Shown here: one piece after another, positions 1 through 53,729 of the stretch | Position numbering within the stretch: position 1 is the first letter of the stretch | Layout: the number at the start of each line of letters is the position of its first letter | Assembly (NCBI GenBank): GCA_002868945.1 | Contig: PKTX01000017.1 | Coordinates: forward strand, 1-53,729 | DNA: 53,729 nt | Direction: 5' to 3' | Source: Desulfobulbaceae bacterium | GTDB lineage: Bacteria > Desulfobacterota > Desulfobulbia > Desulfobulbales > SURF-16 | Notes under the pieces: generated by a model | Database searches by the model: none | Told to the model about the DNA's origin: nothing | What the model saw: only the letters and a program-made list of their open reading frames with translations | Made by a program: the position numbers and the translations under genes

Positions 1-99
1 TGACCTGTCCTCCTCGATTATGGCTCTGTTTTAAGGGTATCCAACCTCTAGAATAACCCACGTCTTCGAGGTTGGACAGGTCGATACATGATGTCTAGC
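1..99. repeat. left copy of 99-bp terminal inverted repeat
   Basis: Bases 1-99 are the exact reverse complement of 53631-53729; identity stops at base 100. The repeat has its own symmetry: GACCTGTCC at 2-10 is mirrored by GGACAGGTC near 74-82, and CCAACCTC is mirrored by GAGGTTGG inside it, so one strand can fold into a nested hairpin. It overlaps the last codon of the IHF/HU gene by a few bases. I read it as one copy of a dispersed palindromic repeat at which assembly stopped. A length of exactly 99 also equals a common assembler k-mer size. Confidence 0.9.
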
Positions 100-379
100 C
101 CTTTTTGACCAGCGGATCCTTCAGGGATTTACTCATGGTGAAGTGGATGGTCTTGCGCGGCGGAATATGCATAATCTTGCCGGTACGCGGGTTTTTTGTG
201 GAACGGGCCTTGCGCTGGCGTATGCTGAAGCTGCCGAACCCTCTGATCTCCACCCGGCGCTCTTCGGCCAGGGCCTCGGTGATGCTGTCAAGCATGATAT
301 CAATGGCCTGGCTGACATCCTTTTTCAGGTAGCCGTCCATTTTTTCGGTAACCGCGTCAACAAGATCTCTTTTTAACAT
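95..379 (-). CDS. HU/IHF-family DNA-bending protein (IHF beta-like)
   Basis: A 94-residue protein of the usual family length (90-100 aa). It is a small basic nucleoid protein that binds the DNA minor groove as a dimer and bends it. The family signature is clear: a VEIRGFGSF segment around residues 44-52, then the basic arm with NPRTG near residue 63, whose proline intercalates between base pairs. The EALAEERRVEIRG stretch resembles IHF beta more than HU, but I cannot separate the two firmly. It lies downstream of sppA and rpsA on the same strand, an order seen in other Desulfobacterota and Geobacter relatives. The stop codon (TAG) falls inside the terminal repeat. Confidence 0.9.
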   Translation of the reverse strand: MLKRDLVDAVTEKMDGYLKKDVSQAIDIMLDSITEALAEERRVEIRGFGSFSIRQRKARSTKNPRTGKIMHIPPRKTIHFTMSKSLKDPLVKKG

Positions 380-508
380 TCTCTTCTCCCAAAAAAAGTA
401 ACTCGGCCGGGGTTGGGCTTCCCTGGCAGAAAGTATTGATTAACTGATACGGCGGCGACGTTCGATGGGCTTCCTTGCGTCACTGCGCAGCAGGGTATGG
501 TGTTGCTG

Positions 509-1444
509 TCAATGGCCGGCCAGAGATGCCCTGCCGTCCCATTCGTAGGAGAGAATGGGAGTACCGAGGGCGAGCCCTTCCCACAGTTGCTGGGGGGCCT
601 TGCCCAGCAGCATGCCGAGCAGGCCGCTCTTTTCCCGGGGCGGATAGACAAGGTTGGGCAGCTCCTGACTCATCTTGGCCAGTTGGGCGGCCAAGCGGAC
701 CGCGTCGTGGAAGTTGCCGAGCTCATCGATCAGACCATACTGCAGGGCCTGTTCGCCTGAAAATATGCGGCCGTCGGCCACTTTTTTGACCTCGGCCACA
801 CTCAGGGCTCGGCTTTCGGCAATATCGCCGACAAACTGATCATGCACCGAGTTGATCAACTCCTGAAGCAGGGTAAGCTCGGCCTCGGTGAGACTGCGGT
901 CCGGCGACCCCATGTCTTTATATTGGCCGCTCTTGACCACCTGACTCTGGTAGCCGATCTTGTCAAATATCTGTTCCAGGTTGGCAAACTTAATAATAAC
1001 CCCCATGCTGCCGGTGAGGGTGCCTGGCGCCGCAACAATCTTGCGGGCGCCGAGGGCGGCGTAAAAACCACCGGAGGCGGCCACCGAGCCCATGGACGCT
1101 ACCACGGGTTTCTCCCGGCTCAGTCGCCGGATGGCCATGAACAGCTCCTGGGAGGCGCCAACGGCACCGCCGGGGCTGTCAATGCGTACCACAACGGCCT
1201 TGATACCGTCTTCCTTACGGAAGGATTCAAGGTCGGCCAGGACCGTCTCGGCATCGGTGATCACCCCTTTGATGTCAATGACACCAATGGAGTTGCTGAC
1301 GCCGAGCAGGTAGTTTGTTTTATTCTGGAGAAGGGTGGAAGCAAAAAAGGTTATGCCGCCAAAGAACAAGACCGTGAGCACGACCATGAAGAAGAGGCCG
1401 ATGAGCACTGGGTGTCGTTGGTGGAATAACCTTTCTGATGACAT
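509..1444 (-). CDS. sppA: signal peptide peptidase SppA, short S49 form
   Basis: Membrane-anchored serine protease that degrades cleaved signal peptides. Counted from an upstream in-frame ATG at 1471, there is one N-terminal membrane segment (about residues 21-47) and one S49 domain. The catalytic serine is in AASGGFY (Ser133) and the general-base lysine in QYKDMGSP (Lys185), the Ser/Lys dyad of the short Bacillus-type SppA. Total length of about 310 aa fits that form, not the doubled E. coli form. The start is uncertain: the 1471 ATG lies in the end of a family A repeat, and the ATG at 1444, nine codons in, is preferred. Neither has a clear Shine-Dalgarno sequence. It sits between rpsA and the IHF/HU gene. 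Confidence 0.93.
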   Translation of the reverse strand: MSSERLFHQRHPVLIGLFFMVVLTVLFFGGITFFASTLLQNKTNYLLGVSNSIGVIDIKGVITDAETVLADLESFRKEDGIKAVVVRIDSPGGAVGASQELFMAIRRLSREKPVVASMGSVAASGGFYAALGARKIVAAPGTLTGSMGVIIKFANLEQIFDKIGYQSQVVKSGQYKDMGSPDRSLTEAELTLLQELINSVHDQFVGDIAESRALSVAEVKKVADGRIFSGEQALQYGLIDELGNFHDAVRLAAQLAKMSQELPNLVYPPREKSGLLGMLLGKAPQQLWEGLALGTPILSYEWDGRASLAGH

Positions 1445-1465
1445 AATATCCGTGAAAAGAATAAA

Positions 1466-1658
1466 GGCCATCTTGAATAATTGTTCTTTCCCGCGATTTT
1501 TTCGGCGCTACGAAAATAAAAATCCTCACATATACTCGATATGCTGCACCCCAAGGGCACTTCTTTCAGGGCGCGCTTTTTATTTTCTATGCTTCTTAAA
1601 CTCGAACAGGTAAGCGAGCGAAGCGAGACTCCGAAATATCCAATTATTCAAGATACCC
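1466..1658. repeat. family A interspersed repeat, full copy A1
   Basis: A non-coding element bounded by ATCTTGAATAATTG on the left and its mirror CAATTATTCAAGAT on the right, with GG and CC extending the symmetry outward. The interior holds the motifs CGGCGCTACGAAAATAAAAA, CTGCACCCCAAGGGCACTTC and GCGAGACTCCGAAATAT. These recur in the copies at 19614, 23342 and 49531 and, decayed, at 6310. No transposase reading frame is present, so it is MITE-like. It fills most of the 320-bp gap between sppA and rpsA and overlaps the possible upstream start of sppA. Confidence 0.85.
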
Positions 1659-1710
1659 TAAAGACTATTTTTAACAGACTCGTAAAAAGTTAATTTTGCC
1701 GATGGCTAAG

Positions 1711-1755
1711 CAAAAATCGCCAACTGTGCAACAACGAAGCAGTTGGCGATTTTTG
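1711..1755 (-). terminator. rho-independent terminator of rpsA (likely bidirectional)
   Basis: A perfect 16-bp stem: CAAAAATCGCCAACTG (1711-1726) pairs with CAGTTGGCGATTTTTG (1740-1755) around a 13-base loop. The stem carries an A tract on one side and a T tract on the other, so it can act in either direction. It lies just past the rpsA stop codon at 1765. Confidence 0.85.
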
Positions 1756-1764
1756 ACGCCGCCA

Positions 1765-3462
1765 TCATTCTTCGCCTTTATCCTGGTCCAGTTTCGATTG
1801 GAGGAGATCACCCAGGGTTGATGGGCCGCTCTGCTCTTTCTTGTAGTCATTCATGCTGCCTTCGCCGGGGGAGTCGGTGAGGGCCTTGATGGAGAGGCCG
1901 ATCTTGCGATCCTTGGCGGAGACATTGATAACCTTGGTCTCCAGGGTGTCGCCGACATTAAACATACCCACCGGGGTGTCGATCTTCTCTCTACTGATTT
2001 CCGAGACATGCACCAGGCCTTCGATCCCCTCCTGAACTTCGACAAAGATACCGAAGTCAGTAACGTTGGTGATCTTGCCTTCAACCGTGGAGCCCACCGG
2101 GTACTGCTCGATGGTGGCCTGCCATGGATCGGGCTCAAGCTGCTTGATGCCCAGGGAGAAACGCTCGTTCTCGCGATCGATCTTCAGGACAACGGCCTGG
2201 ATGGTGTCACCCTTGGCATATTTCTCGGAGGGATGCTTGATGCGCTCTGTCCAGGACAGGTCAGAGACGTGGATAAGTCCGTCAATGCCCTCCTCGATAC
2301 CGATGAAGATACCGAAGTCGGTGATGTTCTTGATCTTACCCTCGATGATGGCGCCCACCGGATAATTCTCGGCCACCAGATCCCAGGGATTGGGCTGGAG
2401 CTGCTTCATGCCCAGGGAGATACGCTTGGCATCGGCGTCGATATTGAGGATGGCAACCTCCACCTCGTCACCAACGGCAACGATCTTGGAGGGATGGCGG
2501 GTCTTCTTGGACCAGGACATCTCAGAGACGTGGATGAGGCCTTCAACACCCTCCTCCAGCTCGGCAAAGACACCGTAATCCGTAATGCTGACCACCTTGC
2601 CCACGGCCTTGCTGCCCACGGGGTAGCGTTCCGCCACGGTGGACCAGGGATCTTCCTTGAGCTGCTTGACGCCCAGGGAAACCTTGTCCGTCTCTTTGTC
2701 AAACTTGAGGATCTTGACATCAACTTCTTCGCCAACCTTGAAGAGCTTGGAGGGATGCGAGACGCGGCCCCAGGAGAGGTCGGTGATGTGGCAGAGACCG
2801 TCCAGGCCGCCCAGGTCAACAAAGATACCGTAATCGGTAATGTTTGTGATGGAGCCGGTGATAACCGCACCCTCTTGCAGGGTGGAACGCATCTCTTCGC
2901 GCAGCTTCTTGCGAGCCTCTTCGAGGATGGCGCGGCGCGAGATGACCACGTTGTTACGTTTCTTATTATATTTAAGGATCTTGAAGTCGAATGATTCGCC
3001 GATCAGGGCGTCAAGATCTTTAACAGGACGGAGATCGATCTGGGAATAGGGCAGGAAGGCCGGTACGCCGATATCAACGGAGAGGCCACCCTTGACACGG
3101 TTGTCAATGCGGCCCGGAATAGTGCCGTCTTCTTCCTGGATCTTGGCAATGTCTTCCCATACTTTGATGCCGATTGCCTTTTCGCGGGAGAGGCGCAGGC
3201 CGCCTTCGCCTTCACGTTTTTCGACAAAGACATCGAACACGTCGCCGATTTTGACATCGACCTGTTCACCGTCATGCTTGAATTCGTTCAGTGCAATTTC
3301 ACTTTCCGATTTGTCGCCGCAATCAACAATGGCAAAGTTGTCGGAGAGATCAACAACCGTGCCTTCGACAACATCGCCGACGGAGACAACTACGAGCTCT
3401 TCTGCGTCAAAGAGTTCAGCAAAGCTCTTTTCTTCTGTGGTTTCTGTTTCAATGTTACCCAT
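1765..3462 (-). CDS. rpsA: 30S ribosomal protein S1
   Basis: A 565-residue protein with six successive S1 (OB-fold) RNA-binding repeats, which matches full-length bacterial S1 (about 550-580 aa). The first two, more divergent, repeats mediate ribosome binding in E. coli; the last four carry the repeated pattern GxVxxITDYGxFxxLxxGxxGLxHxSxxSW. It unfolds and delivers mRNA to the 30S subunit. A Shine-Dalgarno sequence (AGAAGGAAT on the minus strand) precedes the ATG at 3462. Its leader holds an inverted repeat at 3476-3512, and a strong terminator follows. Internal repeats within this gene make it prone to assembly and alignment artefacts. Confidence 0.97.
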   Translation of the reverse strand: MGNIETETTEEKSFAELFDAEELVVVSVGDVVEGTVVDLSDNFAIVDCGDKSESEIALNEFKHDGEQVDVKIGDVFDVFVEKREGEGGLRLSREKAIGIKVWEDIAKIQEEDGTIPGRIDNRVKGGLSVDIGVPAFLPYSQIDLRPVKDLDALIGESFDFKILKYNKKRNNVVISRRAILEEARKKLREEMRSTLQEGAVITGSITNITDYGIFVDLGGLDGLCHITDLSWGRVSHPSKLFKVGEEVDVKILKFDKETDKVSLGVKQLKEDPWSTVAERYPVGSKAVGKVVSITDYGVFAELEEGVEGLIHVSEMSWSKKTRHPSKIVAVGDEVEVAILNIDADAKRISLGMKQLQPNPWDLVAENYPVGAIIEGKIKNITDFGIFIGIEEGIDGLIHVSDLSWTERIKHPSEKYAKGDTIQAVVLKIDRENERFSLGIKQLEPDPWQATIEQYPVGSTVEGKITNVTDFGIFVEVQEGIEGLVHVSEISREKIDTPVGMFNVGDTLETKVINVSAKDRKIGLSIKALTDSPGEGSMNDYKKEQSGPSTLGDLLQSKLDQDKGEE

Positions 3463-3475
3463 GTGACAATTCCTT

Positions 3476-3512
3476 CTAACCAGTGAATAAAATCCTGAGA
3501 ACCAGTGGTTAG
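3476..3512 (-). promoter_or_regulatory. inverted repeat in the rpsA leader
   Basis: CTAACCA (3476-3482) and TGGTTAG (3506-3512) are perfect inverted arms separated by 23 bases, directly upstream of the rpsA Shine-Dalgarno. S1 represses its own translation in E. coli through leader structure, so a role in autoregulation is possible. A 7-bp arm with a long loop is weak evidence. Confidence 0.3.
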
Positions 3513-3645
3513 CTCTATGCGTTCAAAAAATAAAATGCCATGCCGCAATAAAAAGGCAGCTGGCACCTCGATAATGAATACACGTTGCTGGTTTCAGGTA
3601 AAAGAGACCTTATACCAAAGGCAACCGGGAAAAAGCAACCAAAAA

Positions 3646-4098
3646 TTATGGCTTTGGAGCTACTTTATTTTGGGGGCGGTGGGCATGCCGGGCAAGATAA
3701 TCGGCCAGGATGCGGTCATGGTCAAAGGCCAGGGACGGCAGGTTGTCGGGCCAGAAGAGAGCGGCCTGAGCGGCATCGTCACCGGCCTGCAGGGTGCCGT
3801 CGGCCGTGGCGGTGTAGACCGTGGTGATGGTGTGCAGACGGCTGTCTCGTTCCGGGTCCGAATAGGTGTGAAACTGTTTGAGGTTGGTAATGTGCAGGCC
3901 GGTTTCTTCCCGGGCTTCCCGGATTGCCGCCTCTTCCAGGGACTCGCCGTAATCGACGAAGCCGCCGGGCAGGGCCCAGCCATACGGCGGGTTTCGGCGT
4001 TTGATGAGGATGATGCCGCCCTGGTGCCGAATAATGATGTCCACCGTGGGTACGGGGTTCCGGTATTTCAGGGGCTGACCGCAGTTCTGGCAATCCAT
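3646..4098 (-). CDS. Nudix hydrolase (ADP-ribose pyrophosphatase-like)
   Basis: A 150-aa protein with an intact Nudix box around residues 45-67 (pattern GX5EX7REUXEEXGU, here starting GGFVDYGES and ending REAREETGL). Such enzymes hydrolyse nucleoside diphosphates linked to another group. The N-terminus [10 protein letters not shown] resembles one knuckle of a zinc ribbon, as in NADH pyrophosphatase relatives. Its 5' end overlaps the end of the HAD nucleotidase gene by 31 bp, so the two are probably cotranscribed for nucleotide salvage or clean-up. Substrate is unknown. Confidence 0.9.
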
Positions 4099-4724
4099 GG
4101 AGTGGCTAAGACGGGCTGTTGTTGGTTGATTGCAGGCCTGTCCAGGCCGCAGAGGTCGGCAATGTCGGTCCAGTTTGTGACCTGCGGCAGGTTGTGGCGT
4201 TTTTCATTCCAGGGCTGGGTGAAGACGATGGCCGTGATGCCGTGCGTGGTAAGTTCCTCGCAGGTCTCATAGCGGTCATCAATAAAGTGGCTGATCCCCA
4301 GCTCTTTGATATGGTCGGCCTTGCCGTTGTGGTCGCCCATGGCCACCAGGCGTGCCTCGGCCATGATACGGGGGCCGAGCAGATATTCAAGCCAGGCAAA
4401 GATGGGGGGGCGATCGGGTCGGGCCGTGATAAAGGTGAGGGGGGCGTGCCGGGCAAGTTGGTTCAGCACGGGCACGGCATGGGGCATGGGCCGCAGGTCA
4501 TGCTTGATCGGTTCGTCCAGGAGACGCCGGAAGATGGCATTGATGATGGCCGGATCAATAGGCAGACAGTTTTCAACGGCAAATTCGGTGATCTGCTCCG
4601 GGGCGACGACAAGGTCGTGTTTTTCGGCGGCCAGCCTGATAAAGGCCTCCATGGTGTCTGCCACCACGCAGTCAATGTCAAAGCCGAGGTGGCCGGGATG
4701 GATGGGGACATCAAGGGCAGTCAT
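4068..4724 (-). CDS. HAD-superfamily 5'(3')-deoxyribonucleotidase-like protein
   Basis: A 218-aa protein starting at the ATG at 4724. The open frame extends to 4991, but that extension is low-complexity and does not look like protein. The three HAD motifs are present: [10 protein letters not shown] (nucleophile Asp plus Asp+2), TARPDRP, and [10 protein letters not shown]. The pattern resembles the 5' nucleotidase, deoxy (NT5C) branch, which dephosphorylates nucleoside monophosphates. The start has only a weak ribosome-binding site. The gene runs into the Nudix gene with a 31-bp overlap. Confidence 0.8.
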
Positions 4725-5179
4725 ATAATTTCTTTTACCCTGTTTGGCACCAAAGAAAAAGGGCGCTTTTTTGAAAAAAAGTTGAGGTGCTGGAGAAAAA
4801 GGGGAGGCATGGCCGCGGCAAGATGCAGGGAAAAGCCCTGGCATCGGCTCGGACTCAATTTCAGGGCGAACCGGATATTCGCAAAATTTGTTGCGGATGG
4901 AGAGGGTATACGCCTTGCCTATGCGTAAAAATGCCGATGGTGGGCAAGGCTCTGCTTGACAAAGTGAGTGCAGGGGAGCATATTCGCACACTATATTAAA
5001 CTAAGAGGAGGTCTTGCTGAAGATTTTTTGCAGCCCTTTTACCTTATGACCATCTTCAATTATTAATTGTTGCTGATAGCAGCCCCTGAGATCCGCCGCA
5101 CTGCTGACGATTTTTGCGCCGTCATCACCGAAAGTGACTTTTTACGAATCCATCAATTTTTACATCTTTTTTTAAATTT

Positions 5180-6142
5180 ATGAAATTACCTCCTCTGACA
5201 ATTGCCGGCTTGACCGCCCCCATACCCCTTGTCCTGGGCGGCATGTCCGTTCGGGTTTCCACATCTGCCCTGGCGGCCCCGGTTGCCGAGTGTGGCGGCA
5301 TCGGCACCATTGGCGCCTCGGTTATTCCCGTGGAGGAGGTCAAGGCGGAGATCCGCAAGGCCAAAGAGATGACCAAGGGGATTATTGCGGCAAACATCAT
5401 GTTTGCCATGAAGAATTTCCATGATACGGTCTATGCCGCCATTGAGGCCGGCGTCGACATGATTGTCACCGGCGCCGGTTTCTCCCGCGATATATTCAAA
5501 ATAGGCAAGGAGACCAATACGCCCATTGTCTCCATTGTCTCCTCCCCCTCCTTCGCCAAACTGGCGGAAAAGCTGGGGGCGGCCGCCATTGTTGTCGAGG
5601 CCAAGGAGGCCGGCGGCCACCTGGGGACCGATGTTTCCCTGCGCGAGCTTTTTCCGGAGATCCGCAAGGTGGTTAAAAAGGTGCCCCTCATTGCCGCCGG
5701 CGGTATTACCAATGGTTATGAGATGGCGGAAATGATGGATAAGTATGGCGCGGATGCGGTGCAGGTGGCCACCCGTTTTGTCTTGACCAAGGAGTGCCCG
5801 GTGGATGAGCGTTTCAAGCAGGCCATGCTGGAGGCCAAAAAAGAGGATGTGGTTCTCACCTCCTCGCCGGTGGGCATGCCGGGTCGTGCCCTCAACACCC
5901 CGTTTGTGCGGCGCCTGGCCGAAGGGGCGGACATGAAGAGCAAGGAGTGCCGCTGGAAATGTTTGAAGAAATGTGATCACCACTACTGTATTGCCGAAAG
6001 GTTGATGAAGGCGTGTGAGGGTGATTATGAAAACGGCCTCTTCTTCTCCGGTGAAAACGTCTATAAGATCGATACGATCCTTACCGTTAAAGAGGTCTTT
6101 GACAAGTTTGTCAGCGAGGCGGAATCGGTCTACAAGGAGTAA
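5180..6142 (+). CDS. nitronate monooxygenase / FabK-like flavin oxidoreductase
   Basis: A 320-aa TIM-barrel FMN enzyme of the 2-nitropropane dioxygenase / enoyl-ACP reductase II family. Features seen: LVLGGMSVRVS near the N-terminus, the glycine-rich phosphate-binding KEAGGHLG segment, and AAGGITNG before the FMN phosphate site. Near residue 258 there is an unusual cluster C-R-W-K-C-L-K-K-C-x5-C, a possible metal or Fe-S site found in some anaerobe members of this family. The ATG is preceded by an AT-rich stretch without a Shine-Dalgarno, so the start is inferred from conservation. The substrate (nitronate, enoyl-ACP or other) cannot be decided. Confidence 0.85.
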   Translation: MKLPPLTIAGLTAPIPLVLGGMSVRVSTSALAAPVAECGGIGTIGASVIPVEEVKAEIRKAKEMTKGIIAANIMFAMKNFHDTVYAAIEAGVDMIVTGAGFSRDIFKIGKETNTPIVSIVSSPSFAKLAEKLGAAAIVVEAKEAGGHLGTDVSLRELFPEIRKVVKKVPLIAAGGITNGYEMAEMMDKYGADAVQVATRFVLTKECPVDERFKQAMLEAKKEDVVLTSSPVGMPGRALNTPFVRRLAEGADMKSKECRWKCLKKCDHHYCIAERLMKACEGDYENGLFFSGENVYKIDTILTVKEVFDKFVSEAESVYKE

Positions 6143-6309
6143 ATCCAGGCCTTCCCCTGTTGTGTCGTAGGACATCTACTGTTGTAATTATCCGGCAGCA
6201 CCCCCGTCTTGCGGCGATCGGACCGGCTCGCCCTGGCCGATGTACGCTTCGCCGCCAATGCTTCGCAATCTGTGGCACTGCTCAAAGAGGTACGTTGTGG
6301 CTGGTTTTA

Positions 6310-6526
6310 GGCCATCTCGAATAAGTGCTGTTTCGGAGTCTCGCAGGCTCGCTTGCCTGCCCCCGGTTTTTTCGTGCTACGAAAATGAAAATGCGCAGAG
6401 ATACTCGATGTGCGGCCTGCCTCGTAAGAGGTAAGGGAACCTGTGACACTTCGAATGCCCTTGGGGTGCTTTTTATTTTCTCCGCTTCTCAAACGTGAAG
6501 ACAATATCTACTTATTCCAGATACCC
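6310..6526. repeat. degenerate family A repeat, copy A2
   Basis: It begins GGCCATCTCGAATAAGTG and ends CTTATTCCAGATACC, diverged forms of the family A termini. The interior shares GCTACGAAAATGAAAAT, CCCTTGGGGTGC and the GGAGTCTCGCAGGCTCGCTTGCC segment in rearranged order. It fills most of the gap 6143-6532 and ends six bases before the proposed pcnB start. The remaining part, 6143-6309, shows no gene I recognise. Confidence 0.7.
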
Positions 6527-6532
6527 TGAAAT

Positions 6533-7879
6533 GTGAGTACTATAGTGAGTCCAAAAAAGACAAAGCGGTTCTACGAAGAGGTCGAGCCTCTCATCGTCGG
6601 ACCTGAAGAGCATGGCATCAAACTGGCTGATTTTGACCAGGACGCCCTGCAGGTGATGCGTCGTCTGCGGGAGGCCGGTCATACGGCCTACCTGGTGGGC
6701 GGCGGTGTGCGCGATCTCTTTCTCGGCAAAAGCCCCAAGGATTATGACATCTCCACGGATGCCCGGCCCGGTCAGCTGCGAAAGATCTTTCGCAACAGCC
6801 GCACCATAGGGCGTCGTTTTCGGCTGGTGCAGGTTTTTTTCCCGGGCAATAAGATTATCGAGGTCTCCACCTTCCGCTGTCGTAGTGAGTTTGACCTGGA
6901 GGGGAAGGATAAGGATGTGGTGCTGGCCGCCAACAATACCTACGGTGATGAGCGCGACGATGCCTTTCGCCGTGATCTCACCATTAACGGCCTCTTCTAT
7001 GAGATAGACAGCCAGACCATTATCGACTATGTCGGCGGAGTCCAGGACCTGCGCGACAAGGTGGTGCGCATCATCGGCGATGCCGAACGTCGTATCGTCC
7101 GTGACCCGGTCCGCATGATGCGGGCGGTACGCCATGCGGCCCGCAGCTCTTTTCAAATCGACGACCAGACCTGGCAGGCCATTATGGCCCATCGTCGCAC
7201 CCTGCTGGTCTGCCCGGTATCGCGCATCAGGGATGAGCTTTTTAAGGACCTGCGTGGCGGGGCCAGTGCCGCCTGGCTGCGCCTCGCCGTGGAGTGTGGT
7301 CTGCTGGGGGTTCTGGTGCCCTGCTATGAAGAATTGTCCACCGAACCGGCCCTGTTGACTTCACTTGAGAATCATCTTAGCGTCATTGATCGCCTCCGGG
7401 GCGAGGAGGTCGGACTGGAGGATGACCTCCTGCTCAGTCTGTTGCTGTTGCCCTGGGCCAGGAAGAGCTTTGGCGTGGCCAGCGACCACCTGAAAATAGG
7501 CGAGGCCTTTGGCCGGGTGCGGCAGATCCGCGATGCCTTGAAGGAGAACCTGGCTCATCTTGATATTAAACGGGCCGCCAAGGAGAAGATTGCCGGCAAG
7601 TTGGGGCTGTTGCCCCTCTTTGAGCAGAACAGCTCCGATAAGGGCTGGCCCAGGTGGTTGACCAAGAAGAGTTATTTTAAGGATAACCTGCTCTTTTATC
7701 ATATCTCCGTGGAGGCAGACGGTGGCGAGAAGGTCGATGCCGATCTCTTTCCCCGCCCCGCCGCCAAGAAGGAAAAGCCGCGCCCGAGCCGGAACCGGCC
7801 GCGGCCCCGACAACGGGGACGGGGACCGGCCTGGGCGCCGCGCCATCAAAAGGGCGGAGTCTTCGGCTTTAAACGCTGA
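6533..7879 (+). CDS. pcnB: poly(A) polymerase / class II CCA-adding-type nucleotidyltransferase
   Basis: A 448-aa protein of the class II tRNA nucleotidyltransferase / PcnB family, which adds adenylates to RNA 3' ends. Seen: LVGGGVRDL (about residues 54-62), the catalytic DYDIST carboxylates a few residues on, RRDLTINGL, and RMMRAVRHAARSSF of the RNA-binding neck. The C-terminus is strongly basic (runs of R, P and K), typical of poly(A) polymerase rather than CCA enzymes. The start is a GTG without a visible Shine-Dalgarno; a second GTG lies four codons on. A family A repeat ends just upstream, which may have replaced the native leader. Confidence 0.88.
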   Translation: MSTIVSPKKTKRFYEEVEPLIVGPEEHGIKLADFDQDALQVMRRLREAGHTAYLVGGGVRDLFLGKSPKDYDISTDARPGQLRKIFRNSRTIGRRFRLVQVFFPGNKIIEVSTFRCRSEFDLEGKDKDVVLAANNTYGDERDDAFRRDLTINGLFYEIDSQTIIDYVGGVQDLRDKVVRIIGDAERRIVRDPVRMMRAVRHAARSSFQIDDQTWQAIMAHRRTLLVCPVSRIRDELFKDLRGGASAAWLRLAVECGLLGVLVPCYEELSTEPALLTSLENHLSVIDRLRGEEVGLEDDLLLSLLLLPWARKSFGVASDHLKIGEAFGRVRQIRDALKENLAHLDIKRAAKEKIAGKLGLLPLFEQNSSDKGWPRWLTKKSYFKDNLLFYHISVEADGGEKVDADLFPRPAAKKEKPRPSRNRPRPRQRGRGPAWAPRHQKGGVFGFKR

Positions 7880-8269
7880 TCAGCTGGTGAAAAACTACTG
7901 TGCAGAGCTGATGCTGCCTCAAAATTCGACTTAAAATGCTCACGTACTTTATCTAGGCGGCGTTTTTGCGTCTCATTTTTCCTTGCTCAGCTCTGCTTGC
8001 TGCGTTTTTTCCTCACCCTCTTGGCAGAGAATATCTGGTTGAGTAGTGGTTTCATTTCTGAATCAGACCCTGGCAGGCTGACCTGAGGTTTTTGTTGTTG
8101 TCCTGTCCCTCGCCGCTCGCGACGTTTTTTGTTCAGCGATATCTTGCCTATGAAATTCGAGAAGTCCCGGAAAACTTTGTGTCTCGGCGCCCCTCCTGGG
8201 GGTATTGTAAAGAATGCCTCTGTGGTGAGCGTGGAGGAGAACGACAATCCCTAGCTGAGGTTGGTTATT
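7880..8269. other. 390-bp gap between pcnB and bioB
   Basis: No gene recognised. The segment has T-rich runs (TTTTTGCG, CATTTTTCC, GTTTTTTCC) but no clean hairpin terminator. I searched by eye for a BirA-type palindrome (TTGTAAAC mirrored by GTTTACAA) upstream of bioB and found only a half-like TTGTAAAG near 8207. The bioB promoter should lie here. Confidence 0.5.
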
Positions 8270-9193
8270 GTGTTGAAAGGACCCTATAGTGCGGAAAAGA
8301 TAGCGGCCTGCTCCACCCGGGAGCTGATGGCCACGGCCCTGGAACTGAAGCTGAGCCACCGGCAGGACTCCTTTGCCCTCTGTTCCATTATCAACGCCAA
8401 GTCGGGCGCCTGCAGTGAGAATTGCCGCTTCTGCACCCAATCGGCCCATTTCCCCACTGAGACACCCATCTACCCCCTGCTGGACAGCGACGAGATTATC
8501 GAGGCGGCCAGACAGGCCAAGGAAAACGGCGCCAGTCGCTTTTCGCTGGTCACCAGCGGTCGGGGCGCCTCTGACCAGGAGGTGGAAGAGCTGGCGCGGC
8601 GCATCAGCGCCATCCGGGCGGCGGTGGATATCAAGGTGTGCGGTTCCTTCGGCATCCTTACCAAAGAGCAGCTTGGCCGTCTGCAGGCGGCAGGCATGGA
8701 CCGCTACCACCATAACCTGGAGACCTCCAGGGAATTTTTCCCGAGCATCTGCACCAGCCATGCCTTTGCCGACCGGGTGGCCACCATTGGGGCGGCCCAC
8801 TCCTTGGGGCTGTCGATATGCAGCGGCGGTATTATCGGCCTGGGCGAGACCGAGGCGGACCGCGTTTCCCTGGCCACCACCCTGGCGGAACTTGAAGTGG
8901 ATTCGGTGCCGTTGAATATGCTTATCCCCTTGCCCGGCACCCCCCTGGCCGATCTTGAGCCCCTGGCCGTGGAGGAGATCCTGCGGGCCATTGCCATCTT
9001 CCGCCTGCTGTTGCCCCATGTGCCGGTGCGCCTGGCCGCCGGGCGGGAATCGGCCCTGGGCGACTTTTTGAGCGCTGCCTTTCTGGCCGGTGCCGATGCC
9101 ATGATGATCGGTGGTTATCTCACCCAGCGGGGTCGGACGCCGCAGCAGGATTTAGAGTTTGTCAAAAGGATGCAGGCCCTGTGGACCCGTTAA
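8270..9193 (+). CDS. bioB: biotin synthase
   Basis: Radical-SAM enzyme that inserts sulfur into dethiobiotin to make biotin. The [4Fe-4S] motif CSENCRFC (CxxxCxxC) is near residue 50, followed by YHHNLETSREFF, ICSGGIIGLGE and an arginine-containing RLAAGRE segment expected for the [2Fe-2S] site. At about 307 aa it is slightly shorter than the E. coli enzyme (346). Start choice is uncertain: in-frame TTG at 8261, GTG at 8270 and TTG at 8273. GTG 8270 is best placed behind CTGAGG (8255-8260). It overlaps bioF by 13 bp, so the two are a coupled pair. Confidence 0.95.
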   Translation: MLKGPYSAEKIAACSTRELMATALELKLSHRQDSFALCSIINAKSGACSENCRFCTQSAHFPTETPIYPLLDSDEIIEAARQAKENGASRFSLVTSGRGASDQEVEELARRISAIRAAVDIKVCGSFGILTKEQLGRLQAAGMDRYHHNLETSREFFPSICTSHAFADRVATIGAAHSLGLSICSGGIIGLGETEADRVSLATTLAELEVDSVPLNMLIPLPGTPLADLEPLAVEEILRAIAIFRLLLPHVPVRLAAGRESALGDFLSAAFLAGADAMMIGGYLTQRGRTPQQDLEFVKRMQALWTR

Positions 9194-10347
9194 CATGGCT
9201 TGCGCAGCGCCGGGCGCAGGGCACTCTCCGTCGTCTGCGGCCCCTGGAGCGTCCGGTGGCTGGTGGCCTGTATGACGTCGCTGGCCGGCAGCCCCTTGTT
9301 GATTTTTCCTCCAACGACTACCTGGCCCTCTCCTGCCATCCCCGTGTCATTGCCACCGGCCGCCGTTTTCTTGAAGAGTATGGTGCCGGCAGTGGCGCCG
9401 CCCGTTTGATGAGCGGTGATCTCACCCTGCACCACCGGCTGGAGGAAGAGATTGCCTGCTTCAAGGCTCAGGAGGCGGCCCTGCTCTTTGGCAGTGGTTA
9501 CATGGCCAATACCGGTCTTATCCCGGCCCTGGTCGGTCGGCATGATGTGGTCTTTTCCGATCGTCTCAATCATGCCTCCATTGTCGATGGTTGCCGGCTC
9601 TCCGCTGCCCGTTTTGTCCGGTTTCGCCACAATGACATGGATCATCTCGCCGCCTTGCTGGCCGACAAGCGGGGTAAGGGCAGGGCCCTGATTGTTGTGG
9701 AGTCCCTCTACTCCATGGACGGCGATCGGGCGCCGCTGCCGGAACTGGTGCGCCTCAAGGAAGAACATGATTGCCTGCTTCTGGTGGATGAGGCCCATGC
9801 CACCGGCATCTTCGGCGCCACCGGCGCCGGGCTGGTGGAGGAGGCTGGTGTCACCCGCCAGGTGGATCTGGTCATGGGCACCTTTGGCAAGGCCCTGGGC
9901 AGTTACGGCGCCTATGTGGCGGCCGACCAGGTCTGGATTGATTACCTGCTCAACCGGGCCCGCTCCTTTATCTACTCCACGGCTCTGCCGCCGGCCGTCA
10001 TCGGCGCCAGCCTCGGCGCCCTGGCAGTGGTCCGGAATAATCCCGGTCTGGGGCAAGAGCTCCTGGCCAGGGCCCACTTCTTTAAAGAGGCTCTGGCCGC
10101 CCATAACATTGGGGTGGAGTCGGCCAGCCAGATCGTGCCGCTGCTGATTGGTGACAGTGCCACGGCTCTGGCCCTGGCCGCCAGGCTCAATGAGGCCGGC
10201 TTCTTTGTCACCGCGGTCCGCCCCCCGACAGTGCCGGCAAACACGGCCCGGCTGCGCTTCACCGTCACCCTGCACCACAGCGATGCCGACCTTGGCCGGC
10301 TGGCCGATGTGTTGCAGGAACTGCAATCAGGTCACCATCCTTCATAA
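9181..10347 (+). CDS. bioF: 8-amino-7-oxononanoate synthase
   Basis: A PLP-dependent alpha-oxoamine synthase that condenses pimeloyl-ACP (or -CoA) with L-alanine, the first committed biotin step. At 388 aa it has the family length. Seen: GSGAARLMSGD, the substrate/cofactor histidine in SDRLNHASI, DEAHATGIFG (Asp binding the pyridine N) and TFGKALGSYG with the Schiff-base lysine at about residue 237. It starts with GTG inside the end of bioB. No bioA, bioD or bioC follows, so the rest of the pathway lies elsewhere. 2-amino-3-ketobutyrate CoA ligase is a relative, but the bioB coupling favours BioF. Confidence 0.95.
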   Translation: MDPLTWLAQRRAQGTLRRLRPLERPVAGGLYDVAGRQPLVDFSSNDYLALSCHPRVIATGRRFLEEYGAGSGAARLMSGDLTLHHRLEEEIACFKAQEAALLFGSGYMANTGLIPALVGRHDVVFSDRLNHASIVDGCRLSAARFVRFRHNDMDHLAALLADKRGKGRALIVVESLYSMDGDRAPLPELVRLKEEHDCLLLVDEAHATGIFGATGAGLVEEAGVTRQVDLVMGTFGKALGSYGAYVAADQVWIDYLLNRARSFIYSTALPPAVIGASLGALAVVRNNPGLGQELLARAHFFKEALAAHNIGVESASQIVPLLIGDSATALALAARLNEAGFFVTAVRPPTVPANTARLRFTVTLHHSDADLGRLADVLQELQSGHHPS

Positions 10348-10660
10348 AAGGAGTTTTTTGCCAGGAGGGGGGCCCTGGATCAATGGCACCAGTTTGCATG
10401 ACAGACCCTGCAAGGAAGGCCGGTGAGTGCGCTGGTGCCGAAATCCCGGAGCCAGACCGGCAAGCCCATGGGATACAGGCTCAAATTTGATTTTAGCCTG
10501 CCCCCACTCTTTCCCTGCGCCGATGCATATATCTCCAAAATAGGTAACAGTATCACACGATACCGAATATTTTCGCCAGTAGACCAGCTTACCTGTGATA
10601 TGATGTAAAGGCTGCCTCGGTCTGCCCACGAATAATCTCCAGCACCCTGGCAGCGGTTAC
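10348..10660. other. non-coding stretch downstream of bioF
   Basis: No reading frame with protein-like composition and no strong hairpin. It leads into the family B repeat at 10661. A promoter for the ATP-grasp operon could lie here or between 10901 and 10964. Confidence 0.4.
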
Positions 10661-10900
10661 CAGCCCGTTGAAAAAATACTGCGCTCGAAGGTCTCTCTTT
10701 GTTCGCTATCTGCTGAAGCGTCGTCAAAATTCGGCTTGAGCTAAGCGAGAGCGAGACTCCGAAATGCTCCTGAACCCCATGTAAACTGCACCCCAAGGAT
10801 ACTCGGAGTGTCGCAGGCTCCCTGACCTCCTGCGAACGCGCATTTTTCGCCGTATTTTTTTCTGGCCTCAGCGGCGCTCGCGCCCTTTTTCAACGGGCTG
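10661..10900. repeat. family B repeat, copy B1
   Basis: A 240-bp element bounded by CAGCCCGTTGAAAAA and TTTTTCAACGGGCTG, a perfect 15-bp terminal inverted repeat. The interior matches the copy at 38525-38930 in opposite orientation, apart from an insertion there. Shared inner blocks include GCTTGAGCTAAGCGAG, CTGCACCCCAAGG and CGAGACTCCGAAATG. Some blocks also occur in family A, so the families share modules. No protein is encoded. Confidence 0.85.
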
Positions 10901-10982
10901 TTACAGCCGCTGTGGTTATTTCTTTAGGGGTTGCCATGGGCTCAAGCAGGTAAAAAATAGTTCAGAAGGAGGATTGTTTAGC

Positions 10983-12209
10983 ATGACTGAAAAAAATCCA
11001 GACAAAGGTTATGTGGCTATCCTGGGTTGGAGCCTCAATGCCATTGATTCTATTGACCGCTTTGACAGGCGCTATGTCATTGTTGCCCCCCCATGGGCGG
11101 AAGAGTATGCCAAGGAACATGATATTCCCTATATATCCTGGAACTTTGAGCGTATTGATGACCGTTCCTTTGAGATTGCCCGGATCTTGAAGGACGAAGG
11201 CGTTGATGTGGCAATTCCCCTCTTTGAGGAAACGGTGGAGTGGGCCGGCGCCATTAACTCGGTACTGCTCGGTAAGCCTCGTTTGATGGGACAGGCCTTG
11301 CTCTTTCGTGACAAGTCCCTGATGAAGCGCCGTGCCCAGCTTGGCGGTATCCATGTAGGTATTTTTGAAGAGGCACAGGACAAGGGAGATGTCATCCATT
11401 TTCTCAGGAGGGTCAACCAGACCCTGCTCAAGCTGGACGGCGACCCCAACGACCCTATTCACCTCAAGGCCTTTGATAAAGCAGGCTGTCTGGGACACTG
11501 GGTGATTCGTGAGCCGGATGATGTGGAAAGAATCTCCGATGACGAATTTCCACTCCTCATGGAGAGCCATCTCGATGGCTGGGAGTTTGCCGTGGAGGCC
11601 TGGATTAAAAACAGGAAGATCCAGTTTCTCAATATCTCCGAGTATGTCACCCTGGGCTATTCGGTATTTGTGCCGGCCACACCGGAGTTGGAAAAGTATC
11701 GTCCCCAGGTCACGGCCGAGATCGAGAAGCTGATCGAGGCCTTTGATATAGATTTTGGTTTCATTCATCCGGAATATTTTGTCACCAGCGACGGCAAACT
11801 GCATTTTGGCGAGGTGGCGTACCGACCACCCGGCTTCAACGCCTTTGAACTGATAGAACGGGCCTATGGCTTCAATGCGTATCAGGCCACGGTTCTGATG
11901 TTTGACCCCAAAACCACGGATGAGGAGCTGGCCAACTTTTTCCCCAGGGAAGTGGTGGATGCCACCGGCCATGCTGGTTGTTTCGGCGTCTATCCGCGCC
12001 GCCGGGTGGTCAGTGACCTGATCATCCCTGAAGAGACGGCCAATGATGACTATTTCGAGTTCCATGAGTTGCAGTCGCCTGTAGAAAATAAGGTTCCCAA
12101 GCGTTCCGCATTTGGAACCCACTGGGGACTGGTCTATTTCTTTGGCGAGGATCCCCACCGTATGCGCGATCTACTCAAGGCCCAGGAGGATCTCGATTAT
12201 TATGTCTGA
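10983..12209 (+). CDS. ATP-grasp ligase of unknown substrate
   Basis: A 408-aa protein starting at the ATG at 10983, ten bases after AGAAGGAGG (a good Shine-Dalgarno). It has a pre-ATP-grasp domain (about residues 1-110), then an ATP-grasp fold: HLKAFDKAGC in the nucleotide-binding part, LMESHLDGWEFAVEAW, and HFGEVAYRPPG supplying the acidic metal ligand in the position of the usual ExNxRxGG motif. Such enzymes form C-N or C-S bonds through an acyl phosphate. It overlaps the next gene by eight bases (ATGTCTGA), so the pair is translationally coupled. I do not recognise a named subfamily; biotin-carboxylase or PurK-like enzymes are distant relatives. Confidence 0.8.
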   Translation: MTEKNPDKGYVAILGWSLNAIDSIDRFDRRYVIVAPPWAEEYAKEHDIPYISWNFERIDDRSFEIARILKDEGVDVAIPLFEETVEWAGAINSVLLGKPRLMGQALLFRDKSLMKRRAQLGGIHVGIFEEAQDKGDVIHFLRRVNQTLLKLDGDPNDPIHLKAFDKAGCLGHWVIREPDDVERISDDEFPLLMESHLDGWEFAVEAWIKNRKIQFLNISEYVTLGYSVFVPATPELEKYRPQVTAEIEKLIEAFDIDFGFIHPEYFVTSDGKLHFGEVAYRPPGFNAFELIERAYGFNAYQATVLMFDPKTTDEELANFFPREVVDATGHAGCFGVYPRRRVVSDLIIPEETANDDYFEFHELQSPVENKVPKRSAFGTHWGLVYFFGEDPHRMRDLLKAQEDLDYYV

Positions 12210-12948
12210 TGAGCATGGCCAGGCAAGCCAGGCAGACGAGTCGCAATCCCCCCGGGAGAAAAAGTTTATTGCCCTGCTGGAACGGCTGGCAAATGCTCGG
12301 CCTTTTGCCAAGCTGCGTTTTCAGGCACCGCTGCTGGAGCAATCACGGCGCTTGATTGTCGAGCCGGGCGGCATAGAAATTCTTTACCGGCTGGCACCAC
12401 GATTGGATGAGGCCGGCCTCTTCCACGGAACCGACTGGGATGATCCGGCAGCCTTGATGCCGGGCCTGGTCAATGCCACCCTGGAGCAGGGATCCAGGGA
12501 CCTGGTCATTCTTGAAAGCCTCAGCCAGCTGCGCTTGCTTGCCGTGGCCAATGGTGTTGCTACACATCAGGGGATCTCGGCTGAACAGGCCCGTCATTTC
12601 CTGACCCAGCTCTTGGCCCTTAACCTGAACCGTCTCCTGGGGCCGCCGAGCGAGACCCAGCGCGTGCGCCTGGGCCCTTTGGCAGAGGCGGTGGGAAAAG
12701 TCTTCCATTTTTTGATGGGTCATATCGGCTATGGTGATATCCTCGGCCACCTGATCGACGAAATCTGGCGTATCCTTTCCCAGCGGCCTCTTCAGGTGGC
12801 CCATGTCAAGGCCATGGTGGGTCAAATTGCCATAAGCATTCAACAGGGCAGTGGTGATTTTGGCGAGGCACGGCTGGGGGCGGATCGGTTGACCAGTGCC
12901 CTGTTCGGGCCAACCCAGGGATGCCTTGACGATCCGGGGCTGGATTAG
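12202..12948 (+). CDS. unrecognised helical protein, upstream part of an amber-interrupted frame
   Basis: 248 codons from an ATG that overlaps the ATP-grasp stop, with AGGAGG-like CCAGGAGGA twelve bases upstream. The sequence is rich in Leu, Ala and Gln and looks all-helical, with no recognised domain. The frame ends in TAG at 12946-12948, then stays open in the same frame through 14196. Codons after the TAG (Tyr-Gln-Ser-Arg-Leu-Ala-Ala-Met) continue a helical, protein-like sequence without a break. I therefore read this and the next entry as one 664-codon gene with an internal amber at codon 249: a nonsense mutation, a sequencing error, or readthrough. Confidence 0.65.
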   Translation: MSDEHGQASQADESQSPREKKFIALLERLANARPFAKLRFQAPLLEQSRRLIVEPGGIEILYRLAPRLDEAGLFHGTDWDDPAALMPGLVNATLEQGSRDLVILESLSQLRLLAVANGVATHQGISAEQARHFLTQLLALNLNRLLGPPSETQRVRLGPLAEAVGKVFHFLMGHIGYGDILGHLIDEIWRILSQRPLQVAHVKAMVGQIAISIQQGSGDFGEARLGADRLTSALFGPTQGCLDDPGLD

Positions 12949-12969
12949 TATCAGAGTCGTCTTGCCGCC

Positions 12970-14196
12970 ATGGACTTTGCCGGCCTGCAGCAGGAGTCAT
13001 ACGGCATGGCCCGGGCCATGCACGATGTTGGCCTGGTTTCCGACTACCACGCCGTGCTTTTGCGCTGGCTGCTTGACAATAACTATGAACAACTTGTGCC
13101 TGATGTTCTGGGGGTAAGCAACACCGGCCGGGATGCCCTGCAAAGCTATCAGGAGTTGGTTCACCGCCTGATTTCGGAGGCAATTTGTCCGCAAACGGCA
13201 CAAACAATATATGGTTTAACCATGCTGCTGGAAAGGGGTGTGCTCTATGCAGCGCCCATTGCGCCCGGTCTCTGGCGCCAAGTTAACCTGCAGCTCTCCT
13301 CGCAGGCCGGGGCAATTCTCTCTCCCTCCGGCCTGGAGCCGCGGGTGAAGCTACTGGCCGGGGTGATATCCCTGCTGGGCCAGCCGCTGGGCGTAGGGCA
13401 GGGCAACAACCCGACCTGCCAATCCGCCCGGGCTATCTCCATGTGGGCCTATAACGATCCCGACTACCTGCTCCATCTCATCGCCCAAGCAGCCCGCTAC
13501 GACTCAATACTTATGCATTTTGAAGGACACTCGCTTGACTCGGCGGAATTACCGCCAGGCCTTGCCAAGTCCTTCCCCCTGGATACGGATCCGGTCTCCA
13601 TGCTTCTGGTGCCGCATCTTGATCGAATTTATAATGAAATGGGACGGTTATGCGCCGGCCGCGACGGTGATCCCCATCGCTGGATTAATCCGGAGCTGCA
13701 TGGCTGGTGGGTGGGGCGGCAATTTATTATTGCCGTGGATGTGGCAACCGGCAATCTCAAGGAGTATGACGACTTTCTCCATCAATTTTACAGGAGCTAC
13801 CACCCCCTGTTTAATGACAATCAACCGGTTATCCATCCACAGCCGGCCGGTATAGCCGTCACCGACAGCGCCGGCAACTTTGTCGGCTGGCACGCCGTTA
13901 CCCTGATCCGCGTTGCCCTGGATCAGGAAAATATCATGCGCGTCTATTTTTATAATCCCAACAACGACAGCGGCCAGAACTGGGGCCATGGCGTGGTGGT
14001 CTCCACCCAGGGCTACGGTGAACGCTTTGGAGAGGCATCACTGCCCTTTGATCAGTTTGCCTCACGGCTCTATATCTTTCACGATGATCCCGTGGAGATC
14101 AACACCCCTTCGACAATCCCGGCCGAGACGATTCAGTCGGTCAAGGACATGGCAATGATGAGTTGGGCCCGGGAAAGGATCCCTGCCACGGCTTAG
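12970..14196 (+). CDS. papain-like cysteine amidase/peptidase candidate, downstream part of the amber-interrupted frame
   Basis: 408 codons from the first ATG after the amber, in the same frame. No Shine-Dalgarno precedes this ATG, so independent initiation is doubtful. The catalytic pattern of clan CA peptidases is visible: Gln144 and Cys150 in GQGNNPTCQSARA (the six-residue Q-to-C spacing of papain), His308 in GWHAVTL, and Asn329 (or a nearby Asn/Asp) in YFYNPNNDSG. The middle region has HGWWVGRQFIIAVD. I know no named family that fits. It could be a peptidase, an amidase or a transglutaminase-like enzyme. Coupling to the ATP-grasp gene suggests both act on one amide bond. Confidence 0.65.
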   Translation: MDFAGLQQESYGMARAMHDVGLVSDYHAVLLRWLLDNNYEQLVPDVLGVSNTGRDALQSYQELVHRLISEAICPQTAQTIYGLTMLLERGVLYAAPIAPGLWRQVNLQLSSQAGAILSPSGLEPRVKLLAGVISLLGQPLGVGQGNNPTCQSARAISMWAYNDPDYLLHLIAQAARYDSILMHFEGHSLDSAELPPGLAKSFPLDTDPVSMLLVPHLDRIYNEMGRLCAGRDGDPHRWINPELHGWWVGRQFIIAVDVATGNLKEYDDFLHQFYRSYHPLFNDNQPVIHPQPAGIAVTDSAGNFVGWHAVTLIRVALDQENIMRVYFYNPNNDSGQNWGHGVVVSTQGYGERFGEASLPFDQFASRLYIFHDDPVEINTPSTIPAETIQSVKDMAMMSWARERIPATA

Positions 14197-14282
14197 AGGC
14201 CAGTCGCCCAGGACAATGGGACGGGCCCCACTCAGCTGGACGTCATACTGGAAATGGTGAATGATTTCCAGGCAATCTAGTT

Positions 14283-15380
14283 TCACTCCGGAATGAATGC
14301 ACTGCGGTGAAACTCGGCCGCCGCTGCCACCTCCCTGGTTCCACACTCGGGCGGCTCGGCGGGCTCGGCGCCTGCCAGCACCTCCAGGACCGCACGTATC
14401 CCCTGGGCCAGGGATTCCAGATGATAGCCTCCTTCCAGGATCATGGCCAGTCGACCCTCACAGTGATGATCGGCGATATCCCGGACGATCCCCGTCAGCG
14501 CCGCGAATCCCTCTTCGGTCACATTCAGCGCCAGGTCAAACCGGTGCATGTCAAACCCCGCCGAAACCAGCACCAGGTCAGGTTTAAAGAAGTCTGCGGC
14601 CGGCACCAGGATCTCGCGGAACGCCTTGAGCATGGCCGCATCTCCGGAACCGCCGGGCAACGGCACATTGATGGTGGTCCCTTCTCCCAGACCGCCTCCG
14701 ACCTCCTCAAGCATGCCGGAGCCCGGATAAAACGGCGCGGCCCGGTGGGTATCAAACAGCATCACGTCCGGGTCCGCCCAGAAGATTTCCTGGGTGCCAT
14801 TACCATGGTGCACATCCCAGTCCACGATCAGCACCCGCTTGCATCCCAACGCCGCCCGCGCATGCGCCGCTGCCACGGCCGTGTTATTGAACAGACAGAA
14901 GCCGCGCGCCCGCACGGGTTCGGCGTGATGGCCCGGCGGCCGCACCAGGGCGCAGGTCGTGGGGGCACGACCCTCCACCACGGCCTCCACCGCGGCGATG
15001 GCCGTACCGGCAGCCACTTCCGCCGCCTCCACACTGCCCGGAGAAACGGCGGTGGTATCCACATCCAGCCAGGCATTGTGGCCCCGTAAGGCGTAGATAG
15101 CCTCCAGGTACGAGGTCGTATGCACCCGGGAGAGCTGTTCGCGCGTCGCCGGCGCGCCGGTCGCAAAACGAAGGCCCGGGACCGGCGCTCGTTCAAGGAG
15201 TTCTTTGATTGCCGTCAGCCGCCCGGGATGTTCCGGGTAGGTCCACTTCACCTTCAGGCTGGCAAGCATCTCCCGCACCCGCCGGTCAAGGCGTCCCGGC
15301 AAAAACGGCACATCGGCATTGGGACAATGAGCCAGCATGCGCTCGTCGTAAAACACGATAACCTGGCGCTCACCAAGCAT
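14283..15380 (-). CDS. histone-deacetylase-family amidohydrolase (acetylpolyamine amidohydrolase-like)
   Basis: A 365-aa zinc-dependent deacetylase of the arginase/HDAC fold. Active-site elements seen: RPPGHHAE (the paired His acting as acid/base), DWDVHHGNGTQ (Asp and His zinc ligands), SAGFDMHR (second Asp ligand) and LEGGYHLE (catalytic-tyrosine region). The bacterial class II-like branch deacetylates polyamines or other N-acetyl compounds. A GAAGGAGGAAGGG Shine-Dalgarno (minus strand) precedes the ATG at 15380. It converges on the ATP-grasp/papain-like pair with an 86-bp gap lacking an obvious terminator. Its substrate is not determinable here. Confidence 0.9.
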   Translation of the reverse strand: MLGERQVIVFYDERMLAHCPNADVPFLPGRLDRRVREMLASLKVKWTYPEHPGRLTAIKELLERAPVPGLRFATGAPATREQLSRVHTTSYLEAIYALRGHNAWLDVDTTAVSPGSVEAAEVAAGTAIAAVEAVVEGRAPTTCALVRPPGHHAEPVRARGFCLFNNTAVAAAHARAALGCKRVLIVDWDVHHGNGTQEIFWADPDVMLFDTHRAAPFYPGSGMLEEVGGGLGEGTTINVPLPGGSGDAAMLKAFREILVPAADFFKPDLVLVSAGFDMHRFDLALNVTEEGFAALTGIVRDIADHHCEGRLAMILEGGYHLESLAQGIRAVLEVLAGAEPAEPPECGTREVAAAAEFHRSAFIPE

Positions 15381-15705
15381 CCCTTCCTCCTTCTATTTCC
15401 CTCGGAATTCCTCACGCTGGAATTCTGGGCAGAGTCTGGACCAACATGCGGTAATGGTTTGACCTGTGGCCGTATGGTGACAACCGGAGGTGCCAGCCGG
15501 CAACTGTTTTCTGGAGCAGCCTGACAAATAGGGCTCGGAAGTGTCGACACATACCTCTTCCCATCTCCCGCCCGGGTTCAATGACATGCTGTCCAGCACC
15601 TGGATATTCTCTACATGAAAACCTTGTATCACCTTGCCAAGTAAAAGTCGAAAGCTGATTTGATCCCGGGGGGCCACCTGATCCACGGCAAAGCTGCGGC
15701 CTTAC
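15381..15705. other. 325-bp gap between the HDAC-like gene and the nitroreductase remnant
   Basis: A 97-codon minus-strand frame (15393-15686) lies just upstream of the HDAC-like gene, but it matches nothing I know and I do not call it. The divergent orientation means promoters for both sides could lie here. No strong hairpin was seen. Confidence 0.35.
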
Positions 15706-16050
15706 ATGCCGGGAATGCCGGGAAACAGCATATCAAATTACTTTTGTGGTAAATTGAAATGTTCCGGTTATTACAAGGGAAGTGCTTCTACCAAGTTCGG
15801 AGATTGGTTCATGTTCGATCTTGGTATAATGTGCCAGACCATCTGCCTTGCTGCCCATGCCGCCGGACTCGGTACTGTTGTCGTGGGCTGCTTTGACCAA
15901 AATAAAGCTGGAGAAATTATCGGCATTCCAGAGGATCATGAAGTAGTGGCTTTAATCCCCATGGGATATTCCGACCAGCAGCCCTCTCCTCCCAAACGAA
16001 AAGAAGTGGCTGAGTTTTGCCACAATAATAGATTCGGCAGCAGGCTATAA
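15706..16050 (+). pseudogene. C-terminal remnant of a nitroreductase-family flavoprotein
   Basis: 114 codons carrying only the C-terminal part of a nitroreductase (full length about 170-200 aa). The diagnostic stretch is MFDLGIMCQTICLAAHAAGL, then GTVVVGCFD and LIPMGY, matching the conserved helix and final strand of the FMN fold. The N-terminal FMN-binding RRS-like segment is missing; an in-frame TGA lies eight codons upstream of the ATG. There is no ribosome-binding site. Directly after the stop is the terminal sequence ATAATTCAAGACACCC, an isolated family A end, so rearrangement with that repeat may have touched this gene. Confidence 0.75.
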
Positions 16051-16062
16051 TTCAAGACACCC
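16047..16062. repeat. isolated family A terminus
   Basis: ATAATTCAAGACACCC resembles the right end of family A (ATTATTCAAGATACCC) with two changes, but no left end is found nearby. It overlaps the nitroreductase remnant's stop codon. Confidence 0.45.
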
Positions 16063-16193
16063 TTAAATATTAGCAAAAGAGGGACGAATTTCTTTAATCG
16101 TATAGGCGAGAGGTCAGGTCCCTTTCAGCATTTGTTGGCGAAAAACCAACACGAAGAAGGGCGGACCCAACTCCACCACCATGTTGGTACCTA

Positions 16194-16354
16194 GGAGCCT
16201 GTCGGACTTAGACATTAATCTACTGCAAATTCGAAAAATCGGTCCATATTCCCATGGCTTTTCGTTAAATAGCTCTGCTATTCGCCTCAAATCCATGTAA
16301 ATCTGGCCTTGATTTTTCGAATTTTCGCTACGATTCTCTAAGTCCGACAGGCTC
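16194..16354. repeat. family C palindromic-ended repeat, copy C1
   Basis: A 161-bp element with perfect 18-bp termini GAGCCTGTCGGACTTAGA and TCTAAGTCCGACAGGCTC. A second inner symmetry pairs AATTCGAAAAATC with GATTTTTCGAATT. It is nearly identical to 38564-38723, in the same orientation. Flanks read CCTAG before and TAG after, which may be a 3-bp target duplication. It encodes no transposase. On the minus strand both copies keep a short open frame starting MDLRRIAELFNEKPWEYG, which I treat as incidental. The rest of gap 16051-16454 has no recognisable gene. Confidence 0.9.
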
Positions 16355-16454
16355 TAGCTCGCATGTTGAATCGTGATGAGTACCCATGCTGTTTATCCCC
16401 ATTGCAGAACTGAGCAAGCCGGGCGCCGGGCGCGCTCCCTTTTGCAGCGGGCTA

Positions 16455-17498
16455 TCAGTCTTTGGAGGTGTGGCAGACATAGCAGCCGGTGCCTTCGGCC
16501 ATATTGTCATAATCCCAGCGCAGCATGTCAGGCTGGTCCGAGCCGTGGGCCCGGTGGCAGGAGAGGCAGCTGACAACCGCTTCGGCGCGGCTGGGATTGG
16601 CCGGGTCCAGATAGGCAACCGGTGCCTCGTTGCTGTAGGTGTTCAGCGGGTTGTAGGCGCCATATTCACCGGTGGTGGGTAGTAGAATATCATTGGGGTG
16701 ACGGATCCAGGGGCTGGTGACGCCGCCCATGTCTTCATGGAAGGAGGAGTGACAGCCGGAACAAAATGCGGTGACAGCATGGGTTGATTTGAGAGTGTAG
16801 TTGGAGGTAAATGTTGTGGCGTCCGCTCCCTGATAGACATTGCGATCCGCGGCATTGTCCGGGTCATGTTCCCAGTTGGCGGCTTCAATACCGGTGACGT
16901 AATGGTCATCGCTCCTGTGACCCTTTAAAAAGCGGAACCACGGCTTGGAGTCATCATGGTGGGACACCTCGGTGTGACAGCCCTGGCAGCCGCTTTTATC
17001 GAAACAATTATCTGCCGGATCAGTGGCCAGGCTTTGATGGCAGCCGTTACAGGCCGGGGTGCTGTCGCGACCCGGTGCACCGGCTGAAGCGGGAATATTG
17101 TTGTCTTCATCGGAAATGCCCCAGACATTGTGGCCGAAGACGTCATTGTCGGCGCCGCCCTTGGCAACCCAGTGAAAGTTGCCGCCGGCCAGGGGATTGG
17201 TGGGGGGGACGGTGTTGTAGACAATGGGGGTGCCGTTGACGATGGTCTCGGCTGTGTTGCTGGAGTGGCAGCCCACGCAGTCTTCAATGAGCAGGGTCGT
17301 GCCGCTGCCGCTTTGGCGCATACTGGCATCATCCTGGCTGTCGTGCATGGTGTGGCAGTTGTTGCAGGACCCGGATACCTTGGCCTGAACATGGGGGCAT
17401 GGCAGGGCCAGGAGAAAGAGGGTAATGCAGCAGAGGCATGCGGCGCCTCTGGTGACTCTTCTTGTCTCAAGGATAGCTGGAGAGGGGTTTTTCTTCAT
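16455..17498 (-). CDS. seven-haem c-type cytochrome, periplasmic
   Basis: A 347-aa protein starting at the ATG at 17498 (MKKNPSP). An N-terminal signal sequence has a hydrophobic core CLCCITLFLLALP and a likely cleavage after VQA. Seven haem-binding CxxCH motifs are visible: CNNCH, CVGCH, CNGCH, CQGCH, CSGCH, CLSCH and CYVCH, with extra histidines available for bis-His ligation. Motif spacing resembles the doubled-CxxCH cytochromes of Geobacter and sulfate reducers. A role in periplasmic or extracellular electron transfer is inferred. No partner oxidoreductase lies beside it. The start codon has a poor ribosome-binding site. Confidence 0.9.
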   Translation of the reverse strand: MKKNPSPAILETRRVTRGAACLCCITLFLLALPCPHVQAKVSGSCNNCHTMHDSQDDASMRQSGSGTTLLIEDCVGCHSSNTAETIVNGTPIVYNTVPPTNPLAGGNFHWVAKGGADNDVFGHNVWGISDEDNNIPASAGAPGRDSTPACNGCHQSLATDPADNCFDKSGCQGCHTEVSHHDDSKPWFRFLKGHRSDDHYVTGIEAANWEHDPDNAADRNVYQGADATTFTSNYTLKSTHAVTAFCSGCHSSFHEDMGGVTSPWIRHPNDILLPTTGEYGAYNPLNTYSNEAPVAYLDPANPSRAEAVVSCLSCHRAHGSDQPDMLRWDYDNMAEGTGCYVCHTSKD

Positions 17499-17840
17499 TT
17501 TGCTTCTGGACTGTAGGGTGCTGTGACACAGGGGGGCTTCTGTCGACCCGAATATTGTCGGCAATTATTATGCCATGGGGAGGCACTCCAGGGCGGAAAA
17601 AGATCAGGCCGCGCCCGGTGCGACAAAAGAGGTTTTGTTCTGATCCGGCCCTGAACGGCGGCCTCACATGCCGGGCGGGAAATGGTCAAAAACTGGTGAG
17701 CGGTCTAACAGGAAGTGGCGGTGTGTTGAACTTTTTTGAGTCGGCACGCCACGTCCAGAGACATCAACATGCAACTACTTTTTGTTAGACGAGTTGCCGT
17801 CTGCATATTCCACGGTAATCCAGCCACCTGATCCACACAA
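17499..17840. other. non-coding region upstream of the cytochrome gene
   Basis: No gene recognised. It should hold the cytochrome promoter (minus strand). The ettA terminator follows at 17841. Confidence 0.4.
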
Positions 17841-17884
17841 AAAAAGCAAGGGCAACGATTAGATGGTCGTTGCCCTTGCTTTTT
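17841..17884 (-). terminator. rho-independent terminator of ettA
   Basis: A perfect 18-bp stem: AAAAAGCAAGGGCAACGA (17841-17858) pairs with TCGTTGCCCTTGCTTTTT (17867-17884) around an 8-base loop. It lies 24 bp past the ettA stop and has T tracts in both directions. Confidence 0.93.
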
Positions 17885-17907
17885 GTACAGGTATGCCCCG
17901 GCTGCTT

Positions 17908-19590
<1,683 letters not shown>

Positions 19591-19613
19591 AAAATCCTCC
19601 TGCAAAGACAATA

Positions 19614-19722
19614 GGCCATCTTGAATAATTGCTTTTTTGTCCGATTATTTTCTATGCTTCTCAAACTCGAACAGGTACGCGAGCCTGCGAGACTCCGAAA
19701 AATCTAATAATTCAAGATACCC
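19614..19722. repeat. family A repeat, short copy A3
   Basis: 109 bp from GGCCATCTTGAATAATTG to TAATAATTCAAGATACCC. It keeps the ends plus the CTATGCTTCTCAAACTCGAAC and GCGAGACTCCGAAAAAT modules, but lacks the middle CGGCGCTACG...GGGCGCG block of the longer copies, so it is an internal deletion derivative. It lies 23 bp upstream of the ettA start. Confidence 0.85.
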
Positions 19723-19860
19723 AATACTATAAAAATGTGGACCGTCTGTAACGGGACGCGGCTTTTTTCAGGGGGCCATTCTAGCCGTCAATGGCCGGAA
19801 AAGGTATGATTTTTTGCAGAAAATGGCAGATGATCGCCGCAGCGGAGGAGGGCCGGGCTG

Positions 19861-21609
19861 CTAAACCGGCCAGCTGCGCACCTGGTTGCGGCCGGACTCC
19901 TTGGCTGCATAGAGGGCCTGATCCGCCCTGGCCAACAGGGCTTCCGGCTCTTTACCGTGGTCGGGATAAAGGGCGATGCCCAGGCTGATGGTGAGCTGGA
20001 CCGGCGTGGCGTCGCAGATCAATCGCAGGGCCTCGATGCGGCGGCGTATCCTTTCGGCCAGTTGCTTGGCCCCGGCCTCGTTGCTGTTCTCCAGGAGAAC
20101 GGCAAACTCCTCGCCGCCATAGCGGGCGGCAAGATCCGTGCTGCGCACCGCCTCGTGCAGGATGGCGGCCACGTGGCGCAAGGCCTCGTCGCCAAAGGGA
20201 TGGCCGTAGGTGTCATTGACCTTTTTGAAATGATCGATATCGCAGAGCAGCAGCGCCACCTTGTTGCTTTGCCGATGGGCCCGGGCCATCATGTTGCCCA
20301 TGGCGCTTTGCAGGGTGCGCCGGTTGGCAAGGCCGGTGAGGCCATCGGTGCTGGCCAATTGAAAGACCTTTTCGTGGGCCCGGCTCAGGTCTATTTTGGT
20401 GGCGATCTGGGCGGCGATGAGCTCAAGGATGTTTTGTCGTTCCCTGGTAAAGAGTTGCGCTTCATGACCGGCGACGATCAGGGTCCCGATGGGTTCCTCC
20501 TGCTTGATGATCAGCGGCAGGATGAGCAGGGAGTTGAAGCCGGTGAGCGGTGCGTCCTGCGAGAAGATGGGGGCTGGCCCGTTATAGGTGGGACGCGGCG
20601 GCATGGTGCGCTGCATGCGCATGGCCTGGTTGACCAGGCAGGTATCTTCCGAAACCTCGGAGCCTTCGAGTCCCTCGGCGCCGGAGCCCTTGGCCACCAC
20701 AACGGTATGCCGCTGGTTGTCCATCAGGGTGATGGCGACAAAGTCGGCATTGGTGAGGTTGCGCACCGCGCTTTCCGTGGCCCGGAAGGCCGCTTCCAGG
20801 CCCAGGACGGCGTTCAACTCCTGCAGGGCCAGGCAGACCTGGTTGGTGGCTTCTTTGTCGCGATCAAAATCCGCCAGCTGCAGGGCCAGATAGATGTCGT
20901 AGCTGATCTTGGCCGCTGCCGCGGTGAGCAGTTTCTTTTCCGCCGCGCTCCAGGAGTCTGCCTTGGCCCGATCCACACAGAGATAGGCTGTGGGGCAGCT
21001 GGCTGCCAGGCGCTCAAGACTCTGGGCATAGAAGCTGCCCACGGCATGGCCCTGGGGATAGTAAGGCAAGCCCTGAAAAAGGGGCGAGGAGGGCTGGCCG
21101 GTAATCTCCTGCCTGCCCTGCCTGAGGCCGACAAAGACGCCGGAGTCTGCCGGAAAGCTGTGGGCGAACTCAAGCTCTTCCTCTGAATAAGCGGCCCGGA
21201 CATTGAGGGTGTCATGCTCCTGGTTTTCCGTCACCAGGATGGCAGTGGTCAGGTTAAGGCCGTGGCAGAGGAGTTTGAGTTGCAGGGTGAAGGAGTGGGC
21301 CAGGGCTTCGTTGAGCAGCGGTTGACTGTAGCCGGGATTAGGGCTGCTGCTTGTTGTGGTGTTCCGCCTCGGCGCGGTTGGGTCCGGTCGGTATTGATAG
21401 TCCGGGGTCTTGTCCGGTGGCGCTGCGACAGGCACGGGGGCAGGCGGGCGGAGCCAGAGCAGCAGGAGAGCAAGAAAAAGGGGCAGGGCGATAAGGTGAT
21501 AATAGAAGGGCAGGCCGAAACGGCTGATAAAGAGGGCGGCCAGCCAGGCAGCGCTGAGCAGCAGGCCACCTGTCAGGTGACGGCCAAAGGCGTTTTTTTC
21601 TCCAGGCAT
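19861..21609 (-). CDS. membrane-bound GAF-GGDEF diguanylate cyclase
   Basis: 582 aa from the ATG at 21609 (an in-frame TTG lies at 21657). Two N-terminal membrane helices, then a Pro-rich linker, two GAF-like sensory segments (about residues 120-260 and 265-410) and a C-terminal GGDEF domain. The active-site loop is RYGGEEF and intact. An RSTD motif five residues before it is the product-binding I-site (RxxD), so feedback inhibition by c-di-GMP is likely. DIDHFKKVNDTYG is the metal/GTP site. It makes c-di-GMP; a PilZ receptor is encoded at 50487 in the same window. Confidence 0.92.
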   Translation of the reverse strand: MPGEKNAFGRHLTGGLLLSAAWLAALFISRFGLPFYYHLIALPLFLALLLLWLRPPAPVPVAAPPDKTPDYQYRPDPTAPRRNTTTSSSPNPGYSQPLLNEALAHSFTLQLKLLCHGLNLTTAILVTENQEHDTLNVRAAYSEEELEFAHSFPADSGVFVGLRQGRQEITGQPSSPLFQGLPYYPQGHAVGSFYAQSLERLAASCPTAYLCVDRAKADSWSAAEKKLLTAAAAKISYDIYLALQLADFDRDKEATNQVCLALQELNAVLGLEAAFRATESAVRNLTNADFVAITLMDNQRHTVVVAKGSGAEGLEGSEVSEDTCLVNQAMRMQRTMPPRPTYNGPAPIFSQDAPLTGFNSLLILPLIIKQEEPIGTLIVAGHEAQLFTRERQNILELIAAQIATKIDLSRAHEKVFQLASTDGLTGLANRRTLQSAMGNMMARAHRQSNKVALLLCDIDHFKKVNDTYGHPFGDEALRHVAAILHEAVRSTDLAARYGGEEFAVLLENSNEAGAKQLAERIRRRIEALRLICDATPVQLTISLGIALYPDHGKEPEALLARADQALYAAKESGRNQVRSWPV

Positions 21610-21626
21610 GGGCGTAGTTCCTGTCC

Positions 21627-21833
21627 TCAAGCCCCCTTGTTGATCGCCACTCCACAACCGGGCTCATGGAAGGCGAGGCAGTTGTCGCAGGTCTGACATG
21701 TCTCGGGCTGGTCCATGCCGCAATAGTCATGGATGAGCCCCTTTCTACAGCTATCCATACTAATGTATTGCACCAAGAGGTGCAGCTTTTTTTGTCCGGC
21801 AAGGGTTTTGGCCGCTCTTCTGTCAGTCTGCAC
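21627..21833 (-). pseudogene. RecQ-type zinc-binding fragment
   Basis: 68 codons on the minus strand, just upstream of the GGDEF gene. The segment SCRKGLIHDYCG followed by CQTCDNCLAF matches the zinc-binding subdomain of RecQ helicases (C-R-x6-Y-x-G, then CxxCDxC), including the CDNC signature. The helicase core, winged helix and HRDC domains are absent. I read it as the remnant of a truncated RecQ-family gene; a free-standing small zinc protein is the alternative. No good ribosome-binding site was seen. Confidence 0.55.
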
Positions 21834-22038
21834 TTCAGCCGACAGGGCCGTTCAGGCGCAGGGATGTGATTTGATGGCGTACCGATTTGCCCATGCTGGC
21901 GGCCAAAGGGTGCCGTACGAAGGTGGCGCGGCTTCGGCATCGGCCTATTGCGGCAGGGGTGCTATTTTGGCAGCAGTGTGGTGAGTTCTTATTGGAAAAG
22001 AGAAAAAAAACTTGAAAAAGAGGGTGGCTTGTCGTACA

Positions 22039-22053
22039 TAGTAATTATTACTA
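22039..22053 (+). promoter_or_regulatory. candidate operator upstream of the Cys-rich winged-helix gene
   Basis: TAGTAATTATTACTA is a perfect 7-1-7 inverted repeat, 31 bp before the start codon, in an AT-rich patch within GC-rich DNA. A small winged-helix protein that represses its own promoter would use such a site; this is inference from position and symmetry. Confidence 0.5.
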
Positions 22054-22083
22054 ATTAACCCATTGCAACAGGAGGTTGTTCTA

Positions 22084-22317
22084 ATGGCACAGTGTGGATG
22101 TGGTTGTAAAAAAGGTCTCAGCGATGAACACAAAAAGATTCTTGCCGCCATGGCAGAGATGCATGAACCTTCGGCCTGCAAGGATATAGCCGCAGCCGTG
22201 GGCATGGAGAGCAAGTCGGTGAGCTGTAAGCTGACCAGTCTGAAGAAGAAGGGTTATATTGACAGCCCGGTGCGCTGCAAGTACACGATTACCGCAGACG
22301 GCCAGGCCGCCCTCTGA
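22084..22317 (+). CDS. small Cys-rich winged-helix regulator
   Basis: A 77-aa protein with a CAGGAGG ribosome-binding site 8 bases before the ATG. Residues 12-77 fit a compact winged helix: a helix-turn-helix (HEPSACKDIAAAVGMESKSV) and a wing near residues 58-70. The N-terminus carries C4-G-C6-G-C8, with further cysteines at 32, 48 and 65. This arrangement suggests metal, Fe-S or redox sensing, as in ArsR-like repressors, though no ArsR metal-site motif is exact. A palindromic operator candidate lies upstream. A target gene could be the following DedA-like gene or others outside this locus. Confidence 0.75.
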   Translation: MAQCGCGCKKGLSDEHKKILAAMAEMHEPSACKDIAAAVGMESKSVSCKLTSLKKKGYIDSPVRCKYTITADGQAAL

Positions 22318-22493
22318 TCCCCCGCAGGAGCGGCTTCCGGCCGATGGCGGCAATTCTTTGAAAAGATTGGTATAGTGGCAAAGAAAGCCCGGAAGAATGG
22401 TGCAGCACGCAAGCCCGCCACCATGAGGTGGCCTGTTGTTGCAGATCTCGGCACCTGTTCTCTCCGGGTCTTTTCCATGACCAACCTTGAGAC

Positions 22494-22534
22494 TATCTTG
22501 AATAATGAGACTTCGAAACAGCACCTCTTCAAGA
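22494..22534. repeat. minimal family A derivative
   Basis: ATCTTGAATAATGAGA at the left faces CTCTTCAAGATGG at the right within about 45 bp, so only the two termini remain and form a 12-bp stem with one mismatch. It lies 30 bp before the DedA-like gene in a 248-bp gap (22318-22565) without other features. Confidence 0.6.
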
Positions 22535-22565
22535 TGGTCTCTCTCTTTTCGGGAAAATCATACCC

Positions 22566-23084
22566 ATGACAGCGACGATCATGGCCCTGACCGGCCTTTT
22601 CTTCAGCATGATCCTCCAGGTGGTGGTGCCGCCCCTGCCGGCCGAACTTATCGTCATTGGCGCCGCCCGCCAGTTTGGCAAGCTGGCCACCACCCTGGTT
22701 GCCGGATCCGGCCTCTATGTCGGCTCGGTGACTGTCTATTTTCTCGGCCGTTATATTCATATGCGGCTGGCTCGTTTTTTCGACCGCAGCAAGGTGCACC
22801 AGGTGGTGCAGCGTATCAGGCGTTATGAAACAGCCATCCTCTGGATTCGCATCCTGCCCTACAACCCTTCAGACCTGATCTCCTATGCCGCCGGTATCGT
22901 GGAAATGGATCTCCGCAAGTTTCTGCTCATCACCGCGGTGACCTCCTATAGCCGCACCTATGCCCTGGCTGCCCTGGGCATGGAGATCCGCGACGCCAGG
23001 ACCCTTTTTGTGGTGGGGGCAATCCTGCTTGTCTCCGCTCTGGTGGGGGGCATGCTCCTCTATGGGCGTCGGTCGGAGAAGTAG
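22566..23084 (+). CDS. DedA/VTT-domain (SNARE-associated) inner-membrane protein
   Basis: A 172-aa integral membrane protein with about four to five hydrophobic segments. The VTT (TVP38/TMEM64, DedA) pattern is visible: VPPLPAELIVIGAA near the N-terminus, GSVTVYFLGRYIHMR, then RYETAILWIRILPYNPSDLISYAAGIVEM. DedA proteins act as lipid or polyprenyl-phosphate flippases and affect proton-motive force. The family is usually about 200 aa, so this one is compact. No clear Shine-Dalgarno was seen before the ATG. Confidence 0.82.
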   Translation: MTATIMALTGLFFSMILQVVVPPLPAELIVIGAARQFGKLATTLVAGSGLYVGSVTVYFLGRYIHMRLARFFDRSKVHQVVQRIRRYETAILWIRILPYNPSDLISYAAGIVEMDLRKFLLITAVTSYSRTYALAALGMEIRDARTLFVVGAILLVSALVGGMLLYGRRSEK

Positions 23085-23341
23085 GCCGCTCCCCCGGACC
23101 GCGCTTTTTTCCGCCGCCTGCTTTGGCGATGATGCCGGAAGAATCGTTTTGGAACGGCTGGAGGGCTGCCTTGCCAGCCGCTTGCCGGCGGCATAAATAG
23201 AGGTGACTTGCTTTTCCTCATCCTGCCGTCGTACACTATGTCCAACCAAGTGGTGGTCAGGTTGTTGGACAAGAACGGACATCTGTTATCGTTTCGAGCA
23301 ATTGTCACGCATCTGGCGCCGCCATTTCCGTCATTTTTTAG

Positions 23342-23508
23342 GTCATCTTGAATAATTGCTTTTTTGTCCGATTTTTTCGGCGCTACGAAAATAAAAATCC
23401 TCACATTTGACTGATATGCTGCACCCCAAGGGCACTTCTTTCAGGGCGCGGTTTTTATTTTCTATGCTTCTCGAACTCGAACAAGAAATCTAATAATTCA
23501 AGATACCC
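23342..23508. repeat. family A repeat, full copy A4
   Basis: 167 bp from GGTCATCTTGAATAATTG to TAATAATTCAAGATACCC. The interior keeps the CGGCGCTACGAAAATAAAAA, GATATGCTGCACCCCAAGGG and TATTTTCTATGCTTCTCGAA modules. It occupies part of the 460-bp gap before the small Cys-rich gene. The rest of that gap (23085-23341) shows no gene. Confidence 0.85.
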
Positions 23509-23544
23509 TTTAGTCAATATATCCATTTAGCAAAGGTGAAAATT

Positions 23545-23745
23545 ATGTGTCCTGCCTGTAAGGAAAACAAAGAGTGTAAGGAAAAGGTCTGCCCCCTGTG
23601 CAACGGCGCCAAGGTCATCTCCGGCACCTGTGCCTGCGATATGGAGTGGCGCGGCAGTCAGCAGGGCGAGGAATGGAGTGATTGTCAGTGTGCACCCAAT
23701 GAGACGTGCCCCACCTGCAAGGGGACAGGGGTTGTCTGTCAATAG
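23545..23745 (+). CDS. small 12-cysteine zinc-binding protein
   Basis: 66 aa from the ATG at 23545, with AAAGGTG as ribosome-binding site. Twelve cysteines occur in CPAC, CPLCNGAKV, CAC, CQC and CPTCKGTG arrangements; the CxxCxG repeats resemble the zinc fingers of DnaJ and other small chaperone-like proteins. It ends 53 bp before the flavin reductase gene on the same strand, so the two may be cotranscribed. Binding of zinc or another metal is inferred from spacing; no function is claimed. Confidence 0.75.
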   Translation: MCPACKENKECKEKVCPLCNGAKVISGTCACDMEWRGSQQGEEWSDCQCAPNETCPTCKGTGVVCQ

Positions 23746-23798
23746 TCTTCGGCACAGACGGTGAAGCGATCATGCTCCATGGTCAGAGGAGGAACCGT

Positions 23799-24467
23799 AT
23801 GGCTTATAAAACCAAGATCTTGGCGACGCAATTTGTCACCCATGACACCAAGCGCTTTCTGCTCTCCCGGCCCTCCGCCTTCCAGTGGCAGCCTGGCCAG
23901 GGGGTGGAACTCGTTATCGACGAGGCCCCCTGGGATCAGGAGGATGGCCGTCCCTTTACCCCCACCGGCCAGGGCCATGACCAGGTCCTGGAGTTTATTA
24001 TCAAGCGCTATGCCGAGCATCAGGGGGTCACCGATCACCTGCATACCCTGGCGCCGGGGAGTCAGTTGCTGATGTCAAAACCTTTCGGGGCCATCGGCTA
24101 TAAGGGCAAGGGCGTTTTCATTGCCGCCGGTGCCGGCATCACCCCCTTTCTCGGCATCTTCCGCCAGTTGGCCGCCGAAGACGAGCTGGCCGGCAATAGC
24201 CTGCTCTACGCAAACAAGACGCCGGCCGATGTCATCTGCCAACAGGAATTAGAATTTTATTTCGGCGAGAAGGCGATTTTCACCTGCACCCGCGGCAATT
24301 TCAGCGGCTATGGTCAGGGCCACATCGATAAGGAATTTTTGACCCGCCATGTGGCCGATTTTGACCGCTATTTCTATGTCTGCGGCCCCAAGGCCTTTGT
24401 CAAGGATATCAGTGCGGCCCTGACAGAACTGGGCGCCGGCAGTCAATCATTGGTCTACGACGACTAA
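23799..24467 (+). CDS. FAD/NAD(P)-binding flavodoxin/ferredoxin reductase-like protein
   Basis: 222 aa from the ATG at 23799, behind GAGGAGGAACC. Domain order follows the FNR superfamily: an FAD-binding barrel (residues 1-95, with GRPFTPTG in the place of the usual RxYS/T motif), then an NAD(P)-binding half with AAGAGITPFLGIFRQL and YVCGPKAFVKDI (the C-G-P motif). No ferredoxin domain is attached. It passes electrons between NAD(P)H and a small acceptor protein. The Cys-rich protein encoded just upstream is a possible partner (inference). Confidence 0.87.
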   Translation: MAYKTKILATQFVTHDTKRFLLSRPSAFQWQPGQGVELVIDEAPWDQEDGRPFTPTGQGHDQVLEFIIKRYAEHQGVTDHLHTLAPGSQLLMSKPFGAIGYKGKGVFIAAGAGITPFLGIFRQLAAEDELAGNSLLYANKTPADVICQQELEFYFGEKAIFTCTRGNFSGYGQGHIDKEFLTRHVADFDRYFYVCGPKAFVKDISAALTELGAGSQSLVYDD

Positions 24468-24472
24468 AGCGC

Positions 24473-24506
24473 GGCGCCCGGTTGTCACCGGGGGCGTCTT
24501 TTTTCG
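24473..24506 (+). terminator. rho-independent terminator of the flavin reductase gene
   Basis: GGCGCCCGGTTGTCACCGGGGGCG folds as a short GC-rich stem with a mismatch and is followed by TCTTTTTTCG. It lies six bases after the stop codon at 24467. Confidence 0.75.
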
Positions 24507-24558
24507 TAAATGAGTGACCTGTCGTTCTGGCAGGACACCAGAGAACCATAAGGAGATT

Positions 24559-24933
24559 ATGATGAATATTGTCCGCATAAGCAGCCTGCTATGTCTCGTT
24601 GTTGCCATTTGTTTGTTTGTGACCGGCTGTGAAGGTGAAGAGCCGGGGCCGGCCGAAAAGGTGGGCCAGCAGCTTGATAAGGCCACTGAAAAGGTGCGCC
24701 AGAGCCTCGATGAGACAAAGGAAAAGCTGGAGGAGGCCGTGGAGCCCGATGGCACCGCCGAACAGGTTGGTGAAAAGATTGACGAGGCCGCAGCAACGGC
24801 GCGGGAAAATCTCGAGAAGGCCGGCGATGAGGTGGAAGAGACCATGGACAAGGTGGAGGAAAAGGTGGAAGAGACCATTGACAAGGGCGCCCGTCACGTT
24901 GAGGAAACAGCAGAGAAAATCCAGCAGGAATAA
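24559..24933 (+). CDS. small coiled-coil lipoprotein
   Basis: A 124-aa protein with a Shine-Dalgarno (AAGGAG) before paired ATGs. The signal peptide has a hydrophobic run SLLCLVVAICLF and a lipobox FVTGC, so it should be lipidated at Cys. The mature part is one long charged helix rich in Glu, Lys, Asp and Ala with repeated motifs of the type EKVxExxDxxxE, like YtxH- or apolipoprotein-like tether proteins. It probably spans the periplasm or binds the envelope. It is not recognisable as a named family. Confidence 0.8.
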   Translation: MMNIVRISSLLCLVVAICLFVTGCEGEEPGPAEKVGQQLDKATEKVRQSLDETKEKLEEAVEPDGTAEQVGEKIDEAAATARENLEKAGDEVEETMDKVEEKVEETIDKGARHVEETAEKIQQE

Positions 24934-24952
24934 GACCTCTTTCTTTAATGTA

Positions 24953-24970
24953 AGGCCATCTTGAATAATT
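24953..24970. repeat. isolated family A left terminus
   Basis: GGCCATCTTGAATAATTG occurs here without a matching right end before the TonB receptor gene at 25077. It is a solo remnant. Confidence 0.55.
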
Positions 24971-25076
24971 GTTTGGATAGACGGCGGCAGCCGGAAAATT
25001 ATAGAGTGAAGATGGCAGGGTAGTTACCGAATCTTTGTGGCAGCGTGATTTGTTTCTCAGAGCACGAGGAGGGGGC

Positions 25077-27077
25077 ATGCGAAAAGGGGGGCTTGGTCTT
25101 TTTGTGACTACGTTTTTGGGGGCATGGGTCAGCCTCGCCCTTGCCCAGGATGGCGGTGAAATGCTCATTGGCGGTCATGAGGACCTGCTCTTCCAGGAGA
25201 TCTCCTCGGTCTATGCCGCCTCAAAGTATGAACAAAAGGTGACCGAGGCCCCCTCCCGGGTGAGCATCGTCACGGCCGAGGAGATTCGCCATTACGGCTA
25301 CCGCAGCTTCGCTGAAATCCTGCGCGGCATCTGCGGTTTTTATACCTCGTACGATCGCAACTACAGCTATATCGGGGTCAGGGGCTTTGGTGTCCCGGGC
25401 GACTATAACACCCGGGTGTTGATGCTGGTGGATGGCCATCGCCTCAACGATAACATCTATGAAGGGGCCCCCATCGACACCTCCTTTGGCCTTGACCTCG
25501 ATCTGATCCGGCGGGTGGAGGTGGTGCGCGGTCCCAGTTCCTCCCTCTATGGCAGCAATGCCTTCTTTGCCGTAATCAACGTCATCACCAAGAAGGGCCG
25601 TGATTTCGAAGGCGTCGAGACCTCGATTGCCGCCGGCAGCCATGAGAGCTATCAGGGCCGCCTCAGTTACGGGCAGCGCTACCAGAACGGTATCGAGGTG
25701 CTCCTTTCCGGCACCTATTATGACAGCGATGGCAATAATTCCCTCTACTACCGGGAATTTGACGATCCGGCCACCAATAACGGCGTGTTTGAGGATGGTG
25801 ATGACGATCAGTTTGAAAACGGGTTCGCCAAGATCGCCTACGGCGACTGGCAGCTCACCGGCCTTTATTCGGACCGGGAAAAGGGCGTACCCACCGCGCC
25901 CTGGGGGGTTGAGTTTAACGATTCTGGCACCCGTACCTGGGATAAGCGGCTCTTTGCCGATCTGAATTACCTGCATCTTGCGGCCGAGTCCACCGAAATC
26001 AGCGTCCGCCTCTTTTATGACCGGTACTGGTATGATGGCGATTATGCCTATGATTACGGACCGCCACCCGATATTGTCACCAACCGTGACGAGGCTTTTG
26101 GCGAGTGGTGGGGTACGGAAATGCAGGTCTCCCGCCAGCTTTTTGATGTCCATCGCCTCAGTGTCGGCGGTGAATATCGCGATACCCTGAGTCAGGAACA
26201 GCGCAATTTCGACGTCTACGGCCTATGGCTTGATACCGACTCCGATATCGACTCCTGGGCCCTGTTCGGCCAGGACGAGTGGAGTCTGGCCGACAACCTC
26301 CTGGTCAATATCGGTATCCGTCACGACCATTACGAGAGCTTTGGCGGCTCCACCAATCCACGCCTGGCCCTGATCTATTCCCTCCTCACTGATACCACCT
26401 TCAAGCTCCTCTATGGCGAGGCCTTCCGTGCCCCCAACGTCTATGAGCTCGACTACCACGACGGCTATGCCACCACCAAGCCCAACCCCAACCTCGATCC
26501 CGAGGAGATTACATCCCTGGAGTTTATTTGGGAGCAGCGTTTCAGCCCGAATATGCGCACCGGCGCCTCGGTCTATTGGAATGAAATCAAAAATTTGATC
26601 GCCTATACCGTAGATACCAGTGACGGCCTGCTCTTCTTCGACAATGTCGATGATGCCGAGGCCTATGGCCTGGAGCTGACTTTTGAGGGCAAGTGGCAGG
26701 CCGGCTGGCAGACAAACTGCAGCTATACCTACCAGCATGCCGAAAACAGCGCTACCGATGCCAGGCTGGTGAACTCGCCGCGCCACCTGGCCAAGGTCGG
26801 CCTTTTGACTCCATCCTGGCTGCATCTCGTGCGTGCCGGTCTGGAGTTTCAGTATGAGAGTGATCGGAAAACCGTAGCTGGGGATGAAACAGACGAGGTG
26901 CTGCTCACCAACCTGACCGTGGTCAGCACCGGCCTGGTGCCGGGGCTGACGATCTCGGCCGGTGTCTATAACCTCTTTGACGTGACCTATGATGTTCCCG
27001 GATCCGAGGAGCATAATCAGGACATGATCCGCCAGGATGGCCAGACCTTTAGGTTGAAAATTGATTATCTCTTGTAA
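25077..27077 (+). CDS. TonB-dependent outer-membrane receptor
   Basis: 666 aa from the ATG at 25077, behind CGAGGAGGGGG. A signal peptide (LFVTTFLGAWVSLALAQ) is followed by the plug domain: PSRVSIVTAEEIRHYG, GVRGFG and VEVVRGPSSSLYGSNAF are the classic plug motifs. The remaining 500 residues are barrel strands rich in aromatic and Tyr-Gly pairs, ending in an aromatic/hydrophobic strand FRLKIDYLL. The layout resembles siderophore or B12 receptors, but no ligand can be assigned. Its stop overlaps the next gene by 17 bp, so the receptor, binding protein and kinase form one transcription unit. Confidence 0.93.
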   Translation: MRKGGLGLFVTTFLGAWVSLALAQDGGEMLIGGHEDLLFQEISSVYAASKYEQKVTEAPSRVSIVTAEEIRHYGYRSFAEILRGICGFYTSYDRNYSYIGVRGFGVPGDYNTRVLMLVDGHRLNDNIYEGAPIDTSFGLDLDLIRRVEVVRGPSSSLYGSNAFFAVINVITKKGRDFEGVETSIAAGSHESYQGRLSYGQRYQNGIEVLLSGTYYDSDGNNSLYYREFDDPATNNGVFEDGDDDQFENGFAKIAYGDWQLTGLYSDREKGVPTAPWGVEFNDSGTRTWDKRLFADLNYLHLAAESTEISVRLFYDRYWYDGDYAYDYGPPPDIVTNRDEAFGEWWGTEMQVSRQLFDVHRLSVGGEYRDTLSQEQRNFDVYGLWLDTDSDIDSWALFGQDEWSLADNLLVNIGIRHDHYESFGGSTNPRLALIYSLLTDTTFKLLYGEAFRAPNVYELDYHDGYATTKPNPNLDPEEITSLEFIWEQRFSPNMRTGASVYWNEIKNLIAYTVDTSDGLLFFDNVDDAEAYGLELTFEGKWQAGWQTNCSYTYQHAENSATDARLVNSPRHLAKVGLLTPSWLHLVRAGLEFQYESDRKTVAGDETDEVLLTNLTVVSTGLVPGLTISAGVYNLFDVTYDVPGSEEHNQDMIRQDGQTFRLKIDYLL

Positions 27078-28047
27078 TGGCTGGCGCCAGCCGCAGCGGC
27101 GGCGCCATATCATACTGGCGGGCTTTGCTCTCCTGGTGGTTGTGGTGACGATCCATATCGGCGCCAGAGTGCACGGGGCAACGACCAGACCGTCGGAGGT
27201 CATCGTGGTCAGCAGTTCCGCCTCGCAGCCCTATCAACAGGTGGTGGAGGGGTTCTGGAAGCTCATTCGCCAGAAATGGCCGAAAAGCCGTGGCGTGACC
27301 TATTACCTGGGGGCCGACCCCAAACAAAATCGGCAAATCATGGAGGAGGTGGCCAGCCGGCAGCCGGATATCTTTTTTACCCTGGGCTCCAAGGCCAGTC
27401 AGGCGATCCAGGCCATGCATCCGCAGCGGCCGGTGGTGGTGACCATGGTCCTTGACCGGGGGTTGCTTGCTGCCACGGATCAGACCACCGGCGTCAGCCT
27501 CCAGTTTCCGGCCCGGGTCCACCTTCGCTTACTCAAACGAATCCTGCCGGAGGTGCGGCATGTTCATGTCCTCTATGATCCGGCTGAGAATGTTGATATG
27601 CTTGCTCGGCTCAAGAACGAGGCAGCGGCCTTTGGCGTGGAGATCAGGGGCCTGGCGGTGGAGTCGGTGACCCAGTTGCCGGCGGCCCTCAAGGTGGTAG
27701 AGCGACAGGCCGAGATGCTGTTGGGGCTGGCGGATCGCACCGTTTACTCGGGCAAGACGGCCAAGGCGGTGCTGCTCTCCACCTTTCGCAACCGCATTCC
27801 GTTTGCCGGGCTGTCCCGTTCCTGGGTAAAGGCCGGCGCCCTCTATGCCCTGGAACGGGACTATCGTGATCTGGGCCGGCAGTGCGGCGAGATGGCGGAC
27901 CGCATCCTGGCCGGTACGCCGGTCGCCGATATCCCGCCGACGAGTCCGGAACGGGTGCGCTATGTGGTCAATGTCCGCACCGCACAGCATCTTCGTTTAT
28001 CACTTAGGCAAGCCATCATCGATGGGGCGGCAGAGGTGTTTGAATGA
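27061..28047 (+). CDS. ABC transporter substrate-binding protein (PF04392-like)
   Basis: A 328-aa protein with an N-terminal membrane anchor or signal ([19 protein letters not shown]) after a basic stretch. The mature part has the two-lobe binding-protein pattern of the ABC_sub_bind family: [42 protein letters not shown] and VHVLYDP. The start is taken as TTG 27061; no ATG lies in frame nearby. No permease or ATPase gene is adjacent. Instead it overlaps a hybrid histidine kinase by four bases (ATGA), so it probably feeds a sensor, not a transporter. Confidence 0.85.
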
Positions 28048-30929
28048 TCAAGGCAGGGAGGGAAATGGGGCTGGCTGCCAAGATGAATCTGCTGGTCATT
28101 GTCCTGGTGACGGTGACTGCCATGAGCATTGCCGCCTTTGTTGTCCTGCAAATCCGGGCCGCCGGTCTGGCCGATCTTTATGATGATGGTCGCCATCATG
28201 CCCGGCAGATCTCCACCTTCAGCCATTACGCCATCTATACCGAAGACCAGGAGAGCCTGGAGCACGCCATTTCCGTCCGCGATGAACGCATCGTTTATCT
28301 GGCCTTGTTGCGCACGGATTTAACCTCCCTGGTGGAAAGTGGCCCGGGCCAGCGCTATGCACCGGTGGCCGTGCCGGCCATGATAGATGGTGGCGAGGAA
28401 GGGGGTTATACCTTTGATTTGGGCGACACCATCCAGTTTGTCCAGCCCATTGTCAGTCATGCCTCGCGTCTCGACTCCTTGGACCGCGAGCCGGCTGGTA
28501 AGCCGGAACTCATCGGCTACGTTAATCTGGTTCTTTCCAAAAAACCGATGAATAATCAGATCAATGCCGCCATTGCCGCCATAACCTTGGTGGCCACCGG
28601 CATTGCCGGGGGGGCTATTTTAGGAACCATGATTCTTACCCGGCGTATTACCAAGCCGGTGGCTGCCCTGGCCGGCGCCATCGATCAAGCCACCAAAGGA
28701 GACCTGTCCACCCGTGTCGAGACCACCAGCTCCACCCGTGAACTCTCCATGCTGGCGGAGAGTTTTAACCTGATGATGAGTCGGCTGCGACGCTCCGAGG
28801 CCGAGGTTCGGGAATATCAGGAAGGGCTGGAAAACAAGGTGGCCGAACGTACCAGGCAGCTGCAGGAGGCCAAAGAGGCGGCCGAGTCGGCCAACCGGGC
28901 CAAGAGCAGATTTCTGGCCAATATGAGCCACGAACTGCGCACCCCGATGAATGCCGTGGTGGGCATGACCGGGCTGGCCCTGGAGGGGGAGCTGAGCGAG
29001 CGCCAACGCCATCAGTTGCGGGTTGCCAAGGGCGCGGCCGATCAACTGCTGGCCATGCTCAACAACATCCTTGATTATGCCAAAATGGAGAAGGGGCAGC
29101 TCGTCCTCTGTCCGACCCATTTTCTGCTGCATGATTTTTTTGATTCTGTGTTGGCCAGCATCAGTGCCGATGCCAAGGACAAGGGGCTCAGCGTCACCCT
29201 GCATAAGGAGGCGGGGCTGCCTGCCGTGGTCTTTTGTGACGAGCTGCGCCTGCGCCAAATCTTCCTCCATTTGCTCGGCAATGCCGTCAAGTTTACGCAA
29301 GAGGGCGAGGTAACCATCGAGGTTGCCATGGCCAGGGATGCCGAGACCGGCGGTCTGCTCTCCTGCCGGGTGAGCGACACCGGCATCGGGATCGCTGCAG
29401 CCAAGCTTGAGACCATCTTTGACAGCTTTCAGCAGGCGGATGACTCCTATGGCCGCCAGTATGGCGGCAGTGGCATGGGGCTTGCCATCTGCCGGAAGCT
29501 TACCGAGCTTATGGGCGGTCAGTTATGGGTCGAGAGCGAACAGGGGCAAGGTAGCACCTTCCACTTTAAGATGCCGCTGCAGCGTGGCATGGGCAGGCAG
29601 GTGGCGCACATCAATAGCCACCGGATCAGGAAGGCTGCCGGGCCTGGCCACTATGCCCCTAGCAAAACCGGCGACACCACCGCCACGATACTGGTGGTTG
29701 AGGATAACCGGACCAACCAGGAATTGGCCTGGATGTCACTGGAGAACCATGGTTATCAGGTGGAGGTGGCCGATAATGGTCTGGAGGCCTTAAAGCTCCT
29801 GGTCAACCAGGAGGTGGATGCCATTCTCATGGATATCCAGATGCCGGTGATGGACGGTCTGGCTGCGACCCGTGCCATCCGCAGGCTGGAGCAGGGGAAG
29901 GTTGACATCGACGATATTGATCCCGAGCTTTGTGCCCGGCTCGCTGATTGTCTCAAGGGTGGCCATCTGCCCATCATTGCCCTTACCGCCCATGCCATGA
30001 TCGAGGATCGGGAGATGTGCCTGGAGGCCGGCCTGGACGAGTATCTGACCAAGCCCCTGTTGTCCAACCAGGTGGTGGCATGTCTCCAGATGTTTTTGCG
30101 CCGTGGCAGTGAGGCGGCCGCTAGCGGCCAAGAGGCCGCCGTCGATACCGCTCGGGAGGCGGCCTCCGTGGCCGCCGGTGTCAAAACGTACCTGCAGCAT
30201 ACCACCCATCTCACCAACAGTCAGGTGGAGACGATTTTCAAGATGTCCTGCGATAGTATCAGCACCAGCCTCGACAAGGCTCGCGAAGCCCTGGCCGCCG
30301 GTGATCTCCTGCAACTGGCCGGCGTGGTGCATACCCTGAAAGGCTCTTTGCTGCAGTGCAACCTGACCGATTGGGCCGCAAAATGCCAGCGCCTTGTCCA
30401 GGCGGCGCGGCGCAAGGCTGCCGAGCCCTACGAGCAGTGGCTGGACGAGCTTGTTGCCGGTCTCGTCGATCTCACCGGCCCGGTCGATCAGGTGGCGGCC
30501 TTGGCACCATCATCACAGGCGGTCTCGCCGGAAGCCGCAGAAGAGGATGAGCAGCGGCGCGTGCTGGTGATGGATGACGATGCCATGGTCCGTGAGGTGG
30601 CGGTCAACCTTCTGCGCGAGCTGGGTTACGAAGTGGATGCCTGTGATGACGGCGCCAAGGCCGTGCAGCTCTATACCGAGGCCCACGAGCAGGGCCGTCC
30701 TTACAGCCTCGTGTTCACGGATCTCCTTGTCCCTGGTGGCATGGGAGGGCAGGAGGCCATCGCCAAGCTGCAAGAGGTTGATCCGGACCTTACCGCCGTG
30801 GTCTGCAGCGGTGATCCCTCCCTGGAGGTAATGAAAGAGTACCGCGGTTATGGCTTCAGGGCGGCACTGGCCAAACCGTATACCATGGCCAGCCTGAGGC
30901 AGATTTTGCAGGAGGTGGGGATGGGCTGA
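28044..30929 (+). CDS. hybrid histidine kinase with two receivers and an Hpt domain
   Basis: 961 aa. Membrane helix 1 at about 14-36, a periplasmic sensor region of about 140 residues, membrane helix 2 at 175-198, HAMP to about 255, then a coiled coil. The phosphoacceptor histidine is His296 in MSHELRTP; HATPase_c has the N box near LGNAVKF, DTGIGI, and GGSGMGL. A first receiver follows (phospho-Asp about 597 in LMDIQMP), then Hpt (HTLKGS) and a second receiver (FTDLLVP). This is an ArcB/BarA-like phosphorelay. Start overlaps the binding-protein gene by 4 bp. No separate output regulator is adjacent. Confidence 0.93.
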
Positions 30930-30967
30930 AGGCGCCCAATACGCTTAGGTTGCTTGTCCGACAAAAC

Positions 30968-31004
30968 AAAAGGCCCGGCTGATGATACATCGGCCGGGCC
31001 TTTT
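30968..31004. terminator. bidirectional rho-independent terminator
   Basis: AAAAGGCCCGGC (30968-30979) pairs with GCCGGGCCTTTT (30993-31004), a perfect 12-bp stem with a 13-base loop. It separates the hybrid kinase (plus) from the convergent barrel-protein gene (minus) and can stop both. Confidence 0.92.
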
Positions 31005-31036
31005 CTTGTGATGGGTGGACACCCTGTGCCTGGTTG

Positions 31037-32389
31037 CTAGAAATGGTACTGCAGGGTGACGGTGTTGTAGTTGCTGCCGCCCTTGATGTTGCCGAACATG
31101 GACGAGCTGCCGAAGATGCCGGAACGGTGATGGATGGAGTAGCCCAGCCACATGTCGTCGAGACTGGTGAGGCCGGTGAGATCGCCCAGTTCCAGCTCCA
31201 GGGAGAAGTCGAGATAGAGCAGCCATTTGCTGGCCTCGATATCCTTGTCATCCATTTCGGTCTGCTCGATATAACTGATGTTGGCGGCGTAGGAGAGACC
31301 CTCACCCACACCGATACGCCAGGTCACCGGCCAGTCAAAGGTGTAGAAATGTTTAAAGGCCAGAACATACTCCTGGCCCGAGTTCTGGACGTCGGAATGC
31401 CAGTGCCAGACCGCACCCGGCGTCAGGTAGCTCTGGATCGGCAGACCAAAGAGGTCATCAGCCAGGGGGTGGCCGTAAAAGATGGAGGTGAGCTGATTAT
31501 TCTCCTTATCCCTTTCGCGATTAAAGGCGATAATATCGGCCAGGTCGGAGGGGGTGGCCCAGCCATGGGCCATGCGCACAAAGGGTTTGGCGTCAAGGGC
31601 TGATTTGCAGATGGTGGTGCTGCCGTTTTGGTAGCTGACGCCGACAAAGATATTCTCCTGGAAATCATCCTCCACAAACATGGAACCGCGCGCATTGCCG
31701 TCGAGCCAGGTGGCCTCCAGCGAGGCCAGCAGAAAGACGTCCTCGGCCAGGGGGTATGTGGCCTCCACACCGATACTGACATCCAGGCCGGAGCCGATGT
31801 CGTCGACGCCCAGGCCATAGTAATAGTCGTTGAAGCGCCAGTCCTTCAGGCGCAGGTTGACGTAGGGGTCAACAATGAACGGTCCCGTCTGCATCACCAT
31901 GCCGGCCCGCCAGTTGGAGGAGAGGCGTTGGCGTTCGTCCGCCATGATATCCGCTTCAAAATAGAGGGGGGTGTCGTGGGGTTGGTAGCGCAGCTGCAGG
32001 CCCCAGTCAAGGACATCGGTATCGATCAGGTGATCGTAGTCATCATCCGGCACATCAAAGAAGCGCCAGCGGGCCAGGAGCCGCAGCTGCCACTGGTCGG
32101 CGTTCAGCAGTTTGAGACCACCCTCCAGGCCGTCGAGGTAGAGGTAGTCATCCTCGTAGTAAAGGAGCGGGATAAGGTCGTGGAGGCTGGAGTCATCACC
32201 CTTGAATGGCGTGGAGGCCACCCGCACGCCAAAGCCGATTCCCCACTTCTGCTCCTTGCAGTCAAGGAGCGATTGGTCGGCGACGGTGTCGGGCTCCGGG
32301 AGTTCCGAGGAGGTCTCCTGGGCCATGATGGAGCAGGGCAGGCAGAGGATGAGGGCAAGCAGGCAGATACTTTTCGGCAATGTATTCAT
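31037..32389 (-). CDS. outer-membrane barrel protein: MipA/OmpV-like part joined to PagL-like part
   Basis: A 450-aa protein with a signal peptide (LPKSICLLALILCLPCSIMA). Residues about 45-270 alternate in the pattern of a beta-barrel and resemble MipA/OmpV (WGIGFGVRVAS, LLYYEDDYLYLDG). Residues about 285-450 resemble lipid A 3-O-deacylase PagL / acyloxyacyl hydrolase: GVGEGLSYAA, then a His-x-Ser motif in SIHHRSGIFG and a terminal aromatic strand VTLQYHF. If both parts are genuine, one chain carries two barrel units. Strand boundaries are guesses from alternation. A role in lipid A editing or envelope maintenance is inferred. Confidence 0.72.
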   Translation of the reverse strand: MNTLPKSICLLALILCLPCSIMAQETSSELPEPDTVADQSLLDCKEQKWGIGFGVRVASTPFKGDDSSLHDLIPLLYYEDDYLYLDGLEGGLKLLNADQWQLRLLARWRFFDVPDDDYDHLIDTDVLDWGLQLRYQPHDTPLYFEADIMADERQRLSSNWRAGMVMQTGPFIVDPYVNLRLKDWRFNDYYYGLGVDDIGSGLDVSIGVEATYPLAEDVFLLASLEATWLDGNARGSMFVEDDFQENIFVGVSYQNGSTTICKSALDAKPFVRMAHGWATPSDLADIIAFNRERDKENNQLTSIFYGHPLADDLFGLPIQSYLTPGAVWHWHSDVQNSGQEYVLAFKHFYTFDWPVTWRIGVGEGLSYAANISYIEQTEMDDKDIEASKWLLYLDFSLELELGDLTGLTSLDDMWLGYSIHHRSGIFGSSSMFGNIKGGSNYNTVTLQYHF

Positions 32390-32646
32390 GGCAATAAATG
32401 GCGAGGTTGTGATTTGGTCTGATGGCCGACCCGCCTCTTCGATAAGACAGGTTGGCGGCGACTATACCATATATTTTTGATCGGCAAACCTCTTTTGGCC
32501 AGGCGTCCATTTCGCCACAGCCGGAGAGCCGGGCGCAGAAATTGTGGCCCGAGGTCGTCATTTTATTGGTAGGTTGCAACAGATAGGGTAGAGTTGACCT
32601 TCAGCACGTCGCAGCCCTTTCCAAGGACCCCTCTTCTGCAATCGGT

Positions 32647-33747
32647 ATGAAAGTCACCTTTCCCCATCTCGGCAGTATGTATATCTTCTGCAAGGCCATT
32701 GCCGAAGAGGCAGGTATCCCCTACGTCCTGCCGCCACCCACCAGGGATCGCACCCGGGAGCTGGGCGAGTTTCATACCAATGAGTCGGTTTGCCTGCCGC
32801 TGAAAATCATTCTGGGCAACTTTATCGAGGCCCTGGAGGCCGGTGCCGATACCATTGTCATGGTGGGCAGCGGGCCACCCTGTCGCCTCGGTCTGTATGA
32901 CCGCACCATCAAGGTGATTCTCTCCGACCTGGGCTATGACTTCCGCTGGCTCACCATCCCCGGCATCTTTAACTGGCAGGCCTTTCTGCAGAATCATGAT
33001 GAGACCAGGGAGCTGCGCAAGGAGCTGACGCCGAGCAATTTCCTGCGTTTTCCGCGGGCCGTGATGATCGGCTGGCGCAAGATGCGCTGGTGCGAACACC
33101 TGGAAGATCAGGCGGCCCGCAAACGGGCCGTGGCGCAAAACCCCCTTGAGGTGGAACGCTGGCTGCAGAGCGGCTTGGCCGCCCTTGATCAGGCCCGCAG
33201 CCTGCCGGCTATATCCAAGGTCTGCCGGCAGGCCCTGGCCGGCTTGGCGCAGATCAGGGAACATGGCCGCAGGCCGCTCAAGGTGATGATGGTGGGCGAG
33301 GTCTATACGGTGATGGAGCCCACCATTAATATGAATATCGAGCAGCGCCTGGGGCATTTGGGTGTTGAGGTGAAGCGTTCCTCCTACTTCAGCAGTCACA
33401 TCCGGCGCGGCTCACGGCTGGATCGCGGCCTGCTCAAGGAGCGCCGTCAACTCATGGAGCTGGCCGTGCCCTATCTCAACTATGACGTGGGGGCTGAATG
33501 CAACTTTTCGGTGGCGGAGATGGTCCTGGCCAAAAACATGGATTATGACGGCGTCGTCCATGTCTACCCCTTCTCCTGTATGCCGGAGACCACTGCCGCC
33601 AGTGTGCTCTCCACCGCCACCACCGAGCTCGGTATTCCGGTACTCTCCCTGCCTCTGGATCGCAAGGACATGGGGCTGCGCCTGGATACGCAGATTGAGG
33701 CCTTTGTCGATATCATGCAGATGAAACGCAGCGGTGACCTGCACTAG
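32647..33747 (+). CDS. HgdB-like (2-hydroxyacyl-CoA dehydratase D-component / DUF2229-associated) protein
   Basis: A 366-aa protein related to the Fe-S subunits of 2-hydroxyacyl-CoA dehydratase and benzoyl-CoA reductase. Cysteines in conserved settings: NESVCLPLK, GSGPPCRLGLYDR, GAECNFSV and PFSCMPETTAA, candidates for a [4Fe-4S] site. VMMVGEVYTVMEPTIN is the typical central strand-turn. It is followed by a second such protein and an activase. These proteins together are known in anaerobes as one large fusion; here they are separate. Substrate is unknown, and a general acyl-CoA dehydratase role is not proven. Confidence 0.83.
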   Translation: MKVTFPHLGSMYIFCKAIAEEAGIPYVLPPPTRDRTRELGEFHTNESVCLPLKIILGNFIEALEAGADTIVMVGSGPPCRLGLYDRTIKVILSDLGYDFRWLTIPGIFNWQAFLQNHDETRELRKELTPSNFLRFPRAVMIGWRKMRWCEHLEDQAARKRAVAQNPLEVERWLQSGLAALDQARSLPAISKVCRQALAGLAQIREHGRRPLKVMMVGEVYTVMEPTINMNIEQRLGHLGVEVKRSSYFSSHIRRGSRLDRGLLKERRQLMELAVPYLNYDVGAECNFSVAEMVLAKNMDYDGVVHVYPFSCMPETTAASVLSTATTELGIPVLSLPLDRKDMGLRLDTQIEAFVDIMQMKRSGDLH

Positions 33748-33811
33748 TGCAGTGTATCACTTAAAGTTTTGTATATTTATGCAACTATGCCTTTGTGGTT
33801 CGTATGCAATA

Positions 33812-33826
33812 TGTAGAAATTCTACA
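33812..33826 (+). promoter_or_regulatory. palindrome in an AT-rich gap within the activase cluster
   Basis: TGTAGAAATTCTACA is a perfect 7-1-7 inverted repeat. A looser outer pair, ACTTAAA near 33760 and TTTAAGT near 33834, flanks it. The 114-bp gap is distinctly AT-rich compared with its GC-rich neighbours and separates two genes expected to act together. An operator or internal promoter is plausible. Confidence 0.45.
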
Positions 33827-33861
33827 CGTAAATTTAAGTTTTACAGAGTACTAGGAGCGTA

Positions 33862-34803
33862 ATGATGAAGGTCGGTCTGCCCATGGAACTGCTCAGCTTT
33901 GACTGGATCCGCCGTCTCAAGGAGGATATCCATGCTCTGGCGCCGCAGGTGGAGTTGTGCCATGTTCCGGCCGCGACAAGCGCTCGGCGACCTGTTCCCC
34001 TGTCCGAGGGCGACGCCTGCTTTCCCTTTAAGAAGATGGTCCGCACCGCCATGGCCCTGCTGCCCCAGGTGGATCGTCTTGTGGTGCCGCGCCTGGTTCG
34101 CCTTGACGGCCATCTGCTCTGCCCCAACTTTCGGGCCTTTCCCGATCTGGTGGCCCTGAATCGCGACCGCCTGCCGGGACCGGCCAGGAAGATCCCCATC
34201 ATTGATACGCTGGTGGATATCACCGATGCCGGCGATGAGGAGCGGGTGCGCCTGCTGCTGCTGCGGGCCCTGCTCGGCCCGGAAACAGCGCCGCCGGCAG
34301 CGCCCTTTCCGCGGCCGCAGAGCGCCGGCCATAAGGCTGCCGCCCTGCAGGACAAACTGCGAGGCTATGATCGCACTATTGCCCTGATCGGCCGGGCCTA
34401 CATGGTCGGCGATGCCCACCTGAATATGGGCATCCCCGCCATCCTGGCCAGCCAGGGCTACGGTATTGTCACCCCCCAGGATTTCGACTTCAGCGATCTG
34501 GACCGGGCCGCGGCCCGCGATGATTATTACGCCAAGACCATGTACTGGCGCGGTGCCCGTGAGTGCTTGGGGGCCTTCAGGCATATCTGTGCGGAGCATG
34601 AGCCGGCCGGTATCATCTACCTGCTCTCCTTTAACTGCGGTGTTGATGCCCTGGTGCGCATTGAACTGATGAGCCTGCATAAGAAACTCGCCAACAAAAT
34701 TCCCATGATGGTCCTGGTGGGCGACGAGCATAGCCAGCAAGAGCATGTGGTCACCCGCCTGGAAGCTTTTTTGGATGTTATTGATGGAATCACCACCAGT
34801 TAA
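33862..34803 (+). CDS. DUF2229-type dehydratase/reductase-associated protein
   Basis: A 313-aa protein, homologous in layout to the preceding one. Conserved cysteines occur in GDACFPFKKMVR, LLCPNFRAFPD and SFNCGVDALVR. IGRAYMVGDAHLNMGIP is the counterpart of the VGEVYT motif in the upstream gene and points to duplication. It starts at tandem ATGs after TAGGAGCG. Its 3' end overlaps the activase start by 20 bp. It probably forms a complex with the upstream protein and is reduced by the activase. Confidence 0.83.
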   Translation: MMKVGLPMELLSFDWIRRLKEDIHALAPQVELCHVPAATSARRPVPLSEGDACFPFKKMVRTAMALLPQVDRLVVPRLVRLDGHLLCPNFRAFPDLVALNRDRLPGPARKIPIIDTLVDITDAGDEERVRLLLLRALLGPETAPPAAPFPRPQSAGHKAAALQDKLRGYDRTIALIGRAYMVGDAHLNMGIPAILASQGYGIVTPQDFDFSDLDRAAARDDYYAKTMYWRGARECLGAFRHICAEHEPAGIIYLLSFNCGVDALVRIELMSLHKKLANKIPMMVLVGDEHSQQEHVVTRLEAFLDVIDGITTS

Positions 34804-35767
34804 CAGGACCGTGCCGGTCCATCTCGGTATTGATGTGGGGTCGGTTACCACCAAGATGGTGCTCCTGGCCGCGGACAGCGGCGAGGTCCTCGACCATGTC
34901 TATTTGCGCACCAGCGGTGACCCGATCCGCTCCATCCGCCGGGTGATGAACCGTCTTGCCGAGGATGAGCGCCATTTCGAGGTGCTGGCCGCCGCCACCA
35001 CCGGCAGCGGCCGTACCCTGGCCGCCAAGCTGATCGGCACCGATCTGGTGAAAAACGAGATCACCACCCATACCCTGGCGGCCCTGACCATTGCCCCGGA
35101 TGTGCAGACCATCATCGAGATCGGCGGCCAGGATTCGAAGATCATCATTGTCAGGGAACGGATGGCCATTGATTTTAATATGAATACGGTGTGCGCCGCC
35201 GGCACCGGCTCCTTTCTCGACCAGCAGGCCGGTCGTCTCGGCGTCAAGGTGGAGGAGATGGGCGACATGGCCCTGGCCTCGCAGAGCCCGGCCTCCATCT
35301 CCGGACGCTGCACGGTGTTTGCCGAAACCGATATGATCCACAAGCAGCAGATCGGCGTGGGCCGCAATGATATCGTTGCCGGCCTTTGCCAGTCCCTGGT
35401 CCGTAACTACCTGGCCACGGTGGCGCGCGGCAAGCAGATCTTGGCGCCGGTGGTCTTTCAGGGCGGCGTGGCCGCCAACCAGGGTATTGTCAAGGAGTTT
35501 GAAAAACAGACCGGTCATCCCGTCAAGGTTTTTCCCTACTACGGGGTGGCCGGCGCCTATGGTGCCGCCATCTACGCCGCCAAGGCCAGGGGTGAGCGTC
35601 CGCCCTTCCAGGGCTTTGAGCTGCTCAGGCGAGATTTTAGCGTGGACAGCTTCACCTGCCGCAAGTGTGAGGAGGAGTGCACGGTGCTGCGCCTCTATCG
35701 CGAGGCCAAGGTCATCTCCTTCTGGAACGATCGCTGCGGTCGTTACTCCGAGGCGCCAAAAAAATAA
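34784..35767 (+). CDS. BadF/BadG/HgdC-type dehydratase activase (ATPase)
   Basis: 327 aa from the ATG at 34784. It has the ASKHA ATPase core: GIDVGSVTTKMVLL (phosphate 1), EIGGQDSKIII (phosphate 2) and QGGVAANQGIV. The two cysteines that hold the bridging [4Fe-4S] cluster of HgdC dimers are in NTVCAAGTGSFLDQQ and SGRCTVFAETDMI. An added C-terminal tail has CRKCEEEC and DRCGRYSE, probably a second metal site. It couples ATP hydrolysis to low-potential electron injection into the partner dehydratase proteins encoded just upstream. Confidence 0.92.
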   Translation: MESPPVNRTVPVHLGIDVGSVTTKMVLLAADSGEVLDHVYLRTSGDPIRSIRRVMNRLAEDERHFEVLAAATTGSGRTLAAKLIGTDLVKNEITTHTLAALTIAPDVQTIIEIGGQDSKIIIVRERMAIDFNMNTVCAAGTGSFLDQQAGRLGVKVEEMGDMALASQSPASISGRCTVFAETDMIHKQQIGVGRNDIVAGLCQSLVRNYLATVARGKQILAPVVFQGGVAANQGIVKEFEKQTGHPVKVFPYYGVAGAYGAAIYAAKARGERPPFQGFELLRRDFSVDSFTCRKCEEECTVLRLYREAKVISFWNDRCGRYSEAPKK

Positions 35768-35911
35768 GACCCCGGCACGCGTCCCTACCAAAAGAGTCGG
35801 TTATCTGTTACCATATTCCGTAAAACTACCTACTGGGGCTCTCTTGGGTCGTACTTCGTGAGCCCAAATCAAGGGACCTGGTAGCGGACGGACACGACCA
35901 GGGAGGATGGC

Positions 35912-37798
35912 ATGGTAAGCGATGACTGGCGGCAACAGGCAGCCCAGCGGGAGATTGCGCCGGAGAGACTGGCCCACTTTGTCAAACCAGGCTCCCGCAT
36001 CTATATCGGTTCAGGCTGCAGCGAGCCCACCATCCTCACCGAGCAGCTGGTGCTGCGCAAGCACAGCTTTTCCGACTGTGAGATCATTCACTTCCTTACC
36101 CTGTCGGGCAACAAGTTTTTCGATGATAACGAGCCGTCCCACTATCGCCACCAGGCCCTTTTTGTGGGCCAGACAATCCGCCAGGCCGTCAACGAGGGCA
36201 AGGCCGACTATATCCCCATCTCGCTCTCCGACATTCCCGTTCTCATTGAGACGGGGCGCCTGCGTATCGACGTTGCTCTCCTCCAGGTAAGCCCGCCCGG
36301 CAAATATGGTTTCTGCTCTCTGGGGATCAACGTTGATATCAACCGCACCGTCTTTGATCATGCCAAGCTGGTCATTGCCCAGATCAACCCGCTCATGCCG
36401 CGCACCAGCGGTGACTCGTACGTTCGTTTTGCCGATATCGATTATTTTGTATATGAGGAGTCGCCCCTGCTGGAGTTCACCTATCCCACGCCGGATGAGC
36501 TGACCCGGAAGATCGGCCGACTCTGTGCCCGTATCATTGAAAACGGCTCCACCCTGCAGTTCGGCATCGGCAATATTCCCAATGCCACCCTTATGTACCT
36601 GAAGGACAAGAAGGATCTGGCCGTCTATAGCGAGGTGATCTCCGACTCGCTCATCGACCTCATTGAAGAGGGCGTTGTCACCTGCCGCAATAACCACCAT
36701 CCCCATATCCGTACCTCCTTTGCCATGGGGTCGCGGCGTCTCTACGACTATGTGCGGGAAAATCCCTTTATCGAGTTCCAGTCCACCCGGCAGATCAACA
36801 ATATCATCAATATCGCCCAGAACAACAAACAGGTCTCCATTAACGCCGCCCTTTCCGTGTCGCTCACCGGCCAGGTCAACTCCGACAGTATCGGTGCCGC
36901 CATCTACAGCGGTGTCGGCGGTCAGCTCGACTTTACCCGCGGCGCCGCCCTCTCGAAACGGGGCAAACCCATTATCTGCCTGCCCAGCACCACCCGTGAC
37001 GGCAAGATCTCCCGTATTGTCGCCACCCTGCAGCCCGCCTCCGGCGTGGTAATCCCCCGCAGCGAGGTGCATTATGTGGTGACCGAGTGGGGCGTTGCCT
37101 TTCTGCACGGCAAGAGTATCCGCGACCGGGTGCTGCAGATGATCGGTATTGCCCACCCGGATTTTCGCATGGAGTTGCTGGAGGAGGCCAAGCGCCTCAA
37201 CTTTGTCTACCAGGATCAACTGCTGCCCCTGACCAAGGACGGTGTGGTGGTGGTCTATCCCGAGCAGTATGAGTGGCATTTTGAGACCCGCAGCCAGGGG
37301 CGCGTCTTTTTCCGGCCGGTGAAGACCACGGACGAGCGCCTCCTGCAGGAGCTCTACTACCATCTGGAGGCCGAAGATCGGAAGCTGCGCTTCTTTGCCC
37401 CCAAGTCCACCTTCAGCCACAACGAGACCCAGGCCATCGTCAATGTCGACTATGAAACGGTCTTTGCCCTGGTCGGCCTGGTGGGTGATGCCGACAACCA
37501 GCAGATTGTCGCCATGGGTTCCTACTATCTGAACCGGGCCAGCAACATAGCGGAAATCGCCTTTACCGTGGCCAAGGAGTATCGCAACCAGGGCCTGACC
37601 AACCATATGGTGACCAAGCTCATCGATATTGCCAAGGAGAAAGGGGTGCGCGGTTTTGAGGGCGAGGTCCTCAAGTTTAATGACCCCATGATCCATATCC
37701 TCAAGGGCGTCCCCTATGCCACCAGTTTCATGGCCGAGGAGGACTCTTTCCACTTTCGTTTTTTCTTTGATGCGCCGGCCAAGGCCGCCGCTGGGTAG
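35912..37798 (+). CDS. acetyl-CoA hydrolase/CoA-transferase fused to a GNAT acetyltransferase
   Basis: A 628-aa fusion. Residues about 15-430 match the 4-hydroxybutyrate/acetyl-CoA CoA-transferase family: VKPGSRIYIGSGCSEP, VSPPGKYGFCSLG, then YSEVISDSLIDL with the probable catalytic glutamate and QIDFTRGA-like GGQLDFTRGAALS. Residues about 465-625 are GNAT-like: VRFFAPK-type RFFAPKSTFS, AEIAFTVAKEYRNQGL (acetyl-CoA binding loop) and HMVTKLIDIAKEKG. The fusion occurs in anaerobic Deltaproteobacteria-type genomes. A ribosome-binding site GGGAGGA precedes the ATG. It lies 144 bp after the activase, compatible with a shared acyl-CoA pathway. Confidence 0.88.
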   Translation: MVSDDWRQQAAQREIAPERLAHFVKPGSRIYIGSGCSEPTILTEQLVLRKHSFSDCEIIHFLTLSGNKFFDDNEPSHYRHQALFVGQTIRQAVNEGKADYIPISLSDIPVLIETGRLRIDVALLQVSPPGKYGFCSLGINVDINRTVFDHAKLVIAQINPLMPRTSGDSYVRFADIDYFVYEESPLLEFTYPTPDELTRKIGRLCARIIENGSTLQFGIGNIPNATLMYLKDKKDLAVYSEVISDSLIDLIEEGVVTCRNNHHPHIRTSFAMGSRRLYDYVRENPFIEFQSTRQINNIINIAQNNKQVSINAALSVSLTGQVNSDSIGAAIYSGVGGQLDFTRGAALSKRGKPIICLPSTTRDGKISRIVATLQPASGVVIPRSEVHYVVTEWGVAFLHGKSIRDRVLQMIGIAHPDFRMELLEEAKRLNFVYQDQLLPLTKDGVVVVYPEQYEWHFETRSQGRVFFRPVKTTDERLLQELYYHLEAEDRKLRFFAPKSTFSHNETQAIVNVDYETVFALVGLVGDADNQQIVAMGSYYLNRASNIAEIAFTVAKEYRNQGLTNHMVTKLIDIAKEKGVRGFEGEVLKFNDPMIHILKGVPYATSFMAEEDSFHFRFFFDAPAKAAAG

Positions 37799-37980
37799 TG
37801 GCTGTCCGGAAATGGGGTGAAGAGTGGCGGCTGATGGGGCGCCGAGTCCGGCGTAGAAAGGGATTGACAGGGTCGGGGAAAGGATTTATTTTTTATTGAT
37901 ATAAAAAGGTAAACGGCCTGCATAAATCTCTCTGCCGGCCTGATGCCGCCAGCCGCCTCTTTCCGGCCAGGAGACCTGTT

Positions 37981-38466
37981 ATGGATGTACTGCACCCACC
38001 CCCTGTGGTCTCCGCCTTTATGGCCGCCCATCTCCCTGAATTTCTGGAAAATTACGGCATAAGCTTTTCTGTTGATGGTCCTCAAATGGAGTATTTCGTC
38101 TATCAGAAGGGAACCGGCCAGGATATCTCCTGCTCGCTGACCCTGACCTTTGATGTCGGCACAGGCACAATTACGATTCTGACCTTTTATCCGGGGCTGT
38201 ATCTCCACCCCGGCACCCGCTATTTCTCGGCAGTCTGTTTTTTTCTGGTGCTGCAGCACTTTGCCCATTTTCAGCATATTGCCTCTGATTGCCGCATCTG
38301 TCTCAGCACCAAGAAAATGATCTTCGACACCTTTTATGCCCTGCTGCAGGATTTTGATTTCCATGTGCTGCTCCAAGGCGAGGAGGATCGGGTTGCCATT
38401 GAAAGCAGTTTTCTTGTCCTCGATTTTGACACCTCCATGTTCAGCCAACGCCCCCTGGTGGAATAG
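37981..38466 (+). CDS. unrecognised 161-residue protein
   Basis: I do not recognise this protein. It has a mixed alpha/beta look with alternating hydrophobic strands (YFVYQKG, SLTLTFDVGTGTITILTFYP) and a helix-rich C-terminal half containing ASDCRICLSTKKMIFDTFY. Composition and codon use resemble neighbouring genes, so it is probably real. It starts at an ATG with GAGACC upstream and a possible promoter at 37880-37910. It is followed by the family B/C repeat complex. No function can be inferred. Confidence 0.6.
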   Translation: MDVLHPPPVVSAFMAAHLPEFLENYGISFSVDGPQMEYFVYQKGTGQDISCSLTLTFDVGTGTITILTFYPGLYLHPGTRYFSAVCFFLVLQHFAHFQHIASDCRICLSTKKMIFDTFYALLQDFDFHVLLQGEEDRVAIESSFLVLDFDTSMFSQRPLVE

Positions 38467-38524
38467 GCAGGGGCGTCGCCCCTGCGCCGCCGATCGCTGC
38501 TTTTCTTATCTCTCCCTCCCTTGA

Positions 38525-38930
38525 CAGCCCCTTGAAAAACGTAGCGAGCGTAGCTGCGGCGAGGAGCCTGTCGGACTTAGACATAAATCTACTGCAAATT
38601 CGAAAAATCGGTCCATATTCCCATGGCTTTTCGTTAAATAGCTCTGCTATTCGCCTCAAATCCATGTAAATCTGGCCTTGATTTTTCGAATTTTCGCTAC
38701 GATTCTCTAAGTCCGACAGGCTCCCAGGAAAAGTGAGGCGAAAAATGCGCGCCCGGAGGAGGTAAGGGAGCCTGCGACACTCCGAGTACCCTTGGGGTGC
38801 AGTTTGCATGGGGTTTAGGAGCATTTCGGAGTCTCGCTCCGCTCGCTTAGCTCAAGCCGAATTTTGACGACGCATCAGTAGATAGCGAACGAAGAGAGAC
38901 CTTCGAGCGCAGTAGTTTTTCAACGGGCTG
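38525..38930. repeat. family B repeat, copy B2, interrupted by family C
   Basis: The ends are CAGCCCCTTGAAAAA and TTTTTCAACGGGCTG. The inside, read in reverse, matches copy B1 (10661-10900) block for block, except that a complete family C element (38564-38723) interrupts it near the left end. In B1 the corresponding position reads straight through. It occupies most of the gap 38467-38941. Confidence 0.88.
38564..38723. repeat. family C repeat, copy C2, nested in family B
   Basis: 160 bp, nearly identical to copy C1 at 16194-16354, with the same 18-bp inverted ends. Its insertion into a family B repeat shows that family C has moved as a unit. No target duplication is obvious at this site. Confidence 0.9.
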
Positions 38931-38941
38931 TTGAGCGCTTC

Positions 38942-39676
38942 TCATCCGCTGTTGCCCGCCCTTGCCCTTATTGGGCCGGGCAGCCAGGCCGCAAGTTCGC
39001 CCAGGGCGGTGGAGTTGAGCAGGTAGGGTTCGGCCTGGGCCAGGGCGCGTTGCCGGATCTCGCCGGCCAGTCTGGCCGGGGACCAGTCGGCCACCCTGTT
39101 TTTGGGTGGCAGGGCGGATTTTTTGGCCACATGGCCCCACATGTGCTGCAGGGCATTGCGCAGCCCGCCCGGGCCGGGGGGGTGCCGAAGAACCTCGGTG
39201 AGCAGCCCGGCCAATTCCGCCATGTCGTGTTGCGGCGACAGTGCCGCCACCTCCGGTCCCAGTCGGCGGTAGAGCTTTTCGTCACGGGCCAACACCGAAT
39301 ACTTATGGTGACTCCAGAGCTGCTGGTTGTTGCGGGGCAGGGGGATACGGCCCTGTTCCCGGCCCTGGTATTTCCGGGCCAGGATCTGCAATTGACAATG
39401 GGGTGGATCAAGGTAGGTGGGCGGCCATATTTCCCTGTTGCTGCGGGTCAGGACCGGTGAACGGTCGCAAAAGCCGCGCAGTGCCATTTCCGCGACCAGC
39501 AGGCGATGGCGCTGGCGCAGGGCCCAGCCATGGCCCTGCCAGCGTCTGGTCTCCGGGTGACGGCTATAACCCTTTTTGTTATGGACCAGGATGGCGACAA
39601 TGCCGTGCAGCTCGCGGTGTTCTCCAAGCAGGCTCTGTCGGTTGAGATAGCCGGGGTTGATGTCCCATATACGCAT
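38942..39676 (-). CDS. pyrimidine-dimer glycosylase-like (Pyr_excise) domain fused to DUF1722
   Basis: 244 aa from the ATG at 39676. Residues 1-95 match the T4 endonuclease V / Pyr_excise family: MRIWDINPGYLNRQSLLGEH, HNKKGYSRHPETRRW, then HRLLVAEMALRGF. Residues about 135-235 match DUF1722 (YbgA-like): LWSHHKYSVLARDEKLYRRL, then helices and a GHVAKK turn. Endonuclease V cuts at UV pyrimidine dimers; DUF1722 is known fused to photolyase-related or DUF523 proteins. The T4 catalytic Thr2 amine is not conserved as such (second residue is Arg), so activity is uncertain. Confidence 0.8.
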   Translation of the reverse strand: MRIWDINPGYLNRQSLLGEHRELHGIVAILVHNKKGYSRHPETRRWQGHGWALRQRHRLLVAEMALRGFCDRSPVLTRSNREIWPPTYLDPPHCQLQILARKYQGREQGRIPLPRNNQQLWSHHKYSVLARDEKLYRRLGPEVAALSPQHDMAELAGLLTEVLRHPPGPGGLRNALQHMWGHVAKKSALPPKNRVADWSPARLAGEIRQRALAQAEPYLLNSTALGELAAWLPGPIRARAGNSG

Positions 39677-39764
39677 GCTCTGCACCTCGCTGGTGTTCTG
39701 GCGGGGATCTCTTTTAAGGGTGCTGCGCATCGAGCCATCTGCTTGGTGGTTGCGTCGCAGGCTC

Positions 39765-40799
39765 CTAGCTGCTGCCCACTGTGGGTTCCGACTGGAAATC
39801 CTCGGCCTGGATGTCGCCGTGCACGGTGTCGGCATTATCGATTTCCTCAAGGGGCGCCATGTGAAAGAGGGCATCCCCCTTGTAGACCAATGGCAGTTTG
39901 AGCAGGCCGATGATAATACCGCTGGCCGGGGCAATCACCTTTTCCTCGTTTTCTCCGAAGGGATCGGCGATTTTGGCCACCACCTCACCCTTGTTGATGG
40001 TGGCGCCCAGACTGGTTTTGCTGTAGAGAATGCCGCTCTTCGGGGCCCTGATCCAGGAGGTGGAGCGCACCACCAGGGGTTCGCGGCGGCGCTTGCGGCC
40101 GCTCTTCTTCTTGGGCAGCATGCCGATTTCCCGCATCACTGCAATGATGCCATGCAGGCCCACCTGGGTGACCTGTTCATCAAAACGCAACGATTCGCCG
40201 CCCTCGTAGAGCAGCATGGGAATGCCCTTGTCGATCACCGCCTCGCGCAGGGAGTTGTCACGCAGGCGGGCATTGATGATAACCGGCGTGCCAAAGGCCT
40301 TGGCCAGGCGCTCCACCTCCGGATCGTCAAGGATGACCCGAAGCTGGGGCAGGTTGGTGCGGTGGTTGGTGCCGGTGTGAAGATCAATGCCGTGCGTACA
40401 TTGGTTGACGATCTCGTCAATGAAGAGGCGGGCCAGATGGGAGGCCAGCGACCCTTTGTGGGAGCCGGGGAAGGAGCGGTTGAGGTCGCGGCGGTCGGGC
40501 AGGTAGCGGGACAGGTTGATAAATCCATAGACATTGACAATGGGGATGGCAATCAGGGTGCCGCGCAGCTGTTGCATGAGCTTCAGGTTCAAGAGGCGGC
40601 GGACGATCTCGACGCCGTTCACCTCGTCGCCGTGGATGGCCGCTGAAACAAAGAGACGCGGCCCTTCGCGTTTGGCGTGGATGACATGGACCGGCATGGT
40701 CATGGGGGTGTGGGTGTAGAGACGGGCCACAGGCAGTTCGTAGATTCGTCTTTCGCCTGGTTTGATGACGGCGTCGCCGATGGTGATGGAATCGCGCAT
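39765..40799 (-). CDS. succinylglutamate desuccinylase/aspartoacylase-family protein
   Basis: 344 aa from the ATG at 40799, four bases after the rimK stop. An upstream in-frame ATG at 40853 lies inside rimK. Zinc ligands are visible in AAIHGDEVNG (His-x-x-Glu) and GIDLHTG (second His), as in M14-type deacylases. Further on are LYEGGESLRFD (likely catalytic Glu) and a C-terminal lipoyl-like beta segment (GILYSKTSLGATINKGEVVA). It is the third gene of a RimB-RimK-AstE operon. It probably removes an amino-acid or acyl group from a peptide side chain or small molecule. Confidence 0.88.
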   Translation of the reverse strand: MRDSITIGDAVIKPGERRIYELPVARLYTHTPMTMPVHVIHAKREGPRLFVSAAIHGDEVNGVEIVRRLLNLKLMQQLRGTLIAIPIVNVYGFINLSRYLPDRRDLNRSFPGSHKGSLASHLARLFIDEIVNQCTHGIDLHTGTNHRTNLPQLRVILDDPEVERLAKAFGTPVIINARLRDNSLREAVIDKGIPMLLYEGGESLRFDEQVTQVGLHGIIAVMREIGMLPKKKSGRKRRREPLVVRSTSWIRAPKSGILYSKTSLGATINKGEVVAKIADPFGENEEKVIAPASGIIIGLLKLPLVYKGDALFHMAPLEEIDNADTVHGDIQAEDFQSEPTVGSS

Positions 40800-40803
40800 G
40801 GTG

Positions 40804-41709
40804 TCAGCCTTGGCCGCGGGTGCCGGTCTTGCCGGGTTTGGCGTTTTTTTCAATAAAGTCGTAGATCATACCGGCGATATCCTTCTTGGATGACTGTTCA
40901 ATGCCTTCAAGGCCTGGTGATGAGTTGACCTCCATGACCACTGGGCCGTGGTTGGAGCGTAACAGGTCAACGCCCGCCACGTTAAGGCCCATGATCTTGG
41001 CGGCTCGAATGGCGGTGGAACGTTCCTCCGGGGTTATCTTCACCGCCTCGGTTCTGCCGCCGCGATGGATGTTGGAACGGAACTCGCCTTCCTTGCCTAT
41101 GCGTTTCATGGTGGCAACCACCTTGCTGCCGATGACAAAACAGCGGATATCCGTGGCCTCCGACTCCTTGATGAACTCCTGTACCAGGATGTTTGCCTTG
41201 ACGCCGCTGAAGGCCTCGATAACACTCTCCGCCGCCTTATGGGTCTCGGCCAGGACAACGCCGATGCCCTGGGTGCCCTCCAGCATCTTGATGACCAGCG
41301 GCGCACCGCCCACCAGTTTGATCAGGTCATTGGTGTACTTGGTGGAATGTCCGAAACCGGTGATCGGCAGCCCAATTCCCTTGCGCGCCAGAAGCTGCAG
41401 AGAGCGCAGCTTGTCACGGGAACGGGTGATGGCCACGGACTCGTTGACACTGTAAACCCCCATCATCTCAAACTGCCTGACCACTGCAGTGCCGTAAAAG
41501 GTTACGGAGGCGCCGATGCGGGGAATAACGGCCTGATAGCCGGTGAGCGGTTCACCCTTGTAGTGCACGGAGGGATGGTGGGAGGTGATGTTCATATAGC
41601 AGAGCAGGGGATCGACAACCCTGATCTCATGGCCGCGCTTTTTGCCCGCCTCAATGAGGCGAGTGGTGGAGTAAAGCCGGGTATTGCGGGAGAGGATGGC
41701 TATTTTCAT
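40804..41709 (-). CDS. rimK: RimK-family ATP-grasp ligase
   Basis: A 301-aa RimK-like alpha-L-glutamate ligase; RimK adds glutamates to the C-terminus of ribosomal protein S6 in E. coli. ATP-grasp elements seen: [19 protein letters not shown] (nucleotide loop), [21 protein letters not shown], and [17 protein letters not shown] (metal ligands). The N-terminal domain with [14 protein letters not shown] matches RimK. It overlaps the RimB-like gene by four bases (ATGA). Ribosomal S6 is not encoded nearby, so the true target could differ. Confidence 0.92.
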
Positions 41710-42200
41710 GGTGTATTCCTTGACCGCTGTTCTTTCTTGTAGGCTTTTTTGAGGGAGAGGCCGGTGAGGTAGGAGGCCTGGGGGTCGATGGTGAAATGGC
41801 CTGCCATGGCAGTGCGCCCCAGCAGCATACGAAACTGCATGGATTCCCGGTCGGTGAGGGTGATCTCAATATCCCAGGTCGATCCGGCCAGCAGCACCGG
41901 TGTCTTGATGACATACCGCATCTCCCGGTGGCCGCCCGAGTCGGATACTCTTCGGTAGTCGGCAACCTCGGCGATGCGGAACAGTTCAATATCCTTGCGT
42001 TTCTGGAGGGGGTGGATGCCGAAACGTACCAGGTGGCGACCATGCTCCTTATAGGCCTCGACATGGAAGGCATGCAGGGCGGAGGTGCGGGCGCCGGTAT
42101 CTATCTTTGCCTTGATGGCCGGGATATCGAGCTCCGGCAGGCAGAGCCACTCGCGCCAGCCCAGCATCAGGGCCGGTGTCTTGGTTTTTGGTTTTTTCAT
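41706..42200 (-). CDS. RimB-like retropepsin-fold protein (DUF785 / ATP-dependent zinc protease family)
   Basis: A 164-aa protein with the aspartic-protease-like motif [13 protein letters not shown] near residues 32-44 (Asp-Thr-Gly), as in the RimB/DUF785 family. [16 protein letters not shown] is the conserved C-terminal flap region. RimB is a single-domain retropepsin-like protein that trims glutamates added by RimK. It is the first gene of the three-gene operon and overlaps rimK by 4 bp. Its family is often annotated as an 'ATP-dependent zinc protease', a name that is not well supported. Confidence 0.87.
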
Positions 42201-42253
42201 GAGGGCACTATGCTCTCGACGGTGAGGGTTATCTTGGCGCCGTGCTGTTCGGG

Positions 42254-42420
42254 CCGATTTTTTCGGTACTTCGTAAATACCTAGTGCCTGTCCAGAGAGA
42301 GGTCATTTGGGAGTCTCGCAGGCTCGCTTACCTGTTCGAAATCAAGGACTGCGAAAGAAATAAGCACGCCCTGAAAGAACTACCCTTGGGGTGCAGGCAT
42401 ATATGTGCCATGCCGAGCCT
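42254..42420. repeat. degenerate, end-less family A/B repeat
   Basis: A decayed copy in which GGGAGTCTCGCAGGCTCGC, CTGTTCGAAATC and CCCTTGGGGTGCAG modules occur without recognisable ATCTTGAATAATT ends. It precedes the gene remnant at 42430. Confidence 0.55.
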
Positions 42421-42429
42421 AATTTTTTG

Positions 42430-42598
42430 AGCATGCCGAGGTTAAAAGCGAGTTCACGAGGCTGCGGCAATGGGGCGAAATAGCAATTGTTCACCATGGC
42501 CTGATCCTTAAGCTTGACGCCGCACTCTTCCTTGCAGCCCGTCTCGGCGTCCGGAACGTCAATGCCTTGCCGCTCTTTACGAGAAAGGCGGCTTAGAG
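42430..42598 (-). pseudogene. possible C-terminal protein remnant
   Basis: On the minus strand a frame of about 55 codons reads RQGIDVPDAETGCKEECGVK, then continues with NNCYFAPLPQPRELAFN. It has good codon usage and no start codon except an internal ATG. It looks like the end of a deleted gene. I cannot assign a family. It runs straight into the family A-like repeat. Confidence 0.3.
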
Positions 42599-43068
42599 AT
42601 CATGGTAATTGTTTGAGGCGGTGATAGGCAAGATGAACCCCCCTTTTTTTGGCCTGTTTCAGGCAGAGGGGCGTCCGGGCGGCCGGCCGCTACATCAGGC
42701 TCCTGCAATCGTTCGCCCCTTATACTCGACATGCCGCTCTTTGGAAACGAAAAGCGCGGGTGTCGTGACTCTTGTTTTTTGGAGGAAGGAAGAGGCGGGT
42801 TGGCAGAGGCAAGGGGCAAAATGCAAGGGTCAGGGAAGGCGGGGCTCATGGCAAGTGTGTGACACCTGCCGGGCCGGCTGCTTTTTACGGTCAAATGCCT
42901 CGGCTCGGCCGGCCACCCTGTTCCACAGGCGCAAGGCCGCCAAAATCTGCCCTTGTCCCTTGAGGTTTGAGCCGATAAGATAGGTCTACGTTTGCTGCGG
43001 CAGCGATTTTTCCAGCGTTACCATCAACACATTCCGAGCCGGCCCTTTGGCTGACCAGAGGAGGAGAG
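42599..43068. other. non-coding region upstream of the BCCT gene
   Basis: Low-conviction frames only, with no protein-like composition. The BCCT promoter probably lies in its last part. No riboswitch fold was recognised. Confidence 0.4.
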
Positions 43069-44847
43069 ATGAGCCATCTTCTCAATGCACAGGAGGCGCG
43101 AGAAAAGCGCGAACTTGCAGAGAAATTGAAACAGGCCGAAAAAGAGGCGCGTCGCAAGGCGATCAGGGAGCGTCCTCGTTTCAGGGGCCTGCAGATCAGG
43201 CCCACGGCATCCATTTACGATGATGCCGAAACACGGGAGCCGGGTGACGGCAACTGGGTGGGCTTTGGTTTTGATCTCCACCCGCAGGTGACCTTGGCCT
43301 CCTCCCTGCTGCTCTTCTTCTTTATCCTCTTAACCCTGATGTTCCGCGAGCAGGCTGCTGATATTTTCAGCGCAAGCCTGGCCTTTATTACCGCCAACTT
43401 CGGCTGGTTCCTCGTTCTGGCCGCCAATGCCTTTATTCTGGCGGCCTTCTACTTTGCCTTCAGTCGCTTCGGCACTATCACCATCGGCGGCAATGAGGCA
43501 AAGCCGGAGTTCTCCACCCTGGCCTGGTTTGCCATGCTGCTCAGTGCCGGCATGGGTATCGGGCTCATGTTCTGGAGCGTGGGAGAGCCCATGTACCACT
43601 ACAGTTCGCCATCGCCCATGTTTGCCGGGGTGGAAGGCGGCACACCGGAGGCGGCCCGGGCCGCCATGGGTATTACCTATTTCCACTGGGGTCTGCATCC
43701 CTGGGGCATCTATGCCATTGTCGGTCTCGGTCTTGCCTTCTTTGCCTATAACCGTGGTCTGCCCCTGACCATTCGTTCCATCTTTTACCCGATCATCGGC
43801 AACCATATTTATGGATTCTGGGGCAATGTCATTGATGTCCTCTCCGTTCTGGCCACTCTCATGGGCCTGGCCACCTCGCTGGGTCTCGGCGTCCAGCAGA
43901 TAAATGCCGGCCTCAATTTCCTCTTTGGTCTGGAGGTCAGCGTCCTTTCCCAGGTCATTTTGATTGCTATTATCACCGGTGTTGCCGCCCTGTCGGTCAT
44001 GTCCGGCCTGGACGGTGGTGTCAAGCGTTTGAGTCAATGGAATATGGCTCTGGCCGGTCTCTTTGTGCTTTTCTTGCTGATCGTCGGGCCGACGGTCTAT
44101 ATTCTCAGCGGCTTTACCCAGAATTTCGGTTTTTATCTCGCCAAGTTGCCCGAGGTCAGCCTCTGGACCGAGACCTTTCGCGACACTAACTGGCAAGGCT
44201 CCTGGACCGTTTTTTACTGGGCCTGGTGGATTTCCTGGTCGCCCTTTGTGGGGATGTTTATTGCCCGTATCTCCAAGGGCCGGACGGTGCGGGAGTTTGT
44301 CCTGGGCGTCATGTTGATTCCCACCCTGCTATCCTTTATCTGGATGTCGGTATTCGGCGGCTCCGCCCTCTATATCCAGGCATCCGGCGCCGCCGACATT
44401 GTCAAGGCCGTGCAGGAGAATGTCGCCACAGCCCTCTTTGCCATGCTGGAATACTTTCCGCTGACCGGCCTGCTCTCCGTGGTCGGCATTGTCCTGATCA
44501 CCGTCTTTTTTGTCACCTCTTCGGATTCCGGTTCACTGGTGGTGGATCATCTGACCTCGGGCGGCAAGCTGGACTCGCCGGTGCCGCAGCGGGTCTTCTG
44601 GGCGGTGATGGAAGGTGTTATTGCCGCGGTTCTACTCATCGGCGGCGGCCTGGCCACCCTGCAGACCGCCGCGGTTGCCACGGGTCTGGTTTTTGCCGTG
44701 GTGCTGCTTTTTATCATTTATGCCCTCTATCTCGGTTTCAGTCAGGAGCTTTTTGTCGAGGATGCCGTGCAGCGGAAGCTGAAGGCTGTTAAAGAGGATC
44801 ATCGCCTCTCCATTGCCGTGGAACAGGCCGTTGATGAGGCCACCTGA
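43069..44847 (+). CDS. BCCT-family transporter (betaine/carnitine/choline type)
   Basis: A 592-aa membrane protein with 12 expected helices. The N-terminal cytoplasmic tail of about 80 residues is charged and helical. Family signatures: SAGMGIGLMFWSVGEP, the WAWWISWSPFVGMFIARIS segment (substrate Trp box and the scaffold of helix 8), and FFVTSSDSGS. Such transporters import quaternary ammonium solutes with sodium or protons. A Shine-Dalgarno GAGGAGAG precedes the ATG. A porin gene follows 43 bp after it and may share its transcript. Substrate is not certain. Confidence 0.93.
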   Translation: MSHLLNAQEAREKRELAEKLKQAEKEARRKAIRERPRFRGLQIRPTASIYDDAETREPGDGNWVGFGFDLHPQVTLASSLLLFFFILLTLMFREQAADIFSASLAFITANFGWFLVLAANAFILAAFYFAFSRFGTITIGGNEAKPEFSTLAWFAMLLSAGMGIGLMFWSVGEPMYHYSSPSPMFAGVEGGTPEAARAAMGITYFHWGLHPWGIYAIVGLGLAFFAYNRGLPLTIRSIFYPIIGNHIYGFWGNVIDVLSVLATLMGLATSLGLGVQQINAGLNFLFGLEVSVLSQVILIAIITGVAALSVMSGLDGGVKRLSQWNMALAGLFVLFLLIVGPTVYILSGFTQNFGFYLAKLPEVSLWTETFRDTNWQGSWTVFYWAWWISWSPFVGMFIARISKGRTVREFVLGVMLIPTLLSFIWMSVFGGSALYIQASGAADIVKAVQENVATALFAMLEYFPLTGLLSVVGIVLITVFFVTSSDSGSLVVDHLTSGGKLDSPVPQRVFWAVMEGVIAAVLLIGGGLATLQTAAVATGLVFAVVLLFIIYALYLGFSQELFVEDAVQRKLKAVKEDHRLSIAVEQAVDEAT

Positions 44848-44890
44848 CACGACTGGTCGGCATTATCTTTTGCCGACAGGGAGGAGCACA

Positions 44891-46240
44891 ATGAGAAAAT
44901 ATTATAGGATGGGGGCCATGGCTGTGGCCCTCTGGGCCTTCATAAGCCTGCCGGCCGATCTGGCCGCCCAAGAGGGAGACACCCTGCATCTTCTCCGGGA
45001 GATTCGCGCCCTGAAGGAGCAGGTGGCGGAACTGGAAACCCTTAAAAGGCGCATCCATGAGCTGGAGGCCCGGCTCAGCGCCCAGGCTGCCCGGGAGGAG
45101 CAGCCGGCCGTGGCAGAGGCAGCTGAGGCGCCTGCCGAGTCGGACAGCGATTATCTTGATGTGGGCGGCGCCGTGCGTTTTAATTATCTCTATCAGGATT
45201 GGAACAGCGCCAACAAGGAGCGTGGCGGCGATTTTGACCTCGACACCTTTCGTCTTAATGTGGATGCCTCCTACAAGGATGTCCTGCTCTCGGCCGAATA
45301 CCGTTTCTACGGCGACGGCGCCGGTGGGGAAAATTATCATATGCTCCATCACGGCTGGTTTGGTTATGACTTCAGCGACAGTGTTCAGGCCCAGCTCGGC
45401 GTCACCCAGGTGCCCTTCGGCATTCTGCCCTATGCCTCCCACAATTTTTTCTTTTCGTTGCCATACTATGTCGGGCTGGAGGATGATTATGACGCCGGCC
45501 TCAAGCTTGTCTATGATAAGGCGCCCTGGAACGTGCAGCTCGCCTTCTTCAAGGGTTCCGAGTATGGCGCCACCAACAGTGAGCGCTACTCCTATGATGT
45601 GGTGCATGCCGATTATGACGGCGACGGCTTTAATGAGTATGCCGATGAGGAGAGCAACCAGCTCAATGTGCGGCTGGCCTATACTTTTGAGCATGGCGAC
45701 AGCGGCAGCACGGAGCTGGGGCTTTCCGGCCAGGTGGGCCAGCTCTACAACAGCATCAGCGACGCAAACGGCAGCCGGGTTGCCGGCGCCCTTCACCTGA
45801 GGAGCAGCTTTCAGCGCTGGAACCTGATGCTGGAGGCCCTCCGCTATCAGTATAACCAGGACAACCCGCCGGGCCTTGATGACCGTTTTGTCGTCATGGG
45901 GGCCTATGATTTTCCCTACAAGGTGGCCCGGGCCGGCAATATCTATATGATCGGTCTCAGCTACGCGCTGCCGGTTAATTGGGGGCCGATCAGCGAGCTC
46001 ACCTTTTACGATGATTTTTCCATCCTGAAGAAAGATGGCAAGGGATATGCCGACTCCCGGCAGAATGTCCTGGGTATGGCGGTGTCGGCCGGCCCGCTCT
46101 ACACCTATATCGACTTTGCCATGGGGAAGAATCATCCCTGGCTTGGTCCCGGCTGGACCGATTCCCTGGCCCAGGGTGATCCTGCCGCTGATGACGAGTG
46201 GCACACGCGCTTTAACATCAACTTCGGCTACTACTTTTGA
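44891..46240 (+). CDS. phosphate-selective porin O/P-like outer-membrane protein with coiled coil
   Basis: 449 aa from the ATG at 44891, behind AGGGAGGAGC. Signal peptide (YRMGAMAVALWAFISLPADL), then a coiled-coil segment (LLREIRALKEQVAELETLKR) of the kind that trimerises porins near peptidoglycan. The rest alternates as a barrel with an FDLDTFRLNVDASY turn, GVTQVPFGILPYA and a terminal aromatic strand FNINFGYYF. It resembles OprO/OprP-type porins. Adjacent BCCT suggests solute uptake across both membranes, but no specificity is visible. Confidence 0.85.
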   Translation: MRKYYRMGAMAVALWAFISLPADLAAQEGDTLHLLREIRALKEQVAELETLKRRIHELEARLSAQAAREEQPAVAEAAEAPAESDSDYLDVGGAVRFNYLYQDWNSANKERGGDFDLDTFRLNVDASYKDVLLSAEYRFYGDGAGGENYHMLHHGWFGYDFSDSVQAQLGVTQVPFGILPYASHNFFFSLPYYVGLEDDYDAGLKLVYDKAPWNVQLAFFKGSEYGATNSERYSYDVVHADYDGDGFNEYADEESNQLNVRLAYTFEHGDSGSTELGLSGQVGQLYNSISDANGSRVAGALHLRSSFQRWNLMLEALRYQYNQDNPPGLDDRFVVMGAYDFPYKVARAGNIYMIGLSYALPVNWGPISELTFYDDFSILKKDGKGYADSRQNVLGMAVSAGPLYTYIDFAMGKNHPWLGPGWTDSLAQGDPAADDEWHTRFNINFGYYF

Positions 46241-46245
46241 TGGCC

Positions 46246-46331
46246 TCGTAAAAAGCAAGGTATGGCCATCGGCACAGTGCCTATCCTGCCGGTTTCACGT
46301 CATGATCTTGGGCTGCCAACGACTTTTTACG
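46246..46331. other. long inverted repeat downstream of the porin gene
   Basis: CGTAAAAAG (46246-46254) and CTTTTTACG (46323-46331) are perfect inverted arms about 68 bases apart. The same CTCGTAAAAAG start occurs near 1679. It may be a transcription terminator with a large loop or a short repeat remnant; no tight hairpin forms. Confidence 0.35.
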
Positions 46332-46528
46332 GGATCCTCACTTTTGAGGGAGTTGCCCAAAGGTCGGTCGCCACTTTGGTGCGCCACATTGCCTCGTGAC
46401 TGCGGTGTAGTGGACGACGGCGCAGGCCGCGAAATGTGCGGCACCATTTTTTTGAGCTGCTTGTGGTGCATCAGGCTGCCAGGATTGTTGAAAAAATTGC
46501 CAGAAGGCCTCTGGCTGTGGTACTGATA

Positions 46529-46544
46529 GATAATAATCCTTATC
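46529..46544 (+). promoter_or_regulatory. Fur-like inverted repeat before the hybrid kinase
   Basis: GATAATAATCCTTATC contains the inverted pair GATAA / TTATC spaced by six bases, which resembles the GATAATGATAATCATTATC Fur consensus only partially. It lies 40 bp upstream of the kinase ATG. Weak on sequence alone. Confidence 0.3.
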
Positions 46545-46584
46545 ATTCGTAACCATGCAGATCAACCCTGGCAACTGAACGTCC

Positions 46585-49305
46585 ATGCTTTTAAAATTCT
46601 TTACTCGTTTCAGCCTGAAAAGCAGCCTGGTCCTGGCCTTGCTTCTTGTCGGGGTGCTGCCCCTGCTCTGTTTTATCGCAATTAATCTACCCAGTGTTGC
46701 CGCAAAGGTTGATCAGCTTGCTCGTCTGGAAGGGGTGCATGCCCTGGAGGAAGAGGTGGCCCTGCTGGCCAAAACCATTGAGCATCGTCGCGCGGATCTG
46801 CGCACCATCACCGCCCTGCCTGGGGTGGCCGACCTCTTTTCCGATCCGGCTGAAAGCCGTCTGCCTTTCCGGGCCATTAAACAACGTATCGGCCTCATGT
46901 TCCAGCGCTGGCAAGCGCCTGGTTCCGGGGTGGAAAAGGTTGTCATGTTTGATGCGGCAGCCACGCTGGTGGGCCTCTGGCCCCTGAACGGCACGGCTGC
47001 CGCGCAGCCGGCAGCCGAGGCTGTGCCGGCAGCGGCGGTGGTCGCAGAGTGGCTTGCCGAAAGCAGGTTGGTTCCACTGGATCAGGTCTTTGTGGCTGAT
47101 GTGAAACAGGAGTTTCTGGATCAAGAGCAGCGTCATACCCATTTCCCCAAGGTAACCCTGGGGATTCCCGGCAAGAATAAGAAGGGGGAGTACGGCGGCG
47201 CTGTCTTCATGGAGCTTTCCCTGGCGCCTTTTGTCGACACTGTCCCCTATGACTTCATTATCACAGGCGGCGGCCGGGTTCTGCACCGTTTTGAGGCTCA
47301 GCACAATCATGGCGGCAAGGTCGGCCATGTGCACGACAACGGCCTGGAGGCGGCGGAGTATGCCGATCTTCTCAGGGTCGATACCGACAAGGCCTATCTT
47401 GTTTTGCCCTCTCCCAAAGGCGGTAAGGTGGTCTTTGTTAAGATCATCGATGATTTTCACCGGGAACATACAGTCTGGTTGGCCCATGCCATGCCGAGCG
47501 GTAAACTGGCGGGCTGGTTTGACAAGATTCTACTGCGTTTTGGCCTCATCTTTATCCTGCTTGTTGTCTTTGTTCTTGCCCTGGCCCTGACTTTTGCCCA
47601 GAAGACCGAACGGATGCGACGCCAGTTGGTCGATGGTCTCACACGTCTGGTGCGGCAACAGCAACCCCTGGCACTGGGCTGGTCCTGGCCCGCCGAGGTC
47701 AAGGAGCTGGGCCGTGACCTGGAGGTGCTGGCCCGATCCCTTATTGAGTCGGAAGAGAATCTGCGTCGCAATGAGCGTTTCCTGCGCAGTATCCTGAACG
47801 GCATCCAGGACGGTATTTCCGTGCATGACAGTTCCTTTACTATTCTGCAGACCAATCGCTGCATGGAGGAGTGGTACAAGGAAAAGCTTCCCCTGGTGGG
47901 TAAGAAATGTCACGAGGTCTACTATGATCGGCAGATCCCCTGTGATCTCTGTCCGAGTCGCGAGGCCATGAACAGTGGCGTCTTGCATCGTGGTGAGTTG
48001 CAGGGCCGCGATCAGCACGGCAGGGAACGCTGGCTGGAGGTCTTCGCCTATCCCATGTTTGATGAGGAGGGGCATGTCTCCCATGTGGTGGAATTTCTGC
48101 GTGATGTGACGACTCGGAAGCAGACCGAGGCGGAACGTGACAGCCTGGCCGATCAGCTGACCTTCTCCCAGAAGATGGAGGCGGTGGGGACCCTGGCCGG
48201 GGGCGTGGCCCATGACTTCAACAATATCCTGAGCGCCATAAACGGCTATGCTGAAATGTGTCTGCTCAAGATGGAGCAGGACAACCCCTTTCGCAGCAAG
48301 ATTGCCACCATCCTTGAGTCGGGAAAGCGTGCCGCCCGTTTGACCCAGCAACTGCTGGCCTTCAGCCGCAAGCAGATCATCCATCCCCAGGAAATCGATG
48401 TTGCACAATCCCTGCAGGGCATCCGCAAGATGCTGGCCCGTATTCTCGGCGAGGATATCGACATCAATATAGTCATCGGCAGGAACCTCTGGCATGTCCA
48501 TGCAGATCAGACCCAGTTCGAACAGGTGATTATCAATCTGGCCGTCAATGCCCGTGATGCCATGCCCAGCGGCGGTAAACTGACCTTTGATGCCAAAAAC
48601 GTCACCCTGGATCAAGACTATGTGGAAAAGCATTATAAGATCGAGGGCGGCGATTATGTCCTGCTCGCTATTTCCGATAATGGCCAGGGCATGGATCGGC
48701 AGACCATGGCTAAGATTTTTGAACCCTTTTTCACCACCAAGGGCAAGGACAAAGGCACGGGTCTGGGCCTGGCCACGGTCTACGGTATTGTCAAACAAAA
48801 CAACGGTCATATCCTGGTCTATAGTGAGCCGGGGCAGGGAACCACCTTCAAGATCTACCTGCCGCGCCTGGTTGATGCCGGTCTGCCGAGTACGCCGCCC
48901 AGTGCCAAAGAGGAGATGGCCACGGGCTCGGAAACCATTCTGCTGGTGGAGGATGACGAGGTAGTGCGCACCATGACCGTGGAAATCCTCACCTCCCTGG
49001 GCTATTCGGTGCTGGAGGCGGTTGACGGTGAGGATGCGCTCTTGACCTGCAAACGGTATCATGGCCGCATTGAACTGCTGCTCACCGATGTGGTGATGCC
49101 GCGCATGAATGGTGCTGATCTGGCCATGAAGGTGCTGAAGCTGCGGCCTGACATTAAGGTGCTTTTCATGTCCGGCTATACCGATGATGCCGTGGTCAGG
49201 CATGGTATTCTCAAGGATCATGTCGCCTTTTTGCAGAAACCGGTGACACCCAACTTGTTGGCTCAGGCCCTGCGCACCATCCTGGACGACAATGACCCGG
49301 CCTGA
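46585..49305 (+). CDS. membrane hybrid histidine kinase with PAS and receiver
   Basis: 906 aa. Membrane helix near residues 14-34, a large periplasmic sensor of about 280 residues, and membrane helix near 315-336. A cytoplasmic PAS follows (about 395-510), containing [16 protein letters not shown], a Cys-x11-Cys-x2-Cys set typical of PAS domains in anaerobes. Phosphoacceptor histidine is in [11 protein letters not shown]; HATPase motifs are [17 protein letters not shown] and [11 protein letters not shown]-terminal receiver has TDVVMPRM. The periplasmic part has a His-rich GVEAQHNH-like stretch. Output goes partly to its own receiver; the next gene is a free response regulator. Confidence 0.92.
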
Positions 49306-49430
49306 AACCAGATCACCGGCCAGGACCCTTCTGTTTGGCAGAAGCGTGCTCCTGTGATAGCATCGACAAAAAGGGGCTTATTTGTTCGGTAGGAGGGTGT
49401 TGTGTGCATGAGCAGAGTCTGCCGGAGAGT

Positions 49431-49516
49431 GCCAAGGCGTCTCTGTGATCCGGTTTTGCCTTTTTGGGCAGGGCACAGGGGCGTGGGACCCTTTGGCACA
49501 GAGACGCCCTCTTGGC
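49431..49516. ncRNA. long intergenic hairpin
   Basis: GCCAAGGCGTCTCTGTG (49431-49447) pairs with CACAGAGACGCC plus TTGGC (49497-49516, one 3-base bulge) around a 49-base loop, giving 17 bp of strong GC-rich stem. No reading frame runs across it, and no T run follows. It might be a structured RNA or a repeat hairpin. No known RNA family recognised. Confidence 0.4.
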
Positions 49517-49530
49517 CAGAAAGGCAATAG

Positions 49531-49695
49531 ACCATCTTGAATAATTGCTGATTTGCCCATTTTTTTCGGCGCTACGAAAATAAAAATCCTCACATGTGCC
49601 CGATATGCTCCGATTTTTATTTTCTATGCTTCTCAAATGCGAACAGGTAAGCCAGCGGAGCGAGACTCCGAAATATCTAATTATTCAAGATATCC
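49531..49695. repeat. family A repeat, full copy A5
   Basis: 165 bp from ACCATCTTGAATAATTG to AATTATTCAAGATATCC, with the CGGCGCTACGAAAATAAAAA and TATTTTCTATGCTTCTCAAA modules, but the CTGCACCCCAAGGG block shortened. It lies between the kinase and the response regulator, 27 bp before the regulator's start. Confidence 0.85.
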
Positions 49696-49721
49696 TATAA
49701 TGTAAGCAGCTATTCAGCCTG

Positions 49722-50393
49722 GTGCCGAAAATGACTAAAACCACCCAAAGCCATACAGCCATGCCGGAGAGCCAGTCAAAAGGTGTAATTCTTATTGTCG
49801 ATGATCAGCCGGTGAGCCTCAGGCTTCTGCTGGCCTTTATGGAGCGGCAGGGCTTCACCGTGCTGGTGGCCGCCAGTGGCGAGGAGGCCCTGGCCGTTAT
49901 AGGGGAGACCAGACCAGATCTCATTCTCCTTGATGTCCTGATGCCTGCTCTGAACGGCTTTGATATTTGCCGCCTGCTGAAGGAGCAGGAGGAGACAGCG
50001 GATATTCCGGTTATCTTTGTAACGGCCCTGACCAATCTTGAGGATAAGGTCAAGGGTTTTGCGGCAGGAGGGGTCGATTATGTCACCAAGCCCTTTCAGC
50101 ACCAGGAGGTTCTGGCCCGGGTCGTGACCCATCTGAATCTGGCCCGGCTGCGTAAGGAGCTGGAGTCAAAGAATCGGCAGTTGCAGACCGCCCTTGATGA
50201 AATACGACAGCTTGCCGGTATTGTGCCCATCTGTGCCAAGTGCAAGAAAATACGCAACGATGAAGGCTACTGGCAGCAGGTGGAGAAATTCATAAATACC
50301 CACACCGGGGCGGAATTTACCCATAGCTATTGCCCCGACTGTTATGACGGCGAGATGCGTGAACTTCGCAGACTGCGCCGAGAATCCGAATGA
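49722..50393 (+). CDS. response regulator with C-terminal Cys-rich (zinc-ribbon-like) output
   Basis: 223 aa from a GTG at 49722 (in-frame ATG at 49731). The receiver spans about residues 20-140: VDDQPVSLR, phospho-Asp in LLDVLMPAL, the Thr in VTALTN and Lys in VTKPF. After a coiled-coil linker the C-terminus has GIVPICAKCKKIRNDEGYW and HSYCPDCYDGE, two CxxC knuckles of a zinc-ribbon-like module seen on many Desulfobacterota regulators. No DNA-binding helix-turn-helix is present, so output is probably protein interaction. The upstream kinase is the likely partner, although a family A repeat separates them. Confidence 0.85.
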   Translation: MPKMTKTTQSHTAMPESQSKGVILIVDDQPVSLRLLLAFMERQGFTVLVAASGEEALAVIGETRPDLILLDVLMPALNGFDICRLLKEQEETADIPVIFVTALTNLEDKVKGFAAGGVDYVTKPFQHQEVLARVVTHLNLARLRKELESKNRQLQTALDEIRQLAGIVPICAKCKKIRNDEGYWQQVEKFINTHTGAEFTHSYCPDCYDGEMRELRRLRRESE

Positions 50394-50486
50394 CATGGCA
50401 AGCCAAAAAATGTATGTGTCCAAGGGGTGTCGGGTGGCGCTGCAGGCAGATTGCCGGAAAATATGGGAAATATCAGGAGGAGTGTA

Positions 50487-50846
50487 ATGGATATACGGGA
50501 CACGAGGGTGGCAGTCGCCATGACCGCCACCATATCGGACGGCAAATTCGCCTTTGAGGGTAGTGTCGAAGATGTTTCCAGGACCGGTTTCAAGATGACT
50601 GATATCCCGGCCAAGTTTGACCCTGAATCCTCTGACTGTACGGCGGTGATTAACGGCAAGACCAGGAGTTATAAATTCGCCGTCCGCCCCACCTGGTCCA
50701 GCGAAGAGGGGATCTCGCAGGTGGTGGGTTTTGAGATTATCTCTCCACCGGTGGAGTGGATCGACCTTCTTGACTCCCTTGATCCGGACGGTAAATTGGT
50801 CTTTCTTGAGTTTGAGGAAGATGAAGCAACGGGCCGGGATGGCTAG
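50487..50846 (+). CDS. PilZ-domain c-di-GMP receptor
   Basis: 119 aa from the ATG at 50487, behind AGGAGGAG. It starts with RDTR in place of the usual RxxxR c-di-GMP motif, and GSVEDVSRTGFKM gives the D/NxSxxG motif, the second part of the PilZ binding site. Single-domain PilZ proteins act as soluble receptors that control motility or secretion. A GGDEF cyclase (19861) and a response regulator (49722) lie in the same window. Its stop codon overlaps the stop of the convergent TM2 gene (CTAG shared). Confidence 0.85.
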   Translation: MDIRDTRVAVAMTATISDGKFAFEGSVEDVSRTGFKMTDIPAKFDPESSDCTAVINGKTRSYKFAVRPTWSSEEGISQVVGFEIISPPVEWIDLLDSLDPDGKLVFLEFEEDEATGRDG

Positions 50847-51247
50847 CCTCTGTAGGAGGCGTTCAGCTCCGAGATCTGCCTGTTGAGAGTCCAGAAGTCA
50901 TAAAGATAGCCCAGTCCGAAGAGGCCGCCGGTGAGCAGGTAGAGAAGGCCGGTGAACCATTTGCCCATATACATGCGGTGGATGCCCAGGATGCCGAGAA
51001 AGGTCAACAGGATCCAGGCCGCCGTATAATCCACCACCCCCGCCTCGAAACGCAGATCTGCCTGGCGGTCCATGCCGGGGATCAAAAAAAGATCGATAAG
51101 CCAGCCTATGCCCAGCAGCCCCAGGGTGAAGAGGTAAATCGTCCCTGAAATGGGCTTGCCGTAATAAAAACGGTGGGAGCCGGTGAAGCCGAAGATCCAG
51201 AGGATATAACCGATGGTCTTGCTATGCGTATCATTGATCGGGCGCAT
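50843..51247 (-). CDS. double TM2-domain membrane protein
   Basis: 134 aa from the ATG at 51247, behind GGAGGGAGAGG (minus strand). Two TM2 repeats: residues about 12-60 (GFTGSHRFYYGK...GWLIDLFL) and about 75-130 (GILGIHRMYMGK...GYLYDFW). Each has two helices joined by the Gx(H)RFY/M turn with a conserved Asp. TM2 proteins are of unclear function, often implicated in membrane organisation. The upstream frame to 51616 is not used, since it overlaps the TatT gene and lacks a start signal. Confidence 0.85.
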   Translation of the reverse strand: MRPINDTHSKTIGYILWIFGFTGSHRFYYGKPISGTIYLFTLGLLGIGWLIDLFLIPGMDRQADLRFEAGVVDYTAAWILLTFLGILGIHRMYMGKWFTGLLYLLTGGLFGLGYLYDFWTLNRQISELNASYRG

Positions 51248-51503
51248 GAACCTCTCCCTCCTGTTTTTCAGGTAAAGCCTATCAGCCGCTGCATAAGTGT
51301 GCTGTTTCTCTTTGACCGTCACGCGGCCACGGCCCGCGCGCTCTGCTCTGGTGCCGGGCGCGCGGGTCGCTTCTCTGGCATACTCATGTAAATAAACATG
51401 CAACAAAAAAAGTGGTACTGTCCAGATTTTTCCGTCAAATAGCGGGTGTGCGCGGGGCCCTCTCTCTGCTTGAACTTTTTTGTGGGACAGATATAGTAAG
51501 CAG

Positions 51504-52364
51504 ATGGCTACGAGGCGGAAAATAAAGGAAATCCTGGCGGCAATGGCCGGACTGCTCCTGTTGAGCGGTTGCTCCTCCCTGATTGTCACCAACGTCATGG
51601 AGCCCACCATCGACAATCTTCAGCAACAGAAGGATGTCGATCTGGTGTGCGAGGGGGCACCTTCCTTTTTGTTGATGCTCGACAGCATGCTCGCCTCTGA
51701 GCCCGACAATGTAAAGCTGCTCACCCTGGCCAGTCAGGCCTATGGCGCCTATACGGCGGCCCTGCACACCTGTGGCCGTCCGGAGCGGGCCGAGGTGCTG
51801 AGCGTCAAGGCCCGCGACTATGGCCTGGCCCTCCTGGGTCGCGTCGGGGCCTGTCAAGATAACAAGGCTGACCTGGATGAGCTGACCGTCAACCTTCGCC
51901 GTCTCGACAGCTCGGATGTGGCTTCCCTCTTCTGGGGCGGCTCTGGCTGGGCCACCTGGCTTCAGTTCCAACATGGGTCGCCTGAGGCCCTTGCCGATCT
52001 CCTACGTGTCGAGCAGATCATGCTCCGCGTCGTGGAGCTGGACGAGGGCTTTTACCATGGCGGGGCCCATCTCTTTCTCGGTATCTATTATGGCGGCCGG
52101 CCCCTTATGTTTGGCGGCAAGCCGGAGCTGGCCAGGCATCATTTCGACCGGGCCCTGGCCTTGAGTGATCGGCAGTTTCTGGCGGTTCAGGTTGCCTATG
52201 CCGGCAGCTATGCCCGGGCTGTTTTTGACGAGGAACTCTACCGGCGCCTCTTGGAGGAGGTCCTTGACTTTGATCTGGAGAACAGACCTGATCTCTATCT
52301 GATCAACCAGGTGGCCAAACGCCAGGCCCGGGACCTTTTGCAGGAGGCGGAGCAATATTTTTGA
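51504..52364 (+). CDS. TRAP transporter TatT-type lipoprotein (TPR component)
   Basis: 286 aa from the ATG at 51504. Signal peptide with lipobox LLLLSGCSS, so a lipoprotein. The mature protein is helical and TPR-like (LLTLASQAYGAYTAALH, GGKPELARHHFDRALALSD). It matches the TatT component that assembles with the periplasmic TRAP binding protein (TatP) in some bacteria. The DctP/TatP gene follows by 188-204 bp. The membrane permease DctQM should lie beyond the end of the window. Confidence 0.85.
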   Translation: MATRRKIKEILAAMAGLLLLSGCSSLIVTNVMEPTIDNLQQQKDVDLVCEGAPSFLLMLDSMLASEPDNVKLLTLASQAYGAYTAALHTCGRPERAEVLSVKARDYGLALLGRVGACQDNKADLDELTVNLRRLDSSDVASLFWGGSGWATWLQFQHGSPEALADLLRVEQIMLRVVELDEGFYHGGAHLFLGIYYGGRPLMFGGKPELARHHFDRALALSDRQFLAVQVAYAGSYARAVFDEELYRRLLEEVLDFDLENRPDLYLINQVAKRQARDLLQEAEQYF

Positions 52365-52567
52365 TGGCGTCGCAGGTAGCGTGGACGTGGCATACTCCTT
52401 TTTCCCCTGCGGCGTGGCGGTATCTCGGCAGCGGAATCATGTCGCGGTGGACGCTGCCGCAGCTTCGATACCGTTTTTTTGCACTGTTTTTCATTTAGTT
52501 CAGCGGCGGAGAGGCTGAGGGGAATCAAAAAATCCGCTTACAGCAAGAACATGTGGGGACGATTCTG

Positions 52568-53635
52568 ATGGCTAGACAGCGAATAGCGGCCGTTCTGCAA
52601 GGGACAGTCATGGGCAAAGGCAGCTGGCGTCCGGCCAGGATGGGGCTGCTGCTTGTCGTTGCAACACTACTCCTGCAAAGCGGCCAGAGTGGCTGGGCCG
52701 CGGCGCCCACCTATCTGTTTAAGGTGGCCTCGGTGGCGCCGCAGGGCAGTATCTGGGCTCAGCGCTTCCAGGCATTTGTCAAGGAGGTGGCGACCCGGAC
52801 CAATGGTGAAGTTGATTTTCGCGTCTATTTCGGCGGTGTCATGGGGGATGATCGCGCCATGCATCGCAAGATGCAGGTGGGACAGCTGCACGGCGGCGGC
52901 TTTACCATGACCGGCATTGGTTCCGTGGTGCCCGATTTTCGAGTCATGGGCATACCATTTTTGTTTCGCTCCTATGAAGAGGTGGATCTGGTCCGCCACG
53001 GGCTTGATGCCGCCTTTAAAAAGGCCTTTGCCGACAAGGGCATGGAGTTTCTCGCCTTCACCGAGGTTGGTTTCGTCTATGCCATGTCCACCACGCCGAT
53101 CACCACCCTGGCTCAGTTTCAAAGGGGCAAATGCTGGGTGCCGGAGGGTGATCCGGTTAGTGCCGCTTTTTTGCAGGCCATCGGTGTCTCACCTATCCCC
53201 CTGACCATTCCTGATGTGTTGACTTCCCTGCAGACCGGCATGATTGATACGGTCTTTAACGCCCTGTATGGCTCCATTGCCCTGCAATGGTTTACCCGGG
53301 CACGGTTTGTCACCGACATCCCCTTTGGCTATGCCTATGGCGCCTTTCTGCTTGACCGGCGTAAATTTGCCGCCTTGCCGGATGAGTATGCCGCCATTGT
53401 CCGGCAGGCTGCTCGGCACCACTTTGAGGAACTGCTGCAGGACACCAGAAAGAGTAATAAAGAGTCTCGCACCATCCTCATGCAAAACAAGGTGAGCTTT
53501 GTCCAGCCTTCCCAGGAGACCCTGGCCGATCTGAAAGATAAAAGGAATGCCGCAGTGCCCGACATGATCGGTCAGGCCTTTTCCGCTGATATCTATGACC
53601 AGACCATGCGGATCCTCAATCAGCAGCGGCGCTAG
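52568..53635 (+). CDS. TRAP transporter periplasmic substrate-binding protein (DctP/TatP)
   Basis: 355 aa from the ATG at 52568; a GTG at 52553 is an alternative start. Signal peptide (GLLLVVATLLLQSGQSGWAA). DctP-family features: KVASVAPQGSIWAQRF near the N-terminus, FGGVMGDDRAMHRKMQVGQ, FLFRSYEEV, and GKCWVPEGDPVSAAFL with the substrate-binding Arg/Trp region. TRAP systems import carboxylates and similar anions with sodium. Paired with TatT. The gene ends in TAG within the terminal repeat. No permease follows inside the window. Confidence 0.92.
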   Translation: MARQRIAAVLQGTVMGKGSWRPARMGLLLVVATLLLQSGQSGWAAAPTYLFKVASVAPQGSIWAQRFQAFVKEVATRTNGEVDFRVYFGGVMGDDRAMHRKMQVGQLHGGGFTMTGIGSVVPDFRVMGIPFLFRSYEEVDLVRHGLDAAFKKAFADKGMEFLAFTEVGFVYAMSTTPITTLAQFQRGKCWVPEGDPVSAAFLQAIGVSPIPLTIPDVLTSLQTGMIDTVFNALYGSIALQWFTRARFVTDIPFGYAYGAFLLDRRKFAALPDEYAAIVRQAARHHFEELLQDTRKSNKESRTILMQNKVSFVQPSQETLADLKDKRNAAVPDMIGQAFSADIYDQTMRILNQQRR

Positions 53636-53729
53636 ACATCATGTATCGACCTGTCCAACCTCGAAGACGTGGGTTATTCTAGAGGTTGGATACCCTTAAA
53701 ACAGAGCCATAATCGAGGAGGACAGGTCA
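53631..53729. repeat. right copy of 99-bp terminal inverted repeat
   Basis: Exact reverse complement of 1-99. It overlaps the DctP stop codon. It supports the view that the contig is bounded by two inverted copies of one dispersed repeat and is not a circular molecule, which would show direct-repeat ends. Confidence 0.9.

Follow-up and report, generated by a model that had tools for sequence, protein, structure and literature searches.

The locus at 38525-38930 of the window (by which is meant the whole contig of 53,729 nucleotides from a Desulfobulbaceae bacterium) raises the question of how a complete family C repeat came to lie within a copy of repeat family B, and of what kind of element family C is. 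The original prediction described an inverted B copy (B2) split by a C element (C2), an uninterrupted B copy (B1) and a C copy standing alone (C1), and held that C moved after B was in place. Sequence comparison bore out this arrangement, and the positions given for all four elements proved correct to within a few bases (Table 1). Identity between B1 and B2 is 90.5% across 211 bp to one side of C and 80% across 40 bp to the other; the lone C1 matches the nested C2 at 99.4% across 162 bp (E 2e-80).

A family C element within a family B copy

Base-by-base alignment of B copies located the junctions and supported the predicted order of events. With C and one tetramer taken out of B2, the remaining sequence aligned across the junction with all 28 distinct B copies compared (29 B-holding loci, in which the L056 row repeats the L047 copy); the best match was 96.7% identical over 243 bp with one gap, and one copy, L054, crosses the junction by 5 bases only. 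C-free B copies have a single tetramer at the C site, which among the 25 copies readable by pattern is, in B orientation, CTAG in 9, CTTG in 8, CTGG in 5, CCAG in 2 and CTCG in 1. The tetramers that flank C2, CGAG on the left and CCAG on the right of the window strand, are no longer identical and fit a 4-bp target duplication altered by mutation. Since all 28 copies align across the junction, the C-free state is ancestral and C was gained by a B copy. That C was instead ancestral to B and was lost from B1 by deletion is scarcely credible, because every one of the distinct B copies aligns through the C site, giving this order no support, and because C has dispersed copies of its own. C may have entered B2 at its present locus, or entered a B copy elsewhere that then moved here; the alignments fit either course.

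Table 1. Positions of the family B and family C features in the window.
Feature	Position	Strand	Remarks
B1, uninterrupted family B	10660..10901	+	flanked by TA/TA
B1 terminal inverted repeats	10661-10675 and 10886-10900		TA outside
C1, lone family C	16195..16354	-	CTAG on the left; on the right, TAG after the last C
B2, family B copy interrupted by C	38524..38931	-	outer flanks TG/TG
B2 terminal inverted repeats	38525-38539 (1 mismatch) and 38916-38930		TG outside on both sides
C2 left flanking tetramer CGAG	38560..38563		presumed target duplication
C2, family C in B2	38564..38723	-	160 bp; the minus strand is the conserved-fold strand
C2 left terminal inverted repeat	38564..38581	+	GAGCCTGTCGGACTTAGA
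C2 structured core	38583..38705	-	model R2, 124.8 bits
C2 right terminal inverted repeat	38706..38723	-	
C2 right flanking tetramer CCAG	38724..38727		presumed target duplication

The genome to which the window belongs comprises 83 contigs and 3.71 Mb. The genome-wide count of C copies, proposed with the original prediction, gave 15 places that cover at least 156 of 161 bases, besides truncated, internally deleted (about 76 bp) and interrupted copies. Family C has the attributes of a MITE: it is short (160 bp), has 18-bp terminal inverted repeats with the end sequence GAGCCTGTCGGACTTAGA, occurs in many dispersed copies and carries no transposase gene, with no listed open reading frame of 100 amino acids or more overlapping C1. 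Target-site duplication is found as well, many copies having diverged flanks; of the genome's 14 own copies with both flanks available, 11 have CTAG on one side or both, and 6 of these have it on both. Family B ends in CAGCCCGTTGAAAAA, usually with TA outside, and this end occurs at 185 places in the genome with at most one mismatch; 29 of the 44 listed B pieces cover at least 237 of 247 bases, a lower bound, with 40 of 270 candidates scored. Two further C insertions lie elsewhere in B, one at C48:76763-76922 near the opposite B end, and one at C8:39246, where the contig ends within C and one side only is visible. Special targeting of B by C is not claimed on the strength of these three copies, as B has CTAG-like sites, and B copies may simply be harmless targets.

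Several other features of these repeats were observed. Family B copies with identical ends come in stepped sizes of 65, 108, 132, 140, 168, 200, 217 and about 247 bp (L187-L196), as if shortened by internal deletions. A third element, D, with GTGTCTGTCCAGAAAT ends and 6-bp repeats (TAAATA or TATCTA, by eye; L068:1083-1247, L069:1062-1252, L080:562-755), is inserted in C at C64 and C62, at one common position of C, and in B at C51; its end has no exact match in the window. Minimal C derivatives have the two ends almost back to back (L070:80-125, L071:100-155), and single C ends without a partner occur beside gene ends (L064:1956-1975, L067:1203-1222), that in L064 apparently providing the stop codon of a glycosyltransferase-like frame, as read by eye. 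A further repeat family in the window (1465-1660, 19614-19732, 23340-23520 and 49530-49700, with pieces near 6333-6527 and 42227-42396) has ends like GG(T/C)CATCTTGAATAATTG ... TAATTATTCAAGATACCC, and some stretches of its interior (CTGCACCCCAAGGG..., GCGAGACTCCGAAAT) are common to family B, as if the elements exchanged internal modules. The first and last 99 bp of the contig (1-99 and 53631-53729) are exact inverted copies of each other, so a repeat probably marks the assembly break.

IS1182-type ends on a core shared between phyla

Judged by their ends, both B and C appear to be IS1182-type miniature elements. A scan for the C end over the contigs of named genomes returned at least 102 stretches, and among the matches listed C-type ends were found on a 1612-bp insertion sequence that Endozoicomonas ascidiicola has in more than one copy; its transposase reaches 352 bits with the NCBIfam IS1182 family (cut-off 270). 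Within the window's own phylum, genome G145 has an IS1182 gene (a 480-aa frame, above the NCBIfam cut-off) in an element of about 1.7 kb, with the 19-bp CTAG-plus-terminal-repeat sequence of the C-type end at both ends. Both of these genomes also contain the C core. In G009 and G031, IS1182-like genes that fall short of the family cut-off lie between B-type ends, and in the window's genome a 300-aa IS1182-like frame adjoins a B-type end at C37. In the named-genome scan, CTAG stands on both sides in 12 of 55 C-end pairs, and 3 more pairs have identical CTGG, CCAG or CTAA tetramers; these last are identical and non-palindromic, which argues for a duplication and not for a longer inverted end. 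Against the IS1182 assignment, identical flanking tetramers are thus found in just 15 of the 55 pairs, the remainder having differing tetramers and some of the pairs being due to chance. The 18-bp ends, CTAG-like flanks, dispersed copies, insertion into B and insertion sequences elsewhere with the same ends together point to an IS1182-type identity for C.

An earlier assignment to IS5/IS427, which we took the CTAG target to suggest, was replaced by IS1182 on the NCBIfam match. Genes matching PF01609 or PF13358 were set aside as transposase partners of C after scans of the window's genome: PF13358 had no match, and no C-type end lay in the regions fetched around the three matches of PF01609. 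The 83 contigs of this genome yielded no IS1182 gene with C-type ends; its two IS1182 matches, at C57:8657-9661 and at C37, are both below the cut-off and have no C-type ends in their loci, and a search with the Endozoicomonas IS1182 protein, run without a positive control, gave no match in the genome. The C core appears to be absent from the insertion sequences, with no match to the core-only model R2 in 36 loci (27 + 9) that include full-length copies. In Thiorhodococcus mannitoliphagus a frame that by eye looks DsrE-like lies between two C-type ends some 1.5 kb from each other (L103:3513-5015); it is possibly a passenger gene, or the ends belong to two separate elements.

The body of C recurs in isolates or metagenome-assembled genomes (MAGs) of Pseudomonadota, Geobacter, Nitrospirota and Verrucomicrobiota/Lentisphaerota. 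Relatives that match the whole element at 63-92% identity across 115 bp or more were found in Geobacter, Lamprocystis, Thiorhodococcus, Nitrospirales, Nitrospirae, Lentisphaeria, Verrucomicrobiaceae, Acidovorax radicis, a gammaproteobacterial MAG and two 'Proteobacteria' MAGs. Among 58 genomes of the window's kin, model R1 found C in 18, the window's own being one of them and some of these matches being weak (E near 1e-4). Among 395 genomes from the phylum, model R2 found it in at least 9, the window's own once more included, a lower bound with 9 candidates scored per genome. In 13 of 18 genomes chosen from the end scan there are 3-115 core matches each (none in the other five), counts that may include opposite-strand matches of one place: 115 in MAG JAHIUA, 64 in Thiorhodococcus mannitoliphagus DSM 18266, 45 in Methylococcaceae UBA2778, 23 in Endozoicomonas, 21 in Nitrospirales, 15 in Geobacter, 14 in Verrucomicrobiaceae, 4 in Acidovorax radicis N35, 3 in Lentisphaeria, and 25, 10, 8 and 8 in the remaining four. 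Several of the hosts are MAGs, for which a wrong bin could inflate the number of phyla, and the isolates Thiorhodococcus, Endozoicomonas and Acidovorax are all Pseudomonadota. The window C copy had no blastn match in the plasmid and phage collections. Searches against Rfam gave no match for the window at gathering scores, two weak matches far below those scores for C1 alone (E up to 5), and tRNA only for nine loci with C relatives. No description of family C was met in the titles and abstract openings of the open-licence PMC literature searched, and none of the terms looked for occurs in PMC2267715.

The same core is carried by C-type, GAGGCTGTCCGAGAATAG, GAGCCTGTCGGAGAATTAT and GGACTATCC ends. 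Endozoicomonas ascidiicola has three end types with the core, one of which (AGAAGCTGTTCATGATC) is unlike the others. On a core tree of about 125 positions, of limited resolution and with two sequences unassigned to an end type, GAGAATAG ends fall in two separated clades, and this split suggests that ends have been exchanged.

A conserved hairpin with wobble pairs on one strand

Comparison of aligned copies shows the body of C as a conserved predicted hairpin with internal loops, which covaries across lineages and has its wobble pairs on one strand. The predicted fold of the window C copy has an energy of -75.7 kcal/mol on the minus strand (z-score -12.6) and of -67.1 on the plus strand (z-score -10.4). 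In alignment A1 (13 elements, opposite strand), double changes occur in 27 of 53 pairs, with none of 500 shuffles having as many; in A4 (29 hand-picked elements, minus-type strand, sometimes two per genome) they occur in 45 of 59 pairs, again with 0 of 500 shuffles as high, 93.4% of cells are paired, and the covariation score is 0.483 vs 0.186 shuffled and at most 0.143 slid. Restricted to the core, the count of pairs with double changes is 38 of 43. The A4 structure was predicted on the favoured strand, and the opposite-strand model and strand-symmetric pairs serve as its checks; alignments A2, A3, A6 and A7 were fitted to models of this analysis, and the rows were chosen by hand throughout, one set taking 77 of the 102 end-scan loci plus the window. 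Unpaired stretches interrupt the stem as internal loops at matching places in distant hosts.

The strand preference was evaluated in several ways. Consensus energy is -69.1 kcal/mol on the favoured strand vs -29.2 on the other. In all 50 rows drawn from A2 (15 rows) and A3 (the first 35 of 70), one window copy (L197) being counted twice, the minus-type strand has the lower minimum free energy. It also does so in 28 forward rows of another, partly overlapping set of 34, in which the remaining 6 read the same places from the opposite strand. Controls show how such row counts are to be read: in family B one strand folds better in 20 of 26 rows (non-independent, from one genome and with one copy entered twice) at nearly equal consensus energies of -46.2 and -42.3, and in family D in 3 of 3 copies. 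As the B control is skewed too, a skewed row count alone proves little, and it is the tree-based count that carries the strand argument. On a tree of 36 cores (some genomes twice; 48 pairs picked on Watson-Crick support alone and thus strand-blind), 71 gains of G-U stand against 24 of A-C (p 1.5e-6 if changes are independent), the other changes being 70 to other mismatches and 135 to another Watson-Crick pair. By column, G-U is ahead in 27, A-C in 7 and the two are equal in 14 (p 0.0008); by copy, G-U exceeds A-C in 33 of 36, with 2 equal and 1 reversed. Under the opposite-strand structure, A-C cells outnumber G-T cells by 119 to 20 (counted over the first 52 of the 131 A2 rows, of which many come from a single MAG), which likewise places the wobble pairs on the minus-type strand. 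Mutation bias was considered as a cause of the wobble excess and was not seen among recent within-genome mutations in two genomes, where the counts were 14 vs 11; small as these numbers are, they argue against a mutational cause and for selection on lineages that keep spreading.

Such a pattern is hard to obtain if C is an ordinary palindromic MITE whose fold is a by-product of an inverted-repeat origin, kept by template switching with no selection on either strand. Stable stem-loop transcripts are typical of MITEs according to PMC10969869, correction of one arm by the other could alone yield double changes, and B, itself a MITE, shares the skew in row counts. Correction would, however, perfect the palindrome, yet the same internal loops persist in distant hosts, and it offers no reason for wobble pairs on one strand; the strand test thus disfavours this account, which we consider quite improbable. 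A strand-specific hairpin kept across several phyla with no recognisable gene indicates that the fold itself probably matters to the element, and selection on a single-stranded fold, whether RNA or single-stranded DNA, appears the best reading of the alignments.

One C strand might form a hairpin that is recognised as DNA during transposition, replication or transfer, in a manner comparable to attC sites or IS200/IS605 ends, and a motif resembling attC structured DNA is reported from a similar search in PMC8632094. Under RNA and DNA parameters alike, all 29 aligned copies fold better on the minus-type strand, so that the energies do not separate RNA from single-stranded DNA, and C copies occur in any orientation to genes: among 65 copies placed against neighbouring genes by crude longest-ORF calls, with no gene finder, 13 run along both genes and 18 against both, 21 lie between convergent and 10 between divergent genes, and 3 are undecided. 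CTAG-like flanks and IS1182-type ends, on the other hand, indicate a double-strand DDE transposase, and we know of no folded-strand step for such a transposase. Selection on the fold as DNA is accordingly rated unlikely, if well ahead of the by-product account, and a transcript is favoured as the selected form. A role within mRNAs would predict sense placement of C behind genes and was set aside on the same 65 copies, which have no sense bias; with orientation indifferent to genes, any effect should belong to the element itself.

Taken together, C is best explained, with a probability of roughly 70%, as a non-autonomous IS1182-ended element that is moved in trans and whose active copies are selected for a single-stranded fold, likely that of a transcript. 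An IS1182 transposase acting in trans would move C; active copies would be selected for the folded single strand, most likely a minus-strand transcript in window orientation; and the conserved internal loops may bind a protein, either the transposase or a host RNA-binding protein, which would help C to move or persist. The nested C2 would then be one ordinary landing of C on a CTAG-like site in B. The mobility of C is in this respect unexceptional, an IS1182-type MITE having apparently landed in another MITE, and the surprise is an element with no recognisable gene that seems to keep a strand-specific fold across phyla. A more far-reaching proposal, that C is a selfish noncoding RNA whose folded transcript, and no protein, is selected and which has spread between phyla through exchanged ends, carried by different IS1182-like transposases, is put forward tentatively, as less likely than not. 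Bacterial MITEs are usually seen as remnants of insertion sequences in which the ends alone have to be kept; a body conserved in structure across phyla, strand-specific wobble pairs and alternative ends suggest that some MITEs depend on a folded nucleic acid. With its 64 core matches, Thiorhodococcus mannitoliphagus DSM 18266 offers an abundant test object for the use of RNA by a non-autonomous transposon.

Family C among known repeats and mobile elements

ERIC, Correia/NEMIS and similar repeats are, as is C, short, palindromic and intergenic with foldable transcripts, and are confined to narrower host groups. C differs from these in its occurrence in several phyla and in its strand-specific covariation. 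In IS200-IS605 ends, and in attC sites with their integron setting and RYYYAAC end (a motif given in PMC8632094), it is a single strand in folded form that functions, one strand folding better than the other. C is distinguished from them by its CTAG-like flanks and IS1182-type ends. IS1182 insertion sequences and MITEs share the C-type ends and CTAG flanks, whereas the core was not found in the insertion sequences and in C is shared between phyla behind several end types.

A further similar motif is MRSC-65-2, a mobile/repeat sequence candidate with a UYCCGG repeat, in a category that has 250 entries in Table 1 of its paper (PMC11109978). As described there, MRSC-65-2 resembles C: it forms one long stem that covaries, frequently reaches dozens of copies in a genome and has hosts in diverse phyla; it is sometimes near a transposase gene, and whether it acts as RNA or DNA is left open, as for C. 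In 25 of 29 C copies its UYCCGG repeat is found on neither strand. C may itself be one of the 250 mobile/repeat entries.
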